Below are positions 1 through 64,000 of a stretch of 64,000 nucleotides of DNA, piece after piece. The stretch spans positions 339,501 to 403,500 of the forward strand of contig CANMMF010000001.1 of the NCBI GenBank assembly GCA_947498985.1. The letters are read 5' to 3'. The position numbers and the translations under genes are program-made. This DNA comes from an uncultured Paracoccaceae bacterium (GTDB taxonomy: Bacteria > Pseudomonadota > Alphaproteobacteria > Rhodobacterales > Rhodobacteraceae). Each line of letters begins with the position of its first letter. The first letter of the stretch is position 1. Under the pieces are notes generated by a model. The model was not told the origin of the DNA. It made no database searches and saw nothing but the letters and a program-made list of their open reading frames with translations.

Positions 1-1
1 G

Positions 2-979
2 ACCGAGGTGCTCGACGAATGCGCCGCTGCCAATGGCGACACGCCGATCACCTATTTCGAGATCACCACCTGCGCGGCGCTTCTGGCGATGTCGCGCGTG
101 CCCGCGGATTATACTTTGCTCGAGGTCGGCCTTGGCGGGCGGCTCGATGCAACCAATGTGGTGGAACATCCCGCGCTCAGCATCATCACCCCCGTCTCGA
201 TGGATCACGAACAGTTCCTTGGCGACACGCTGGGCAAGATCGCGGGCGAAAAAGCCGGGATCCTCAAGCGCGGCGTGCCCTGCATCGTCGGCCCGCAGGA
301 GGATGCAGCGCTGGAGGTGATCGAGGCCAAGGCCGCGCGGCTCGGTGCGCCGCTTCTGGCCTACGGCCAGCACTGGCATGTCTGGGAGGAACGCGGGCGG
401 CTGGTCTATCAGGACGAAACCGGGCTTTGCGATCTGCCCCTGCCGGTGCTGCCCGGCGCGCATCAGATCCAGAATGCCGGGGCCGCGCTCGCCGCACTGC
501 GTGCGTTGCAGATGCCCGAGGCGGCCTGTGAGGGCGCCATGACACGCGCTGTCTGGCCCGCCCGCATGCAACGTTTGCGGGAAGGTCCGCTGGCTCAGAG
601 CGCCCCGTCGCTCGAGCTTTGGCTCGATGGCGGGCACAACCCGGCGGCGGGTCACGCGCTGGCCACCCATCTCGCCTCCCTGCCGGAGCGTCCCACATAT
701 CTCATCTGCGGCATGCTCAACACCAAGGATGCAGGCGGATACATGCACCCGCTGGCGCAGGTGGTATCCTCCTTGACCGCTGTTTCGATCCCGGGCGAGC
801 AGAACACGCTGCCCGCAGAAAGGACCGCCGCCATCGCGGCGGAAAGCGGCATCCCCTCATCGACCGCCGGGACCGTGGCGGAGGCTTTGGCGTCCATTGC
901 CGAGAAAGACCCGTCGGCGCGGGTCCTGATCTGCGGATCGCTCTATCTGGCCGGGGCGGTGCTGCGCGAGAACGGATAA
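2..979 (+). CDS. folC: folylpolyglutamate synthase / dihydrofolate synthase (5' end missing)
   Basis: Mur-ligase-like enzyme that joins glutamate to dihydropteroate and to folates, in the cytoplasm. The reading frame is open from base 2 and the gene begins upstream of the window; about 325 C-terminal residues are present. Visible family signatures are the central-domain stretch LLEVGLGGRLDATNVV, the block SMDHEQFLGDTLGKIAGEKAGI and the C-terminal-domain motif LDGGHNPAA. The usual length is about 420-440 residues, so roughly 100 N-terminal residues, including the P-loop, lie outside. The GTG at base 8 is only an internal codon. Confidence 0.93.
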   Translation, partial: TEVLDECAAANGDTPITYFEITTCAALLAMSRVPADYTLLEVGLGGRLDATNVVEHPALSIITPVSMDHEQFLGDTLGKIAGEKAGILKRGVPCIVGPQEDAALEVIEAKAARLGAPLLAYGQHWHVWEERGRLVYQDETGLCDLPLPVLPGAHQIQNAGAALAALRALQMPEAACEGAMTRAVWPARMQRLREGPLAQSAPSLELWLDGGHNPAAGHALATHLASLPERPTYLICGMLNTKDAGGYMHPLAQVVSSLTAVSIPGEQNTLPAERTAAIAAESGIPSSTAGTVAEALASIAEKDPSARVLICGSLYLAGAVLRENG

Positions 980-1422
980 CGCGGCGATCGTGTGATGTCT
1001 CGTTTGGCCATGCCCGACAATCGCTTGATGCTGAGCGGCAGCAAAGGCTGAGGCTGAGGCTGAGGCGGACGCATATGTTGACGTGATCGGCAGACTCCGT
1101 CTAGATGTTGTGGAACGCCGCACGGTGCGGCCATCGCTCGGAGGATCAGCCGCCACAGGCGCCGAAATTGTCCGGTTGCCTGAGCCGCCACGCCCGTCTC
1201 GCAAACCAGGACCGCAACCCCTTGTGGTTGCATGGATTTTCAAATCATAGGTCTTGACACTCCTACTATATATTGACGCACCACGGCTGATTCGCCTATA
1301 CATCCTCAACCCACAGGCGCATCCGGAGAACCCGGCGCCACGTGTGTACAGGGGACATGGATCATGTTGCGCTGCATGTTTGCAGGCTTTTCACCTCGCA
1401 CCCGCACCCGCGGAAGCAGATC
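980..1422. other. intergenic stretch between folC and the LysM gene
   Basis: About 440 bases with no convincing gene. It holds a short GGCTGA microsatellite (three units, 1046-1065), a small hairpin (GCCGCACGGTGCGGC near 1113) and a plausible sigma70-type promoter close to the LysM gene. Weak reading frames on both strands show no recognisable protein. Confidence 0.5.
1273..1302 (+). promoter_or_regulatory. candidate sigma70 promoter for the LysM gene
   Basis: TTGACG at 1273-1278 and TATACA at 1297-1302 are separated by 18 bases, about 120 bases before the chosen LysM start. This rests on consensus matching only. Confidence 0.35.
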
Positions 1423-1926
1423 ATGATCCGGATCCTGTGTCTCACGTTCGGATTTGTCACCGCAACGATTGCGCTGCTCTGGGTGGTCATGGCCCCGCCT
1501 TCGGATATTGGCGCCGACACCGTGGCCCGTGCGGAAACCGCCCCGCTTTTCCTGCGTCCCGCCCTGAGCGACACCGTGAAAGCCGCGCCGACCCGTCCGA
1601 TGGCCCGGCCCGATCTGCCGGAGGCGTCCGGGGCCCTTACCGCAAAACATGGCGCCGCGACTGAGCCCCCAGAACAAATGAGCTACGGCATCGTTCACGA
1701 ATTGCAGAAACCGGTCGCGGTGGAGGCGCGGATGCAGGCAAGCGCCGTCGATGATGCAGGCAGGCTTCATCTGGTGCAGGAGGGTGAAAGCCTGGCCGGT
1801 ATCGCGTTCCGCTACTTCGGAACCACGATCGCGTATCCCAGGATCCTCGCCGCCAACCCGACCCTGTTGACCGACCCCGCCGACCTGCAGGCCGGCATGA
1901 CGTTGCGGATCCCCGAGATAAGGTAA
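1423..1926 (+). CDS. membrane-anchored LysM-domain protein
   Basis: A 167-residue protein with an N-terminal hydrophobic segment (about residues 5-24), a proline/alanine-rich linker and a C-terminal LysM fold (about 115-164; HLVQEGESLAGIAFRYFG, then NP and LQAGMTLRIP). LysM domains bind N-acetylglucosamine polymers, so a periplasmic peptidoglycan-binding role is likely; no catalytic domain is present. An in-frame start exists at 1342, but the ATG at 1423 follows GGAAG and begins directly at the signal or anchor sequence, so it is preferred. A strong terminator follows, so the gene is probably monocistronic. Confidence 0.8.
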   Translation: MIRILCLTFGFVTATIALLWVVMAPPSDIGADTVARAETAPLFLRPALSDTVKAAPTRPMARPDLPEASGALTAKHGAATEPPEQMSYGIVHELQKPVAVEARMQASAVDDAGRLHLVQEGESLAGIAFRYFGTTIAYPRILAANPTLLTDPADLQAGMTLRIPEIR

Positions 1927-1957
1927 ATCAGGCACAAGACCCGAACCGAGCAGCTCT

Positions 1958-1983
1958 GAGGGTCCTTCGGGACCCTCTTTTTT
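1958..1983 (+). terminator. rho-independent terminator after the LysM gene
   Basis: Perfect 8-bp stem GAGGGTCC/GGACCCTC with a TTCG tetraloop, followed by six T residues (1978-1983). It lies 32 bases after the LysM stop and just before the convergent zapE stop. Confidence 0.92.
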
Positions 1984-2014
1984 CATGCGGCATCCAACCG
2001 CGCCGCCCTGTTTG

Positions 2015-3079
2015 CTATTCCGGCTCCAGCCCCCAATCCGCCGCCTGCATTTCCCGCAGACGCGAGGCGGTGCGCTCGAACTCGAAGCTGCCGGTGCCTT
2101 CGACATAGAGCATCTCGGGCTTGTCCGCCGCCGAGGCGATCAGGCGCACCCGCGCCTCGTAAAGCGCGTCGATCAGGGTCACGAAGCGCTTGGCCTCGTT
2201 GAAGTTGCTGCGGCTGAGGCGGGGGATCTCCTCGATGATCAGAACGCGCAGCGTATCGGCCAGCTTGAGGTAATCCGCAGGGCCAAGCGCGCGCCCGCAG
2301 AGATCAAAGAACGACGCCCGCGCAACCGAATTGTGATAGCGCGACAATTCCACTTCGCGGCCCTTCACATGCAGGGTCAGCGTCTCTTCCAGCCCATGTG
2401 TCAGTTCTTCCCAGAGCGCGTCGATGGCCTGCCGCGCGGCGGCATCCGCGGGCGTGAAATAGACCTGCGCCCCGGCCAGACGGTCCTGCCTGTGATCGCG
2501 GTCGGAGGTCAGCTCCCGCACTTCCATATGCGTCTTCAGCAGGTCGATGAACGGCAGGAAGAGCTGCCGGTTGAGCCCGTCCTTGTAGAGATCGTCGGGC
2601 ACCCGGTTCGAGGTTGTGACCACCACACATCCCGCATCGAACAGCCGCTCGAAAAGCCGCCCGACGATCATCGCGTCGGTGATATCGGTGATCTGCATCT
2701 CGTCGAAGGCCAGCACCTTCACTTCGTCGCTGACCGCCCTGGCGATGGGCTTGATCACGTCCTCGACGTTTTCCGCCCGAAGGCGGTGCATTTCGGCATG
2801 CACCTCCTGCATGAAAGCGTGGAAATGCACGCGGCGCGCGGGCACGGTCAGGGTCTCGACAAAAAGATCCATCAGCATCGACTTGCCACGGCCCACGCCA
2901 CCCCAGAGGTAAAGCCCCTTGGGCGGCTCGGGCGACTTGCGAAAAAGCCCGCGCTTGGCCGGTTCCGCAAGCGCGCTGCGGATCCGCTCCAGCTCCGGCA
3001 ACGCCGCCTGCTGCGCCGGGTCCGGTTTCAGTCGACCGGCGTCGATGCGGGATTGGTAAAGCTCGGAGACACTGGGCAT
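2015..3079 (-). CDS. zapE: cell division protein ZapE (AFG1-family ATPase)
   Basis: AFG1/LACE1-type P-loop ATPase of 354 residues. In E. coli, ZapE associates with the Z-ring; mitochondrial relatives act in protein quality control. The Walker A motif is GGVGRGKSMLM (about residues 60-70), Walker B is VLAFDEMQI, and the sensor region VVTTSNRVPDDLY follows. Length and motif order are complete for the family. The start is MPSVSELYQ. It is downstream of pncB but separated by about 70 bases, and co-transcription is unproven. Confidence 0.92.
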   Translation of the reverse strand: MPSVSELYQSRIDAGRLKPDPAQQAALPELERIRSALAEPAKRGLFRKSPEPPKGLYLWGGVGRGKSMLMDLFVETLTVPARRVHFHAFMQEVHAEMHRLRAENVEDVIKPIARAVSDEVKVLAFDEMQITDITDAMIVGRLFERLFDAGCVVVTTSNRVPDDLYKDGLNRQLFLPFIDLLKTHMEVRELTSDRDHRQDRLAGAQVYFTPADAAARQAIDALWEELTHGLEETLTLHVKGREVELSRYHNSVARASFFDLCGRALGPADYLKLADTLRVLIIEEIPRLSRSNFNEAKRFVTLIDALYEARVRLIASAADKPEMLYVEGTGSFEFERTASRLREMQAADWGLEPE

Positions 3080-3149
3080 GGGTTCTCAATACCCCGGCAC
3101 GGCAGGTCTGTGTAGAGGCGTTGAACGCCCGCCGCCGGTCCGGCCCGCC

Positions 3150-4442
3150 TCAGACAATCACGTCCATCCGGTCCTGCTCGCCCACCCCGAACACACGCTT
3201 GTAGCGTGCGATCTGGTCGTTGGGGCCCATCGCCTTGTTGGGATTGTCGCTCAACTTCACCGTTGCGCGCCCGTTGGCCGCAACCGCCTTGCAGACCAGC
3301 GAAAACGGCGCGAGTCTGTCATCCGGCGTGAGGCCGCGGAAATCGTTGGTCAGCAACGTGCCCCAGCCAAAGGACACCCGCACCCGACCGGCGAACTGCG
3401 TGTAAAGCTCGAGGATCTTGTCCTCATCAAGCCCGTCCGAAAAGATCACCAGCTTCTCCGTCGGGTCTTCGCCGCGCTCCTGCCACCAGCGGATCGCCAC
3501 TTCCGCCCCGGTCGCCGGATCGCCGGAATCGATGCGGATCCCGGTCCAGCCCGCCAGCCAGTCGGGGGCGTCGCGCAAGAACCCTTCGGTGCCATAGGTG
3601 TCGGGCAGGATGATCCTGAGATTGCCCTCATGCTCTTCGTGCCAGTCGGCCAGCACGTCATAGGGTGCCTGCGCGAGTGCCGCGTCGTCGTCGGCTAGCG
3701 CGGCATAGACCATCGGCAGCTCATGGGCATTGGTGCCGATCGCCTCCAGATCGCGGTTCTTGGCGATCAGGCAATTCGACGTGCCGACAAAGCTTGGCCC
3801 GAGCCCCTCGAGCATCGCCTGCACACACCAGTCCTGCCAGAGAAAAGAATGCCTGCGCCTCGTGCCGAAATCGGCGATCCGCACGCCGGGCTCGACCCGC
3901 AGCTTTTGCACCTTCTGCCACAGCTTTGTCATCGCGCGGGCGTAGAGCACCTGCAGCTCGAACCGGCCCATGTCGTTCAGAACCGCCCGGCCGCGCAACT
4001 CCATCAGCACCGCAAGCGCCGGGATCTCCCAGAGCATCACCTCTGGCCAGGCCCCTTCAAAGGTGAGCTCGTACTGGTCGCCGACCCGTTCCAGATGATA
4101 GGCGGGCAGGCGCAGCGCCTCGAACCACTCCATGAACTCCGGCGTGAACATCTGCCGCTTGCCGTAGAACGTGTTGCCGCGCAGCCAGGTCGATTCCCCG
4201 CGCTTGAGGCTCAGCGACCGGATATGATCGAGCTGTTCGCGCAGCTCGCCCTCATCGATCAGCTCGGCCAGCGGCACATGTTTCGACCGGTTGATCAGCG
4301 AGAAGGTCACCTGCGTGTCGGGTTTGTTGCGAAACACCGACTGGCACATCAACAGCTTGTAGAAATCGGTGTCGATGAGCGACCGCACAATCGGGTCGAT
4401 CTTCCACTTATGGTTCCAGACACGGGTGGCGATATCGACCAT
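3150..4442 (-). CDS. pncB: nicotinate phosphoribosyltransferase
   Basis: Converts nicotinate and PRPP to nicotinate mononucleotide in the NAD salvage (Preiss-Handler) route. The 430-residue length is normal for the class. Diagnostic stretches are [10 protein letters not shown] near the N-terminus, the [12 protein letters not shown] block characteristic of PncB, and IRIDSGDP with FSDGLDE in the phosphate-binding part. It lies 51 bases downstream of pncA on the same strand, so the two consecutive salvage enzymes are probably one operon. nadE, the last step of the route, lies about 30 kb away. Confidence 0.95.
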
Positions 4443-4493
4443 GGCGGCCTCCGAAAGCGCGTTCAGCCTGTGGTTAAATCGCCCCTCAGGCGG

Positions 4494-5087
4494 TTATGCA
4501 AGCGTCACACCCGCCGCCGCCATGCCATCCTGCGCCGCCGCCAGCGATCCGTTGAGGTCGATGGCGCGGCAAAGGTCCTGCCTTACGGTCACGTCGAAGC
4601 CCAGCTTGGCCGCATCGACGGCGGAGTAGTTCACGCAGAAATCCGTGGCCAGACCCACCATCACCAGCCGGGTGATGCCGCGCGTGCGCAGATAACCCTC
4701 GAGCCCGGTGGGGGTTGCGTGATCGTTCTCGAAGAACGCCGAATAGCTGTCGATGGCGGGCCGGAACCCCTTGCGGATCGTAAGCTCCGCCCGGTCAACC
4801 TCCAGCGCGGGATGAAAGCCCGCCCCGGGAGAGCCCTGGATGCAATGGTCAGGCCAGAGCACCTGCGGGCCGTAGGGCATTTCGACCAACTCGAGGGGCG
4901 CCTTGCCCGGATGCTGGCTGGCGAAGGACGAATGCCCCGCCGGATGCCAGTCCTGCGTCAGCACCACCGCGTCGGCCCCGGCCATCAGCGTGTTGATCCC
5001 CGGCACGATCTCGTCGCCGCCCGCAACCGCCAGCGCGCCGCCGGGGCAGAAATCGTTTTGCACGTCGATGACGATCAGCGCGTCCAT
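4494..5087 (-). CDS. pncA: nicotinamidase
   Basis: Isochorismatase-fold amidase that hydrolyses nicotinamide to nicotinate and ammonia, feeding PncB. The 197-residue protein keeps the catalytic triad Asp8 (in IVIDVQNDF), Lys106 (in RKGF) and Cys151 (in [10 protein letters not shown]). The metal-binding part includes [11 protein letters not shown]. It is the first gene of a pncA-pncB pair and diverges from trhO with a gap of about 115 bases. Confidence 0.95.
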
Positions 5088-5201
5088 GGGCCTCTCCCTC
5101 GCTTTGCCCCTTGGCTACGCCGCGCCCGGGGCCCGGTCAAGCATGCCTGCGGCAAGCACACCCCTTGCGCGCGGCCCCGCCCGCCGCCTATGTGCGGAGC
5201 C

Positions 5202-6122
5202 ATGTTCACCGTCTGCGCCCTGTATCACTTCACCCGCTTTCCCGATCCCGACGGCCTGCGCGCGCCCTTGCTGGCGCTGTGCCGTGCGCAATCGGTTACG
5301 GGCACGCTGCTGCTCGCGGGCGAAGGCATCAACGGCACAATCGCCGGACCCCGCGAAGGGATCGAGGCGGTGCTGGCGCATATCCGCGCCCTGCCCGGCT
5401 GCGCCGATCTCGACTGGAAGCTCTCCACCGCGCGTGAAAGGCCTTTCGCACGCATGAAAGTGCGGCTGAAGAAAGAGATCGTGACCATGGGCCAGCCGGA
5501 TGTCGATCCAAAGGCCGGCACCGGCACCTATGTGGCGCCCGCCGACTGGAACGCCCTGATCCGGAGCCCGGATGTCGCGGTGATCGACACGCGCAACGAT
5601 TACGAAGTGGAGATCGGAACCTTCGAAGGCGCGGTCGATCCGCAAACCGCCTCGTTCCGCGAGTTTCCGCAATGGTGGGAGGCGAACAAGCATCGGTTCC
5701 ACAACAAGCGGATCGCGATGTTCTGCACCGGCGGGATCCGCTGCGAGAAATCGACCAATTACCTGCTCGGTCAGGGGGTCAAAGAGGTCTATCACCTCAA
5801 GGGCGGCATCCTGAAATACCTGGAAGATATTCCCGAAACCGAGAGCGCATGGCAGGGCGACTGCTTTGTCTTCGACGGGCGCGTCTCCGTCGGCCACGGT
5901 CTGCGGGAAGGCCCGCATGCGCTGTGCCACGCCTGCCGCCGCCCGATCCTGCCCGCGGACCGCGCGCACAAGGCCTTCGAGGACGGGGTGTCCTGCCACC
6001 GCTGCGTCGACGAAACGTCTCAGGCCGACAAGGCCCGCTTCCGCGAGCGGCAAAAACAGATTGCCCTCGCGCGCGTGCGCGGCGAGCGCCATCTGCACGC
6101 AGACCTTCCCGACGAGCGCTGA
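5202..6122 (+). CDS. trhO: tRNA uridine(34) hydroxylase (rhodanese family, YceA type)
   Basis: TrhO forms 5-hydroxyuridine at the wobble position of tRNAs, the first step towards cmo5U or mcmo5U. The 306-residue protein has the N-terminal UPF0176 domain (about 1-95) and a rhodanese domain (about 120-215) with Cys175 in the loop [12 protein letters not shown] Cys-rich C-terminal segment (CHACRRP, then SCHRCVDE) looks zinc-binding. ATG 5202 begins the conserved FTVCALYHF sequence; an in-frame ATG at 5190 is possible. The frame stays open far upstream only because of GC bias. Confidence 0.9.
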
Positions 6123-6187
6123 TCGCGCTTCATCCTGCATTTGAACTTCGGGGGAATCGGCGCTTGTGGCGATGTGGCTGGCCGCCT

Positions 6188-7411
6188 CTATGCAACCGCC
6201 ATGCCGCCGCGCGCGCGGGTTCCGCGTGTCAGGATGACGATCATGATCGCGATATTCAGCCCGTTCCAGACGATCCCGTTGATAAACGCCCATTGGTAGC
6301 TGCCGGTCTGGTCGTAGATCACTCCCGACAGCCATCCGCCCAGCGCCATGCCCATGATCGTCATCATCATCACAAACCCGACCCGCGCCCCGGCCTCTCT
6401 CGCAGGCATGTATTCGCGCACGATCACCGCATAGCTCGGCACGATGCCGCCCTGGCTGAGCCCGAAGATCAGGCTGACCATATAGAGGCTGACCAACCCT
6501 CCGGCGGGCAGATAGAGAAAAAGCGCGATGCATTGCAGGGTCGAGCCGATCAGCAGCGTGCGCACCCCGCCCAGCCAGTCCGCCATGTAGCCCGAGATTA
6601 CCCGGCTCACCACGCCGCCCAGCAACATCAGCGACAGCATTTCCGCCCCCACCGCGGCGCCAAAGCCCATATCCACGCACAGCGCCACGATATGCACCTG
6701 CGGCATCGACATCGCCACGCAGCAGGCGACACCGGCAAAGCCGAGCATGAATTGCAGCTGCCGTGGTGTGAACCCGGTGCGCGCGCGGCGCAGGCTGGAG
6801 GCGGCGTCGGCCTCCGCAAGCGCACGCGCCGAAACCTTCGGGCGCAAGAGCTGCGCCAGTGGCAGCATGATGACCAGCGTGAGAATCGCCAGCAACCCGT
6901 AGCTCCAGCGCCACCCGGCATCGGCGGCCAGCCAGGCCAGCAAAGGCGGCCAGATCGCTCCCGACAGATAGTTGCCCGAGGCCGCAATCGCCACGGCGAT
7001 GCCGCGCCGTTTCATGAACCATTGCGACAGGTCCGCGATCAGCGGACCAAAGCTCGCCGCCGTGCCAAAGCCGATGGCAATCTGCACAAGGGTCAGCACC
7101 CAGATCGACGGCGCGGTCGCCGCCACCGCATAACCCGCCGCCACCAAAACCGATGCGCCGGTCAGCGCCCAGGTGATCCCGAACCGGTCCACCGCCCGCC
7201 CGATGAACAGATTGCCCAGCGCAAAGCCGATCATCGTGCCGGTATAGGGCAGGGCGGCCTGCGACCGGGTTGCGCCGAAATCCCCCTGGATCTCCGGCAG
7301 GACAACGGTGATCACCCACATCCCGACATTGCCCATCACCGCGATGAGCAGGGTCAGGAACAGCCGCGTCCAGGAATAGCGGCTGTCGAATGGCGAAGCA
7401 GGTGATGTCAT
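6188..7411 (-). CDS. MFS transporter
   Basis: A 407-residue protein with about 12 hydrophobic segments in two halves, typical of the major facilitator superfamily. The signature-like loop is GRAVDRFG between TM2 and TM3 and YMADWLGGVRT in the second half. It resembles the monocarboxylate/oxalate-formate-type branch (long loop RPKVSARALAEAD between the halves), but the substrate cannot be read from sequence. It converges with trhO and diverges from galM with a gap of 65 bases, which leaves the possibility of a sugar-linked carrier. Confidence 0.8.
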   Translation of the reverse strand: MTSPASPFDSRYSWTRLFLTLLIAVMGNVGMWVITVVLPEIQGDFGATRSQAALPYTGTMIGFALGNLFIGRAVDRFGITWALTGASVLVAAGYAVAATAPSIWVLTLVQIAIGFGTAASFGPLIADLSQWFMKRRGIAVAIAASGNYLSGAIWPPLLAWLAADAGWRWSYGLLAILTLVIMLPLAQLLRPKVSARALAEADAASSLRRARTGFTPRQLQFMLGFAGVACCVAMSMPQVHIVALCVDMGFGAAVGAEMLSLMLLGGVVSRVISGYMADWLGGVRTLLIGSTLQCIALFLYLPAGGLVSLYMVSLIFGLSQGGIVPSYAVIVREYMPAREAGARVGFVMMMTIMGMALGGWLSGVIYDQTGSYQWAFINGIVWNGLNIAIMIVILTRGTRARGGMAVA

Positions 7412-7476
7412 GGCGCGAGACTAGGATGGATCGGCGCGATCTGGTAGGCGGAAAGCGACGCTCGAAAGGGGGCCTC

Positions 7477-8436
7477 ATGACGGACGAGATCAAACGCCAT
7501 GTGCTGCGCGAGGGCGACGTGTCCATCACGGTTTTGTCGGTCGGATGCGCGGTGCAGGACTGGACGGTCGCGGGGCGGCGCATGGTTCTGGGCTATGCGG
7601 AGGCCGAGGCCTATCGCAACAATGCCGTCTCCATGGGGGTGATCTGCGGGCGCGTGGCCAACCGGATCTCGAACGCGCGGTTCGACCTGAACGGGGAGGT
7701 CTGGACCCTGCCCGCCAATGCGGATCCGCACCACATCCATGGCGGCCCGGGCGGGTTTGGCTGGCGGAACTGGCAGATGGAGCCCCTTTGCGACACGCAT
7801 GTCCGGCTGAGCCTGCACTCCCCGCATCTCGATCAGGGCTATCCCGGCGCGGTTGATGTCACGGTCGACATGCGCCTCGACAACGGCGCATTAAGCTGGG
7901 ACATGCGGGCGGTTCCGGACCGCGAGACGCCGCTGAACCTGGCCCAGCATCTCTACTTCAACCTCGGCGACACAGCGTCGATCTACAACCACGCGCTGCG
8001 CATCGCGGCGCAAAGCTGCACGCCGACCAATGCGCAATATCTGCCCACCGGCGCACGTCTCGACGTCACCGGCACGCGCTACGACTTCACCCGTCTGCGG
8101 CGCTTTTCCGAGGCCGATCCCGAAACGCTGGGGTTTGATCTGAACTACGTGCTGAACGCGCTTTCCGATCCCGATCCGTCGGCGGAAATCCTCGCCCCGG
8201 ACGGCACGCGGCTGCAGCTCTGGACCGATCGGCCCGGCCTGCAGCTTTATACCTCGAACACTTTGCGCGCCTGTGCCGCGCCGCTGCAAGGGCAGATACA
8301 TGCGCCGTTTGCGGGGGTCTGTCTCGAGGCGCAGGATTTCCCTAACGCGCTCAACACGCCCGGCTTCGGCTCGATCCTCTGCACACCGGAGCGGCCCTAC
8401 ACGCAATCCACCAGGATCCGCATCGACGCGGGGTAA
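7477..8436 (+). CDS. galM: aldose 1-epimerase
   Basis: Interconverts alpha and beta anomers of hexoses. The 319-residue protein shows the galactose-mutarotase signatures: NRISNARFDLNG, HGGPGGFGWRNW, the catalytic-His region NLAQHLYFNLGD and the catalytic Glu in VCLEAQDFPNALN. The ATG at 7477 follows AAAGGGGG and is chosen over an upstream in-frame ATG at 7390 that would overlap the divergent MFS gene. The transaminase gene starts 72 bases downstream on the same strand. Confidence 0.9.
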   Translation: MTDEIKRHVLREGDVSITVLSVGCAVQDWTVAGRRMVLGYAEAEAYRNNAVSMGVICGRVANRISNARFDLNGEVWTLPANADPHHIHGGPGGFGWRNWQMEPLCDTHVRLSLHSPHLDQGYPGAVDVTVDMRLDNGALSWDMRAVPDRETPLNLAQHLYFNLGDTASIYNHALRIAAQSCTPTNAQYLPTGARLDVTGTRYDFTRLRRFSEADPETLGFDLNYVLNALSDPDPSAEILAPDGTRLQLWTDRPGLQLYTSNTLRACAAPLQGQIHAPFAGVCLEAQDFPNALNTPGFGSILCTPERPYTQSTRIRIDAG

Positions 8437-8508
8437 CGCCACGCCCCCTTTCGCCCGGCCCCGCGCCAGCCTAAGGTTTCCGCGCAGGTGCAAGTCAAGG
8501 AGGGGCGG

Positions 8509-9879
8509 ATGCTCAGGAACGACCAGCTGGATCAATGGGATCGCGAAAACTTCTTTCATCCCTCCACCCATCTTGCCGATTTCGCCCGTGGCGATCTGCC
8601 CAACCGGATCGTGACCGGCGGTCAGGGCTGCTATATCGAGGACCGCGACGGCACGCGGCTGCTGGATGCGTTCGCCGGGCTCTACTGTGTTAACGTGGGC
8701 TACGGGCGGACCGAAATCGCCGACGCCATCGCCGCGCAGGCGCAGGAGCTCGCTTATTACCACGCCTATATGGGGCACGGCACCGAAGCCTCGATCACGC
8801 TGGCCAAGATGGTGCTCGACCGCGCGCCGGCGCATATGTCGAAGGTCTATTTCGGGCTCTCGGGCTCGGATGCCAACGAGACCAATGTCAAACTTGTCTG
8901 GTACTACAACAACATCCTCGGGCGTCCGGAGAAGAAGAAGATCATCTCGCGCTGGCGGGGTTATCACGGCTCGGGGCTGATGACCGGCTCTCTGACCGGG
9001 CTGTCGTTCTTCCACAACAAGTTCGATCTGCCGCTGTCGCAAGTGCTGCACACGGCGGCGCCCTATTATTATCGGCGCGCCGATAATGACCTGAGCGAAG
9101 CCGGATTCGTCGCCGAATGCATCGCCGATCTGGAGGCGCTGATCGCGCGCGAAGGGGCCGAAACGATTGCCGCCTTCATTGCCGAACCGGTACTGGGCAC
9201 CGGTGGCATCGTGCCGCCGCCCGAAGGCTACTGGCCCGCCATCCAGGACGTGCTGACGCGCCACGATATCCTGCTGATCGCCGACGAGGTGGTGACCGGG
9301 TTCGGGCGTCTCGGCACGATGTTCGGCGCCGAGCATTATGATCTGACACCGGATCTGATGACCATCGCCAAAGGCCTGACCTCGGCCTATGCGCCGCTGT
9401 CGGGCTCGATCGTCTCCGACCGGATGTGGCGGGTGCTGGAACAGGGTACGGATGAAAACGGCCCCATCGGCCATGGCTGGACCTACTCCGCGCATCCCAT
9501 CGGTGCGGCGGCGGGGGTGGCGAACCTCGAACTTATCGACAAGCTGGGGCTGGTGGAGAATGCGCGCTCCGTCGGGGCGTATCTGAAAGCGTCCCTGGCC
9601 GACGCTCTGGCAGCGCACCCGCATGTGGGCGATATCCGCGGCGAAGGCATGCTCTGCGCCGTCGAGTTTGTGAAGGATCGCGAGACCCGCACAAGCTTCG
9701 ATGCGTCGGAGAAGGTCATCGGGCGCGTTGTGGCCGCACTCCTGTCGCGCGGCGTGATCGGCCGGGCCATGCCGCAGGCGGATATCCTGGGCTTCGCGCC
9801 GCCGCTATGCCTGTCAAAAGCGGAAGCGGAGGACATCGCCACGAAGACCGCCGAGGCCGTGCGCGAGGTTCTGGGGTAG
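8509..9879 (+). CDS. class III omega-transaminase (PLP-dependent)
   Basis: Fold-type I aminotransferase that moves an amino group from an omega-amino acid or amine to pyruvate or a similar keto acid. In the 456-residue protein the PLP-binding Lys is about residue 288 ([15 protein letters not shown]), the pyridine-N Asp is about 259 ([13 protein letters not shown]), and the cofactor phosphate region is [13 protein letters not shown]. From memory it is very close to a structurally characterised Ruegeria omega-transaminase, including the opening [13 protein letters not shown]. An AAGGAGG ribosome site lies 7-10 bases before ATG 8509, which decides the start over a GTG at 8488. The natural substrate is unknown. 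Confidence 0.88.
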
Positions 9880-9917
9880 TCGCGGGCGCGGATCCGGCAC
9901 CGGGTCCGGGGCGTGGG

Positions 9918-10649
9918 TCAGAAATACCCGCGCACCAGGCTCCCCGCCAGCAAGGCCCAGCCATCCGCGATCACGAAAAATGCGAGCTTGAAGGGCAGCG
10001 ACACGATGGCCGGCGGCACCATCATCATGCCCATCGACATCAGCACCGCGGCGACAACCAGATCGATGATCAGGAAGGGCAGAAAGATCAGGAAACCGAC
10101 CTGAAAGGCGCGGGCGATCTCTGACAGCATGAAACTGGGAACCAGGATCGACAGCGGCGCTTCGGGCGCAAGCTCGGTGTCCTGTGCATCGGGCCGCAGA
10201 TCGGCCATGGCGCTGTAGGTTTCGGGATCCGCCCGCCCGGCCATGAAGAGCCGGAACGGCTCCAGCGCGCGGGTCACCGCCTCTTCAAGCTCGATCTGCT
10301 CTTGCAGCAACGGGTTGATCCCGACCTCCCAGGCTTCTGAAAAGACCGGCTCCATCACGAAATACGTAAGGAACAACGCAAGGCTGACCAACAACATGTT
10401 GGGCGGGGATTGCTGCAATCCGACCGCCTGCCGCAGGATCGCCAGCACCGTGACGATAAACGGAAAACACGTCACCATGATCGCGATACCCGGCGCGAGG
10501 CTGAGCAGCGTGATCAACGCGATCAGCTGCAGGCTTGTCGCCGTGACGGAGCCACCCTCGCCAAGATCTATGGACACCGACTGCGCCCAGGCGGCACCCG
10601 GGCTCAACGCCAGAAGCGCAAGCAGCAGTGCCGGAAACAGCACCCGCAT
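9918..10649 (-). CDS. fliP: flagellar export apparatus protein FliP
   Basis: Core subunit of the FliPQR export gate of the flagellar type III system, in the inner membrane. The 243-residue protein has a cleavable-type signal (MRVLFPALLLALLALSPGAAWA), a hydrophobic region with VLAILRQAVGLQQSPPNMLL, a periplasmic segment and the C-terminal signature FQVGFLIFLPFLIIDLVVAAVLMSMGM (given here in part). The start is the ATG at 10649, 4 bases after fliN. It is last in the fliF-fliH-fliN-fliP run. Confidence 0.95.
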   Translation of the reverse strand: MRVLFPALLLALLALSPGAAWAQSVSIDLGEGGSVTATSLQLIALITLLSLAPGIAIMVTCFPFIVTVLAILRQAVGLQQSPPNMLLVSLALFLTYFVMEPVFSEAWEVGINPLLQEQIELEEAVTRALEPFRLFMAGRADPETYSAMADLRPDAQDTELAPEAPLSILVPSFMLSEIARAFQVGFLIFLPFLIIDLVVAAVLMSMGMMMVPPAIVSLPFKLAFFVIADGWALLAGSLVRGYF

Positions 10650-10653
10650 GGCG

Positions 10654-10941
10654 TCAGGCCGGGCTTTGCAGATCGACCACTTCGGTAAGACGTACGGCCA
10701 GCCGGTTCTGCCCGTCGCCCTCCACCACCTCCAGCACGCCGATGCCGATGAGCTTTTCGCCGACAAACAGCTCCACCGGATCCTCCAGCCGCTTGTCGAG
10801 AGACAGCACATGGCCCTCGGCCAGTTGCAGCAGATCGCGCACAAGAGGCCGGGCGCGGCCCACCGACACGGTGATTTCGATGGGGACCGCGGTAAACGGG
10901 GTCTGCTTGTCGCCTTGCGTCTGGGTTTGCGGTTCATCCAT
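10654..10941 (-). CDS. fliN: flagellar motor switch protein FliN
   Basis: C-ring component with a SpoA fold that binds CheY-P and the FliH export complex. The 95-residue protein consists of a short polar N-terminus and the SpoA domain (about 20-93: VPIEITVSVGRARPLVRDLLQLAEGHV, then ELFVGEKLIGIGVLEVV). The start MDEPQ at 10941 overlaps the end of fliH by 8 bases; an alternative in-frame start at 10971 would increase the overlap. Pairing with fliH fits their physical interaction. Confidence 0.93.
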   Translation of the reverse strand: MDEPQTQTQGDKQTPFTAVPIEITVSVGRARPLVRDLLQLAEGHVLSLDKRLEDPVELFVGEKLIGIGVLEVVEGDGQNRLAVRLTEVVDLQSPA

Positions 10942-11536
10942 TGGCCAGTTTCCTCTGGTTGTCATGGGCAAAGCCGTCCAGCGCTTCGGTCACGCTGGTC
11001 AGCAAGGCACCGATATCAATCTGTTTTTCGGTTTGCCCGAACCGGATGTCGGCCTGTTCGTCGGACAGCGTCGTGTCCGCCTCCAGCCGGACCGGAAAGC
11101 TGAACGCCCCCTCCAGCAACGGTGCCACGGCGTCGGTATTGCCGGGCGACACGGCCACGATCACGTCAAGCGTGCCGATCTCGCTTGCATGGGTCTGCAA
11201 CTGGTCCAGAACGTGCGGTCCGAGTGCGGCGCGCGCCATGCCCGGCAACAGCACGCCGGTGATCTCTTCGAGCAGCGGCGTCATGGCGTTCATGACCTGC
11301 GTATAAGCCTCGTGATAGGTGAAGGAGAGGTCCTGCAGATGTTGTCCAAAGCCGCTTGCAATGCGCGTGCGGTCATCGGCCTGCGCCTTGACGGCGTCGT
11401 CCCAGCCCGCGCGGTAGCCGTTCTCGAAGGATTCCAGCCGGTAGCCTTCGAGGTCGTCGTCGCTGAAGACCTGCACATCAGTCACAGCGGGTGATACGGT
11501 GGTGAAATCGTCCAGAAAATCGCGCAGAGCCGTCAC
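10934..11536 (-). CDS. fliH: FliH-like flagellar export ATPase regulator
   Basis: A 200-residue protein with weak sequence conservation but the right place and shape for FliH, which holds the ATPase FliI and links it to FliN at the C-ring. It starts with an acidic segment, has a GYRAGWDDA glycine-repeat-like motif near residue 40, then an amphipathic helical region and a C-terminal globular domain ending near DIGALLTSVTEALD. It overlaps fliF by 4 bases and fliN by 8. The family assignment rests largely on context. Confidence 0.75.
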   Translation of the reverse strand: MTALRDFLDDFTTVSPAVTDVQVFSDDDLEGYRLESFENGYRAGWDDAVKAQADDRTRIASGFGQHLQDLSFTYHEAYTQVMNAMTPLLEEITGVLLPGMARAALGPHVLDQLQTHASEIGTLDVIVAVSPGNTDAVAPLLEGAFSFPVRLEADTTLSDEQADIRFGQTEKQIDIGALLTSVTEALDGFAHDNQRKLANG

Positions 11537-13170
11537 TTCGCCTCCTCCTTTTCGTCAAGCCAGCTGCGCAGGATCTCAACCGTCTCGGTCTTGCGCTCTT
11601 CGATCAGGGCGCGCAGCCTGTCGACCGGATCGTCCTCCTGCGGTGTGTCGAAATCGACCATGCCCATGCCGCCGAAATCAGCTGTGTCCGACAGCGCGGG
11701 CAGGTCGCCAAACCCCTCCGCCGGTTCAATTTCGCCATCCAGCACGGGCGCTGCGTCGGTGTCCCGGGCGGGCGCGGGCAAAGCGCCCGAGATCGCGTTG
11801 GACCCGGAACCCCGCGCCAGGATCGGACGGACCACAAACAGGCCCAGGATCAGCGCCACAAGCCCCAGAACCCCCATCTGCACGAGCCGCATCATGTCCA
11901 GCGTCCCGGTCAGGAACCCCGGCTCCAACGGTCCCGTGCCAAGCCCTTCGGGCCGTTCGAACGGCAGGGATCGCAAGGTGATCTGATCGCCGCGCGCCTC
12001 GTCAAAACCGACGGCAGAGGCGATCAGTTCGCGCAAGGCATCGAGCTCAGCATCCGGCACCGGCTCGAAGACCTGCGCGCCGCTGGCGTCGGTCACATAG
12101 GTGCCGTTCACAAGGGCCGCGACCGTGAGCCGCCGGATCGCACCGGGCGCGCGCGTGACCTCTCTCGTGGTCTCCGACACTTCGTAATTCACCCGCTCGC
12201 GGCTTTCGCTGGCTTGCGACCGGGACCCTTCGCCGCCGCCTTCGGCGAGCCCGTCCGGCAGGTTCGACGCGACCGTGACGTCGACTCCCGCCGCGTCCTG
12301 CGAATTGTCCGACCGCTCTTCGGTGTCTATCGAAATTGCGACACGGCCTTCGGGGTCAAAGCGCCGCTCCTTGATCGATTCGCTTTCGGTGACAGTGTCG
12401 ACGCTGACCTCGACGACCGCGTTGCCGGCGCCGACGCGCGCCTCCATCAGCCGCTGCACGCGCTCGCGCAGGGTGGCGGCCTTGTCATCCGCCGTGGCGC
12501 TGGGTGCGCCGTCCGCGTCGGTTCCGATCAGCCCGCCCTTGCCGTCGATGACGGCAACATTTTCGGCCGTCATGCCGGGCACCGCCGACGCCACCAGATA
12601 TTTCAGAGCGCGCGCCTGTTCGGGTTGCAGGACACCGCCGGTTGTGGTGACCGAGATCGATGCGGACGGCGTCACGTCGCGCTGGAACGGGTTCGCGCTG
12701 CTATTGGCAATATGCACGCGCGCACTGGCAATGGCGGGGTTGGAGATGATCGTGCGCGCTAGCTCACCCTCCTTGGCGCGCCAATAGGCGGCATCGAACA
12801 TCTGCGACGTCGTGCCGAATCCCGACAGACCGTCGAGCAGCTCGTAGCCATGTCCGCCATTGGCAGGCAGCCCTTCGCTCGCCAGGGTCAGGCGCAGCGC
12901 GTCCCGCTCCGATTCGGGCACAAAGATCGCACCACCCCGGATGTCATAAGGCACCGTGCGGCTTTCCAGCGCCTGCACGACATCGCCGGCCGCGCCATTC
13001 TCCAGCCCGGCATAGAGCAACGCATAATTCGGCGCCGACGCCATGCGGGCCAGGCCCAGAACCGCCAGCATCATCGCGACGCTGGCTCCGATCACGACAA
13101 CGCGCTGGCGCATCCCCAAAGCGTTCCACACAGACGTGAGTTGCTGCACTTCGACCTCCAATCCAAACAT
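11533..13170 (-). CDS. fliF: flagellar MS-ring protein FliF
   Basis: Inner-membrane ring on which the flagellar basal body and export gate assemble. The 545-residue protein has TM1 near residues 24-44, the YscJ-like ring domain (YALLYAGLENGAAGDVVQALE, then KEGELARTIISNPAIASARVHIA), a variable periplasmic collar, TM2 near 438-458, and a C-terminal acidic tail (about 515-545: DRLRALIEERKTETVEILRSWL) that binds FliG. Length is normal. It leads the operon fliF-fliH-fliN-fliP and diverges from fliL across a 94-base gap that contains a CtrA-like site. Confidence 0.96.
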   Translation of the reverse strand: MFGLEVEVQQLTSVWNALGMRQRVVVIGASVAMMLAVLGLARMASAPNYALLYAGLENGAAGDVVQALESRTVPYDIRGGAIFVPESERDALRLTLASEGLPANGGHGYELLDGLSGFGTTSQMFDAAYWRAKEGELARTIISNPAIASARVHIANSSANPFQRDVTPSASISVTTTGGVLQPEQARALKYLVASAVPGMTAENVAVIDGKGGLIGTDADGAPSATADDKAATLRERVQRLMEARVGAGNAVVEVSVDTVTESESIKERRFDPEGRVAISIDTEERSDNSQDAAGVDVTVASNLPDGLAEGGGEGSRSQASESRERVNYEVSETTREVTRAPGAIRRLTVAALVNGTYVTDASGAQVFEPVPDAELDALRELIASAVGFDEARGDQITLRSLPFERPEGLGTGPLEPGFLTGTLDMMRLVQMGVLGLVALILGLFVVRPILARGSGSNAISGALPAPARDTDAAPVLDGEIEPAEGFGDLPALSDTADFGGMGMVDFDTPQEDDPVDRLRALIEERKTETVEILRSWLDEKEEAK

Positions 13171-13204
13171 TCTGTTCGGTTGGCCGGAGATTGGACCATT
13201 CGAC

Positions 13205-13219
13205 TTAACAATCAGTTAG
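13205..13219. promoter_or_regulatory. candidate CtrA binding site between fliF and fliL
   Basis: The sequence TTAACAATCAGTTAG matches the CtrA consensus TTAA-N7-TTAA except for the final base (TTAG). It lies in the only intergenic space between the divergent flagellar transcripts. CtrA is known to control flagellar genes in several Rhodobacteraceae; binding here is inferred. Confidence 0.55.
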
Positions 13220-13264
13220 CCCCTTTGCGCCTATAACGGTCCGAGACCAAGAAAGAGGTTGAGA

Positions 13265-13759
13265 ATGTCTGAAGCCACCGTGGATGCGCCGGAGGAACCG
13301 GCAGCGCGCTCCAAGTTGCCGCTTATCATCGGGCTGGTTCTGGCCATCGCGGGCGGAGCGGGCGGATTCTTTGCGGTGCAGTCGGGCGTGCTGGGGCTCG
13401 GCGGCGCGCCGGAACAGCAAAGCGTCGAGGAAGAGGTGCTCACGGCCTCGCCGCTGCCAGACGTGTCCTTTGTCGAGGTGCCGCCGCTTCTGATTTCGCT
13501 CGACCCGGCCTCCGATACGCCACATTTGCGGTTCCGCGGCAGCCTCGAGGTGCCCAGCAAATATGCAGCCGAGGTGACGGAGGTGTTGCCGCGGGTGCAG
13601 GACGTGATGAACAGCTACCTGCGCGCGCTGGAACCCGAAGACCTGTCCGCCCCCGCCGCGCTCGTGCGGTTGCGCGCGCAGATGCTCAGGCGCATCAAGC
13701 TGGTCGTCGGGGACGACCGCGTGCGCGACCTGCTTGTCCTAGAATTCGTGCTGAACTGA
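13265..13759 (+). CDS. fliL: flagellar basal body-associated protein FliL
   Basis: Single-pass inner-membrane protein next to the stator ring that supports motor torque. The 164-residue protein has a short cytosolic N-terminus, one TM (about 18-40, LPLIIGLVLAIAGGAGG), a linker and the FliL periplasmic domain (about 70-164: FVEVPPLLISL, then LRFRGSLEVPSKY and the terminal LVLEFVLN). ATG 13265 follows AAAGAGG at suitable spacing. It is followed after 11 bases by the next gene. Confidence 0.92.
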   Translation: MSEATVDAPEEPAARSKLPLIIGLVLAIAGGAGGFFAVQSGVLGLGGAPEQQSVEEEVLTASPLPDVSFVEVPPLLISLDPASDTPHLRFRGSLEVPSKYAAEVTEVLPRVQDVMNSYLRALEPEDLSAPAALVRLRAQMLRRIKLVVGDDRVRDLLVLEFVLN

Positions 13760-13770
13760 GAGGGTCAGAG

Positions 13771-14127
13771 ATGGATCTTATTGCCGATATTCTCCTTGTT
13801 GCCGGTGCGTTGGGGGCGGGTTTCTACTGCTTCGTGCTCGCGCGGCGCCTGACGCGCTTCACCGATCTCGAAAACGGTGTGGGCGGGGCGGTTGCCGTGC
13901 TCTCCGCGCAGGTCGACGATTTGTCGAAAACGCTGAACACCGCCCAGAAAACCGCGGGCGACTCGAGCGAATCGCTTCAGGAACTGACAGAGCGGGCGGA
14001 AGATGTGGCGCGACGGCTGGAGCTGCTTGTCGCCTCGATGCACGATCTGCCGCAGGGCGGCGCTGCCCCGCAACAGCCAAATGCGGACACGGTCTTCATG
14101 CGCCGCCCGCGCAGCGGGGCGGTCTGA
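13771..14127 (+). CDS. coiled-coil membrane protein in the flagellar cluster, function unknown
   Basis: A 118-residue protein with one N-terminal TM (about 4-24), then a heptad-rich region (about 40-95, VLSAQVDDLSKTLNTAQ, then LQELTERAEDVARRLELL) and a polar tail. I do not recognise a named family. It sits 11 bases after fliL and overlaps the MotE-like gene by one base (TGATG), so translation is probably coupled and a role in motor or basal body assembly is likely. Confidence 0.75.
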   Translation: MDLIADILLVAGALGAGFYCFVLARRLTRFTDLENGVGGAVAVLSAQVDDLSKTLNTAQKTAGDSSESLQELTERAEDVARRLELLVASMHDLPQGGAAPQQPNADTVFMRRPRSGAV

Positions 14128-14765
14128 TGGCAGCGACGGCTCGCACCCAGCCCCGACAGGCGCGCAGCAAACCCCGCAGACGCATGCGCGGTGCGCTTGC
14201 CACGATCGGCGCCTTGCTGATTGCCTCGGCGTTCATCCGGCTCGGCACCGGCGCGGGCCAGGCCTTCGCCACGGAAAGCCTCGCAGACGCGCCGCTGCGA
14301 ATCGATACGCCGACCCCGCCGCCGCTGGATGCGCTGCCGCCGCGACGCGTCAGCGAAGAGGATCTGGCCCAGGTGCTCAAGGCGCTAGATGGCAGAGAGG
14401 CCCGCATTCGCGCACGCGAAGAAGGCATCGAAATCCGCATGCAGGCGCTTTCGGTCGCCGAACAGGAGATCGAGCGAAAACTGGTTGCCCTGCAACGTGC
14501 GGAGGAAACGCTGAACGAAACTCTGGCATTGGCCCAATCGGCAGCCGAAGACGACATCACCCGGCTGACCGAGGTTTATGCAAATATGAAACCCAAAAAG
14601 GCAGCCGCGCTCTTCGAAGAGATGGATCCCGAATTCTCGGCCGGTTTCCTCGCACGCATGCGCCCTGATTCGGCAGCCGCGATCATGGCGGGGCTGAGTC
14701 CGCCGGTCGCCTATACGATCAGCGTTGTGCTTGCGGGCAGAAATGCCGATGTGCCCAAAGAGTAG
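14127..14765 (+). CDS. MotE-like flagellar protein (MgtE_N-type C-terminus)
   Basis: A 212-residue protein with a basic N-terminus, a hydrophobic anchor (about 24-46), a proline-rich segment, a long coiled coil (about 75-150) and a C-terminal helical domain of MgtE-N/FliG-M type (about 150-205: VYANMKPKKAAALFEEMDP, then RMRPDSAAAIMAGLSP). This layout matches the MotE family, periplasmic chaperones of the motility protein MotC in rhizobia. Its place after fliL supports a motility role, but the exact partner here is not shown by the sequence. Confidence 0.75.
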   Translation: MAATARTQPRQARSKPRRRMRGALATIGALLIASAFIRLGTGAGQAFATESLADAPLRIDTPTPPPLDALPPRRVSEEDLAQVLKALDGREARIRAREEGIEIRMQALSVAEQEIERKLVALQRAEETLNETLALAQSAAEDDITRLTEVYANMKPKKAAALFEEMDPEFSAGFLARMRPDSAAAIMAGLSPPVAYTISVVLAGRNADVPKE

Positions 14766-14935
14766 AACGCGCCTGAAACCAAGGAGCTTGGCAGAGTGCG
14801 ACATGTATACCACATCGACCCGCGCATATGGCGGCTGCACGTCATCGTGAGCGGCTCACACGCAAACACGGGATTGATTTCGCGTATTCTTTGACCCGAA
14901 TCGCCGACCTCAACTCTCGCTGGAAGAAAGCTGCC

Positions 14936-15484
14936 ATGATTTCTCGTCGTACTTTTGTCGCTGCGGCGGCCGCGTCCGTCGCCCTGCCCGCCCACGCCTT
15001 CGAAGTCGCCCCGATCTACCGTCCGCAATCGGTGAGCATCAAGAAGGACATTGCCCCCGGCCAGTTGCTGATCCTGCCGCGCGCGCATTTTCTCTATTTC
15101 GTGACCGCGCCGGGCCAGGCCATGCGCTACGGTGTCGGCGTCGGCAAAGCCGGTCTCGAATTCACCGGGCGCGCGACCATCGACGTCAAGAAGGAATGGC
15201 CCACATGGCGTCCGACAGACGAGATGATCGAGCGCGATCCGGGGGCTTATGGACGGTTCAAGGACAATGACTACGTGCAGCCCGGCGGTCCGGGCAATCC
15301 GCTTGGCGCGCGCGCGCTCTATCTGTTCCAGAACGGCCGCGACACGTATTTCCGCATCCACGGCACAACCGCACCGCGCTCGATCGGGCAATCGGTTTCC
15401 AACGGGTGCATCCGGATGCTGAACGAGCATGTTGTCGATCTCTATAACCGCGTTCCGCTCGGCACCGCCGTTACCGTTCTGTGA
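14936..15484 (+). CDS. L,D-transpeptidase (YkuD domain)
   Basis: Periplasmic enzyme of the ErfK/YbiS class that cross-links peptidoglycan through 3-3 bonds or attaches proteins to it. The 182-residue protein has an N-terminal export signal starting SRRTFVAAAAASVALPAHA, whose SRRTF resembles a Tat motif although Sec export is also possible. The YkuD domain spans about 40-181 with His142 (IHGTTAP) and catalytic Cys158 (SVSNGCIRM). ATG 14936 is chosen because it begins the signal peptide. It overlaps the next gene if that uses the GTG at 15481. Confidence 0.9.
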   Translation: MISRRTFVAAAAASVALPAHAFEVAPIYRPQSVSIKKDIAPGQLLILPRAHFLYFVTAPGQAMRYGVGVGKAGLEFTGRATIDVKKEWPTWRPTDEMIERDPGAYGRFKDNDYVQPGGPGNPLGARALYLFQNGRDTYFRIHGTTAPRSIGQSVSNGCIRMLNEHVVDLYNRVPLGTAVTVL

Positions 15485-16647
15485 CAAACATGCCCGCGTC
15501 CGGAACGCGGACGTATGACCTGATCGTTCTGGGCGCCGGTCCCTCCGGCGCCTCGGCTGCGGCGGTTGCCGCAGCGTCCGGGCTACGCACTGCGCTGGTG
15601 GACAAGGCGCGCTTTCCGCGCGACAAGCTCTGCGGTGGCGGGATAACCGGGCGCGCCATGGGGCATTTCCGGAAGATATTCCAAGAGGATACGCCAAATA
15701 TCCCGCTGGCAATCAGACGGTCGATCTCGTTTCACGCCTTCGGCACCGATCTTGGCGGCGACGATCAAACCGCGCCGATCTATCTGGGCATGCGGCGGCA
15801 GTTCGATGCTGATCTGGTTCGGCGCGCGCTGGCTTCGGGTGCTGAGGATTTCACCGGACAAAGCGGTGCGCTCGACCCGGATGCAGGCGAAGTGCGTTTG
15901 GCATCCGGGCTGATCCGGGCACCGGTGATCATCGCCGCGGATGGTGTCAACAGCCCGACCGCCAGACAGCTTTTTGGAGAGGCCTTCGACCGGAACCGGA
16001 TCGGGTTTGCACTCGAGGTCGAAAGCCCCGACGCGGATCCAGATCTGCCGCTGCGCATTGATTTCGGCGCCGCGGAATGGGGTTACGGCTGGCAATTTCC
16101 GAAGCATTGCGGGGCAACACTTGGTGTGGGTGGCGTTTTGAGACGCAACCCCGACATGAAATCCGCGCTGACGCGCTATCTGGACAGGCTCGGGGTCGGG
16201 AGCGGGCTGAAGGTCAAAGGCCAGTTTCTGCCCTTCGGCGAAGTGCGCAAGGTGCCCGGGCGGGGCCGCGTTCTGCTCGCGGGGGATGCGGCCGGGCTGG
16301 TCGATCCGATAACCGGCGAAGGCATCGGGTACGCCATGCATAGCGGCGCGCTGGCTGCAAAAGCCGCAATAGCGGCGTTGACGGCGGGGGATCCGTTGGC
16401 GGCGCTCCCCGAATACCGGCGCCGTCTGAGACCGGTTCAGCGCAACCTTGGTTATGCCAGCCTGCTGCGGCACATCATCTACCGACCGGCCTTTCGCCCG
16501 ACCTTCATCAGCAGCTTCAAACGCTCGCGACGGCTGCGGGGCGAATACCTCAGATTGCTTGCGGGGGAGACGGAATACGCGGCCCTGATGCAGCTCACAG
16601 CCCTGCGCATGCCCGGCTTTTTCCTGCGAAGCTTGCGCGGCGCATAA
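15481..16647 (+). CDS. geranylgeranyl-reductase-family FAD-dependent oxidoreductase
   Basis: Flavoprotein of the geranylgeranyl reductase/halogenase-like group, which reduces isoprenoid double bonds or acts on similar lipids. The 388-residue protein has the N-terminal FAD fold (DLIVLGAGPSGASAA), the CGGGITGRAM segment and the second FAD motif (VLLAGDAAGLVDPITGEGIGYAM). The C-terminal part is helical and basic. No bacteriochlorophyll genes are nearby, so a photosynthetic role is not supported here. The GTG at 15481 overlaps the preceding stop (GTGA); ATG 15490 is an alternative start. Confidence 0.82.
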   Translation: MTNMPASGTRTYDLIVLGAGPSGASAAAVAAASGLRTALVDKARFPRDKLCGGGITGRAMGHFRKIFQEDTPNIPLAIRRSISFHAFGTDLGGDDQTAPIYLGMRRQFDADLVRRALASGAEDFTGQSGALDPDAGEVRLASGLIRAPVIIAADGVNSPTARQLFGEAFDRNRIGFALEVESPDADPDLPLRIDFGAAEWGYGWQFPKHCGATLGVGGVLRRNPDMKSALTRYLDRLGVGSGLKVKGQFLPFGEVRKVPGRGRVLLAGDAAGLVDPITGEGIGYAMHSGALAAKAAIAALTAGDPLAALPEYRRRLRPVQRNLGYASLLRHIIYRPAFRPTFISSFKRSRRLRGEYLRLLAGETEYAALMQLTALRMPGFFLRSLRGA

Positions 16648-16746
16648 GTCACGCTATACGTGTGCGTGGGCAGATTCTCGCCACCTGTGGGATTCATTAA
16701 CACATTGGTAGGAAAATTGGTCCAAGCTACAGGCGGGAGAATTTTG

Positions 16747-16938
16747 ATGGCTGTAATATCATTCCTGCTGGGCAGCGTTCTGGGTAGCATCGGCGCGTTG
16801 CTGGGATGGGCGCTACTGGATGCCAACGCATTGACGGCGTTTGGCTATTACATCGCCGCGTCCCTGAGTTTCGGACTGATCTTCTGTGCCGCCTTCATGG
16901 GCCGCTCCGGCCCGGAAGACATGCAAGGACCCAGCTGA
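16747..16938 (+). CDS. small two-TM membrane protein, unknown
   Basis: A 63-residue protein with two predicted TM segments (about 3-22 and 32-55) and a short polar tail. ATG 16747 follows GGGAGA at reasonable spacing. No family is recognised. It stands alone between the reductase and a convergent small membrane protein gene. Confidence 0.6.
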   Translation: MAVISFLLGSVLGSIGALLGWALLDANALTAFGYYIAASLSFGLIFCAAFMGRSGPEDMQGPS

Positions 16939-16982
16939 TCCGCGTCACTCAGCCTGCGAAAAACACCCCATTTGCAGTGCTT

Positions 16983-17246
16983 TCAGAGCAAAACCCGCAC
17001 AACCAGAAGATTTGGGATCAGGAAGGCTGCTCCGATGCAGAAGAGCTTGGCCCAGTGCGACATCAGCTGAAAAAGACGGTTGCCATCGAGCGCATCGCCG
17101 TAGGCAAGGGCGGCAAAAACCAATGCGCCGGCCTGACCCGCCTCGACCCGTTGCCTTTGCTCCACCTGCGCTTTTGCGGCCGCATAGCGCTGGTCCAGCT
17201 CACGTGATTCTTCGACGCTGTTCACACGATCTTCGACACTCGACAT
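16983..17246 (-). CDS. small membrane protein, unknown
   Basis: An 87-residue protein with a charged N-terminal helix (about 1-38) and one C-terminal TM (about 66-86). A strong GAGGGAGAG ribosome site precedes the ATG, which supports a real gene. No domain is recognised. It is downstream of tesA on the same strand, with 84 bases between. Confidence 0.6.
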   Translation of the reverse strand: MSSVEDRVNSVEESRELDQRYAAAKAQVEQRQRVEAGQAGALVFAALAYGDALDGNRLFQLMSHWAKLFCIGAAFLIPNLLVVRVLL

Positions 17247-17330
17247 CGGACTCTCCCTCTACACTCTGCACGAGATGGAGCGCCGCTGCCGCTCGGCAAG
17301 GGCGAACTCACAGGCAATTGAACGAATTTG

Positions 17331-18002
17331 TCAGTCGTTGGCGCGCTCAACCAGGGTTTCGACCTCGGGTCCGACCGCCTCCACGATACGCGCGACACCC
17401 GCCGCGTTTGGGTGAATGCCGTCCAGTTGCATGAAGTCCGACAGGTTTTGCGGCGGCGCACCATCCACCATCAACCCGGCAAAGAAATTCGGCAGATAGA
17501 GCGTGTCATACGCCGCCGCGAGGTCGGGATACATGGAGTCAAAGTCCGTCTTGTAATCCGGGCCGTAATTGCCGGGCGCCTCCATCCCGATCAGCAAGAC
17601 CGGCAGATCGCGGGAGCGCGCGACCGTCAGGATCCCGTCGAGATTGGCCCGCGCCACCTCTGGCGCGATGCCGCGCAGCAGATCATTGCCTCCCAGAGCC
17701 ACGATCATTGCGTCGATTTCCGGCGTCAGCGACCATTCCGCCCGCGCAAGCCCCCCGGCGGTCGTGTCGCCCGACACCCCCCCGTTGACGATCCGCACAT
17801 CATGCCCGCGCGCGGTCAGCCAGTTGGTCAGTTGCGGCACAAACCCTTCGTGGTCGAGCACGCCATATCCCTGCGTGAGGCTGTCGCCCAGCGCCAGAAT
17901 GTCGGTCTGTTCGGCCATCACAGGCGAGGTCAAGGCCATCAGCGCCAGCGCGCCCGCCTTGTTGCGCCAGATGCCAGAACCATATGTAAGCAAACCCAGC
18001 AT
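17331..18002 (-). CDS. tesA: periplasmic SGNH/GDSL arylesterase (TesA type)
   Basis: Secreted esterase, thioesterase or lysophospholipase of the TesA family. The 223-residue protein has an N-terminal signal ending near SPVMAEQ, block I ILALGDSLTQGYG with the catalytic Ser, block III ALGGNDLL, and block V DGIHPNAAG with the catalytic Asp and His. Its start codon lies only 19 bases from that of the divergent ABC ATPase gene, the same tesA/ybbA-ybbP arrangement as in E. coli. Promoters for each must therefore lie inside the other's coding region. Confidence 0.9.
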   Translation of the reverse strand: MLGLLTYGSGIWRNKAGALALMALTSPVMAEQTDILALGDSLTQGYGVLDHEGFVPQLTNWLTARGHDVRIVNGGVSGDTTAGGLARAEWSLTPEIDAMIVALGGNDLLRGIAPEVARANLDGILTVARSRDLPVLLIGMEAPGNYGPDYKTDFDSMYPDLAAAYDTLYLPNFFAGLMVDGAPPQNLSDFMQLDGIHPNAAGVARIVEAVGPEVETLVERAND

Positions 18003-18021
18003 GTTCCGGACCCTTCCCCTG

Positions 18022-18714
18022 ATGACCGATCCCGTTCTGAACCTTAAAGATGTGAGTTTGCGCCTCGAGGGCAATGCCGGTCCGGTGGAAATCCTGCACG
18101 GCATCGATCTGCAGGTCGAAAGAGGCGAGACGCTCGGGCTGATCGGCCCGTCGGGCTCCGGCAAATCCTCGCTTCTGATGATCCTCGGCGGGCTGGAGCG
18201 GGCGACAGGCGGCACTGTCAGCGCCATGGGGCACGATCTGACCGCGCTGGACGAGGACGCCCTGGCGCGCGTGCGCCGCGACCATATGGGGGTGGTGTTC
18301 CAGTCCTTCCACCTGATCCCGACGATGACGGCACTGGAAAATGTCGCCACGCCGCTGGAGCTTGCCGGCGCGTCAGACGCATTCGAGCGCGCGGCGGCAG
18401 AGCTTGACTCGGTGGGGCTGGCCCACAGGGCGGGGCATTATCCTGCGCAGCTGTCTGGCGGCGAACAGCAGCGGGTCGCGCTGGCCCGCGCGCTGGCCCC
18501 CAAGCCCGACATCCTTCTGGCGGACGAGCCGACCGGCAATCTCGACGAAGCCAATGGCCGCGCGATCATGGATCTGCTCTTTGCGATGTCCGATCAACAG
18601 GGCGCCACGCTTGTGCTGGTCACCCATGCGCCGGATCTGGCGGCGCGGTGTGACCGGGTGGTGCGCCTGCGCGATGGCCGGATCGAAGGCGAGCGGCTGA
18701 GGGCCGCGGAATGA
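18022..18714 (+). CDS. ybbA: ABC transporter ATP-binding protein (YbbA/LolD type)
   Basis: ATPase of a MacB/LolCDE-like exporter acting with the following permease. The 230-residue protein has Walker [12 protein letters not shown] (about 41-51), the Q-loop [13 protein letters not shown] signature [15 protein letters not shown] and Walker [13 protein letters not shown]. The ATG at 18022 is used; an in-frame ATG at 18001 would overlap the tesA start codon itself. The stop overlaps the permease start by 4 bases. Confidence 0.92.
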
Positions 18715-21233
18715 GCCTTGCCACGGCGGCGCGGCTGGCCCGGCGCGAATTGCGCGGTGGCCTGGCCGGGTTCCGGATCTTTCTGGCCTGTCTGGCATTG
18801 GGCGTCGCAGCCATCGCCGGGGTCGGGTCGGTGCGCGCGGCAATCGAGGCCGGTCTCGCCGATCAGGGCGCAGTGCTGCTTGGCGGCGACGCGCAGGCGG
18901 AGTTCACCTACCGGTTCGCGTCGGACGAAGAGCGCGCCTGGCTGACGGATATCTCCGTCGAGCTGTCAGAGATCGCCGATTTCCGCTCGATGGTTGTGGT
19001 GCAGACCGACCCCGACGGCCCGCCCGACCGCGCGCTCACGCAGGTGAAATCCGTCGATGCCGCCTATCCGCTGCTGGGGGAAATCGGGCTGGAGCCTGCG
19101 ATGCCGCTGGACGTCGCGCTGGAGGATTTCGGCGCGGTGATGGCGCCGGTGCTGGCAGACCGGCTGGGTCTGGTGCCCGGCGACAGGTTCAGCCTGGGCG
19201 CGCAGGCGTTTACTCTCCGCGCGACGCTGATCGCGGAGCCTGACGACGCAGGCGACGGGTTCGGACTTGGACCGCGCACCATCGTGCGCACGCAGGATCT
19301 GGCGGCGTCCGGCCTGCTCGGCGCCGGTTCGCTGTTCGAGACCGAATACCGCATGCGATTGCCGCCTGGGACCGACCTCGATGCGCTGGCAGAGGATGCG
19401 CGGGCGCGGTTCGAGGAGACCGGTCTCGCCTGGCGCGATGCGCGCAACGGCGCGCCGGGCATTGCGCGATTTGTCGACCGGCTTGGCAATTTTCTGGTGC
19501 TGGTCGGCCTTTCGGGGCTGGCGGTCGGCGGTATTGGCGTCTCGGCCGCTGTGCGCGCCTACCTCGCCCGCAAGACACCGGTGATCGCGACGCTGCGCAC
19601 GCTGGGGGCCACCCGCGCGGTGATCTTCCTGACCTATTTCCTGCAGATCGGCGTGCTTTCGTTGCTGGGCATCGCGCTCGGTCTGGCCCTCGGGGCCCTG
19701 GTGCCGGTGCTTTTCGGGCCGCTGATCTCCGCAGCCTTGCCGGTGCCCGCGCTCTTTGCGTTGCATCCCGGCCCCCTGGCGGAGGCGGCGCTTTACGGCG
19801 TGCTGACCGCGCTGGTCTTCACGCTCTGGCCGCTGGCGCGGGCCGAGGACGTGCGCGCCGCCACCCTGTTCCGGGACGCGCTGGGCAGCGCGCGGCTGTT
19901 GCCCGCGCCGCGCTACCTGCTGGCGGTGGCGTTTCTGCTCGCCGCGCTGGTGGGTGCGGCGATGCTGCTGTCGGGTAATGCGGCGCTGACGCTCTGGACC
20001 GCGGGAGGCATCCTTGGCGCCTTGCTGATCCTCGTGATCGCGGCCCATGCCATCCGCCTGATCGCCCGGCGCGCGACGCCCGCGGCACGGGGACGACCGG
20101 TCTTGCGCTGGGCACTGGGCGCGATTGGCGGACCGGGGGAAAGCGCGGGCTCGGTGGTGCTGTCGCTGGGTCTGGGATTGTCGGTGCTGGCGGCAATCGG
20201 TCAGATCGACGGCAATCTGCGCAGCGCCATCGAGCGGGACCTGCCGGAGGTCGCGCCGTCCTATTTCTTTGTCGACATCCAGAAAGACCAGATGCCCGGC
20301 TATCTGGATCGTCTGGAAACCGACCCGGCGGTCAGCCGCATCGACAGCGCGCCGATGCTGCGCGGGATCATCACGCGGATCAACGGTGCACCGGCGCGCG
20401 ACGTCGCGGGCGATCACTGGGTGCTGCGCGGCGACCGCGGCGTGACCTACGCGGCCACACCGTCCGAGCGGGTGACCGTCACCGAAGGCGACTGGTGGCC
20501 GGAAGATTACAGCGGCCCGCCGCAGGTCAGCTTCGCCGCCGAGGAGGCGCTGGAGATGGGGCTCAGGATCGGCGACGAGATCACCGTGAACATCCTCGGG
20601 CGCGACATCACCGCGACGATCACCTCGTTTCGCGAGGTCGATTTCTCCACCGCGGGCATCGGCTTCATCATGACGATGAACCCCGCCGCGCTGTCGGGCG
20701 CACCGCACACCTTCATCTCGACCGTCTATGCCGAGGAGGCCGCGGAGGCGCAGATCCTGCGCGATCTGGCGGGCGCCTATCCCAACATCACCGCGATCCG
20801 GGTGCGCGACGCCATCGACCGGGTCTCGGAGCTGCTGGAAGGCATCGGCGAAGCGATCCGCTGGGGCGCCTTGGCCACGCTGCTGACCGGCTTTCTGGTG
20901 CTGATCGGAGCGGCCGCTGCCGGTGAAGGCGCGCGCACCTTCGAGGCCTCGGTTCTGAAGACGCTGGGCGCGTCGCGACGCCGGATCCTGCAAAGCTTTG
21001 CCTTGCGCTCGGCGCTGTTGGGCGCGGGCGCGGGGATCGTGGCGCTCGGCGCGGGCATCGCGGGGGGCTGGGCGGTCAGCACATTTGTGATGGAAACCGA
21101 CTTTGCGGTGATCTGGGGCGCGGCGTTCGGCATCATCGCGGGCGGCGTTCTCGCGACCCTGCTGGCCGGTCTGCTCTTTGCCTGGCGCCCGCTTGCGGCG
21201 CGCCCCGCCCGGGTGCTGCGGGCGCGCGAATAG
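18711..21233 (+). CDS. ybbP: ABC transporter permease (YbbP, FtsX-like)
   Basis: An 840-residue type VII-like ABC permease with ten or so hydrophobic segments. There is an N-terminal TM (about 20-42), a large periplasmic domain, two FtsX-like TM bundles (about 255-385 and 715-835), and central TMs near 400-450 and 485-510. The tandem duplicated FtsX layout and pairing with an adjacent LolD-type ATPase are typical of YbbAP, which is linked to extraction of hydrophobic substrates from the membrane. The neighbouring tesA could act on the same lipidic substrates. Confidence 0.9.
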   Translation: MSLATAARLARRELRGGLAGFRIFLACLALGVAAIAGVGSVRAAIEAGLADQGAVLLGGDAQAEFTYRFASDEERAWLTDISVELSEIADFRSMVVVQTDPDGPPDRALTQVKSVDAAYPLLGEIGLEPAMPLDVALEDFGAVMAPVLADRLGLVPGDRFSLGAQAFTLRATLIAEPDDAGDGFGLGPRTIVRTQDLAASGLLGAGSLFETEYRMRLPPGTDLDALAEDARARFEETGLAWRDARNGAPGIARFVDRLGNFLVLVGLSGLAVGGIGVSAAVRAYLARKTPVIATLRTLGATRAVIFLTYFLQIGVLSLLGIALGLALGALVPVLFGPLISAALPVPALFALHPGPLAEAALYGVLTALVFTLWPLARAEDVRAATLFRDALGSARLLPAPRYLLAVAFLLAALVGAAMLLSGNAALTLWTAGGILGALLILVIAAHAIRLIARRATPAARGRPVLRWALGAIGGPGESAGSVVLSLGLGLSVLAAIGQIDGNLRSAIERDLPEVAPSYFFVDIQKDQMPGYLDRLETDPAVSRIDSAPMLRGIITRINGAPARDVAGDHWVLRGDRGVTYAATPSERVTVTEGDWWPEDYSGPPQVSFAAEEALEMGLRIGDEITVNILGRDITATITSFREVDFSTAGIGFIMTMNPAALSGAPHTFISTVYAEEAAEAQILRDLAGAYPNITAIRVRDAIDRVSELLEGIGEAIRWGALATLLTGFLVLIGAAAAGEGARTFEASVLKTLGASRRRILQSFALRSALLGAGAGIVALGAGIAGGWAVSTFVMETDFAVIWGAAFGIIAGGVLATLLAGLLFAWRPLAARPARVLRARE

Positions 21234-21298
21234 CCACCTTGAATGCCGCGGCGCAGGGTGGCAGGCATGGCGCATCCGCCGCCAGGAAGGACAAGCCG

Positions 21299-22180
21299 AT
21301 GAGTGATTCCCTGCCCATGCCCGTCACCGCTCCGCTGAGCCGGGCCCAGCGCACGCAACTGATGAACCTCGTGCGCCGCGCCGCCAAGGCCGAGATCATG
21401 CCGCGCTTTCGCCAGCTTGGCGCGCATGAGATCGACACCAAGTCGGACGCGCAGGATCTGGTGACCGCCGCCGACCGCGAGGCCGAGGCGATGATCACCC
21501 GCGGCATCCTGTCGATGTTCCCGAACGCGCTGATCATCGGCGAGGAGCACGTCTCGTCGCATCCCGACGTGCTCGACAAGATCGCAGAGGCCGAGCTGGC
21601 TTTCACCATCGATCCCGTGGATGGCACTTGGAATTACGCGCGCGGGCTCACGACTTTCGGCGTGATGGTGGGGATCCTGCGCTTCGGCACGCCGGTCTTC
21701 GGGTTGCTTTACGATCCGGTGATGAACGATTTCATCATGGCAGACACGCAGAGCGCCGCCGAGATGGTGATGCCCCGCCGTGCCCGGCAGGCCCTGTCGA
21801 CATCGCGCGGTGGCGCGGTTGAGACGCTGACCGGGCATCTGTCGCTGTCAGTCTTTCCCAAAGACAGGCAGCCGGAGATTGCCGCCACCCTGCCGCGCTT
21901 CCAGCGGGTGAGCATGCTGCGCTGCATCTGCCACGAATACCGGCTGCTGGCGCAGGGGCATGTGGATTTTGTGCTCGCCGCCAGGATCACGCCCTGGGAT
22001 CACAGCCCCGGCGCGGTTATCGTCAAACAGGCCGGCGGTCACGTGGCGATGCTGGACGGCAGCGATTTCAACGCCGCCCGGCGCGAGGGCTATCTTCTCT
22101 GCGCCGCCAACAAGGCGACCTGGGAGGCCGTGCGCGATGTATACGGGTTCCTGCAGACGGCCGAACCGGCTGAGAGCTGA
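21299..22180 (+). CDS. inositol monophosphatase family protein
   Basis: Metal-dependent phosphatase of the IMPase/CysQ fold. The 293-residue protein has the metal-site sequences IIGEEH and DPVDGTWNYARG and the C-terminal WDHSPGAVIVKQAGGHV. The substrate could be inositol-1-phosphate, PAP or another sugar phosphate. The ATG at 21299 follows AGGAAGGA. The stop codon is immediately followed, with no gap, by the 95-base repeat array. Confidence 0.85.
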   Translation: MSDSLPMPVTAPLSRAQRTQLMNLVRRAAKAEIMPRFRQLGAHEIDTKSDAQDLVTAADREAEAMITRGILSMFPNALIIGEEHVSSHPDVLDKIAEAELAFTIDPVDGTWNYARGLTTFGVMVGILRFGTPVFGLLYDPVMNDFIMADTQSAAEMVMPRRARQALSTSRGGAVETLTGHLSLSVFPKDRQPEIAATLPRFQRVSMLRCICHEYRLLAQGHVDFVLAARITPWDHSPGAVIVKQAGGHVAMLDGSDFNAARREGYLLCAANKATWEAVRDVYGFLQTAEPAES

Positions 22181-22583
22181 CCGCAAAAGACGCGGCTTTT
22201 GATGACCCCCGCACCCGGACTGGCGAGAGTGTGGGCCGTCACGTCTGCTATGCAAACATGACCTTGCCCACTGGCCGCAAAAGACGGGGCTTTTGCGGAA
22301 ACCCCACACCCGGAACGGCGAGGGTGTGGGCCGTCACGTCTGCCATGCAAACATGACCTTGCCCACTGGCCGCAGAAGACGGAGCTTTTGCGGAAACCCC
22401 GCACCCGGACTGGCGAGGGTGTGGGCCGTCACGTTTGCAGAGCAAACATGACCTTGCCCACTGGCCGCACAAGACGGAGCTTTTGCGGAGACCCGGCACC
22501 CGGAATGGCGAGGGTGTGGGCCGTCACGTTTGCAGAGCAAACATGACCTTGCCCACTGGCCGCAAAAGACGGGGCTTTTGCGG
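22181..22583. repeat. tandem array of four 95-base hairpin units plus a partial fifth
   Basis: Units start at 22181 (94 bases), 22275, 22370 and 22465 (95 bases each), with a 24-base partial unit at 22560-22583. Each unit carries hairpin 1 (CCGCAAAAG/CTTTTGCGG, perfect in units 2 and 5), hairpin 2 (CCCRCACCC/GGGTGTGGG, weaker in units 1 and 4) and hairpin 3 (GTCACGTTTGC/GCAAACATGAC around AGA). The array begins and ends with a hairpin 1 and fills the whole space between two convergent genes. The unit length is not a multiple of three, so it is not coding. A role as a bidirectional transcription stop or REP-like element is inferred. Confidence 0.93.
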
Positions 22584-22585
22584 CC

Positions 22586-25432
22586 TTATTCCGCGGCTTC
22601 GGCGTAGTCGGACATTGGCGGGCAGGTGCAGACGAGGTTGCGGTCGCCGTAGACATTGTCGACCCGGTTGACCGGCGGCCAGTATTTGTCGACCCGAAAC
22701 GCGCCCGGCGGAAAGCACCCCTGTTCGCGGCTGTAGGGCCGGTCCCAATCCTTCACCAGGTCTTCCATCGTGTGCGGAGCGAGCTTCATGGGGTTGCTGT
22801 CGCGGTCGATCTCTCCGTCCTCGATGGCGCGGATCTCTTCGCGGATCGCCAGCATGGCGTCGCAGAACCGGTCCAGCTCGGCCTTGGTCTCACTTTCGGT
22901 GGGCTCGATCATCAGCGTGCCCGCCACCGGCCAGCTCATGGTGGGCGCGTGAAAGCCGCAATCCACCAGCCGCTTCGCGATGTCCTCGACCGTGACACCC
23001 GCGCTTTTCTCGAACGGGCGCGTGTCGAGGATGCATTCATGCGCCACGCGCCCGGACGCGCCGCGATAAAGCACGTCATACGCCCCCTCCAGACGCCGCG
23101 CGATGTAGTTGGCATTGAGGATCGCCACCCGCGTCGCCTGCGTCAGACCGGCACCGCCCATCATCAGGATATAGGCCCAGGAGATCGGCAGCAGCGACGG
23201 CGATCCAAACGGCGCGGCGGAGACCGAGCCGACCCCCGGCTCCAGCGGATGTGAGGGCAGATGCTGTTCGAGATGCGCCTTGACGCCGATCGGCCCCATG
23301 CCCGGACCCCCGCCGCCATGCGGGATGCAGAAGGTCTTGTGCAGATTGAGGTGGCTCACGTCGCCACCCAGATCACCGGGCCGCGACAGGCCCACCATAG
23401 CGTTCATGTTGGCGCCGTCGATATAGACCTGCCCGCCATGGGCATGGGTGATCTCGCAGACCTCGCGCACGGTCTCCTCGAAGACCCCGTGGGTCGAGGG
23501 GTAGGTGATCATGCAGGCGGCCAGCGCCTCCGCATGGGTCTCCGCCTTGGCGCGGAAATCGGCAAGATCGATGCTGCCCTTCTCGTCGCATTTCACCGCG
23601 ACCACCTTCCAGCCCACCATCTGCGCCGAGGCGGGGTTGGTGCCATGCGCGTTGACCGGGATCAGGCAGACGTTCCGGTCACCCTGCCCGCGCGCCTTGT
23701 GCCAGTCGCGGATGGTCAGCAACCCGGCATATTCGCCCTGCGCGCCGGAATTGGGCTGCATGGAGATCGCGTCATAGCCGGTGATCGCACACAGCTTGGC
23801 GTTCAGATCGCCGATCAGCTCGGCATAGCCCCGCGCCTGATTGGCGGGCACAAACGGGTGGATCTGGCTGAAGTCGCGCCAGCTCACCGGCATCATCTCG
23901 GCGGCCGAGTTGAGCTTCATCGTGCAGGAGCCAAGCGGGATCATCGCGCGGTCCAGCGCCAGGTCGCGATCCGCAAGACGCCGCATGTAGCGCATCATCT
24001 CCGTCTCGGCCCGGTTCATGTGAAAAACGTCGTGCTGCAGATAGGCGCTTTGCCGGATCAGCGCCTCGGGCAGGCGGTAGTCGGGCGTGTAGTCGCTGTC
24101 TTCGCGCAGCAGGCCAAAGGCGCGCCACACCGCCTCGACGGTTTCGGGCCGCGTGCGCTCATCGAGGGTGATGCCCACACGGGTCTTGCCGACGCGGCGC
24201 AAGTTCAGCCCTTCGCGCACCGCCGCCTGCAGGACACCGCGCTGCAAAAGCCCGACATCCACGGTGATCGTGTCGAAATAGCTCTCGGGTTCGACCTTGA
24301 AACCCGCCGCCTCCAGCCCCTTGGCCAGCCTCACGGTCTTGCGGTGGATGCGCTGGGCTATGGCGCGCAGGCCTTTCGGCCCGTGAAACACCGCATAGAA
24401 CCCGGCCATGACCGCCAGTAAGGCCTGTGCTGTGCAGACATTCGACGTGGCCTTCTCGCGGCGGATATGCTGCTCGCGGGTCTGCAGGCTGAGCCGGTAG
24501 GCGCGGTTGCCGTGGCTGTCGATCGAAATCCCGACGATCCGCCCGGGCATCGCGCGCTTCATGTCGTCGCGGCAGGCCATGTAAGCCGCATGCGGGCCGC
24601 CGTACCCCACCGGCACGCCAAACCGCTGGGTCGAGCCCACGGCAATATCGGCGCCCATCGCAGCCGGTTCCTTGAGCAGGCAGAGCGCCATCGGATCGGC
24701 GCTCACGATGCCCACGGCCTTTGCGGCATGCAGCGCGTCCATCTGCGGCGTGACATCGCGCACGTGACCGAAGGTGCCGGGATACTGGAAGATCGCACCG
24801 AACACGGCCTCGGCCTCAAGCGCGTGCGGATCGCCGACAATCACCTCGATCCCCAGCGGCTCTGCCCGGGTCTTCATCACGGCGATGTTCTGCGGGTGGC
24901 AATTCTCGTCGATGAAGAAGGCGCGCGCCTTCGACTTCGCCACGCGCTGCGCCATGGTCATGGCCTCGGCGCAGGCCGTCGCCTCATCGAGCAGCGAGGC
25001 GTTGGCAATCTCCAGCCCGGTCAGGTCGCAGACCATGGTCTGGTAATTCAGCAGCGCCTCGAGACGGCCCTGGCTGATCTCGGGCTGGTAAGGTGTGTAG
25101 GCGGTGTACCAGGCGGGGTTTTCGAGGATGTTGCGCTGGATCGCCGGTGGCGTCACCGTGCCGTGATAGCCCATGCCGATGAGCGAGGTCAGCACCTTGT
25201 TCTTGCTCGCCACCTCGCGCATCCGGTGCATCAGCTCGCGCTCCGACAGCGGCTTGCCGAAATCCAGCGGCTCGGCCTGCCGGATCTCGCGCGGGACGGT
25301 CTCGTCGATCAGCGCATCGAGGCTGTCGACCCCGAGCGCCTCCAGCATGTCCTCCATCTCCGCGGGCGAAGGGCCGATATGGCGGCGGTTGGCAAAATCA
25401 TATGGCAGATAGTCAATCGGCGTGTAGCTCAT
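22586..25432 (-). CDS. gcvP: glycine dehydrogenase (decarboxylating), P-protein
   Basis: PLP enzyme that decarboxylates glycine and passes the aminomethyl group to lipoyl GcvH. The 948-residue fused form (alpha plus beta halves) is full length. The PLP Lys lies in [19 protein letters not shown], and the other half shows [13 protein letters not shown] and the N-terminal FANRHIGPS signature. It is last in gcvT-gcvH-gcvP, 118 bases after gcvH. Its stop codon lies 2 bases from the repeat array. Confidence 0.97.
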
Positions 25433-25550
25433 GAGGCTCTCCCCTCCCGACCGGGGCGCGCCCGGCGGTCCGTTTTCCTGAAACCCGTGCTTCTTCTCTT
25501 TTCAAATACCGCCGGGGTCCGGGGCAGCGCCCCGGTCCGACGTCACCGCC
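25433..25550 (-). repeat. gcvH-gcvP spacer with a solo copy of the intergenic TATTTGAAAAGAGAAGAA motif
   Basis: On the minus strand this spacer carries a GC-rich hairpin (CGGGGC/GCCCCG near 25519) followed by GGTATTTGAAAAGAGAAGAA (25487-25510). The same motif occurs twice near 30 kb as inverted ends of a short element. It may be a remnant end of that element or an independent regulatory or terminator-linked motif. Confidence 0.5.
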
Positions 25551-25916
25551 TCAACTGCCGATGAAGGTCTTGTAGGCGGCCTCGTCCATATACTCCTCGA
25601 GCGCCGCGGCATCCTCGATCTGCATCCTGAAGAACCACGCCTCCCCTTCGGGATCGTCATTGACCTTGGAGGGTTCATCGACGATGGCCTCGTTCACCTC
25701 GACGATCTCGCCATCGAGCGGCGCGAGGATGTCGGACGCGGCCTTGACCGATTCGATCACCACAACCTCGTCATCCTTGGTCACCTCGGTGCCGACCTCG
25801 GGCAGTTCGACGAACACCACATCGCCCAACTGCTCCGCCGCATGCGCGCTGATGCCTACGGTGACGATCCCGTCATCGCCCATTTCCAGCCATTCGTGTT
25901 CTTCGGTGTATTTCAT
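25551..25916 (-). CDS. gcvH: glycine cleavage system H protein
   Basis: Lipoyl carrier shuttling the aminomethyl group from GcvP to GcvT. At 121 residues it is of normal length, with the lipoylated Lys58 in [11 protein letters not shown] and the usual opening YTEEHEWL. It lies 20 bases after gcvT in the operon. Confidence 0.97.
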
Positions 25917-25936
25917 CGCTGTCTCCCTGATCTTGT

Positions 25937-27058
25937 TCAGCGTTTGAAGCCTGCAGGCACGAAGGGCAGGTCGGTCACCGTGACCGCCAGGCGCTTGCCC
26001 CGCACCTCGCCCCAGAGCGTCCTGCCCGTTTCAGCCATCGGCGTCGGCACATAGCCCATCGCCACCGGCCCGTTCACGTTTGCGCCAAAGCCGCCCGATG
26101 TCACGTGGCCAATCGCCCCGGCGGCGTCTTCCGTCTCAAAGAGCGCGACACCCTCGCGCATCGGCGCGCGTCCCTCCGGGCGCAGCCCGACGCGGCGCAT
26201 GGCAGGCGGGTCGGCAAACTCGCGCAGCACCTGCGCCGCGCCGGGAAAGCCGCCTTCACGCGCGCCGTCCAGACGCCGCACCTTCTGGATCGCCCAGCCA
26301 AGACCGGCAGAGACCGGCGTGGTGTCGGTGTCGATGTCATGGCCGTACAGGCACAGGCCCGCCTCGAGCCGCAGGCTGTCGCGCGCGCCCAGCCCGATGG
26401 GCGCCACCGCATCGTCGGCCAGAAGCGCCTTTGCCAGATCGACCGCCGCGGCGTTGGGCACGGAGATCTCGAACCCGTCCTCGCCGGTATAGCCCGAGCG
26501 CGACACCCAGCATTCCGCCCCCGCCAGCGGCACCGTCGCCACATCCATGAAGCGCATATCGCGCACATCCGGGTGATGCTCTGCCAGCACGTCCTCGGCG
26601 GCCGGACCCTGCAGCGCCAGCAGCGCGCGGTTCTCCAGCAGCTTGACGGTGATGCCGCGCGGTTCCAGCGCCGCACGCAACCGCGCCACATCCGCGTCCT
26701 TGCAGGCCGCGTTGACCACGACAAACAGGTGATCGCCGCGGTTGGCGATCATCAGGTCGTCCTCGATCCCGCCCGCCTCATTGGTGAACAGCGCATAGCG
26801 CTGACGCCCTTCGGCCAATCCGGCCACATCGACCGGCACGAGGCTTTCCAGCGCCTTGGCCACATCCGGCCCGCGCAGGATCACCTGCCCCATATGGCTG
26901 ACATCGAATAGCCCGGCGGCGGCGCGGGTGTGCAGATGCTCCTTCAGCACCCCCATCGGATATTGCACCGGCATCTCGTAGCCGGCAAACGGCACCATGC
27001 GCGCCCCCAGAGACAGGTGCAAATCGTTGAGAACGGTTGTCTTGAGATCGTCGGCCAT
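25937..27058 (-). CDS. gcvT: glycine cleavage system aminomethyltransferase (T protein)
   Basis: Transfers the methylene group from GcvH to tetrahydrofolate, releasing ammonia. The 373-residue protein includes the motifs [30 protein letters not shown] and [11 protein letters not shown] that are typical of GcvT. The ATG at 27058 follows GGAGGGC. First gene of the operon, with the glycine riboswitch in its leader. Confidence 0.96.
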
Positions 27059-27100
27059 GCGCCCTCCGGTGTGTCTCCCGGTCATGTCCTGGCATGGCGC

Positions 27101-27290
27101 GGGCATCCCGGCGCGCGAAACGCGCCTCGAATGCCCCCTCTGTCCTTGCGCCTGAGATCATTATCCCTTCGGCGGCCCGGCGGTGCGGGCTCTCTCCAGA
27201 GTCTTCTGTGCGGTGACGGTCCCTTGGGCCTGAGAGTTTCCGGGGCGGTTGCTCCTTCGGCACCGGCAAGCCGGTTCTCCCATCATCGCT
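27101..27290 (-). promoter_or_regulatory. tandem glycine riboswitch and expression platform upstream of gcvT
   Basis: Read on the minus strand, two glycine aptamers follow each other. The first (about 27290-27213) has GGGAGA, GCCGAAGGAGCAA and CTCTCAGGC with AAGGGACCG. The second (about 27205-27130) has CTGGAGAG, GCCGAAGGG and TCTCAGGCGCAAGGACAGAGGGGG. A nested hairpin at 27101-27136 (GGGCAT pairing with ATGCCC around GCGCG-AAA-CGCGC) overlaps the end of aptamer 2 and could be the switch. Known glycine riboswitches turn gcv operons on when glycine is plentiful. Confidence 0.93.
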
Positions 27291-27312
27291 GTTGGCGACG
27301 CTAGCCGATCAC

Positions 27313-27792
27313 TCAGGCCGATTCAAGCGGTGCATGCTGCGGTATGCCGCGACAGGGTGCGGAGGCATGCAGGATGTCGATGAGCGGCGCATTGTCACAT
27401 ACCAGCGCATCCAGCGTGATCGGATCCAGCGTCGCGTAGAACGCATTGGCCGCATCTGTGAGCGCCACCCGCAGACGGCAGGCTTCGGTCAGCGGACAGG
27501 TGTTGTCCACATCCGCAAAGCACTCGGCCAGCGGCACCGGCGCTTCGAGAGCGCGGAACACGTCGCCGATCACGATCTCACCTGCCGGGCGCGCCAGCTC
27601 GAGCCCGCCATTGCGGCCCCGCTGCGTGTGCAGAAAACCCAGCTGCGCCAGCTGATTGATGACCTGCGCCAGATGATTCTCGGATGCATTGCACGCCAGT
27701 GCGATCTCGGCCTTGGTGGCCAGGCGCCCGGTATTGGCGGCACAGAACATCAAGACGCGCATGGCGATGTTCGTTCGTTTGGTAACGCGCAC
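27313..27792 (-). CDS. Rrf2-family transcriptional regulator (NsrR-like)
   Basis: Winged-helix regulator of 159 residues. The N-terminal HTH region (about 5-65) includes ASENHLAQVINQLAQLGFL and TQRGRNGGLELARP. Three cysteines (91, 99, 105 in ECFADVDNTCPLTEACR) match the Fe-S cluster ligands of NsrR, the NO sensor, with slightly different spacing from E. coli. The GTG at 27792 with GGGAGAG upstream begins the conserved VRVTKRTNIAMRVL and is preferred over a longer frame to 27843. It diverges from a GGCT-like gene. No nitric oxide detoxification gene is adjacent. Confidence 0.85.
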   Translation of the reverse strand: MRVTKRTNIAMRVLMFCAANTGRLATKAEIALACNASENHLAQVINQLAQLGFLHTQRGRNGGLELARPAGEIVIGDVFRALEAPVPLAECFADVDNTCPLTEACRLRVALTDAANAFYATLDPITLDALVCDNAPLIDILHASAPCRGIPQHAPLESA

Positions 27793-27847
27793 GGTTCGCT
27801 CTCCCTTCAAACCCACTTGTGTTGTTCCATGAATGCAGGGCAATTGA

Positions 27848-27863
27848 CTTGACTCAGGTCAAG
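27848..27863. promoter_or_regulatory. FNR/FnrL-like palindrome
   Basis: CTTGAC-TCAG-GTCAAG, a perfect 6-bp inverted repeat with a 4-base spacer, resembles the FNR/FnrL box TTGAT/C-N4-A/GTCAA. It lies 20 bases before the GGCT-like start and 56 bases before the NsrR-like start. Confidence 0.6.
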
Positions 27864-27882
27864 CAGCGGGCGGTATTTGCAC

Positions 27883-28467
27883 ATGAATGATGCATATTTC
27901 TTTGGCTACGGGTCATTGGTGAACACCCTGACCCATGGCTACATGCCCGTACACAAGGCGCAGGCCAAAGGCTGGCGCCGCGCCTGGCGCGCCACGCGAG
28001 AGCGTAAGGTGGCCTATCTCACCGCCATTCGCGACCCCGGCTGCGCCATCGACGGGCTGATCGCGCCGGTACCGGGCAACGCCTGGGCCACGCTGGATCT
28101 GCGCGAGCACGCCTATGAGCGGCTCGCCGCCGCGCATGAGGTGGTGCACGGATCGGAGGCGGGCCAGATCGCGCTATACGCAATCGCTCCGGAGCGCGCG
28201 CATCTGCCGACCCGCGAAAACCCGGTCCTGCTGAGCTATATCGACGTGGTTGTGCAGGGCTATCTGACGGAGTTCGGCGCCCAGGGGGCCGAGCATTTCT
28301 TTGCCACCACCACAGGCTGGGAGGCGCCGATCCTCGACGACCGCGCCGAGCCCATCTACCCCCGCGCGCAACGGCTGAGCGCCGCCGAGCAAGACGTCGT
28401 CGATGCCGGTCTCGCCCGTCTGCAATGCAGGCTGATCGCTGCGGACGCGCTCAGCGCCGGTGCATGA
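27883..28467 (+). CDS. gamma-glutamylcyclotransferase-like protein
   Basis: A 194-residue protein of the GGCT/AIG2 fold. It opens with FFGYGSLVN, the phosphate-loop-like signature YGSL of the family, and includes a segment near TLDLREHAYERL where family members often carry a catalytic Glu. Members release 5-oxoproline from gamma-glutamyl compounds; the substrate is not readable. ATG 27883 is used. Its 3' end overlaps the convergent MATE gene by 17 bases. Confidence 0.72.
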   Translation: MNDAYFFGYGSLVNTLTHGYMPVHKAQAKGWRRAWRATRERKVAYLTAIRDPGCAIDGLIAPVPGNAWATLDLREHAYERLAAAHEVVHGSEAGQIALYAIAPERAHLPTRENPVLLSYIDVVVQGYLTEFGAQGAEHFFATTTGWEAPILDDRAEPIYPRAQRLSAAEQDVVDAGLARLQCRLIAADALSAGA

Positions 28468-29836
28468 ACAGCGACAGCAGCCGGGCCTGGCGCTGATAGG
28501 GCTCCGCCTGCCCGCCCTCCGGTGCCTCGATCAACCGGCGTGCGAGAACCCAAGCGAGAGCGGCAAAGACAACACCCCCCACAGCCTGCCCGATCAGCAC
28601 ACCCGGCGCCCCGAAAAGCCACGCTCCGAGCATCACCGGCGGGATCGTGCCCAGCGTATGCCGCCCCCAGTTCAGCAGGGTCGAACGAAACGGGTGGCCG
28701 AGATTGTTGAACGCGGCGTTGCAGACAAAGAGCACGCCATTGAAGAAAAACGCCAGCGCCAGCGGGCCGCAGAACAGATAGATCAGGTCGCGCATCACCC
28801 CTTCGGCCGCAAAAAGCGCCGCAATCGGCGCGCGCAGCACAAACAGCAGCACCGTCACACATGCAACGAACAGCGCGGTAAAGAGCAGCGCGGCGCGGAA
28901 CGCCTCCAGCACCCGGTCGTTCCTGCCCGCGCCCGCGTTCTGCCCGATGATCGGGCCCACCGCGCCTGACAGCGCAAAGATCACCGCAAAGCAAAGCGGC
29001 GTGAGACGTCCGACCACCGCCATGCCCGCCACCGCCGCCTCGCCATATTCGGCCATGGCGCGCGTCACGTAGGCCTGCCCGATGGGTGTGGCAAGCTGGG
29101 TGAGGATCGCCGGCATCGCAATCGCCATGACCGGGCGCAGATCGGCGGCCAGCGCCGGCGCCGTGGGGCGGGCAAAGCCGCCATGGTGCCGCAGGATCGG
29201 CAAAAGGGCCGTGCCCGCGATCACCAGCCGCGCGGCCACGCTGGCCAGCGCCGCGCCGGTCAGTTCCAGATCGAGACCGAAGATCAGGATCGGATCGAGC
29301 ACCGCATTGGCCAGCCCGCCATAGATGGTGGCCATCATCGCGCGTTTCGCGTCGCCATGCGCGCGCAGGATCGCGCCGCCCATCATGCCCACCAGCAGAA
29401 ACGGCAGCGTCGGCACGATGATCTGCAGGTAATGCACGGCGAGCGCTGCAACCTCGCCCTCGGCGCCCATCCAGCCGACAAATGTCGCGAGATTCATCCA
29501 GACAAGCGCGGCAAAGATCGCCCCGAAGATCACCCCCCAGACCAGCGCGTTGCCCGCCTTGAGCCGCGCGGTCTCTTCATCGCCTGCGCCGAGGCTGCGC
29601 GCCACCAGCGCGCCCGCCGCAATCGCCATGCCGATGCCGAAGGAGGTGGTGAAAAACAGGATCGCACCCGCATAGCCCACCGCCGCGGCCAGCTCCGCCT
29701 TGCCCAGCATCGAGATGAAGATCATGTCGATGAAGTCCACGGCAAAGACCGCCATCAGCCCCACCGAGGACGTCAGCGACATCATCGAAACATGGCGGAA
29801 GAGGTTACCCGTGAGAAATTTCGCCTGCTCCGCCAT
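28451..29836 (-). CDS. MATE family efflux transporter
   Basis: A 461-residue multidrug/toxin extrusion-type antiporter with about 12 TM segments. Two related halves are visible, with DFIDMIFISMLGKAELAAAVGYAG in the first and AVGPIIGQNAGAGRNDRV in the second. It exports cationic or other organic compounds using Na+ or H+. A second MATE gene at about 45 kb is only distantly similar by eye. Confidence 0.9.
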   Translation of the reverse strand: MAEQAKFLTGNLFRHVSMMSLTSSVGLMAVFAVDFIDMIFISMLGKAELAAAVGYAGAILFFTTSFGIGMAIAAGALVARSLGAGDEETARLKAGNALVWGVIFGAIFAALVWMNLATFVGWMGAEGEVAALAVHYLQIIVPTLPFLLVGMMGGAILRAHGDAKRAMMATIYGGLANAVLDPILIFGLDLELTGAALASVAARLVIAGTALLPILRHHGGFARPTAPALAADLRPVMAIAMPAILTQLATPIGQAYVTRAMAEYGEAAVAGMAVVGRLTPLCFAVIFALSGAVGPIIGQNAGAGRNDRVLEAFRAALLFTALFVACVTVLLFVLRAPIAALFAAEGVMRDLIYLFCGPLALAFFFNGVLFVCNAAFNNLGHPFRSTLLNWGRHTLGTIPPVMLGAWLFGAPGVLIGQAVGGVVFAALAWVLARRLIEAPEGGQAEPYQRQARLLSLFMHRR

Positions 29837-29928
29837 AGACGAAACCTATGCCGCGAAGCGCGCTCAGGTAAAGGGGCGCGCGCGGTGCGCCCCGGAAACG
29901 CCGCCCCCGGCCGCACCCGTCGGAAGGC

Positions 29929-30104
29929 GTATTTGAAAAGAGGAGAAACCAGCAGGGCGCGGATCCTCGCACAGGCCGCGCTCTGCCGTGTCTGAAAAGG
30001 AGGGCCGCGGGAAAACCGCGCGCGGCCTCCAGACGTGCTTCTCATTCAGCGCGGCGCCGGACAAAAGACGCGGGCCCCCGTGTTTCTTCTCTTCAAAAAT
30101 ACGC
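29929..30104. mobile_element. about 176-base element bounded by imperfect inverted repeats (MITE-like)
   Basis: The left end GCGTATTTGAAAAGAGGAG (29929 onward) and the right end, read on the minus strand as GCGTATTTTTGAAGAGAAG (from 30104), match at most positions over about 23 bases. The interior is GC-rich and has no gene. A solo copy of the end sequence lies between gcvH and gcvP. This size and structure fit a small non-autonomous mobile element, but no target duplication is clear. It could instead be two copies of a common intergenic motif. Confidence 0.4.
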
Positions 30105-30130
30105 ATGCAACCGCGGTCGCGAATGCGCCG

Positions 30131-31453
30131 TCAGAGATGGGGTTTTTTCTGCAGCAGCGGCATCACGTCGGCCATCTCCGGTCCGCGGTCGCGGCCGGTC
30201 ACGGCACGGCGCAGCGGCATGAAAAGCCCCTTGCCCTTGCGGCCCGTGGCCTCCTTGACCGCGGCGGTCCATCTGCTCCAGGTCTCCGGCCCGTAAGGCG
30301 GGTCGGGCAAGAGCGCCATGGCCTCAGTCACAAAGGCGCGGTCTTCCTCGGCGATCCGGGGCTCCGCCCCCTGGCTGAAAAGCGTCCACCATGCCGCAAG
30401 ATCGGCGCGCGTGGTGATGTTGTCGCGTGCCACGTGCCAGAACAGCTCGGCCTTCTCGGCAGGCACACCCAGGGCCGCCACATCCTCGGCCACCTCAGAG
30501 AAGGGCAGGCCATGCAGCTTGCGGGCGGTGAGCGGGAAGAGATCGTTCACGTCGAACTTGGTGGGGGCGGAGCCGAATTGAGACAGATCGAACCCGTCTG
30601 CAATCTCGTCAAGGCTCATGCGCAGCTCGATCGGCTGGCTGGAACCCAGCCGTGCCATCAGGCTCAGCAGCGCCTCCGCCTCGATCCCCTGCGCGCGCAG
30701 ATCGCGCAGCGACAGCGTGCCAAGGCGTTTCGACAGCGACTCGCCCTGCGGACCGGTCAGCAGCGAATGATGCGCAAAGGCGGGCGGGGTGCCGCCCAGC
30801 GCCTCGATGATCTGGATCTGCGTGGCGGTGTTGGTGACGTGATCGTTGCCGCGCACCACATGGGTCACACCCATCTCGGTGTCGTCCACCACCGAGGCCA
30901 GCGTATAGAGCACCTGCCCGTCGGCGCGGATCAGCACCGGGTCGGACACCGACGCGGCATCGATGGAGATATCGCCCAGGATCCCGTCGGCCCATTCGAT
31001 CCGCTGCTGGTCGAGCTTGAAGCGCCAGACCCCGGCGCCGCGCTCTTCGCGCAGCCTGTCCTTCTCGGCCTCCGACAGATCCAGCGCGGCACGGTCATAG
31101 ACTGGCGGGCGCCCCATGTTGAGCTGCTTCTTGCGCTTGAGGTCAAGCTCGGTCGGCGTCTCGAAAGCCTCGTAGAACCGGCCCATCCCGCGCAGCGCGT
31201 CGGCGGCGGCGTGATAGCGGTCGAGCCGCTGCGACTGGCGCTCCACCCGGTCCCATGTCAGACCCAGCCATTCCAGATCCTGCATGATCGCGTCGACATA
31301 TTCCTGCTTGCTCCGGTCGGGATCGGTGTCGTCGATGCGCAGGATGAACGTGCCGCCGGTCTTGCGGGCGATCAGGTAGTTGAACAGCGCGGTCCGCAGG
31401 TTGCCCACATGGATATAGCCGGTGGGCGACGGGGCGAAGCGGGTGACAGTCAT
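30131..31453 (-). CDS. gltX: glutamyl-tRNA synthetase
   Basis: Class I aminoacyl-tRNA synthetase charging tRNA-Glu (and possibly tRNA-Gln for amidation). The 440-residue protein has the HIGH-type motif in FAPSPTGYIHVGNLRTALF and a KMSKS-type motif changed to SLSKRLG. Length is typical of the shorter of the two GltX paralogs common in this group. ATG 31453 follows AGGAGGCC. No other synthetase gene is in the window, so the partition of tRNA substrates is unknown. Confidence 0.94.
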   Translation of the reverse strand: MTVTRFAPSPTGYIHVGNLRTALFNYLIARKTGGTFILRIDDTDPDRSKQEYVDAIMQDLEWLGLTWDRVERQSQRLDRYHAAADALRGMGRFYEAFETPTELDLKRKKQLNMGRPPVYDRAALDLSEAEKDRLREERGAGVWRFKLDQQRIEWADGILGDISIDAASVSDPVLIRADGQVLYTLASVVDDTEMGVTHVVRGNDHVTNTATQIQIIEALGGTPPAFAHHSLLTGPQGESLSKRLGTLSLRDLRAQGIEAEALLSLMARLGSSQPIELRMSLDEIADGFDLSQFGSAPTKFDVNDLFPLTARKLHGLPFSEVAEDVAALGVPAEKAELFWHVARDNITTRADLAAWWTLFSQGAEPRIAEEDRAFVTEAMALLPDPPYGPETWSRWTAAVKEATGRKGKGLFMPLRRAVTGRDRGPEMADVMPLLQKKPHL

Positions 31454-31566
31454 GGAATGGCCTCCTGATGAGGCCCGCGTGTTTTCACAGACCGTCACGT
31501 TTGTCCATATGCGGGCTTTCCAGCGCAGCCCCGAACCGCCATGCTGGCGCGAAGGAAAGGGCCGCG

Positions 31567-32520
31567 ATGACCGATATTCTCACCCTCACGCTGAACCCGG
31601 CGCTGGATCTGGCGACATCCGTGCCGCACGTGGTGCCGAATGTGAAGCTGCGCTGCGGTCCGGAAACCGCAGAGCCGGGCGGCGGCGGCGTGAACGTCGC
31701 CCGCGCGATCACGCAGCTGGGCGGTCACGCGAGGGCCGCCGTGGCGCTGGCGGGGCCGTCGGGCGAAGGGTTGCGCAGCCTTCTGGAGGCCGCGGATCTC
31801 GATCTGCTCTATCTCGACGCCCCGGCGGAGACGCGGCGCAGCTTTGCGGTGACCGATGCCTCGGATGGCGCGCAGTACCGCTTTGTGATGCCCGGCCCGC
31901 GCTGGAGCGAGGCGCAGCTTGACGGGGTGCTGCACATCCTTGCGGGCGCCGCCCCGGAAGACGCGATTGTGGTGCTGTCGGGCAGCATGCCGCCGGGTGC
32001 CGATACCAGCTTTTGCACGCGCGCCTGCGCAATGCTCGGCGCCTCGCGCCGGGTGCTGATCGACACATCGGGCGCGCATCTGGAACATCTCGCCACGGCC
32101 CCGCAACCAGCACCGGCCATACTGCGCATGGACAGTCACGAGGCCGAGACGCTCTCGGGCCTGCCATTGGCCACGCGGCTGGAGAGTGCGGGCTACGCAG
32201 AAATCTTGCGCAAGCGCGGTGCCGCCGCAACCGTGATCATCGCGCGCGGCAAGGACGGGTCGGTGATGGCGGACGGCACCGGGCTCTGGCACGTGAACGC
32301 GGCCAACGCCACGGTGGTGAGCGCCATCGGCGCGGGCGACAGCTTTGTCGGCGGCTACGTGATGGCGCTGGCGCAGGGCCACCCCGCGGGTGAAGCGCTG
32401 CGGCGCGGAGCGGCGGCGGCCTCGGCTGCGGTGATCAGCGAAGGCACGCAGCTTTGCAGTCTGGAGGATTGGCGGGCGATGCTGGAAGTGACCACGCTGA
32501 CGCGGCTCGACGCTCCCTAA
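31567..32520 (+). CDS. PfkB-family hexose phosphate kinase (1- or 6-phosphofructokinase type)
   Basis: Ribokinase-fold sugar kinase, 317 residues. It opens with LTLTLNPALDLATSVP, typical of FruK/PfkB, then shows GGGGVNVARAITQLGG and the anion-hole and catalytic motif IGAGDSFVGGYVMAL. The FruK/PfkB branch uses fructose-1-P, fructose-6-P or tagatose-6-P. No PTS or fructose gene is adjacent, so the substrate is undecided. ATG 31567 follows GAAGGAAAGG. Confidence 0.85.
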   Translation: MTDILTLTLNPALDLATSVPHVVPNVKLRCGPETAEPGGGGVNVARAITQLGGHARAAVALAGPSGEGLRSLLEAADLDLLYLDAPAETRRSFAVTDASDGAQYRFVMPGPRWSEAQLDGVLHILAGAAPEDAIVVLSGSMPPGADTSFCTRACAMLGASRRVLIDTSGAHLEHLATAPQPAPAILRMDSHEAETLSGLPLATRLESAGYAEILRKRGAAATVIIARGKDGSVMADGTGLWHVNAANATVVSAIGAGDSFVGGYVMALAQGHPAGEALRRGAAAASAAVISEGTQLCSLEDWRAMLEVTTLTRLDAP

Positions 32521-33749
32521 TCGTCCAGCACCGGTGCGGCGGCGCTCTGCCAGATCCGCGGCGCCATCGCGGCGGAGACAAGTGCCATCAGGCTCAGCAC
32601 CGCAAGTGTCGGCGCGAGGCCCAGGGCCGCGCCCAGCCAACCGGCCAGCGGGTAGCTGATCAGCCAGCAGGCATGGCTCAACGCGAATTGCGCGGCAAAG
32701 AGCGCCGGGCGGTCCGCCGGACCGGAGGAGCGTCTGAGCAATCGTCCGGTGGGGGTCAGTACCGAGGAATAGAGCGTCCCGGTGGCCGCAAGCAGCAGCA
32801 ACCCCAACGGCACCGGCGGCAGGCCGAACCAGAGCCAGCCCAGCGACACTGAAAGGGCCAGCAGCGCCAGCGCAAGTGCCGCCGGGATCATCACCGCGCG
32901 GTCGGAGACCCGCTCCAGCACCCGCGGCAAGGCCAGCGCCGCCAGAACCGATCCCGCGCCGAACGCCGCCATGGCCAGCGCAAAGCCGGTATCGCTCTGC
33001 ACGCCATAGCCGTCGCGGATCAGAACCACCGTGTTGACCAGTACGAAGGCGCCAACCGACGCGGCGCCGAAGGTCAGCACCAGCAATCCGCGCAGCCGTG
33101 GCGTTGCGAGGTAAAGCCGGGTGCCGCGGGTGAGCCGCTCGCGGAACGGGCGTTGCCGCTGCTGCCCGCTGGCGGGAATGCGCGTGTGCTGCACCAGCCA
33201 GGCCGAGCCCAGAAACCCCAGCACCGTCCCGGCAAAGAGCGCGTTGAACGGCATCACCAGCAGCAGAAGACCGGCAAGCGCCGGGGACATCAGGTTCTCC
33301 AGATCATAGGCCAGGCGCGAGAGCGACAGCGCGCGGGTGTAATCGCCCTCGTCCGGCAGCAGATCCGGCAGCACCGACTGATAGGCGGGGGTGAAGGTCG
33401 CCGATGCGGCCTGCAGCAGAAAGACCAGCCCGTAGACCTGCCAGACCTCGGTCACGAAGGGCAGGCAGAGCGCGACGCTGGCGCGGGCCAGATCCGCGGC
33501 GATCAGCACGATCTTGCGCGGCCAGCGCGCCACCAGCGCCTGCGCCAGCGGCGACAGGCCGACATAGGCGGTCATCTTGATGGTGAAGACCGTACCCAGA
33601 ACCGCGCCTGCCTGCGGGCCTGCGAGATCCCAGGCCAGCAGGCCCAGCGCCACGGTCATCAGGCCCGTGCCGAGGATCGCCACCAGCTGCGCCGCAAAGA
33701 GCCGCGCGTAATCGGGATGGGTTCTGAGGGGCGACAGCAGGGCGGCCAT
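32517..33749 (-). CDS. MFS transporter
   Basis: A 410-residue protein with about 12 TM segments, of the MFS_3 or enterobactin-exporter-like group judging by the early segment QLVAILGTGLMTVALGLLAWDLAG. The substrate is unknown. The 3' end overlaps the convergent kinase gene by 4 bases. Confidence 0.82.
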   Translation of the reverse strand: MAALLSPLRTHPDYARLFAAQLVAILGTGLMTVALGLLAWDLAGPQAGAVLGTVFTIKMTAYVGLSPLAQALVARWPRKIVLIAADLARASVALCLPFVTEVWQVYGLVFLLQAASATFTPAYQSVLPDLLPDEGDYTRALSLSRLAYDLENLMSPALAGLLLLVMPFNALFAGTVLGFLGSAWLVQHTRIPASGQQRQRPFRERLTRGTRLYLATPRLRGLLVLTFGAASVGAFVLVNTVVLIRDGYGVQSDTGFALAMAAFGAGSVLAALALPRVLERVSDRAVMIPAALALALLALSVSLGWLWFGLPPVPLGLLLLAATGTLYSSVLTPTGRLLRRSSGPADRPALFAAQFALSHACWLISYPLAGWLGAALGLAPTLAVLSLMALVSAAMAPRIWQSAAAPVLDD

Positions 33750-33804
33750 GGGCGGAGACTAGGCCGGGACTGGTCACAGGCAAAGGCTTGTGGCACTCGG
33801 GGTC

Positions 33805-34332
33805 ATGCGTTTGTTCATCGCCCTGTGCCTGCCCGACGAGGCCATCCCGCCGCTGCTGGCCATGCAGGCGCGCCTTGCCACGGGCCGCCCGGTGCCCGAG
33901 GAGAACCTGCACCTGACGCTCGCCTATCTGGGGGAACAGCCAGACGAGACGGTGGCGCCTCTGGCCGATGCGCTGGAGACCATCCGGGCCGCGCCGATCC
34001 GCGTGGATCTGGCGGAACCGCAGGTGTTTGGCGGGCGCGGCGGGCAGGCGGTGGGTCTTCTGGCGGATGGCGGAGTGGATCTGCGCGCGTTGCATGACCG
34101 CGTGCGGTCCCGCGTATACGGGGCGGGTGTGCAGCTGGAACGGCGGCGCTTTCGGCCCCATGTGACGCTGGCGCGGCTGCGCGGCAGTCTCGATCCCGGC
34201 CCGGCGGTCCTGTCGCTGCAGGACCAGCGCGCGGGGCCCTTCACCTGCCACGCCTTCGGCCTCTTTCAGTCGATCCTGCGCCCGGAGGGCGCGGAGTATG
34301 ACGCACTTGCGCTTTACCCGTTGAGTGGCTGA
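33805..34332 (+). CDS. thpR: RNA 2',3'-cyclic phosphodiesterase
   Basis: 2H phosphoesterase of the LigT/ThpR family that opens 2',3'-cyclic phosphates on RNA ends. The 175-residue protein has both HxTx motifs, His36-Leu-Thr38 (LHLTLAYLG) and His119-Val-Thr121 (PHVTLARLR). ATG 33805 begins the conserved MRLFIAL. A zincin gene starts 23 bases downstream. Confidence 0.92.
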   Translation: MRLFIALCLPDEAIPPLLAMQARLATGRPVPEENLHLTLAYLGEQPDETVAPLADALETIRAAPIRVDLAEPQVFGGRGGQAVGLLADGGVDLRALHDRVRSRVYGAGVQLERRRFRPHVTLARLRGSLDPGPAVLSLQDQRAGPFTCHAFGLFQSILRPEGAEYDALALYPLSG

Positions 34333-34355
34333 ACGGGCTTTCGCTGGCGCGGTGA

Positions 34356-34760
34356 ATGCCCCATATCCGGATCATGAGGCACGATATCCCCTGGTTTCTG
34401 GCCATCGCGCAGGACGCGGTTGCGGCATTCCCCGATCCGTTCCGGCAGCTGGCCGCGGATGTGATGATCCGCGTGGTGGACTGGCCGCCCGACGACATGC
34501 TGGCGGAGATGGAGATCGACGATCCGCTGGAGCTGACCGGGCTTTACGACGGCATTCCAATGACCGAGAAATCGGTGGCCGACCCTGCGCCCTTTCCCGA
34601 CACCGTCTGGCTTTTTCGCGAACCCATCCTGGCGGAGTGTCGCGACCGCGGGGACGTGACGCTGAGCGATCTCGTGATCCATGTGACGGTGCACGAGTTT
34701 GCCCATCATTTCGGCTGGTCGGACGAGGATATCGCGACCATCGACCGGTGGTGGGAATGA
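34356..34760 (+). CDS. small zincin-like metallopeptidase family protein
   Basis: A 134-residue protein with a single zinc-binding HExxH motif near its C-terminus (VHEFAHHFGWSDEDI) and upstream segments such as LYDGIPMTEKS and TVWLFREPIL that fit the PF06262 (zincin_1) family. Members are cytoplasmic with unknown substrates. An in-frame ATG at 34374 is an alternative start. It likely forms an operon with thpR. Confidence 0.8.
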   Translation: MPHIRIMRHDIPWFLAIAQDAVAAFPDPFRQLAADVMIRVVDWPPDDMLAEMEIDDPLELTGLYDGIPMTEKSVADPAPFPDTVWLFREPILAECRDRGDVTLSDLVIHVTVHEFAHHFGWSDEDIATIDRWWE

Positions 34761-34812
34761 GCCGCTCTTCCCGCTCTTGCGTGCGGGCCTCGCTCTTGCC
34801 GGACCTGCGCCG

Positions 34813-36474
34813 TCAGCCCTTGTCGCGCCACTGGTTCACGATCGGATAGCGTCGGTCCAGCCAGAAGGCCCGCCGTGTCAGACGCGCGCCGGGCGCCGAC
34901 TGAAAGCGCTTGTACTCGGAGATGTAGAGCAGGTGCTGCACCCGGAGCGCGTCTTCCTGCGCATAACCCGCCGCCACGCAATCGGCGATGGAGCCTTCAT
35001 CATCGACGAGGATCTGCAGGATCGCGTCGAGCACCGGGTAATCGGGCAGCGAATCGCTGTCCTTCTGGTCGTCGCGAAGCTCTGCCGAGGGCGGTTTGGT
35101 GATGATCCGGTCCGGGATCACCTCCCCCGCGGCGCCCAGCATCCAGTCGCGGTGATTGGCATTGCGCCAGCGGCAGGTCTCGAACACCCGGGTCTTGTAG
35201 AGATCCTTGATCGGGTTGTAACCCCCCGCCATGTCGCCGTAGATCGTGGCATATCCGACCGCGACCTCGGATTTGTTGCCGGTGGTCAGCAGCATCTCTC
35301 CGAACTTGTTGCTGAGCGCCATCAGCAGCAGACCACGCAGGCGGGACTGGATGTTCTCTTCGGTCACATCCGGGTCCGTGCCGTCGAAGAGCGGCGCCAG
35401 CGTGGCGGTGATCGCGGCGCGCCCGTCCTTGATCGGCACGTAGTCGTAATGACAGCCAAGCGCCTTTGCGCAGGCCTCCGCATCCTCCAGCGAATGCGGC
35501 GAGGTGTATTCGGAAGGCAGCATCACGCAGCGCACGTTTTCGGGGCCCAGCGCATCCGCCGCGATGGTTGCGGTCAGCGCGGAATCGATGCCGCCCGACA
35601 TGCCCAGAAGCACCTTGCGAAACCCGGTCTTGGCGCAGTAGTCGCGCAGCGACTGCACCATCACGCGGTAATCCTGCTCCCATTCATCGGGCAGCGGCAC
35701 AAGCGCGCCCGGCTCTGCCATCCAGCCATCCTCGCCGCGCACCATGTCGACATGGCGAAGCGCCTCGTCGAATGTGGGCAACTGGTGGGCCAGCGCGCCG
35801 TGCGGGTTCAGCACAAAAGAGCCGCCGTCGAAGACCTGATCGTCCTGCCCGCCCACCATGTTGAGATACATCAGCGGCAGCCCGGTCTCGACCACACGGG
35901 CCACCATGTGATTGAGCCGGGTTTCGAACTTGTCGCGGAAATAGGGCGAGCCATTGGGCACCAGCAGAAACTCCGCGCCGCTTTCCTCCATCGCCTCGCA
36001 GACATCGGGGTACCAGGCATCCTCGCAGATCGGCATGCCGATGCGCACGCCATTGATCGAGACCGGGCCTTGCATCCGCTCGCGCGAGAACAGGCGCACC
36101 TCGTCGAAGACGTTGAAATTGGGCAGGAAAAACTTGTGGGTGACCGCCGAGATCTTGCCGTCCTGCAGCACATAGTAGCTGTTGTGCAGCTTCAGATCCT
36201 GACCCTGGCAGGGGCCCCCGATGGCCAGCGCCGGACCATCGGCGCAATCGGCGGCCAGCGCCTCGATCCGCGCGACGGCGGCGGCGACGAAGACCGGTTT
36301 CATGATCAGATCCTGGGTCTGGTAGCCGGTGATGAACATCTCGGGCAGTGCCACGAGATCGGCCCCGGCCTCCTTGCCCGCCATCCAGGCCGCGTGTGCC
36401 TTTTCGGCATTGCCGTCCAGATCGCCCACAATGGGGTTGAGCTGCGCAAGCGTCACGCGAAACCGGTCGGCCAT
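34813..36474 (-). CDS. nadE: glutamine-dependent NAD+ synthetase
   Basis: Final step of NAD synthesis, amidating nicotinate adenine dinucleotide. The 553-residue two-domain form has an N-terminal glutaminase (nitrilase fold) with the triad Glu45 (ALPEMFITGY), Lys114 (VTHKFFLPNF) and Cys150 (GMPICEDAW), then a synthetase domain with the PP-loop SGGIDSALT (about residue 300). ATG 36474 begins MADRFRVTLAQLNP. It completes the pathway begun by pncA and pncB at about 4 kb. Confidence 0.95.
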   Translation of the reverse strand: MADRFRVTLAQLNPIVGDLDGNAEKAHAAWMAGKEAGADLVALPEMFITGYQTQDLIMKPVFVAAAVARIEALAADCADGPALAIGGPCQGQDLKLHNSYYVLQDGKISAVTHKFFLPNFNVFDEVRLFSRERMQGPVSINGVRIGMPICEDAWYPDVCEAMEESGAEFLLVPNGSPYFRDKFETRLNHMVARVVETGLPLMYLNMVGGQDDQVFDGGSFVLNPHGALAHQLPTFDEALRHVDMVRGEDGWMAEPGALVPLPDEWEQDYRVMVQSLRDYCAKTGFRKVLLGMSGGIDSALTATIAADALGPENVRCVMLPSEYTSPHSLEDAEACAKALGCHYDYVPIKDGRAAITATLAPLFDGTDPDVTEENIQSRLRGLLLMALSNKFGEMLLTTGNKSEVAVGYATIYGDMAGGYNPIKDLYKTRVFETCRWRNANHRDWMLGAAGEVIPDRIITKPPSAELRDDQKDSDSLPDYPVLDAILQILVDDEGSIADCVAAGYAQEDALRVQHLLYISEYKRFQSAPGARLTRRAFWLDRRYPIVNQWRDKG

Positions 36475-36538
36475 GGCCCTGTCCTCTCTCTCGTCTCGGG
36501 CGTGACATAGCAGAACCACGCTCAAGTGAAAGCGCTGC

Positions 36539-36558
36539 GGGGCAAAAGAGATTGCCCC
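36539..36558. other. hairpin between nadE and the MORN gene
   Basis: GGGGCAA-AAGAGA-TTGCCCC forms a 7-bp stem in the divergent intergenic space. There is no T-run on either side, so it does not look like a terminator; an operator or leader structure is possible. Confidence 0.3.
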
Positions 36559-36622
36559 TCCCTGCGGGCTCCTTTACGTTTCGGCCATCCTAATCAACAC
36601 CCGCAATCGGGGGCGGCAGAGC

Positions 36623-38107
36623 ATGAGATCCGCAGGCATCACACTGGCTTCCAAACTGGCTTCGATACTGGTCCTGGCAGGGGCCGGCGCCGCGATGGCG
36701 CAGGACAGCGACATCGTGACCAAGCAATATGACGATGGCGGCGTCTACGAGGGCACGTTCGAAGGCGGCTTGCAGCATGGCACGGGCACCTACCGGCTGC
36801 CCAACGGCTATGAATATACCGGCGAATGGGTCGAGGGCGAGATCAAGGGGCAGGGTGTGGCGCGCTTCCCCAACGGCTCGGTCTATGAGGGGCAGTTCGC
36901 CAAGGGCAAACCCGAGGGTGTGGGCCGCATCGTCTTTGCCGATGGCGGCACCTATGAGGGCACCTGGCTCGACGGCAAGATCACCGGGCAGGGCGTCGCG
37001 ATCTACGCCAATGGCGTGCGTTACGAAGGCGCGTTCCGCAACGCGCTGCACCATGGCAAGGGGGTGATGACCTCGCCCAACGGCTATGTCTATGACGGCC
37101 AGTGGGTGAACGGCGTGAAGGAGGGTGAGGCCAAGATCACCTACCCGGACGGCTCGGTCTATGAAGGCCGCGTGGCCGATGGCGAACGCGACGGCGTCGG
37201 CGCGCTGACGATGCCGGACGGGCTGATCTATGCGGGCAGCTGGCGTGACGGGCAGATCGACGGGCGCGGCAAGCTCACCCAGCCCAATGGCGACATCTAT
37301 GACGGCGAGCTGGTGGATGGCCGCCGCGAGGGGCAGGGCAAGGTCACCTATGCCAATGGCGACACCTATGACGGCGCGTTCAACAACGACCAGCGCCACG
37401 GGATCGGCACCTTCGTGGGCTCGGACGGGTATCGCTACGAGGGCAACTGGATCGCCGGGCAGATCGAGGGTCAGGGCAAGGTCACCTATCCCGACGGCTC
37501 GGTCTATGAAGGCGCGTTTCGCGGCGACCTCGCCAATGGCCGCGGCAAGATCACCTATCCCGACGGCTCCACCTTCGACGGCGAATGGGTCGATGGTGTG
37601 ATCGAGGGTCAGGGCACCGCGACCTATGCCAACGGGCTGGTCTACGAAGGCGGGTTCTCCAACGCCCGCAACGAAGGCTTCGGCGTCATGACCTACCCGG
37701 ACGGCTACCGGTACGAGGGTGAGTGGAAAGACGGCCAGCGCCACGGGCGCGGCACCGCGACCTATCCCGACGGCACCGTCTATGAAGGCCAGTTCCGCGA
37801 TGGTCAGCGCCACGGCGAAGGCCGGATCGCCATGGCCACCGGATTTACCTATGTCGGCGAATGGGAGCGTGGCGAGATCAGCGGCGAGGGTGTCGCGACC
37901 TATGCCAATGGCGATGTCTACGAAGGCACCTTTGTCGATGGCAAGCGACAGGGCAACGGCACCATGCGCTATGCCGGTGGCGAGCAGGCCACCGGGCAGT
38001 GGATCAACGGCGCGCTGGCGCGGCAGGCGGCGGCCGAAGGCACGCCGGAGGATGCACCCGCCGAGGAGGATGCATCGGACGTGGAGCCCGAGGCGGCGTC
38101 GGAATAG
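36623..38107 (+). CDS. secreted MORN-repeat protein
   Basis: A 494-residue protein made almost wholly of MORN repeats. After a signal peptide (about 1-27, ending AGAAMAQ) come about 18 regular 23-residue units of the form NG-x-x-YEG-x(4)-G-x(3)-G-G-x(5), from about residue 38, then one degenerate unit (GGEQATGQWINGALARQ) and an acidic tail rich in Glu, Asp and Ala. MORN repeats form elongated beta-hairpin stacks that bind phospholipids or proteins. The export signal points to the periplasm or outside. The function is unknown. Confidence 0.88.
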   Translation: MRSAGITLASKLASILVLAGAGAAMAQDSDIVTKQYDDGGVYEGTFEGGLQHGTGTYRLPNGYEYTGEWVEGEIKGQGVARFPNGSVYEGQFAKGKPEGVGRIVFADGGTYEGTWLDGKITGQGVAIYANGVRYEGAFRNALHHGKGVMTSPNGYVYDGQWVNGVKEGEAKITYPDGSVYEGRVADGERDGVGALTMPDGLIYAGSWRDGQIDGRGKLTQPNGDIYDGELVDGRREGQGKVTYANGDTYDGAFNNDQRHGIGTFVGSDGYRYEGNWIAGQIEGQGKVTYPDGSVYEGAFRGDLANGRGKITYPDGSTFDGEWVDGVIEGQGTATYANGLVYEGGFSNARNEGFGVMTYPDGYRYEGEWKDGQRHGRGTATYPDGTVYEGQFRDGQRHGEGRIAMATGFTYVGEWERGEISGEGVATYANGDVYEGTFVDGKRQGNGTMRYAGGEQATGQWINGALARQAAAEGTPEDAPAEEDASDVEPEAASE

Positions 38108-38118
38108 CGCTGTCGCGC

Positions 38119-38143
38119 GGAACCGGGCCGCGGCGCGGCGGTT
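38119..38143 (+). promoter_or_regulatory. weak EcfG-like promoter before the DUF2945 gene
   Basis: GGAAC at 38119-38123 and GGTT at 38140-38143 with a 16-base spacer; the -10 differs by one base from the EcfG consensus CGTT. It is 28 bases before the start codon. Considered because DUF2945 proteins are often stress-linked. Confidence 0.25.
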
Positions 38144-38171
38144 GTCTCTGCTGACACACAGGAGAGATTTC

Positions 38172-38384
38172 ATGAGCATTTCCGAAGGCGACCGCGTCAA
38201 ATGGGACTGGGGCAACGGCACCGGGACCGGCAAGGTGGTCAAGCGCTACGAGCAGAAGATCACGCTGAAGATCAAGGGCAGCGAGGTGACCCGCAACGCC
38301 AGCGCCGACGAACCCGCCTTCCGGATCGAGCAGGAGGATGGCGACGAGGTGCTGAAGAGCATCACCGAGATCGAGAAGGCGTAA
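38172..38384 (+). CDS. DUF2945 (hypervirulence-associated TUDOR-like) small protein
   Basis: A 70-residue protein with the features of DUF2945: opening SEGDRVKWDWGNGTGTGKVV, basic KRYEQKITLKIKGSEVTRNA and an acidic end. This is an SH3/TUDOR-like barrel with no known catalytic role. ATG 38172 follows GGAGAG. Confidence 0.82.
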   Translation: MSISEGDRVKWDWGNGTGTGKVVKRYEQKITLKIKGSEVTRNASADEPAFRIEQEDGDEVLKSITEIEKA

Positions 38385-38611
38385 GGTGACAGGGGCGCTC
38401 TGCTGACCGGATATGCAGGGCGCATCTGGATCGACTGAACGCCATTTCCGGGACCGGGCGTCTGCGGTTCACGCTGAGAATGCCCGCCCGCTGGGCCGCG
38501 TCTCACGGCGCGAAAACCCCGGTCATCGCAGCAGCCGGTCCGGAACCGCCGCTGCGCTCCGTACAAACCTCGAACGGCAGACTCCCCGCGCGGCAAAAGC
38601 GCGTCCGCCGT

Positions 38612-38634
38612 AGGGTGGGTTTTCAACCCACCTT
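38612..38634 (-). terminator. hairpin terminator or REP-like palindrome after the photolyase gene
   Basis: AGGGTGGGTT/AACCCACCTT with a 3-base loop, 10 bases after the photolyase stop on the minus strand. The TAGGGTGGGTT...AACCCACC form resembles a widespread intergenic repeat. The rest of 38385-38611 holds nothing I can identify. Confidence 0.5.
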
Positions 38635-38643
38635 CCCTCTCCC

Positions 38644-40173
38644 TCAGACCAAAGCGCCCCGCCCCATCCGGTCGAGCCAGTCTTCCGCTTCCGCAAGCAC
38701 CGTCCTGCGCCGGTCCTCCTCCATCCGGTCGAACGTCCGGTACATCTGCGCCATGCGCGGATTCTGTTCGAACCTCTCGCGATGGCGCTCCATGAAGGAC
38801 CAGTAAAGCAGATTGAACGGACAGGCATCCGGTCCGACCTTGTCCTTCACCTTGTATGCACAATGTCTGCAGTAATCCGACATCTTGTTGATGTAATTTC
38901 CCGACGAGACATAAGGCTTTGAGGCAATGATGCCGCCATCGGCGAACTGGCTCATCCCGATCACGTTGGGCGCCTCGACCCATTCAAACGCGTCGATATA
39001 GACCCGCAGGTACCACGCGTGTACATCCGCGGGGTCGATCCCCGCAAGCAGCGCGAAGTTGCCGGTGACCATCAGGCGCTGGATGTGATGCGCATAGGCC
39101 TCCGCCTCCGTCTGCTCGACCGCGCGCGCCACGCAGCGCATCTTTGTCTCCTCCCCCCAGAAGAACCCGGGCAGTTTGCGCTGATGGTTGAGCCCGTTGC
39201 GGCGCGTGTATTCCGGCCCTTCGCGGTAGTAGATCCCGCGCATGTATTCGCGCCAGCCGATGATCTGGCGGATGAACCCTTCGGCGGCATTCAGCGGCAC
39301 GTCGCCTGCCTGATAGGCCGCTTCCACCGCGGCGCAGACCTCCTGCGGATGCAGCAGGCCGATATTGATATAGGCCGAGAGCAGCGAGTGGTAGAGAAAG
39401 CGGTCCTGATCCAGCATCGCGTCCTGATAATCGCCGAACCGCGGCAGCGCGTAGGTCACAAAATGCGCCAGCGCCCGCCGCGCCTGTCCCTGGTCGGTGG
39501 CCAGGGAAAACGGGCGTAACGTCCCGAAACTGCTGCCGAAACGCGCCTCCACCAGATCCAGCACCCGGGCGACGGTCTCGTCAGGTGTGAACTGCATCGG
39601 GCCCGAGCCGATGATCTCGTCGGGCGCGGGCTTGCGGTTCTCGTGATCGAAGTTCCACTGCCCGCCTTCCGGGTCCGCGCCATCCATCAACAACCCGGTC
39701 TTGCGCCGCATTTCGCGGTAGAAATACTCCATCCGCAGCGATTTGCGCCCCTCCGCCCAGGCGTCGAACTCCGCATGGGTGGCAAGGAAAAGGTCGTTCT
39801 CCAGCTGCCTGACCGGGAGCGGCGCTTCCTCCAGCGCCTCGATCAGACGCCATTCGCCGGGCTCTGTCGCGATCACCTCGGTGGCACCGGTTTCCTCGGC
39901 CCGCCGCAGCAATTCGCCGACGATGGACCCGGTCGTGTCCGGATCGTCGAGACAGGTGTAGCGCAGATCCCAGCCGTCCTTGCGCAGCCTGTCGGCAAAC
40001 TTGCGCATCGCGGCAAAGATCAGCGCGATCTTCTTGGGGTGATGCTGGACGTAGGACGCCTCATCCGCCACCTCGGCCATGACCACGGTATCACGGGACT
40101 TGTCGCCCGCGCGCAGGGCCGCGATGGTCTTGTTGAGCTGATCGCCCAGCACGAGGATGAGACGGCTCACCAC
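38644..40173 (-). CDS. phrB: iron-sulfur bacterial photolyase/cryptochrome (FeS-BCP, PhrB/CryB type)
   Basis: Flavoprotein that repairs (6-4) photoproducts or acts as a light sensor (CryB). In the 509-residue protein the N-terminal antenna domain begins RLILVLGDQLN and the catalytic FAD domain follows. Four cysteines (347, 435, 438, 451; the last three in DYCRHCAYK and DACPF) have exactly the spacing of the [4Fe-4S] ligands of Agrobacterium PhrB as I recall it (350, 438, 441, 454), shifted by three. It overlaps the upstream SDR gene by 7 bases, suggesting one transcript. Confidence 0.92.
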   Translation of the reverse strand: MVSRLILVLGDQLNKTIAALRAGDKSRDTVVMAEVADEASYVQHHPKKIALIFAAMRKFADRLRKDGWDLRYTCLDDPDTTGSIVGELLRRAEETGATEVIATEPGEWRLIEALEEAPLPVRQLENDLFLATHAEFDAWAEGRKSLRMEYFYREMRRKTGLLMDGADPEGGQWNFDHENRKPAPDEIIGSGPMQFTPDETVARVLDLVEARFGSSFGTLRPFSLATDQGQARRALAHFVTYALPRFGDYQDAMLDQDRFLYHSLLSAYINIGLLHPQEVCAAVEAAYQAGDVPLNAAEGFIRQIIGWREYMRGIYYREGPEYTRRNGLNHQRKLPGFFWGEETKMRCVARAVEQTEAEAYAHHIQRLMVTGNFALLAGIDPADVHAWYLRVYIDAFEWVEAPNVIGMSQFADGGIIASKPYVSSGNYINKMSDYCRHCAYKVKDKVGPDACPFNLLYWSFMERHRERFEQNPRMAQMYRTFDRMEEDRRRTVLAEAEDWLDRMGRGALV

Positions 40174-40832
40174 GGGATCTCCTTGCCTGCATAGTCACGA
40201 AACGTGCCGGTGTCGTGAGGCGTCAATCCTTCGAGCACCGAGACCAGCCGCGCCGCCGCCACTTCGGCGGGCACCGACGGGTGGCGGTCGAGATATTTGG
40301 CGGTAAAGGCTGTCGCGACGGTGCCCGGGTGCAGGCAGGCCACGCATAGCTGCCTGTGGCTGCGCGCCAGTTCCACCGACGCGCCACGCATCATCTGGTT
40401 CAACGCCGCCTTGGCGCTGCGATAGGCATACCAGCCGCCCAGCCGGTTGTCGCCGATGCTGCCCACCCGCGCCGAAAGCGCCGCAAACACCGCAGGCGCG
40501 CGCCGGGGCAGCAGCGACACGCCGTGTTTCAGCACCAGCATCGGCCCCATGGCGTTGAGCGCAAACTGGTCCATCATGGCCCCGGGCGAGAGCGCTTTCA
40601 GCGTCTTTTCCGGCGCAGCGCCGTCGATCTCCAACGCGCCGGTTGCCACAAAAATCAGGTCATAGGGCCCCTCGAGGCGCCCCAGAACCCGCGCGACCGA
40701 GGCCTCGTCGGTCACGTCCAGACCGTCGCCGGAGCGTGAGAGCCCGGTGACCGCCACCCCCTTTTGCCGCAGCGCCTGCGAGACCGCCTGCCCGATGCCG
40801 CCGCTGCTTCCGATGATCAGTGCATGTTGCAT
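40167..40832 (-). CDS. short-chain dehydrogenase/reductase (SDR)
   Basis: NAD(P)-dependent oxidoreductase of 221 residues, CsgA-like. The N-terminal cofactor motif is IIGSSGGIGQAV, and the active-site Tyr-x-x-x-Lys is in GGWYAYRSAKAALN. The substrate is unknown. It is co-oriented and overlaps the photolyase gene; similar SDR-photolyase pairs occur in marine bacteria. Confidence 0.85.
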   Translation of the reverse strand: MQHALIIGSSGGIGQAVSQALRQKGVAVTGLSRSGDGLDVTDEASVARVLGRLEGPYDLIFVATGALEIDGAAPEKTLKALSPGAMMDQFALNAMGPMLVLKHGVSLLPRRAPAVFAALSARVGSIGDNRLGGWYAYRSAKAALNQMMRGASVELARSHRQLCVACLHPGTVATAFTAKYLDRHPSVPAEVAAARLVSVLEGLTPHDTGTFRDYAGKEIPW

Positions 40833-40889
40833 AGGCCGCGAGCTAGCGGCGGGGCCGCGCGGTTCAAGACCCCGCGATGAGGCCCGGGG

Positions 40890-41987
40890 TCACGCCTTCG
40901 GGCCCGGCGCGCCAATGTCCTCCGGCGCGATGGCGAGCGATTTGATGATCGCGTGGCAGGCGACCCCTTCGGCAAGGTCCAGTGCCTCGGCCGAGCGGCG
41001 GGTGACCCGGGCGAGCAGGGTGCCCGCCACGGTGTCGAGCGCGATCACCGCGCCCGGCCCGTCACCGGTGCGAATGCCGGTCACCCTGCCGGGCAGGATG
41101 TTGAGCGCCGAAAGCCCCTCGGGTCGCGCGCGCGACAGGATCACATCCTGCCCGGGCACGCGGATGCGCAGCGCCTGGCCCACCGGCTGCGCCACTCTCG
41201 GCAAGAACATCGCCGCACCGCCCACGTCCAGTTCGGTCAGCCCGTCGTCGTGGTGCCGGCGCACCGTCGCGCTGAGCACCGCACCCACCGCGCGGATGCT
41301 GGTCGGCACAAAAAGCGGATCGCCCAGAAGATCCGCCGCAGGTCCGTGGCGCATCACGCGACCGTCCTGCAGAACGACAACCGTTGTGGCCAGACGGGCA
41401 ACCTCCGCCGGGTTGTGGCTGACATAGAGAATGGGCACCGAAAGCTCATCGCGCAGCCGTTCGAAATAGGGCAGGATCTCGGCCTTGCGCGGCTCGTCGA
41501 GCGAGGCCAGTGGTTCGTCCGCCAGCAGCAGATCGGGCCCCGAAAGCAGCGCGCGGCCAATCGCGACGCGTTGCTTTTCGCCACCCGAGAGCGTTGCGGG
41601 TTTGCGTTCCAGCAACGCGCCGATCCCGAGGAAGTCGATCACGCGGGTGGCGTCATCGCTTTGCCTGCCCTTTCGCGCAAACCAGCGCCCGTAGTCCAGG
41701 TTCTGCCGGACGCTGAGATGCGGGAAGAGCCGCGCGTCCTGAAAGATATATCCCAGCCTGCGCCGATGCGGCGGCAGGTCGATGCCCCTGGCGCTGTCAA
41801 ACACCACACGGTCCTGCACCGCGATGCGCCCGCTCTTTGGCTGGATCAGACCGGCCAGTGCATTGATCACGCTGGTCTTTCCGGAGCCAGACCGACCAAA
41901 AAGCACGGTCACGCCGGCAGGCGCCTCGAACCGCGCATCGAGGTGAAACGCCCCGGTGTCATGCTGCACGGCAACCGACAGCGTCAT
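40890..41987 (-). CDS. modC: molybdate ABC transporter ATP-binding protein
   Basis: ATPase of the ModABC importer. The 365-residue protein has Walker A GRSGSGKTSVI, ABC signature LSGGEKQRVAIGRALL, Walker B LLLADEPLASLD and a C-terminal TOBE (Mop) domain (about 295-357: LSALNILPGRVTGIRTGDG) that senses intracellular molybdate. The start ATG 41987 overlaps the modB stop by 4 bases. Confidence 0.95.
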   Translation of the reverse strand: MTLSVAVQHDTGAFHLDARFEAPAGVTVLFGRSGSGKTSVINALAGLIQPKSGRIAVQDRVVFDSARGIDLPPHRRRLGYIFQDARLFPHLSVRQNLDYGRWFARKGRQSDDATRVIDFLGIGALLERKPATLSGGEKQRVAIGRALLSGPDLLLADEPLASLDEPRKAEILPYFERLRDELSVPILYVSHNPAEVARLATTVVVLQDGRVMRHGPAADLLGDPLFVPTSIRAVGAVLSATVRRHHDDGLTELDVGGAAMFLPRVAQPVGQALRIRVPGQDVILSRARPEGLSALNILPGRVTGIRTGDGPGAVIALDTVAGTLLARVTRRSAEALDLAEGVACHAIIKSLAIAPEDIGAPGPKA

Positions 41988-42676
41988 GTCGCTCCCAACC
42001 GCGCCGAGGCCCGGCGCGCCAATGCTTCGGAGAGCAGCAGCGCGCTCATCGCGATGAAGACGGAGACCAGCACGAGACGCAGCGCGGCGTTCTCTCCGCC
42101 CGGCACCTGCAGGAATGCGTAGACCGCCGAGGGCAGCGTCTGGGTCTGGCCGGGGATGTTGGACACAAAGGTGATGGTGGCACCGAACTCGCCCATCGCC
42201 TTGGCGAAAGCCAGCACCGCACCGGCGAGAATGCCCGGCAGGATCAATGGCAAAGTCACGGTCAGGAACACCCAAAGCCGCGAGGCGCCCAACGTGGCGG
42301 CGGCCTGTTCCAGCCCGGGATCAACCGCGTCGATCGAAAGCCGGATCGCGCGCACCATCAGCGGAAAGGCCATGATCCCCGCGGCCAGCGCCGCACCTTG
42401 CCAGCGAAACGCGAAGACGATGCCGATCTCGGCCAAAGCCGCCCCCAGCGGGGCGTTTGTGCCGAGTGTCATGAGCAGAATGTAGCCGGTGACCACCGGC
42501 GGCAGGATCAGCGGCAGATGCACCAATCCGTTCAGGATCTGCTTGCCGGGAAACCGCCAGCGGGAAAGCACATAGGCCGTGAACACCCCCAGAGGCAGGC
42601 TCAGTAGCGTGGCCCAGAGCGCCACCCTGAGCGACAGGCGCACGGCGGTCCATTCCTCGGGGCCGAGCCAGTCCAT
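41984..42676 (-). CDS. modB: molybdate ABC transporter permease
   Basis: Inner-membrane channel of ModABC, 230 residues with about five TM segments. The permease motif is in VFLTVTLPLILPGILAGAVLAFAKAMGEFGAT, given here in part as AGAVLAFAKAMGEFGAT, which contacts ModC. It sits 3 bases after modA and overlaps modC. Confidence 0.95.
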   Translation of the reverse strand: MDWLGPEEWTAVRLSLRVALWATLLSLPLGVFTAYVLSRWRFPGKQILNGLVHLPLILPPVVTGYILLMTLGTNAPLGAALAEIGIVFAFRWQGAALAAGIMAFPLMVRAIRLSIDAVDPGLEQAAATLGASRLWVFLTVTLPLILPGILAGAVLAFAKAMGEFGATITFVSNIPGQTQTLPSAVYAFLQVPGGENAALRLVLVSVFIAMSALLLSEALARRASARLGAT

Positions 42677-42679
42677 GTC

Positions 42680-43444
42680 TCAGTCCTCCAGCACGACGAA
42701 GCCGTGGGCGCGGAAGATCTCCCGCGCCTCCGGGGAGGAGAGAAATTCCAGATAGGCGCGTGCCGCGGGATCAGGCTCCGCGCCGATCCCGGCCACCGGG
42801 TAGGTGATCGCGTCATGGCTGGCCGCCGGGAAGCTGGCGCGCAGATGTACCCGCGGATCGGCCAGCGCATCGGTGGCATAGACGATGCCCAGCGGCGCTT
42901 CACCCAGCGCCACAAGCGCCAGCGCGCTGCGGACATTGTCGGTTTGCGCGACCTGCGGCGCGACGCGGTCCCAGATATCAAGGCTTTGCAAGGCCGACTT
43001 GCCATAGATCCCGGCAGGCACCGCGTCGACCAGCGCCATGGCCAGCCGCCCGTCGCCCAGCGCCGCGGTGAGCTGCTGAGCGTTGAGGTCCACAGGCGCG
43101 CCCGGCGCGTGCGAAATCAGCACCAGCGCGTTGCCCAGAAGATCGCGGCGGGTTCCCGGCGTCAGCGATCCCGCCTCCTCCAGCACGTCCATCCAATGTG
43201 GGTTGGCCGAAAGGAACACATCCGCCGGGGCACCGAAGCCGATCTGGCGGGCCAGAACCGACGATCCTGCGAAGGACAGCACAGCCTCGTGTCGCGTCGC
43301 CTCGGCAAAGGCCGCGCCGACCTCATCGAGCACGGTTTTCAGGCTGGCCGCGGCAAAGACCGTGACATCCTTGCCGGTGGCCTGCGCCGTTGGCGGGACA
43401 AAAAGCGCCATGCAGAGGGCGATAAGGCAGGCAAGACGGCGCAT
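42680..43444 (-). CDS. modA: molybdate-binding periplasmic protein
   Basis: High-affinity solute-binding protein, 254 residues with an N-terminal signal ending near PTAQATG. The ligand-site sequences VFAAASLKTVLDE, FAGSSVLARQI and PAGIYGKSALQSL are typical of ModA. ATG 43444 starts the signal peptide. It leads modABC, and the only sizeable upstream gap contains a Mo-box-like palindrome. Confidence 0.95.
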   Translation of the reverse strand: MRRLACLIALCMALFVPPTAQATGKDVTVFAAASLKTVLDEVGAAFAEATRHEAVLSFAGSSVLARQIGFGAPADVFLSANPHWMDVLEEAGSLTPGTRRDLLGNALVLISHAPGAPVDLNAQQLTAALGDGRLAMALVDAVPAGIYGKSALQSLDIWDRVAPQVAQTDNVRSALALVALGEAPLGIVYATDALADPRVHLRASFPAASHDAITYPVAGIGAEPDPAARAYLEFLSSPEAREIFRAHGFVVLED

Positions 43445-43466
43445 GAAGCGGACCCCGGGGCGAAAG

Positions 43467-43490
43467 CGATATGTTCGGAGGGAAATATCG
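43467..43490. promoter_or_regulatory. Mo-box-like palindrome upstream of modA
   Basis: CGATAT and ATATCG arms with a 12-base centre, within the 71 bases between the modE-like stop and modA. The arms resemble the ends of ModE/MopA operators (CGATATA...TATATCG type). ModE-molybdate would bind here to repress modABC. Confidence 0.55.
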
Positions 43491-43515
43491 GCCCCGGACC
43501 CTGTCGGCGCAAGCG

Positions 43516-43887
43516 TTATTTGTCGGGCTCTGCCGGTTTCAGCTGCGCGCCGAGCGCATCGATCTGTGCCTTGCCCGCAGAATAGGCTTGATCTTCCAGC
43601 GCGCGGAACGCCGCCAGAACGTTCTGCCCCAGATCGGTGAGCGTGGCGCCGCCCCCCCTGGCACCGCCTCGCGTCCGGGTCACAACCGGCGACCGGAACA
43701 TGCCGTTCATGGTTTCCACCAGCATCCAGGCGCGCTTGTAGCTCATGCCCATCCGGCGCCCCGCCGCGGCGATGGAGCCGGTCTCGGCAATATGCTCCAG
43801 CAGCTCGGCCTTGCCGGGTCCGATCATCTCTCCGGGACCGAAGACAAGGCGCAGACGCAGGCGCGGCTCTGGGCGGGGCGGGCTCAT
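43516..43887 (-). CDS. single-domain ModE-like winged-helix regulator
   Basis: A 123-residue protein equal to the N-terminal DNA-binding domain of ModE: ELLEHIAETGSIAAAGRRMGMSYKRAWMLVETMN, then TRGGARGGGATLTDLG. The molybdate-binding TOBE domain of classic ModE is absent, so sensing would need another partner, such as ModC or a separate Mop protein. ATG 43887 is chosen; a frame extending upstream overlaps the rhodanese gene. It lies directly upstream of modABC. Confidence 0.85.
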   Translation of the reverse strand: MSPPRPEPRLRLRLVFGPGEMIGPGKAELLEHIAETGSIAAAGRRMGMSYKRAWMLVETMNGMFRSPVVTRTRGGARGGGATLTDLGQNVLAAFRALEDQAYSAGKAQIDALGAQLKPAEPDK

Positions 43888-43992
43888 CCGCAAAGAGTGC
43901 GGCGGATCGCGGCGCGCGGCAAGCGGCTTCGCGCGATGGCTGGACCTTGCCGCGACGCCCCGGCAGAGTGGTTGCGTCCCACCAGGAGCCCG

Positions 43993-44388
43993 ATGATGCC
44001 ACTGACCAAATCCGCCGCCCAGATGGTGGCCGAAGCGCGCGCCCGGATCGAAGAGGTCGAGACCGCCACGCTGATCGCGATGGCGGACGACCCCGACGTG
44101 GTGATCGTCGACATCCGCGATATCCGGGAGCGCCAGCGCAGCGGCTTTATCCCCGGCAGCGTACATGCGCCGCGCGGCATGGTGGAGTTCTGGGTCGACC
44201 CCGACAGCCCCTATTACAAGCCGGTTTTCGGGCAGGACAAACGCTATGTCTTCCACTGCGCCAGCGGCTGGCGCTCGGCGCTCACCGTTGCGGCCTTGCA
44301 GGAGATGGGGTTCGCCGCGGCTCACCTCAAAGACGGCTTCTCGGACTGGCAGAAAGCCGGAGGTCCGATCGAAAATACCGACAGCTGA
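43993..44388 (+). CDS. rhodanese-like domain protein
   Basis: Single rhodanese domain, 131 residues, cytoplasmic. The active-site Cys89 is in YVFHCASGWRSAL and the family motif VIVDIRDIRERQRSGFIPGS is present. It may carry persulfide sulfur; the acceptor is unknown. ATG 43993 (GGAG upstream) or ATG 43996 can start it. It diverges from the ModE-like gene, which may matter because molybdenum cofactor synthesis and sulfuration use rhodaneses. Confidence 0.85.
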   Translation: MMPLTKSAAQMVAEARARIEEVETATLIAMADDPDVVIVDIRDIRERQRSGFIPGSVHAPRGMVEFWVDPDSPYYKPVFGQDKRYVFHCASGWRSALTVAALQEMGFAAAHLKDGFSDWQKAGGPIENTDS

Positions 44389-44391
44389 CCG

Positions 44392-45765
44392 CTAGGTTTG
44401 CGGCAAGACCTCCGGGATCTTGCGACTGCCGAGCCTTTTCAGCAGTCCGGTCGCCCGCGCGCAGAACAGCGCGCCGATGACGGCAAAGAGGTTGGCAGCC
44501 ACGGCGGCCAGCAAAATACCCGTGAGGCCAAAGAGCATGACCCCGATCCAGGCCAGCGGCACGTAGATCACAAGGATGCGGCTGAGGCTCAGGCCCATGC
44601 TGTAGACCGCCTTGGAGCGCGCGTTCATCGCGGCGTTTGCGGTGACGAGAATGCCGTAGCCGAAGAAACTCCAGCTCACGATGCTGAGATATTGCACGGT
44701 GACCGCGGCCACATCCTTGTCGTCGGTAAAGAGTCCGGCAAACGGGTCGGCAAACAGCGTCAGCAGGACGGCGACACCCAGCCCGTAGACCAGGCAGACC
44801 GTCCAGGCGAGCTTGACCGCGTCGCGCGCCCGGTCCTTGCGGTCCGCGCCCCAGTTCTGGCCGACCATCGGGCCGATCCCGGCGGACAGCGCCAGAAGCA
44901 CCACAATCGCCACCGACTGGATCCGTGTCGCCGCGCCGAACCCGGCAACCGCGGCGTCGCCAAGCGTGGCCACGGCGGCGGTCACCAGCGCCATGCCAGC
45001 GGGGTTCACGGCGTTGGAGAAGGCGGCGGGCAGGCCGACGGACAACAGGTCCCTGACCGATGTCATGAGGTTGCGCAGCGGCGCGCTGCAGGTCGAGAGC
45101 ACGCCCACGTGATACGCATACCAGAGCGCCGCCGCCGCGCCGATCAAGCGCCCGACGAAGGTGGCGAGCGCAGCACCTTCGGTACCCAGACCGGGGATCG
45201 GCCCCCAGCCGAAGATCAGCACCGGGTTCAGCGCAATGTTGATCAGCGCGGTCAGAATCATCACAATTGCGGCGGTCAAACCGTCGCCATGCGCCCGGAA
45301 CGCGGCATTTGCGATCATCATCAACACGAGAAACGGGAAGGAGAGCGCCCAGTAAGGCACATAGGCCCTGGCCTCTTTCAATGCCGCGTCACCCGCGCCC
45401 ATGAGCGAAAAGAGCGTGCCCGCAGAAACGTAGAAGGCCAGCGCCACGAGGATGGCCAGCACCAGGCCCAATCCCAGCGCGTGCAGGGCCAGCCGCTCGG
45501 GGCCGTCGCCCTCTTCCTTGCGGCCAAGCGCCTGCGAGATCGACGAATTTGCCCCCGCCGACAGCCCGATGGAGAGCGACGTGATCGCAACCGTGACCGG
45601 GTAGATGAAGCCCACCGCTGCCAGTGGAGCCGCGCCAAGCTGGCCCAGGAAATAGGCATCGGCCAGCCCGACGCTCAGCACTGCGAGGATGCCCAGAGAC
45701 ATCGGCGCCGAAACAGCCGCGAGGCCACGGGCCACCGACCCTTGGGTGAGATCTTTGCTTGCCAT
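44392..45765 (-). CDS. MATE family efflux transporter (NorM-like)
   Basis: Second MATE carrier, 457 residues with about 12 TM segments in two halves (MSLGILAVLSVGLADAYFLGQLG, then GIGPMVGQNWGADRKDRARD, each given in part). ATG 45765 starts MASKDLTQG; a longer frame to 45963 has no support. It ends 3 bases before the convergent rhodanese stop. Confidence 0.88.
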   Translation of the reverse strand: MASKDLTQGSVARGLAAVSAPMSLGILAVLSVGLADAYFLGQLGAAPLAAVGFIYPVTVAITSLSIGLSAGANSSISQALGRKEEGDGPERLALHALGLGLVLAILVALAFYVSAGTLFSLMGAGDAALKEARAYVPYWALSFPFLVLMMIANAAFRAHGDGLTAAIVMILTALINIALNPVLIFGWGPIPGLGTEGAALATFVGRLIGAAAALWYAYHVGVLSTCSAPLRNLMTSVRDLLSVGLPAAFSNAVNPAGMALVTAAVATLGDAAVAGFGAATRIQSVAIVVLLALSAGIGPMVGQNWGADRKDRARDAVKLAWTVCLVYGLGVAVLLTLFADPFAGLFTDDKDVAAVTVQYLSIVSWSFFGYGILVTANAAMNARSKAVYSMGLSLSRILVIYVPLAWIGVMLFGLTGILLAAVAANLFAVIGALFCARATGLLKRLGSRKIPEVLPQT

Positions 45766-45843
45766 GATGCTTGCCTTCTTCGCTTCCTGCACCCCGGACC
45801 AACCGCCTCGACCGCGGCTTGTTCCGCCTGCGGCTTTTTGACC

Positions 45844-45869
45844 GGAACGAATGCCGCGCGGCTGCGGTT
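45844..45869 (+). promoter_or_regulatory. weak EcfG-like promoter before the small gene at 45967
   Basis: GGAAC at 45844-45848, 17 bases, GGTT at 45866-45869, about 98 bases before the start codon. The -10 has one base off consensus. Listed because the stress regulators lie close by. Confidence 0.25.
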
Positions 45870-45966
45870 GATCGCTCAGAGACCCGCCCGGCGAAAAAGA
45901 GAGGCCCCGCCTCCGAAGGTCCGGCACAGGACGGTGAGCCAAACCGCAACCGAAGGAGACCAATCA

Positions 45967-46128
45967 ATGGGTACGTTTTCCTATCTCGCAATCCTCGCGC
46001 TGTTCAGCATGGGGGCCATGATCATCTTTGCCATCGTCAGCAAGGAGCGCACCGAACGCATGAAGCGCGATCCGGACTCGGAGAAATCCGCTCTTGCCGC
46101 CGACACGTCGGACCACCATTCGGACTGA
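45967..46128 (+). CDS. small single-TM protein, unknown
   Basis: A 53-residue protein with one TM (about 5-24, YLAILALFSMGAMIIFAIV) and a charged, Asp/His-rich tail. ATG 45967 follows CGAAGGAG. It is followed by a good terminator, which supports a real monocistronic gene. No family recognised. Confidence 0.7.
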   Translation: MGTFSYLAILALFSMGAMIIFAIVSKERTERMKRDPDSEKSALAADTSDHHSD

Positions 46129-46191
46129 CGGGCGTTCCGGGGCGGCGCATAACGCGCTGGCCGCCGAAAGCACACCCTGGATCCGCGACAA

Positions 46192-46220
46192 AAAGGACGC
46201 CCGCGAGGCGTCCTTTCTTT
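46192..46220. terminator. bidirectional terminator
   Basis: A 10-bp stem AAAGGACGCC/GGCGTCCTTT with a 5-base loop, with T-rich ends on both strands (CTTT on plus; TTTTTG on minus). It serves the small gene ending at 46128 and the Crp/Fnr gene ending at 46246. Confidence 0.88.
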
Positions 46221-46245
46221 CATTACTCCAGTCAAGCGGCGCCCT

Positions 46246-46974
46246 TCAGATCAACGGGCGCCCCTTGCGTGGCCTGGCCCGCAACGGCACGTCCTTCAGC
46301 AGCGTGTCCAGATCCGGGATCTTCAGCTTGCCATCGCGCCAGTCCGCCAGCCCGTCACTGCGCAGCTTTGCAAGGGTCTTGTTCGTGTGCACAAGCGACA
46401 GGCCAAGCGCATCCGCCAGATCCTGCTGCCGGAACGGCAGGGGCACGGTGTCATTCCTGGCCAGCTTGAGCGCCTCGAGACGCGCGAAGAACCGGCCAAG
46501 CGCCCAGGCGACCTTCTCGATGGCATCCAGCTGACCGACGGCCGTCAGCGATTCGCCCAGCAGGTTTTCCTCATGCGCGCAGATATGCACAACATCCATC
46601 GCGCGCTCGGGGCTCGATTTCACAAGCTCCCAGAACTCCGCGCGATTGAAGACGCACATCTTCATTTCCGTCGTGGCGGAGACCGAATAGGTCATCGGCT
46701 CCATCACGCCCGATTGCAGGCCGATCAGGTCGCCGGGGAAGACAAAACCGATGACCTGCCGCCGTCCATCTTCCAATGATTTCGAGCGAATACCCATACC
46801 CGACAGCACCGTGAAGAGCTGCGCGGAGGTGGTGTCCTGCGTCAGGATATCCGCCCCCGGAGCCGCGTCGAACTCGCCTGTCTTGAACTTCTTTATGAAG
46901 GAAAGCTCCGAGGTCGACATGTTCTCGAAGAGGTCCAATTTTCTGAGTGGGCAATCTGTGCAGTCAAACGCCAA
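46246..46974 (-). CDS. Crp/Fnr family transcriptional regulator
   Basis: A 242-residue protein with an N-terminal cyclic-nucleotide-binding-like barrel (about 15-140) and a C-terminal Crp-type HTH (about 175-215: LPFRQQDLADALGLSLVHTNKTLAKLR). Cysteines 5 and 8 (DCTDCPL) and two later ones are present, but they do not form the clustered N-terminal set of a classic FNR, so an Fe-S cluster is uncertain. The start codon is TTG with GGAGAAG upstream. It diverges from a receiver-like gene. Confidence 0.87.
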   Translation of the reverse strand: MAFDCTDCPLRKLDLFENMSTSELSFIKKFKTGEFDAAPGADILTQDTTSAQLFTVLSGMGIRSKSLEDGRRQVIGFVFPGDLIGLQSGVMEPMTYSVSATTEMKMCVFNRAEFWELVKSSPERAMDVVHICAHEENLLGESLTAVGQLDAIEKVAWALGRFFARLEALKLARNDTVPLPFRQQDLADALGLSLVHTNKTLAKLRSDGLADWRDGKLKIPDLDTLLKDVPLRARPRKGRPLI

Positions 46975-46988
46975 TATTCTTCTCCACC

Positions 46989-47029
46989 TATGTCATAGTT
47001 TAATGCGGATCGGATATGCACATGACATA
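46989..47029. promoter_or_regulatory. inverted and direct repeats in the Crp/Fnr intergenic region
   Basis: TATGTCAT (46989-46996) and ATGACATA (47022-47029) form 8-bp inverted arms. ATATGCACAT and ATATTGCACAT (47014-47037) form a direct repeat overlapping the second arm. They lie in the 63-base gap between the divergent starts, so one operator could control both genes. Confidence 0.4.
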
Positions 47030-47037
47030 TTGCACAT

Positions 47038-47424
47038 ATGAAACCTGACAAAATTCCACATCCCGACGACGTGTCGACCCCAACAGCCATGGCCATCATC
47101 GTCTCTGAGAATTTCCTGGAAGCTGAGGATCTGAAGGAGGCGCTGGAAATGCGCGGCCTTGGCCCGGTTCTTCACCTGCGCAACGCCGAGCTTGCGTTCG
47201 ACTACCTCTCGCGTGCGCGCACCGCGCCGAAGGTTGTTGTGATCTGTGTCGATATCACAACGGCTGCCGCGATCGCGTGTATGACAAGAGCAACCGATAT
47301 GGGCGCGGTCATTGTGCATGTCACGAATGACCACGCGCCCGCGCGGACGGGTGTCTCGCAGGTGTTGCAACGCCCGTTCGAGAAGAACGCGGTGCAAAGC
47401 GTTCTTGTCGCGCTGGGTCTCTGA
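47038..47424 (+). CDS. atypical stand-alone receiver-domain protein
   Basis: A 128-residue protein with the alternating beta/alpha pattern of a response-regulator receiver. Strand 1 is AMAIIVSEN, where the usual acidic pair is reduced to Ser-Glu-Asn. Strand 3 is VVVICVDIT with a possible phospho-Asp72. Strand 4 is VIVHVTND, and the usual KPF is Arg112-Pro-Phe. No output domain follows. It may act as a phosphorylation-independent protein partner. It diverges from the Crp/Fnr gene. Confidence 0.65.
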   Translation: MKPDKIPHPDDVSTPTAMAIIVSENFLEAEDLKEALEMRGLGPVLHLRNAELAFDYLSRARTAPKVVVICVDITTAAAIACMTRATDMGAVIVHVTNDHAPARTGVSQVLQRPFEKNAVQSVLVALGL

Positions 47425-47532
47425 CCCGGCCTTGTCTGGAAGCGCATTCTGGTCTTGACTATCCGACACTTGAGGAACCTCCTGTCAAACCGCAACCAAC
47501 AAACAACCGCGAGGGTTCCCGATATCGTCCCC

Positions 47533-47558
47533 GGAACTTTTGCTTACTCGTTCTCGTT
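47533..47558 (+). promoter_or_regulatory. EcfG-type general stress promoter before the DUF1328 gene
   Basis: GGAAC (47533-47537), 17 bases, CGTT (47555-47558): an exact match to the alphaproteobacterial EcfG promoter consensus, 39 bases before the ATG. Confidence 0.85.
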
Positions 47559-47596
47559 TAGACGTCATGTCTGCGACAACACGAAAGGACAGTTTG

Positions 47597-47767
47597 ATGC
47601 TCTACTGGGCTCTTATTTTTCTTGCAGTGGCTCTTGTGGCGGGCCTTTTCGGCTTTGGCGGCGTTGCAACAGCGTCCGCAAGCGTGGCGCAGGTGCTTTT
47701 CTTCCTGTTCCTCGTATTCTTCGTGATCGCGTTGATCATGAATGTCTTCCGTGGGAAGGCGCAGTAG
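47597..47767 (+). CDS. DUF1328 small membrane protein (YtjA-like)
   Basis: A 56-residue protein with two TM segments separated by the glycine-rich turn [12 protein letters not shown], the hallmark of DUF1328. ATG 47597 follows AAAGGAC. It is preceded by a consensus EcfG promoter and followed by a terminator, so it is a probable single-gene member of the general stress regulon. Confidence 0.88.
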
Positions 47768-47797
47768 CCAACAGATGCAATCAGGGTGCCATTGCAA

Positions 47798-47835
47798 AAG
47801 GCGCGGGTCCGATCCGGATCCGCGCCTTGCTTTTT
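47798..47835 (+). terminator. rho-independent terminator after the DUF1328 gene
   Basis: AAGGCGCGG/CCGCGCCTT arms (47798-47806 and 47820-47828), with further pairing inside, followed by TTTTT at 47831-47835. It also faces the end of phyR. Confidence 0.88.
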
Positions 47836-47859
47836 CTGGTCCCGCGAATGGGTGTCTGA

Positions 47860-48669
47860 TCAGGCCTTGAGCGATTGCGTCGACGAAAAGAACATCGCCT
47901 GGCTCACGGCGGAACGCACCTGATCCTCTGTATACGGCTTCGAGATCAGGAACGCGGGCTCCGGCCCTTCGCCGGTCAGCAGGCGTTCCGGGAAGGCGGT
48001 GATGAAGATCACCGGCACTTCGGGCATATCGGCGATAATCCGATTGACCGCGTCGATGCCGCTGGAATTGTCCGCCAGCTGGATGTCCGACAGGATCAGG
48101 TCCGGCTTCTCGCGCCTGGCGAGTTCGATGGCCCCGCTTTCGGTGCGCGCCACGCCGGTGATCTTGTGACCCATATCGGCCACGATCCCCTCCAGGTCGA
48201 CGGCGATGATCGCCTCGTCCTCGATGATCATGACGCGTCCGAAGACCGATTTGGCCATCTCCGCATAGGCGATATCCACAAGCTCGCGCGATTCGCTTTC
48301 GCTCAACTCCATGATCTTGCCGATTTCGGCAAAGCTGAATTCCTCGATCGTGTGCAAAAGCAGCGCCTCGCGGGTTCCGAAGGTCAGACGTGACAGGTGT
48401 TCCTGCGCTTTTTCGGGCAGGCCCGATTCGCCATCGGCAAGCGGCGCGCCGGAGGAGGCCCAGATCGAGTGGAATACCTTGAACAGCGCGGTCTTGGCAC
48501 CGAGCGCGGCGTCATAGCTCTCCGGTTCGCTCAGGATCGCCTCGAGTGTCGCCATGGCATACTGGTCGCCGCGGTCCTGCGCGCCGGTGAGCGCACGGGC
48601 ATAGCGACGCAGGTAGGGAAGGTTTTCTCCGACGCTCGAGGAGAGATCTACTTTGGGTGCGTCCGTCAT
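47860..48669 (-). CDS. phyR: general stress response anti-anti-sigma regulator PhyR
   Basis: When phosphorylated, binds NepR and frees EcfG. The 269-residue protein has an N-terminal sigma-like domain (about 15-135: NLPYLRRYARALTGAQDRGDQYA and SFAEIGKIMELSESESRELV, given in part) and a C-terminal receiver (about 145-262) with acidic pair Glu150/Asp151, phospho-Asp195 (LILSDIQLAD) and Lys244 (LISKPY). ATG 48669 is chosen over a longer frame to 48735 that would cover its own promoter. It diverges from nepR-ecfG. Confidence 0.95.
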   Translation of the reverse strand: MTDAPKVDLSSSVGENLPYLRRYARALTGAQDRGDQYAMATLEAILSEPESYDAALGAKTALFKVFHSIWASSGAPLADGESGLPEKAQEHLSRLTFGTREALLLHTIEEFSFAEIGKIMELSESESRELVDIAYAEMAKSVFGRVMIIEDEAIIAVDLEGIVADMGHKITGVARTESGAIELARREKPDLILSDIQLADNSSGIDAVNRIIADMPEVPVIFITAFPERLLTGEGPEPAFLISKPYTEDQVRSAVSQAMFFSSTQSLKA

Positions 48670-48701
48670 CCTGTCTTTTCCATATTTTTTTACATTTCTT
48701 T

Positions 48702-48733
48702 GGAACCAAACGTAGCAACCTGTGTTTGGTTCC
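48702..48733. promoter_or_regulatory. symmetric EcfG promoter pair between phyR and nepR
   Basis: A perfect inverted repeat GGAACCAAAC...GTTTGGTTCC (10-bp arms, 12-base centre) places one GGAAC -35 on each strand. On the minus strand GGAAC is followed after 16 bases by CGTT (plus-strand AACG at 48709-48712), an exact match driving phyR. On the plus strand the -10 is TGTT after 16 bases, one base off, driving nepR-ecfG. Confidence 0.85.
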
Positions 48734-48771
48734 AAGGGCGCGATGAGAAAAATTCAGATTGAAGAAGCCGG

Positions 48772-48945
48772 ATGACTCAGCAAAATCGAGATACAAGAGT
48801 GCAGGAAGAAATCGACTCGAACCTCAAGAGGGCGTATGACGATGTGCTCAAAGAGGACATTCCGGACCGCTTTACCGAGTTGCTTGCCAAGCTGAAGGAC
48901 GCAGATCCGACCGCTGGCAAAAAGGCCGACGCCGATGGTGACTGA
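48772..48945 (+). CDS. nepR: anti-sigma factor NepR
   Basis: Binds and holds EcfG until PhyR-P takes it away. The 57-residue protein has the conserved helix pair seen in NepR: EEIDSNLKRAYDDVLKEDIPDRFTELL (given in part as LKRAYDDVLKEDIPDRF), followed by a Lys/Asp/Ala-rich tail. ATG 48772 to TGA 48945. Its end overlaps ecfG by 11 bases, which couples their translation and stoichiometry. Confidence 0.93.
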   Translation: MTQQNRDTRVQEEIDSNLKRAYDDVLKEDIPDRFTELLAKLKDADPTAGKKADADGD

Positions 48946-49486
48946 TCCCAGGGACGAGCTTGTCAATCACGTCCCGGCAATGCGCGCCTTTGCGATGAGC
49001 CTGACGCGAAATTCCGCGCTGGCCGATGACATGGTTCAGGATGCGCTGGTCAAGGCGTGGTCCAACATCGACAAGTTCCAGGTCGGGACGAACATGCGGG
49101 CGTGGCTGTTCACCATCCTGCGCAACACGTTTTATTCGCATTACCGCAAGCGCCGCCGCGAAGTCGAGGATGTCGACGGCGATCTCTCCGCCGGGCTGGC
49201 GCAGAAACCCGATCATGACGGCCGCCTGCAAATGCGCGACTTCAACAGCGCCTTCGAACAGTTGAACAAGGAACAGCAGGAGGCGCTTGTTCTGGTCGGT
49301 GCCGGAGGCTTTTCGTACGAGGAAGCCGCCGAGACCTGTGGCGTCGCCGTCGGCACCGTGAAAAGCCGCGTCAACCGTGGTCGAGCGCGCCTTGCCGAAC
49401 TCATGGGCCTTGACGAGAACGGCGTTCTCGAGGCAACCGACGCGGTAACAGCAGGAATAGTCGCCGAGAATCCCTCTGCCGCATGA
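48935..49486 (+). CDS. ecfG: general stress ECF sigma factor EcfG
   Basis: Group ECF15 sigma factor that recognises GGAAC-N16/17-CGTT promoters. The 183-residue protein has region 2 (about 10-80, LADDMVQDALVKAWSNIDKF) and region 4 (about 108-160, LNKEQQEALVLVGAGGFSYEEAAE, then GTVKSRVNRGRARL), both in part. The ATG at 48935 overlaps nepR by 11 bases; GTG 48938 is possible. The stop overlaps the kinase start (ATGATGA). Confidence 0.95.
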   Translation: MVTDPRDELVNHVPAMRAFAMSLTRNSALADDMVQDALVKAWSNIDKFQVGTNMRAWLFTILRNTFYSHYRKRRREVEDVDGDLSAGLAQKPDHDGRLQMRDFNSAFEQLNKEQQEALVLVGAGGFSYEEAAETCGVAVGTVKSRVNRGRARLAELMGLDENGVLEATDAVTAGIVAENPSAA

Positions 49487-51210
49487 TGAACAGTTTCAAG
49501 TGGGTCCGCAGCCTTCCGGCACAGCTGGTTGGGCTTCTGTCGCTGGCATTGCTCCCGCTTGGGCTGATCTCCGTCATGCAATCCGAAGATCTATTCGAGG
49601 AAGCGCGCCTTCTCAACAAGGCCAACCTCAAGAGCCTGACCAAAGAGATTGCGCTCGCTGAATCCGCGTTGATCAAGGAAGCGTTCGGCGCCGCTCAGGC
49701 CATAGGCTCCGTGGTGAAATTCACACAGGTGGAGCGCTGCCGCAGGATCATGAACGACTTTGTCGACGTGCATCCGCAGTTCCTGTTTGCGGGCTACACC
49801 GAAACCGACGGCTTCATGCGCTGCAGCACTGCCGACGCGGAGATAGACCTCAGGGAAGACCAGCGGTTTCGCGACGCGATGGCCGCGCCCGACAGGCAGA
49901 TCTCATATCGCGCGGCCGGAACCTTGTTTGAAAACCCCGCAGTGGTGGCGAACGAGCCTGTCTATGAGGGCGAACAACTTCTCGGCTTCGTCTCGGTGGT
50001 CTTCCCGCATGCGCTTGCCACGCGGTTGATCCCCGCGCCGGATCAGACCACCGATCTGCGGCTGGTGACGGTCACGATAGACGGCACCCTGCTGGCGACG
50101 TCGGTTGCCGAAGAGTCTGCGTCCGACTACCTGCCGCGCGATATCGCGCCCGAGACCTTTGTCGGACGCAGCGACACCACCTTCGAGGCCGTCGCCAATA
50201 ACGGCACCACCCGCGTCTATTCGATCCAGAGCGCGGTGCCGGGCACCGTGGCGCTTGTGGGGTCCTGGCTGCCCGGCAGTTCCATGGGAGGCCTGTCCTC
50301 GGCAAACCCGCTGCTGCTGCTCGCCTTCCCGGTGCTGATGTGGATCGCCGGGATCGGTGTCGCCTATTTTGGCGTGCAGCGTCTGGTGATCCGGCACATC
50401 GCCAAACTGCGGTCTGCCATGCGGAAATATGCTCTGGGCGAGCTGCAGGGCGGGCGGCTCGAGCTCGACAACCCGCCCGAAGAGCTCAAGGATACCGAAC
50501 GGGCCTTCAACCGGATGGTGCTTTTTCTGGCGCAGGCGGACGCGCAGCAACATCAGGATCTGCGCGACAAGGAGGTGCTTTTGAAAGAAGTGCATCACCG
50601 CGTCAAGAACAACCTGCAGCTGATCGCCTCCATCATGAACATGCAATCCCGCAGCGCGCAGACCGGTGAGGCGCGGCATATGCTGGCGGGTCTGCAGCGG
50701 CGCGTGCGCGGTCTCGCCATGTTGCACCGCACGCTCTACACCTCCCCGGATACAACAACCATCGATTCGCGCGAGATGATCGCGTCGCTGGTGCAGGATC
50801 TGGTGGGCAGCCTGCTCGACAACCGTAAGGTGACTGTCGAAACCGATCTTCTGTCGGCGCATCTGTACCCCGATCAGGCGGTGCCGCTGTCGATGCTGCT
50901 CGCCGAGGCGCTGACCAACGCGGTGAAATACGCAGGCATCCCCGAAGGTGAAGACACCGCCTGGATCAAGGTCACCACGCGCGAGATCGAGAACGAGCAG
51001 ATCGAGCTGATCATGCAAAATTCCCGCGGCACGCGGTTGGCCGAGGATATTGCCCCGGGCAATGAGCCCAACGGGCTGGGAATCCGTCTGATGAAGGCGT
51101 TTGTGTCGCAGCTGGAAGGCCGCGACAGCGTCGAGGAGACCGAGGATGTCTACACCTACCGGCTCGCCTTCACACCGAGGGATTTTGAACCCCCGGCGCA
51201 TGTGAGCTGA
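49483..51210 (+). CDS. membrane sensor histidine kinase (HisKA_2 type) of the stress module
   Basis: A 575-residue kinase with TM1 (about 11-33), a periplasmic sensor domain (about 34-275), TM2 (about 277-298), a HAMP-like linker (about 300-350), the HisKA_2 dimerisation domain with the phospho-His in LLKEVHHRVKNNLQLI (His371 or His372) and a C-terminal ATPase domain (ALTNAVKYAGI for the N-box, then NGLGIRLMKAF). Kinases of this class phosphorylate PhyR. The periplasmic signal is unknown. It overlaps ecfG by 4 bases. Confidence 0.92.
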   Translation: MMNSFKWVRSLPAQLVGLLSLALLPLGLISVMQSEDLFEEARLLNKANLKSLTKEIALAESALIKEAFGAAQAIGSVVKFTQVERCRRIMNDFVDVHPQFLFAGYTETDGFMRCSTADAEIDLREDQRFRDAMAAPDRQISYRAAGTLFENPAVVANEPVYEGEQLLGFVSVVFPHALATRLIPAPDQTTDLRLVTVTIDGTLLATSVAEESASDYLPRDIAPETFVGRSDTTFEAVANNGTTRVYSIQSAVPGTVALVGSWLPGSSMGGLSSANPLLLLAFPVLMWIAGIGVAYFGVQRLVIRHIAKLRSAMRKYALGELQGGRLELDNPPEELKDTERAFNRMVLFLAQADAQQHQDLRDKEVLLKEVHHRVKNNLQLIASIMNMQSRSAQTGEARHMLAGLQRRVRGLAMLHRTLYTSPDTTTIDSREMIASLVQDLVGSLLDNRKVTVETDLLSAHLYPDQAVPLSMLLAEALTNAVKYAGIPEGEDTAWIKVTTREIENEQIELIMQNSRGTRLAEDIAPGNEPNGLGIRLMKAFVSQLEGRDSVEETEDVYTYRLAFTPRDFEPPAHVS

Positions 51211-51273
51211 CCCAATCGCCGTCGGGATCCGGCGGGTGCGCTGCGTCATTCCGCCCTGATCCTTCAGCTTTCA

Positions 51274-51298
51274 GGAACGCCCCGTGCCCGGGCGCGTT
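51274..51298 (+). promoter_or_regulatory. EcfG-type promoter before the GSP26-like gene
   Basis: GGAAC (51274-51278), 16 bases, CGTT (51295-51298): exact consensus, 28 bases before the start codon. Confidence 0.85.
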
Positions 51299-51325
51299 GA
51301 GCCGCTGAACGAAAGGAGGCTCGAA

Positions 51326-51841
51326 ATGGCCAAACTTTATGAGAACAAAGGACACGCGACCGAACAACTCTGGTCGCAACTGGAAAACATCGACACCGGC
51401 ATGCTCTGGATCCGCGGAAAGGACCAGCATCCGCAGCCGATGTCGCATTTCACCGACGCCGAGACCGGCGCCGTGTGGTTCATCACCTCATCCGATACGG
51501 ACTTGTTCGCGGCGCTTGGCACGGGCCAGGAGGCAGCATTTACCGTGCAATCCTCGGGCGATGACTACCATGCGAGCCTGAGAGGCATGCTGGTGCCCTA
51601 TGATGATCCCGAGCGCCTCGATGCGTTCTGGAGCCTTGGCGTCGGCGCCTGGTTCGAAGACGGGCGCGATGACCCGAAGGTTCGTCTGCTGCGCTTTGTG
51701 CCCAGCGAAGCCTCGGTCTGGGCCACGGAGAAGAACTCTGTGGTTGTCGGTCTCAAGCTGGTGCGGGCCGCGATGTCGGGTTCTGGCAAAACGCCAGATA
51801 TCGGCAACCACCACGTGCTGGACTTCAAGAAGGCCGCGTAA
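51326..51841 (+). CDS. general stress protein 26-like flavin-binding protein
   Basis: A 171-residue pyridoxamine-5'-phosphate-oxidase-fold protein of the GSP26 type. Segments MLWIRGKDQHPQPMSHFTD, GAVWFITSSDTDLFAAL and VRLLRFVPSEASVW match this group, which binds FMN or similar cofactors. The ATG at 51326 follows GAAAGGAGG. Its own EcfG promoter and a following terminator mark it as a separate general stress gene rather than part of the kinase operon. Confidence 0.87.
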   Translation: MAKLYENKGHATEQLWSQLENIDTGMLWIRGKDQHPQPMSHFTDAETGAVWFITSSDTDLFAALGTGQEAAFTVQSSGDDYHASLRGMLVPYDDPERLDAFWSLGVGAWFEDGRDDPKVRLLRFVPSEASVWATEKNSVVVGLKLVRAAMSGSGKTPDIGNHHVLDFKKAA

Positions 51842-51860
51842 TCCGGCCTGAGTTCTGAAC

Positions 51861-51894
51861 ACGCCGTGCCCGGCACACGCCGGGCGCGGCGTTT
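51861..51894 (+). terminator. terminator hairpin after the GSP26-like gene
   Basis: ACGCCG-T-GCCCGGC, loop ACAC, GCCGGGC-G-CGGCGT, a 13-bp stem with one mismatch, followed by a short TTT run. Confidence 0.75.
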
Positions 51895-51976
51895 CCATTT
51901 TCCCGGCACGGACGGCCCTCTGGCCACGCCCCGCGGCGCGTATTACACCTGAAAGCACGTCCCGTCCGGAGCTTTC

Positions 51977-53200
51977 ATGACCCATCCCGGCTATGCCCCC
52001 ACCCCCCAATTTGGCAGCTATGACGTTATCATCATCGGCGGCGCGATGATGGGGGCATCGGTGGCGTGGTTCCTGTCGGACAACCCTGATTTCGACGGGC
52101 GCATTCTGGTGATCGAACGCGATCCGGGGTTCGGGACGTCCTCTACCATGCATAGCAATTCCTGTATCCGGCAGCAGTTTTCCGCGGCCCTCAATGTGCG
52201 CATCTCGCAGTTCGGGGCGACCTTTGTGCAGGATCTGCGTGCGCAGATGGGAGGGGATCCGCGGATCCCCGATCTCGCCATCCAGAATTTTGGATATCTC
52301 TACCTTGCCGATACCGAGGCAGGCGCCGCGAAGCTGCGCAGAAACCTTGCCGTCCAGCAGGTTGAGGGCGCCGGGACGCGTCTGCTCGAGCCCGATGCCA
52401 TCGCCGAGGCCTACCCGTTTTACGCGCTGGACGACATCTGCCTTGGCAGCCTCAACACCCGCGACGAAGGCTATTTCGACGGCGGCACGCTTTTTGACTG
52501 GTGGCGGCGCAAGGCGCGCGAAAACGGCGTCGAAAGCCTCATGGGTGAGGTAGCGGCAATGCAAATGTCACGGGATGGGACGCGGATCACGTCTGTCTCT
52601 CTCATGGACGGCACCAGGATCGGCTGCGGCCATGTGGTGAATGCGACCGGTCCCCGCGCGGCCCGAACCGCCGCCATGGCCGGGCTCGATCTGCCCGTCG
52701 AGCCACGCAAGCGCTACACCTGGGTTTTCAGTGCCGAACGACCTCTCGACCGGGCGCTGCCGCTGACCGTTGATCCCTCCGGCGTTCACGTGCGGCAGGA
52801 CGGCCCGGCCAGCTACATGGCGGGCAGCAAGGGGTTCAGCGACGACAATGTCGGGTTCGATGACTTCGCGATGGAGCCCGAGCTTTGGCAGGAGGTCGCC
52901 TGGCCCGCCATCGCACGCCGCATCCCGCAGTTCGAGGCGGTCCGGGTCGTCCGCGAATGGGCCGGGCATTACGCGATGAACCTGTTCGATCAGAATGCCA
53001 TTGTCGGCCCCGCGCCGGGGGTCGACAACTTTCTGTTTATCAACGGCTTTTCCGGCCACGGTCTGCAGCAATCCCCGGCCATGGGGCGCGGCGTTTCGGA
53101 ATGGATCACCTATGGTGGTTACCGCACGCTGGATCTCAGCCCGCTGCATTACGACCGTGTGCTGGCGCAGAACTCTCTCACGGAACAGGCGGTGATCTGA
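51977..53200 (+). CDS. FAD-dependent oxidoreductase (D-amino-acid oxidase/FOXRED1 type)
   Basis: A 407-residue flavoprotein of the DAO fold: N-terminal FAD motif DVIIIGGAMMGASVAWFL, a substrate domain, and the C-terminal FAD segment FLFINGFSGHGLQQSPAMGRG. The last resembles FOXRED1 and sarcosine/dimethylglycine-type oxidases, so the substrate is probably a secondary or N-methylated amine or amino acid. It ends 17 bases from the convergent gyrB stop. Confidence 0.85.
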   Translation: MTHPGYAPTPQFGSYDVIIIGGAMMGASVAWFLSDNPDFDGRILVIERDPGFGTSSTMHSNSCIRQQFSAALNVRISQFGATFVQDLRAQMGGDPRIPDLAIQNFGYLYLADTEAGAAKLRRNLAVQQVEGAGTRLLEPDAIAEAYPFYALDDICLGSLNTRDEGYFDGGTLFDWWRRKARENGVESLMGEVAAMQMSRDGTRITSVSLMDGTRIGCGHVVNATGPRAARTAAMAGLDLPVEPRKRYTWVFSAERPLDRALPLTVDPSGVHVRQDGPASYMAGSKGFSDDNVGFDDFAMEPELWQEVAWPAIARRIPQFEAVRVVREWAGHYAMNLFDQNAIVGPAPGVDNFLFINGFSGHGLQQSPAMGRGVSEWITYGGYRTLDLSPLHYDRVLAQNSLTEQAVI

Positions 53201-53217
53201 CCGCGGTCTGCGCCGGT

Positions 53218-55674
<2,457 letters not shown>

Positions 55675-55745
55675 TCATAGGGGGATGTCACGCAACTGAC
55701 ACAAGATTTGGTATTTTCCCGCAAGCGTTTAGAGCGCGTCGCAGG

Positions 55746-56291
55746 TCAGAACATCGCCCCCAGAAGATCGAGCGGCGCATGCTCGGGCCAGTTGGTGCCT
55801 CGCAGCGGGCGCACCATCAGAAAATCGCTGCTGGTTTGCGTGATCGCGCGGCTCTCGGCGCCGGTCAGATCGACATGGCGGATCGGGTTCGCGGCGCGCC
55901 GAAATTCCGCGCGATCGTAAAGCCCGCGCCGCCCGAAAAGCAGCGCAAACTCCGCGCGCCCGGCGATCGGCGGCGTAAGCGCTTGGCCAAGTAGCGCAGA
56001 GGCGATGCCGGTGCCGCGGTGTGCGCGATGCGTCGCGATATCGCCTATCCCGAGAACCTGTTTCAGATGTCCGTCAAGCCGCACCTCGCGCAGGAATACC
56101 GCCACGTGGCCCACCACATCCGGATCGCGCCGGATCAGCCGCAGATGCGGGCGTTGCTGGAAAAAGCTCCGCCCACCGTAATCCGTGGGGAACGCATCGG
56201 CGAGCAGCATTGCGATCTGACCCTCGGTCTCAGCGTCGAGCCGCCATTCCGGCAGGATCTCACAGGCGTTGCGTGACAACCGATTGCCCAT
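55746..56291 (-). CDS. GNAT family N-acetyltransferase
   Basis: A 181-residue acetyltransferase-fold protein. The acetyl-CoA loop is DIATHRAHRGTGIASALLGQAL (motif R-x-x-G-x-G/A). The early part (MLLADAFPTDYGGRSFFQQRPH) and the core resemble NodA-type acyltransferases as well as GNATs. The substrate is unknown. Its start overlaps the recF 3' end by 32 bases, so it is probably translated from the recF transcript. Start choice is uncertain because the ribosome site is weak. Confidence 0.78.
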   Translation of the reverse strand: MGNRLSRNACEILPEWRLDAETEGQIAMLLADAFPTDYGGRSFFQQRPHLRLIRRDPDVVGHVAVFLREVRLDGHLKQVLGIGDIATHRAHRGTGIASALLGQALTPPIAGRAEFALLFGRRGLYDRAEFRRAANPIRHVDLTGAESRAITQTSSDFLMVRPLRGTNWPEHAPLDLLGAMF

Positions 56292-57357
56292 CCGTGTCCG
56301 TCACTTCCAGACGCTGCGCCCGCTCGCCCAGATCGGCAAAAAGCTCCGGCCCGGTGCCGGTCATCCAGGCCTGCGCGCCCAACGCGCAGATCTCGTCGTA
56401 AAGCGCTGCCCGCCGCCCGGCGTCGAGATGCGCGGCCACCTCGTCGAGCAAGACCAGCGGCGGCGCGTCGAGATCCTCCGCCAGCGCCCGCGCATTGGCC
56501 AGGATCAGCGAGATCAGCAACGCCTTCTGCTCCCCGGTGGAGCAATCGGAGGCGGGCACCCCCTTGGCAGCAAACACACCATAGAGATCCGCGCGGTGCG
56601 GGCCCACCAGCGTGCGCCCGGCGGCGATGTCGCGAAACCGGCTCTCGGCGAGCGCGGCGCGCAGATCCTCTTCGCTGCCCGGCATCTCTCCTTCGGTCTG
56701 CACAAGCTCCAGCTCGGCCACGGGAAAGCTCGTCTCCGCATCGCGCTGCGCCAGCAAGAGCCGCTCCAGCGCCGCTTCGCGATTGGCATGCAGGGCCGCG
56801 CCGGAACGGGCCATCCGCGCCTCGAGCGCGCCGTACCAATGGGCATCGCGGACCTGCTCCTTCAGCAGCCGGTTGCGTTCCCGCATCGCCTTTTCATAAT
56901 CGAGCGCCGCCTGCGCATGGGCGGGAAAAAACGACAGGGTCACCCGGTCCAGGAACCGCCGCCGCCCCTCCGCCCCTTCGATCCAGAGCCGGTCCATCGC
57001 GGGCACCAGCCAGGTCACCCGCGCGATCTCGCCCAGCGCCAGTTGCGACGCCGCCTTGCCGTCGATCTGCACCTGCCGCGCCGCACCGCCTTCGGAAGTG
57101 AACGACAGCTCATGCGTCTCACCGGCGCCGTGCAGAAGCCCGCCGATCTTCCAGCCCAGGCTCTCGGGCCGTCGCGCCATGTCCTGTGCCGACGACCGGC
57201 GCAAGCCGCGTCCCGGCGAAAACAGCGACACGGCCTCGATGAGATTGGTCTTGCCCGCGCCGTTGGGCCCGTAAATCGCCACTGGCCGCGCATCGATCTC
57301 GATCCGCGCCAGACGGTGCGAGCGGAAATGCGACAGGGTCAGCTGCGACAGATACAG
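56260..57357 (-). CDS. recF: recombination protein RecF, with a non-standard start
   Basis: SMC-like ATPase that helps load RecA at gaps. Walker A is GPNGAGKTNLIEAV, the signature region LLISLILANARAL and Walker B PPLVLLDEVAAHLD. The conserved N-terminal strand (YLSQLTLSHFRSHRLARIEID) is encoded upstream of the first ATG/GTG/TTG in frame (GTG 57282). The coordinates given assume a CTG start at 57357, which has GGGGGAGAGG 4 bases upstream and gives 365 residues, a normal length. Alternatives are GTG 57282 (340 residues, losing the strand) or a one-base length change in the C5 tract at 57367-57371, which would join ATG 57379 to the frame. Confidence 0.9.
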   Translation of the reverse strand: MYLSQLTLSHFRSHRLARIEIDARPVAIYGPNGAGKTNLIEAVSLFSPGRGLRRSSAQDMARRPESLGWKIGGLLHGAGETHELSFTSEGGAARQVQIDGKAASQLALGEIARVTWLVPAMDRLWIEGAEGRRRFLDRVTLSFFPAHAQAALDYEKAMRERNRLLKEQVRDAHWYGALEARMARSGAALHANREAALERLLLAQRDAETSFPVAELELVQTEGEMPGSEEDLRAALAESRFRDIAAGRTLVGPHRADLYGVFAAKGVPASDCSTGEQKALLISLILANARALAEDLDAPPLVLLDEVAAHLDAGRRAALYDEICALGAQAWMTGTGPELFADLGERAQRLEVTDTDGQSVVTQRL

Positions 57358-57418
57358 GGCGCCTCTCCCCCGGGTTCATCTTGCCTTCTGAACTTCCGCC
57401 GGAGGCTCCCGTCCGCGG

Positions 57419-58537
57419 TCACACGCGCATCGGCATGACGACATAGACCGCGCTTTGATCATTGCCTTCGCGCATCAGGGTCGGATCGCCGGAGGAGTTG
57501 AAGAGGAACACCGCGTTTTCGCGGTCCACCTGGCTCGCGATCTCCAGCAGGTATTTCGCGTTGAAGCCGATCTCCAGCCGCTCGTCGCCATAGGCCACAG
57601 CCAGTTCCTCGTCCGCCGCCCCGCTGTCGGGCGCGTTGACCGACAGGATCAGCCGGTCCTCGTCGAGCTGCAGCTTGACCGCGCGGCTGCGTTCGGAGCT
57701 GACCGTCGCCACGCGGTCCACCGCCTTGGCAAACTCGCTCGCGTCCACTTCCAGCTTGCGGGTGTTGCCCTGCGGGATGACGCGGGTGTAGTCCGGAAAA
57801 GTGCCGTCGATCACCTTCGAGGTCAGCGTGATATCGGGTGCGGCAAAGCGCACCTTGGTTTCCGAGACCGACACCGCGATGTCCATCTCGTCATCGTCCA
57901 GCAGCTTGCGCAGCTCACCCACCGTCTTGCGCGGCACGATCACGCCAGCCATCTCCGCCGCCCCTTCGGGCAGGTCCGCGTCGATGCGCGCCAGCCGGTG
58001 GCCGTCCGTGGCCACGCAGCGCAGCGCCTTGCCGCCATCCACATCGGCCACATGCATGTAGACGCCGTTGAGGTAATAGCGCGTTTCCTCCGTCGAAATG
58101 GCGAATTTCGACTTGTCGAAGAGCCGCCGCAACACGTGAGCCTTGGCGGTGAAGTTGGAGTTGTATTCCGAAGAGGCCATGACCGGGAAGTCCTCTTTCG
58201 GCAAGGTCGCCAGCGAGAAATTCGACCGTCCCGCCGAGACGCTGAGCCGCCCCGCAGCGCTGTCGTCCTCCAGCGAAACCAGCGCGCCGTCGGGCAGCTT
58301 GCGCACGATCTCGTGCAGGGTCACGGCCGAAACGGTGGTGCCGCCCGCGCGCTCGACCTGTGCGGCGGCCTTGTCGAGCACCTCGATGTCGAGATCGGTG
58401 GCCCGGAAGGTCACGGTATCGCCCTCGGCCTCGATCAGCACATTGGCGAGGATCGGGATGGTGTTGCGACGCTCTACCACCGATTGCGCCTGCGCCACGG
58501 CCCTGAGCAGCGTGGCCCGTTCGATACTGATCTTCAT
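57419..58537 (-). CDS. dnaN: DNA polymerase III beta subunit (sliding clamp)
   Basis: Ring-shaped clamp that tethers polymerases to DNA. The 372-residue protein has three clamp-fold domains, opening MKISIERATLLRAVAQAQSVVERRNTIPIL (in part) and ending QSAVYVVMPMRV, as is usual. ATG 58537 follows GGAGGG; a GTG one codon before is possible. It lies between dnaA and recF. The 153-base gap to dnaA contains a GC-rich hairpin (58643-58666). Confidence 0.97.
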   Translation of the reverse strand: MKISIERATLLRAVAQAQSVVERRNTIPILANVLIEAEGDTVTFRATDLDIEVLDKAAAQVERAGGTTVSAVTLHEIVRKLPDGALVSLEDDSAAGRLSVSAGRSNFSLATLPKEDFPVMASSEYNSNFTAKAHVLRRLFDKSKFAISTEETRYYLNGVYMHVADVDGGKALRCVATDGHRLARIDADLPEGAAEMAGVIVPRKTVGELRKLLDDDEMDIAVSVSETKVRFAAPDITLTSKVIDGTFPDYTRVIPQGNTRKLEVDASEFAKAVDRVATVSSERSRAVKLQLDEDRLILSVNAPDSGAADEELAVAYGDERLEIGFNAKYLLEIASQVDRENAVFLFNSSGDPTLMREGNDQSAVYVVMPMRV

Positions 58538-58690
58538 CACCTACCCTCCGCTTGGCCGGACGCGCACCGTAGCCGGATGCCACGCGCTGTCAAAGCCTCT
58601 TTTTGCGATCTTTCGGCAGGTTTTCCTGGGCCGTCAAGCAAACGGGGCCGCAGCGTCGCGACCCCGCTGGCAAACTGTGGTGGCGCGGTC

Positions 58691-60055
58691 TCAGGCTTCG
58701 AGCGCACGCCGCAGCATTTCGACATCCTCGTCGATCTGGATATCGCTCTGGCGCAGCTCTTCGATGCGGCGCACCCCATGCATAACGGTGGTGTGGTCGC
58801 GCCCGCCAAAGCGGCGTCCGATCTCGGGCAGCGACCGGCTGGTCAGCTGCTTGCAGAGATACATCGCCACCTGCCGCGGCCGGGCAAAGTTGCGCACCCG
58901 CTTGGGGCCAATGAGGTCGCCGATGCGGATGTTGTAGTGATCCGCCACCTGCCGCTGGATCTCGTCAATGGAGATCTTGCGCTCCGAGGCGCGCAGCACG
59001 TCCGAGAGGCTGTCCTGCACCAGATCCATCTTGATCGGCTTGCCCACCAGCGAGGCAAAGGCAAAAAGCCGGGTCAGCGCGCCTTCGAGCACACGCACAT
59101 TGGTGCTGATCCTGAGCGCCAGGAACTCCAGCACACCATCGTCGATCTCGAGCCCCGTGTAATGCTTTCGGTAAGCCTCCACCTTGGTCTGCAGGATGCC
59201 GAGGCGCAGCTCGTAATCGGTGGGATGCAGATCAACCACCAGACCCGATTGCAGGCGCGAGCGGATGCGGTTTTCCAGATCCTTGATCTCGTCGGGGGCG
59301 CGGTCGGCGGAAATGATGATCTGCTTGTTCTGATCGACCAGCGCGTTGAACGTGTGGAAGAACTCTTCCTGCGTGCTGTCCTTGCCCGCGATGAACTGCA
59401 CGTCGTCGACCATGAGCACGTCAACCGAGCGGAAAAGCTCCTTGAAATCGAGCATGCGGCGCTCGCGCAGGGCCTGCACGAACCGGTACATGAACTGCTC
59501 TGCCGAGAGATAGAGCACGGTCATCTCTGGATTGCGCTCGCGCAGCTCCCAGGCGATGGCGTGCATCAGATGCGTCTTACCCAGGCCCACGCCGCCATAG
59601 AGAAAGAGCGGGTTGAAGGTGACGGCCCCGCCTTCGGACACGCGCTTGGAGGCGGCATGCGCAAGCTCGTTCGGCTTGCCCACCACAAAGGTGTCGAACT
59701 TGAACCGGGCGTCGAGCGGCGCCCCCGGCAGGTCGTCGCGGCCAGCCGCGGCGGCACCCGGCGTCGGCACGGGCTTGGCCTGGGGTTTGGCGGCGGGTGC
59801 GTCCTTGGGGTCGTTGGCAACACGGAACGACAGACGGCGCACCGCTGAATCGACGGTCGACAGCTGCGCCAGAAGAAGATCGCCGAAATTCTGCGACACA
59901 TAGGTCCCGAAGAAGTTCGTCGGGGCCGAGAAGGTGACAACGCCTTCGTCGTTCATGCCCTTGAAACGCAGTGGTTCGATCCACGTTTTATAGTTATTCT
60001 CGCCCACCGTCTTGCAAAGCGTACTCTGCAAGGCGCCCCACTGTTCTAACGTCAT
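58691..60055 (-). CDS. dnaA: chromosomal replication initiator DnaA
   Basis: AAA+ protein that opens oriC. The 454-residue protein has domain I (about 1-80, WGALQSTLCKTVGENNYKTWIEPL, in part), a proline/alanine linker, domain III with Walker A LYGGVGLGKTHLM and Walker B VLMVDDVQFI, and domain IV with the DnaA-box-binding signature GRDHTTVMHGVRRI. ATG 60055 begins MTLEQWGALQ; a frame continuing upstream to 60127 has no support. Confidence 0.98.
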   Translation of the reverse strand: MTLEQWGALQSTLCKTVGENNYKTWIEPLRFKGMNDEGVVTFSAPTNFFGTYVSQNFGDLLLAQLSTVDSAVRRLSFRVANDPKDAPAAKPQAKPVPTPGAAAAGRDDLPGAPLDARFKFDTFVVGKPNELAHAASKRVSEGGAVTFNPLFLYGGVGLGKTHLMHAIAWELRERNPEMTVLYLSAEQFMYRFVQALRERRMLDFKELFRSVDVLMVDDVQFIAGKDSTQEEFFHTFNALVDQNKQIIISADRAPDEIKDLENRIRSRLQSGLVVDLHPTDYELRLGILQTKVEAYRKHYTGLEIDDGVLEFLALRISTNVRVLEGALTRLFAFASLVGKPIKMDLVQDSLSDVLRASERKISIDEIQRQVADHYNIRIGDLIGPKRVRNFARPRQVAMYLCKQLTSRSLPEIGRRFGGRDHTTVMHGVRRIEELRQSDIQIDEDVEMLRRALEA

Positions 60056-60516
60056 ATGTCCCCCGTTGCGTCTCACGCTCGTGAATCCGGCCTCAAGCCA
60101 TCGGAACCACACCACAGCGGGCGGCATGCGTCATGCTCACGCGGCAGCGCCGTGAGTGTTCGCCATAGCGCATCGGCAGACAGCAAGCCCCGTTCCCCAA
60201 CGAAGCCTAAGTGCCTCTGGCGCCAATTGCCTTGGACGTGGTCAGGTTCGCCCTGCCGGTATGGCCCACCACTCGGACCTTGACCGACGATCGTTGCGCT
60301 TTGTCTGCAGCGTTCAGATCGACCGACCGTCCCCCCTGCGAGGTGACTCGCTAAAAAAGGATTACCAACCTTGCCTGAGACCGGGCAACCGAAACTGTCG
60401 CTTGACAGAGCGGTTCACTGAAAAGAATCCCTGACGATCAAAAAATGGCATCAGACACAAAATGAGGCACCACTTGTAGTGGTGCCCCCGTCTCAAAAAT
60501 ACCACATTAACGTAGG
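60056..60516. other. dnaA leader region between rpsT and dnaA
   Basis: About 460 bases with no gene on either strand that I can support. It must hold the dnaA promoter and the rpsT terminator. I see no match to the DnaA box TTATCCACA or a close variant and no strongly AT-rich block, so it does not look like oriC. Confidence 0.5.
60466..60486 (-). terminator. rpsT terminator
   Basis: A perfect 8-bp stem GGCACCAC/GTGGTGCC with loop TTGTA (plus-strand reading). On the minus strand it is followed by TCATTTTGTG. It lies 31 bases after the rpsT stop. Confidence 0.8.
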
Positions 60517-60780
60517 TTAACCGAGCGCCTTTACGCGCGACGACAGGCGCGACATTTTGCGGGCGGCGGTGTTCTTGTGGAAAACGCCCTTGGTGACACC
60601 GCGCATCAGCTCGGGCTGGGCGGCGCGCAGGGCGGCGGTCGCCGCATCCTTGTCACCGGAGGCAATCGCCTCCTCAACCTTGCGCAGATGCGTGCGGATA
60701 CGCGAGCGGCGCGCCTTGTTGATCGCAAAACGGGTGGCGTTCTGACGGGCGCGTTTCTTGGACTGGGGCGAATTGGCCAT
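60517..60780 (-). CDS. rpsT: 30S ribosomal protein S20
   Basis: Primary 16S rRNA-binding protein of the small subunit. At 87 residues, basic and helical, it has the usual start [17 protein letters not shown] and the end [12 protein letters not shown]. It is monocistronic, with its own terminator. Confidence 0.97.
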
Positions 60781-61019
60781 GATGGAATCGTTCCTGTATT
60801 TGTTCGTGTCGGATGCGCAATGCGTGCCAGACCCGAACCCCGGATGTTGTCGGACCGATTCTTGCCTGAGCGGGCATCACGCGCATTTCAGAGGCGGCAC
60901 ATACAGGGTTTAGGCTGCTTTGCAAAGGGGGTGCGCGTGATCCCGGGTTCAGGTCGCGTAATGCGTGTTTTTGGTGTATGCTCAACACCCCGAAACAGCA
61001 AAGAGAGAGGAGGATCGGG

Positions 61020-61205
61020 ATGCTCGATGCAATGAAGGTCTCCGAGCTGGCACATGCGCTTTACCGTGCGCATGGCGACACCGCGGAAGCCGAAGCCGCC
61101 AAGCGGGCGCGCGAAAGTCGGGAGAAAGGCGACGGCGCGGATGCCGAGAACTGGACCCGCGTGCGTGCGGCCATCCACCAGTTGCGTGGACCGCGGCAGA
61201 AGTAG
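61020..61205 (+). CDS. small conserved-looking protein, unknown
   Basis: A 61-residue, helical, charged protein (MLDAMKVSELAHALYRAHG, then EAEAAKRARESREKGDG, AENWTRVRAAIHQLRGP). ATG 61020 follows a strong AGAGGAGG site. I recall similar unnamed proteins in Rhodobacteraceae. No function can be assigned. It converges with the enoyl-CoA hydratase gene. Confidence 0.78.
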   Translation: MLDAMKVSELAHALYRAHGDTAEAEAAKRARESREKGDGADAENWTRVRAAIHQLRGPRQK

Positions 61206-61250
61206 TCCGGATACGGACGGTCCCGGGCCGCCTGGCCCGGGCCAGGAGCC

Positions 61251-62027
61251 TCAGCGGTCGCGGAACTGCGCGGTGCGCTTTTCCATGAAGGCCGCCATGC
61301 CCTCTTTCTGGTCTTCCGTGGCAAAGAGCGCGTGGAACAGCCGGCGTTCGTAGAGCAGACCTTCCGCCAGCGTGGTCTCGTAGGCGCGGTTCACCGCCTC
61401 CTTGGCGGCCATGGCGCTCGGCACGGATTTCTCGGCGATCTTCTCGGCGGCGTGACGCGCCTCTTCCAACAGCTTTTTGGCAGGCACGACGCGGCTGACA
61501 AGGCCCGAGCGCTCTGCCTCCTCGGCTTCCATGAAGCGACCGGTCAGATTCATGTCCATCGCCTTGGACTTGCCGATGAAACGCGTCAGACGCTGCGTGC
61601 CGCCCAGACCGGCGATGACGCCCAGGTTGATCTCGGGCTGGCCGAATTTGGCATTGTCCGCGGCAATGATGAAATCGCACATCATCGCCAGCTCGCAGCC
61701 GCCGCCCAGCGCGTAACCGGCCACCGCCGCAATCACCGGCTTGCGGGTGCTTGTGATCGCGCGGCCCTCTCCGCCGAAGAAATCCGACAGGAACATTTCG
61801 ACATAGGTTTTCTCGGACATCTCCTTGATGTCGGCTCCGGCAGCAAATGCCTTTTGCGAGCCGGTGATGATAACGCAGCGCACCTTTTCATTCCGGTCCG
61901 CATCGGCCAGCGCGTCCGCCAACTCTCCGAGCAATTGGGAGTTGAGCGCGTTCAGGGCATCCGGGCGGTTGAGTTTGATGGTGGCGACGTGGTCTTCTAT
62001 TTCGACGATGATCGTCTCAAAGGCCAT
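61251..62027 (-). CDS. enoyl-CoA hydratase
   Basis: Crotonase-fold enzyme that hydrates 2-enoyl-CoA to 3-hydroxyacyl-CoA in beta-oxidation. The 258-residue protein has the oxyanion-hole segment [11 protein letters not shown] and the signature [19 protein letters not shown], plus the second catalytic Glu region [21 protein letters not shown] (in part). It is of normal length and lies 64 bases downstream of mutM on the same strand. Confidence 0.93.
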
Positions 62028-62091
62028 GACATCGGGCTCCGTGCTTTTCAGTCAGACGCTCAGGCTTATCACCTAATCCCGCCGTTTCAAG

Positions 62092-62943
62092 CTATCTTTG
62101 ACACCGCCGACAATAGAAACTCGACCGACCCGATTGCACGATCCGGCGCACGGTTTCGCTGCAACCGGGGGTTTTGCACGGCGCGCCTTCGCGCCCGTAG
62201 ACGTCAAAGCTGTGCTGGAAATATCCAAGCTCTCCATCGGCTTGGCGGAAATCGCGCAGCGAGGAGCCACCGGCGGTGATGGCCTCGCCCAGCACGTCGC
62301 GGATGATCGGGACCAGCGCCGCGATACGTTTTTCCGCAATCCGGCTGGCGCGGCGCGCCGGGTGGATGCCGCCACGGAAAAGCGCCTCGCAGACGTAGAT
62401 ATTGCCCAGACCCGCGACGATCTTCTGATCCAGCAGCGCCGATTTGATCGGCATGGACCGACCGCGCAGCGCCCCTGTCAGATGAGATTCGCTGAACCCG
62501 TTTCCCAGCGGTTCGGGGCCCAGCACCGCCAGCAGCTTGTGCATGTCCGCCGTGGCGGTGGCCATGAGATCCATCGCACCGAAGCGGCGCGGATCGTTGA
62601 AGGTCACCCGCGCTCCGTTTTCCATGTCGAACACCACGTGGTCGTGTTTTTCCGGCGCCGGGTGGTCATGCACAAACCGGCCCAGCGGGTCGCCCGAGAC
62701 CAGCATGCGCCCCGACATGCCCAGATGGATGAGCAGGGTCTCTCCGCGGTCGAGATCCGCGAGGATGTATTTCGAGCGCCGTCTCAGACGCTCGATACGC
62801 GCCCCGGACAGACGCGCCGCCATGTTATCGGGAAACGGCCAGCGCAAATCCGGACGGTTGACCAGAGTCCGCGTGATCACCTGGCCTTCCATCACTGGTG
62901 CAAGGCCGGTGCGCACGGTTTCGACCTCTGGCAATTCGGGCAT
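62092..62943 (-). CDS. mutM: formamidopyrimidine-DNA glycosylase
   Basis: Base excision repair enzyme for 8-oxoguanine and formamidopyrimidines. The 283-residue protein has the N-terminal catalytic [10 protein letters not shown] (Pro2 nucleophile and Glu3), Lys in [11 protein letters not shown], the H2TH region [18 protein letters not shown] and a C-terminal Cys4 zinc finger ([10 protein letters not shown], then YCRRCQR). It stands divergent to ubiE, with two small genes between. Confidence 0.96.
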
Positions 62944-62999
62944 GGGGCGGGTCCTTTGTCGCGGACCCCTGATGTAGGCCGGAACCCGGCCCGCCGCAA

Positions 63000-63587
63000 T
63001 CAGCGGCGGTTGATCGACAGGGCCGCGGTCAGGAAATCCTTCAGGATGCCGTGACCGTTGACGTACCGAAAGATGTAGGCCGCGCCGCCGCTGTCAAACT
63101 CCAGCCGGTATCCGCCGGAACTGTCCTGCTCCACGCGCTGCAACCGCGACAGATCCTGCACCCGCTCTCTCAGCAGCCAGTCGATCCAGCGAAACTCCGT
63201 ATCCCGGATCCGCACCTGAAACACCCAAGCGTAGTAGACGAACCAGATCGCGGCGGCGACGATGATCAGAAACGCCAGAATGTCCGCCAGGCCCGCAAAG
63301 CCGAGTATCACGAACTGGAACAGTAACAGCGCGACCAGCGCGGTGATCACAAGGCGCACGCCGGGCGTTGTGCGAAACACCAAAGCGCCATCCGCCTCGA
63401 CCGCGCTGTCCTGCCCGGCTTTCGAGATGATGTGCACGCAGCGCTCCTCGAATCCGCCGCCGACATGGTCCCCGCGGGCCATGTCCTTGAAGCCCACCAG
63501 CGCGCGAAACGCGCGGAACCGCATCAGCGGGATGTAGACCACCGCCGCGATCAGGATCAGTTGCAACAGCATGATGGAAGAGCCCAT
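63000..63587 (-). CDS. membrane protein, unknown
   Basis: A 195-residue protein with an N-terminal TM (about 5-21), a soluble stretch with [13 protein letters not shown], two TMs (about 78-96 and 100-120) and a basic C-terminal domain with strands ([19 protein letters not shown]). I recognise no family. An in-frame ATG at 63572 could be the true start. Confidence 0.65.
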
Positions 63588-63602
63588 ATCCGTCTCCGTT
63601 CG

Positions 63603-64000
<398 letters not shown>

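Follow-up and report, generated by a model that had tools for sequence, protein, structure and literature searches.

In the puf operon of Rhodobacter, hairpins between co-transcribed genes reportedly affect segmental mRNA stability, a result attributed to Klug et al. in 1987. REP sequences are able to stabilise mRNA or to terminate transcription and, together with REPINs, feature a conserved unpaired GT[AG]G at the hairpin foot (PMC6006769). The L17 downstream element is described as an RNA structure in potential 3' UTRs, downstream of ribosomal protein L17 genes (Weinberg et al. 2010, PMC2864571). The locus described below, an array of structured repeats that adjoins gcvP, lies in a 64 kb window (the whole stretch of DNA analysed). 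The array may be a local amplification of a dispersed structured repeat, present in a minority of Rhodobacteraceae, that acts as a 3'-end RNA exonuclease barrier, an account to which we give roughly even chances.

The array between gcvP and its convergent neighbour

An earlier note on this DNA had described an array of 95-base units in the gap between two convergent genes, and TRF, a repeat-spacing search and the open reading frames confirm it. TRF calls a repeat at 22177-22583 (period 95, 4.3 copies, 91% matches, 0% indels) and the repeat search gives unit spacings of 95, 95 and 95. The array spans 22181-22585 as four 95-nt units and a 25-nt remnant. These four near-identical units and the first-hairpin remnant do make up the whole stop-to-stop gap, as had been claimed, with no spare base on either side. 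The array begins at 22181, immediately after the stop codon (22178-22180) of the convergent neighbour, an IMPase/HisN-family gene on the plus strand (21239-22180; TIGR02067, E 1.7e-39, below the NCBIfam cut-off). Its last base is 22585, and the stop codon of the host gene gcvP (22586-22588) adjoins it; gcvP was called as an open reading frame at 22586-25432 on the minus strand (TIGR00461, 1421 bits). gcvP is the last gene of a gcvT-gcvH-gcvP group, upstream of which a glycine riboswitch aptamer is found (RF00504, 52.6 bits, 27207-27292 of the window, minus strand). Thus, the operon has a known switch at its 5' end and an array at its 3' end. Elsewhere in the window, a 69-nt tandem repeat (37226-37375, 2.2 copies) has a translation that appears MORN-like by eye.

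On the gcvP strand each unit starts with a first hairpin (H1), continues with the core hairpin (H3) and closes with a tail hairpin (H2), which is weak. In unit 1, H1 occupies 22558-22585 on the minus strand (11 bp around a loop of 6 nt, directly adjoining the gcvP stop codon), the core hairpin 22516-22556 on the same strand (supported by a match to model R1, the fold and covariation) and the tail 22491-22515, also on the minus strand (hairpin 2, with a CCATTCCGGG motif, from fold and alignment). H1 reads GGCCGCAAAAG-CCCCGU-CUUUUGCGGCC and is followed, after one base, by the core, GUGGGC-AAG-11 bp-triloop-G-GCCCAC, and then by the tail; the core of unit 1 has a foot of 6 bp, an AAG/G internal loop and 11 bp that include one U-G wobble. 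Unit 2 (22396-22490, its H1 with a mismatch, then core and tail), unit 3 (22301-22395) and unit 4 (22206-22300) follow on the minus strand, each placed by TRF, spacing and model search, and the repeat search identifies the terminal partial unit (22181-22205, minus strand) as a copy of H1 flush with the convergent IMPase-family stop codon. The three hairpins per unit proposed earlier are therefore present with two refinements, namely that the foot of hairpin 3 is closed by pairing of GTGGGC with GCCCAC (on the minus strand, 6+11 bp with an internal loop) and that hairpin 2 is a small tail hairpin on the minus strand. Both strands of the array fold better than their shuffles, the minus strand (-222 kcal/mol, z -8.5) by more than the plus strand (-194 kcal/mol, z -5.9), and one unit with the gcvP stop folds into three hairpins at -56 kcal/mol (z -6.25). 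Rfam 15 gives no match to the array above the gathering score, and at E<=1 the only match in 22100-22700 is MIR7510 (19.4 bits against a gathering score of 93); a known RNA family was rejected for want of a credible match at either threshold.

Copies, carriers and host genes

A search of related genomes showed that the unit occurs outside the gcvP locus, as a dispersed repeat family. In the window's own genome, of 5.29 Mb in 48 contigs, a search with model R1 lists 37 rows at E<=1, and 26 of these are units at E<1e-4; a further copy (L122, E 0.0015) has a clear H1. When arrays that reach a contig end and have an H1 in common are treated as one, these units probably represent about 12 loci. Several contigs end inside arrays (L010, L013, L014, L015, L017 and L019), apparently broken at the repeats, and common H1 sequences suggest that the end of C4 neighbours the start of C6, the end of C6 the start of C10 and the end of C11 the start of C12. 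Single units are common in the family. A full H1 is, as a rule, found in the first unit of an array alone; later units (e.g. in L011) keep the host-matching right arm of H1 without its outer left arm, which argues that arrays arise by tandem duplication in place, and they look like local tandem duplications of unit 1.

Carriers make up 17 of 394 family genomes with model R1 and 16 of 394 with model R3, which includes H1 (both at E<=0.001), 21 of 295 genomes with model R2 (E<=0.01), and one of 289 in a class-level search, this one being the window's own genome; the samples overlap and include that genome, and the stricter filters lose weak matches. Ten carriers were searched with 150 candidates scored in each, giving 21 units in G360, 16 each in G021 and G356, 9 in G054 and 2-6 in the others. 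Named carriers are Tropicibacter naphthalenivorans, Aliishimia ponticola, one Marivita MAG and two alphaproteobacterial MAGs. Within the searches made, the repeat is confined to one GTDB family. Wide occurrence was rejected. Six Burkholderiales pattern matches have one conserved stretch in common, which has neither H1 nor repeat and is coding-like by eye, and they are taken as chance; the class-level search adds none beyond the window's own genome. A record labelled Enemella evansiae (L044, JAFKDC010000019.1) has the array of G003, a genome of the window's family, and is probably mislabelled. L103 and L215 are weak, atypical members at a common position, that of L103 lying on the opposite strand between the 23S and 5S rRNA genes. 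In the open-licence PMC literature, no description of the repeat family was found among the matches listed.

Presence is almost all-or-none per genome, and the family is absent from G001, the sole same-genus relative searched. These two observations sit more easily with a mobile element than with a housekeeping 3' end. According to this rival explanation, the repeat is small and mobile, travels as DNA or RNA, requires its fold in order to spread and prefers the 3' ends of certain genes, with a first hairpin completed from the target and any effect on the host being incidental; we consider it possible, if on balance doubtful. The patchy presence, 17 and 16 among 394 family genomes, is in its favor. 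Against it, no partner gene was found in a test for one candidate: the Y1 transposase of RAYT/TnpAREP (Y1_Tnp, PF01797) is present in one of 12 carriers tested (G139) and one of 10 non-carriers (G008), being absent from 11 of the 12 carriers, including G000. In addition, no copies were found in plasmid and phage records by blastn or in viral contigs with two sequence patterns.

Protein genes, 6S RNA and SRP RNA carry the copies at their 3' ends, in sense orientation. H1 begins where 6S RNA ends in three genomes (above the gathering score in L038, below it in L112 and L125), and one genome has a copy at the 3' end of SRP RNA. An open frame of at least 60 codons ends at H1 in 54 loci, and 38 of these belong to 15 ortholog groups common to 2-5 genera; simulated random placement over 500-4000 gene ends yields means of 5.0-0.65, and 38 was never reached in 2000 runs. 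The C-terminal pieces of ten hosts match NCBIfam, these being UvrD/PcrA (weakly), IF-1, LepA, release factor 3, FtsA, RNase HI, BchY, GAPDH, a SYLF lipoprotein and a SoxH-like hydrolase; the pieces are fragments, and all except IF-1 and RNase HI score below the curated cut-offs. In four of eight picked loci a co-directional open frame follows the tail after 10 (L088), 23 (L090), 41 (L086) or 45 nt (L121), and the copies there are probably transcribed through. The downstream frame in L121 appears XerC-like in our reading, and in L086 the downstream frame that matches it starts about 13 nt beyond the listed one. At least six other copies (L021, L046, L082, L114, L122 and L202) lie by eye just past the T-run of a terminator-like site, and three (L118, L124 and L206) adjoin promoter-like sequence on the other strand, also by eye. 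Copies in such places need not be transcribed; they are the main facts against a 3'-end role and favor a mobile element. In the latter three loci, which belong to three genera, the element directly follows the same sequence, AATCGAATCA, whose other strand looks promoter-like by eye (TTGACA/TATTCT, with TTGACT in L206) just beyond the element.

Similarity at orthologous sites bears on whether copies descend from a common ancestor or were inserted anew. For cores, the orthologous copies in two genomes barely exceed pairs drawn at random from the same genomes in similarity (.752 vs.734, 92/2000), and likeness is greater among the copies of one genome than between non-orthologous copies of different genomes (.781 vs.722); both results favor mobility. 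At orthologous sites, tails show no excess over random pairs, whereas H1 does (.644 vs.584, 0/2000). L019 and L020 were dropped from these comparisons as too short. On a RecA tree carriers are clustered, with 7 changes vs 10.3 shuffled (33/1000), the tree being a rough one of 16 carriers and 14 hand-picked non-carriers in which two same-genus genomes are not joined. The H1 similarity and this clustering leave room for descent. The clustering counts against a mobile element, as do some orthologous sites that look inherited, such as L084 and L203, which share H1 at 93%. As to a MITE, which would have terminal inverted repeats, a target-site duplication and a transposase acting in trans, H1 palindromes bound the array, and the intergenic DNA of relatives is too divergent for a clean comparison with empty sites. 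Our reading is that the family turns over and is homogenised within genomes, atop some inheritance; repeated insertion at favored sites may also contribute.

The first hairpin and the covarying fold

H1 is about 28 nt long, mostly with 11-13 bp and a loop of 4-6 nt, and usually ends one base before the core. At least nine of its 11 pairs form in 74 of 82 first units (a few of which are at contig ends, with the array start out of view), compared with 14 of 46 later units and 100 of 1660 random positions. First-unit H1 sequences are distinct in 80 of 81 cases, and 26 of the 81 resemble another at >=85%. Of 81 loci, 54 are coding hosts, meaning that an open frame of 100 or more codons ends close to H1. 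In 49 of them H1 starts between -8 and +4 relative to the stop codon, most commonly at -1 (19 loci). The inner minus unit of L010 was excluded from the stop-position and strand/distinctness counts, and from orthologous-site similarity. The right arm of H1 complements host bases, with the stop codon included at many sites. At a metallo-hydrolase-like gene, L117 ends GGAATGA opposite TCATTCC and L037 and L204 end GGAATAA opposite TTATTCC; thus, the right arm changes along with the stop codon that it overlaps. This complementarity also suits a mobile element. In its most specific form, which we hold to be unlikely, a mobile fold element would home to the 3' ends of a fixed gene set and complete its first hairpin from the target, the right arm being the complement of the host's last bases including the stop codon. 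Completion from the target would account for an H1 that differs from site to site.

H1 does not appear to be a hairpin of gene ends in general. The 25 MaoC 3' ends without the element are at background for H1 (5-9 of 11 pairs), and the 15 gcvP 3' ends without it are background-like (5-10 pairs, L127 and L139 reaching 10); L150 and L168 were excluded from the MaoC set (28 of 30 used) and L142 and L143 from the gcvP set (16 of 18 used). The 64 kb window has one other perfect hairpin of at least 10 bp, which also led to rejection of this candidate. That hairpin, AAAGGACGCC..GGCGTCCTTT at 46192-46216, is 29 nt from the stop of a minus-strand open frame. The 25 MaoC ends also show that the same genes do without the element elsewhere, a point against a 3'-end role. 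A Xer/dif-like site, considered for its 11-6-11 geometry, was dropped since the H1 arms have no common sequence.

The earlier note had suspected that the fold is kept, and covariation across loci and genera, in alignments of 105 units and of 67 loci, strongly supports it. Removal of 16 mostly antisense rows with E above 1e-4 from 121 model rows left 105 aligned units, in which 14 of 15 core pairs show compensatory, two-sided changes. Because this alignment was fitted to the structure of model R1, the count was redone with a structure named by us on a plain MAFFT alignment of H1 and core from the first units of 67 loci (24 pairs, 1547 cells). Here, 92.4% of the 1547 cells pair, compared with 69.7% when shuffled (0/500 shuffles as high) and at most 48.9% when the structure is slid. 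Two-sided cells number 342 vs 97 shuffled, and the covariation score is 0.561 vs 0.170 shuffled and 0.081-0.109 for the slid versions; the shuffle control ignores relatedness whereas the slid control retains it. All 11 H1 pairs and four of the six pairs of the core foot have two-sided changes. The 67 rows remain after removal of units with fewer than nine H1 pairs and of L015, L101 and L201 from 70 references, a choice that favors H1 pairing, so the unselected H1 count (74 of 82) matters.

The strand on which the fold is kept is indicated by wobble pairs, since T opposite G on one strand is an A-C mismatch on the other. The earlier remark that changes in hairpin 3 yield G-U wobbles on the minus strand is true of the TCA-type core, in which T is opposite G on the gene strand in 42 of 43 units, but does not extend to the whole family; the same pair in the plain alignment of 67 units is U-G in 31, U-A in 25, C-G in 6 and other in 5. 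A count of 91 U-G among 105 units in the model-fitted alignment is inflated, because that alignment pairs U-G in the other core type too, where U-A is available, and the 42 of 43 is used instead. As for the suggestion that a minus-strand RNA fold is kept, the core agrees, with 45 G-T vs 9 A-C cells, although most of the difference comes from one pair (14 vs 5 without the TCA-type pair), and H1, with 8 G-T vs 7 A-C cells, has no strand bias. The gene-sense strand is favored, mainly via this one pair and the constant orientation of the copies. That the wobble evidence for an RNA strand comes mostly from one pair counts against a 3'-end role, and the lack of strand bias in H1 is in keeping with a mobile element.

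Possible function at gene ends and comparison with known systems

Of the functions that the earlier note had offered, an RNA-stabilising 3' end for gcvP is the best reading of the sequence, and from position and structure the family probably guards transcripts against 3'-to-5' decay. Once transcribed, H1 and the core would stand at the end of the coding sequence, where they would block 3'-to-5' exonucleases and set a stable 3' end; the extra units of an array would add redundant barriers. The sense orientation, the placement at the ends of functional RNAs, the missing U-tract and the copies between co-directional frames argue for such an RNA 3'-end barrier over a terminator. It is improbable that the array terminates transcription or blocks it in both directions between the convergent genes, although GC-rich hairpins that fill a convergent stop-to-stop gap with H1 at both ends would suit such a role. 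Neither a U-tract nor a terminator-like site was found at the array, whose T bases fall within the H1 stem, and an intrinsic terminator was rejected for a GC hairpin without a U-tract; other copies are sited after a T-run, or between co-directional frames, the second of which starts only 10-45 nt downstream. The multiple transcription barrier put forward earlier is weakened by the same facts. Tandem sRNAs exist in Rhodobacter. If the array were a precursor that yielded one 3'-UTR-derived small RNA from each unit, this would agree with tandem, structured, sense-strand copies at 3' ends and with the recurrent tail motif CCAUUCC of the unit alignment, but such a precursor is very improbable given that 22100-22700 has no Rfam sRNA match and that single units are common.

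The family brings to gene ends, exactly positioned, a structure with strong covariation, in which one hairpin is free in sequence yet kept in pairing and position. If it acts on RNA, it would be a new class of bacterial 3'-end element, found on the same genes across genera; should it be mobile, it may have an undescribed means of building a hairpin from its target. Our best reading of the sequences is a new family of 3'-end RNA repeats that would be REP-like in role without being members of REP.

The likeness to REP/BIME and REPINs is that of short dispersed intergenic palindromes, and the family is multi-copy, extragenic and palindromic. The REP-like mobile repeat suggested earlier is correct as to dispersal, with 26 units in the own genome, and not as to REP membership. 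A RAYT-driven REP was rejected, PF01797 being absent from 11 of the 12 carriers tested. In addition, GTGG is a common start of the core, but it is paired with CCAC, and substitutions on the two sides go together (GTTGGC/GCCAAC, GTCGGC/GCCGAC and GCGGGC/GCCCGC), so the core foot is a covarying stem and not an unpaired GT[AG]G. The family further differs from REP/BIME in its unit of about 95 nt with three hairpins, its restriction to one GTDB family in the searches made, and a first hairpin of unconserved sequence flush with the stop codon. The L17 downstream element, which has no Rfam match in 22100-22700, is alike as an RNA structure at a potential 3' UTR; it has one type of host, whereas the repeat family has many unrelated hosts and a site-specific first hairpin. 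The hairpins of the puf operon are alike in lying between genes, and the family may work like them. The puf hairpin is known from a single locus, whereas the repeats at gcvP belong to a dispersed, covarying family, a distinction drawn from description.
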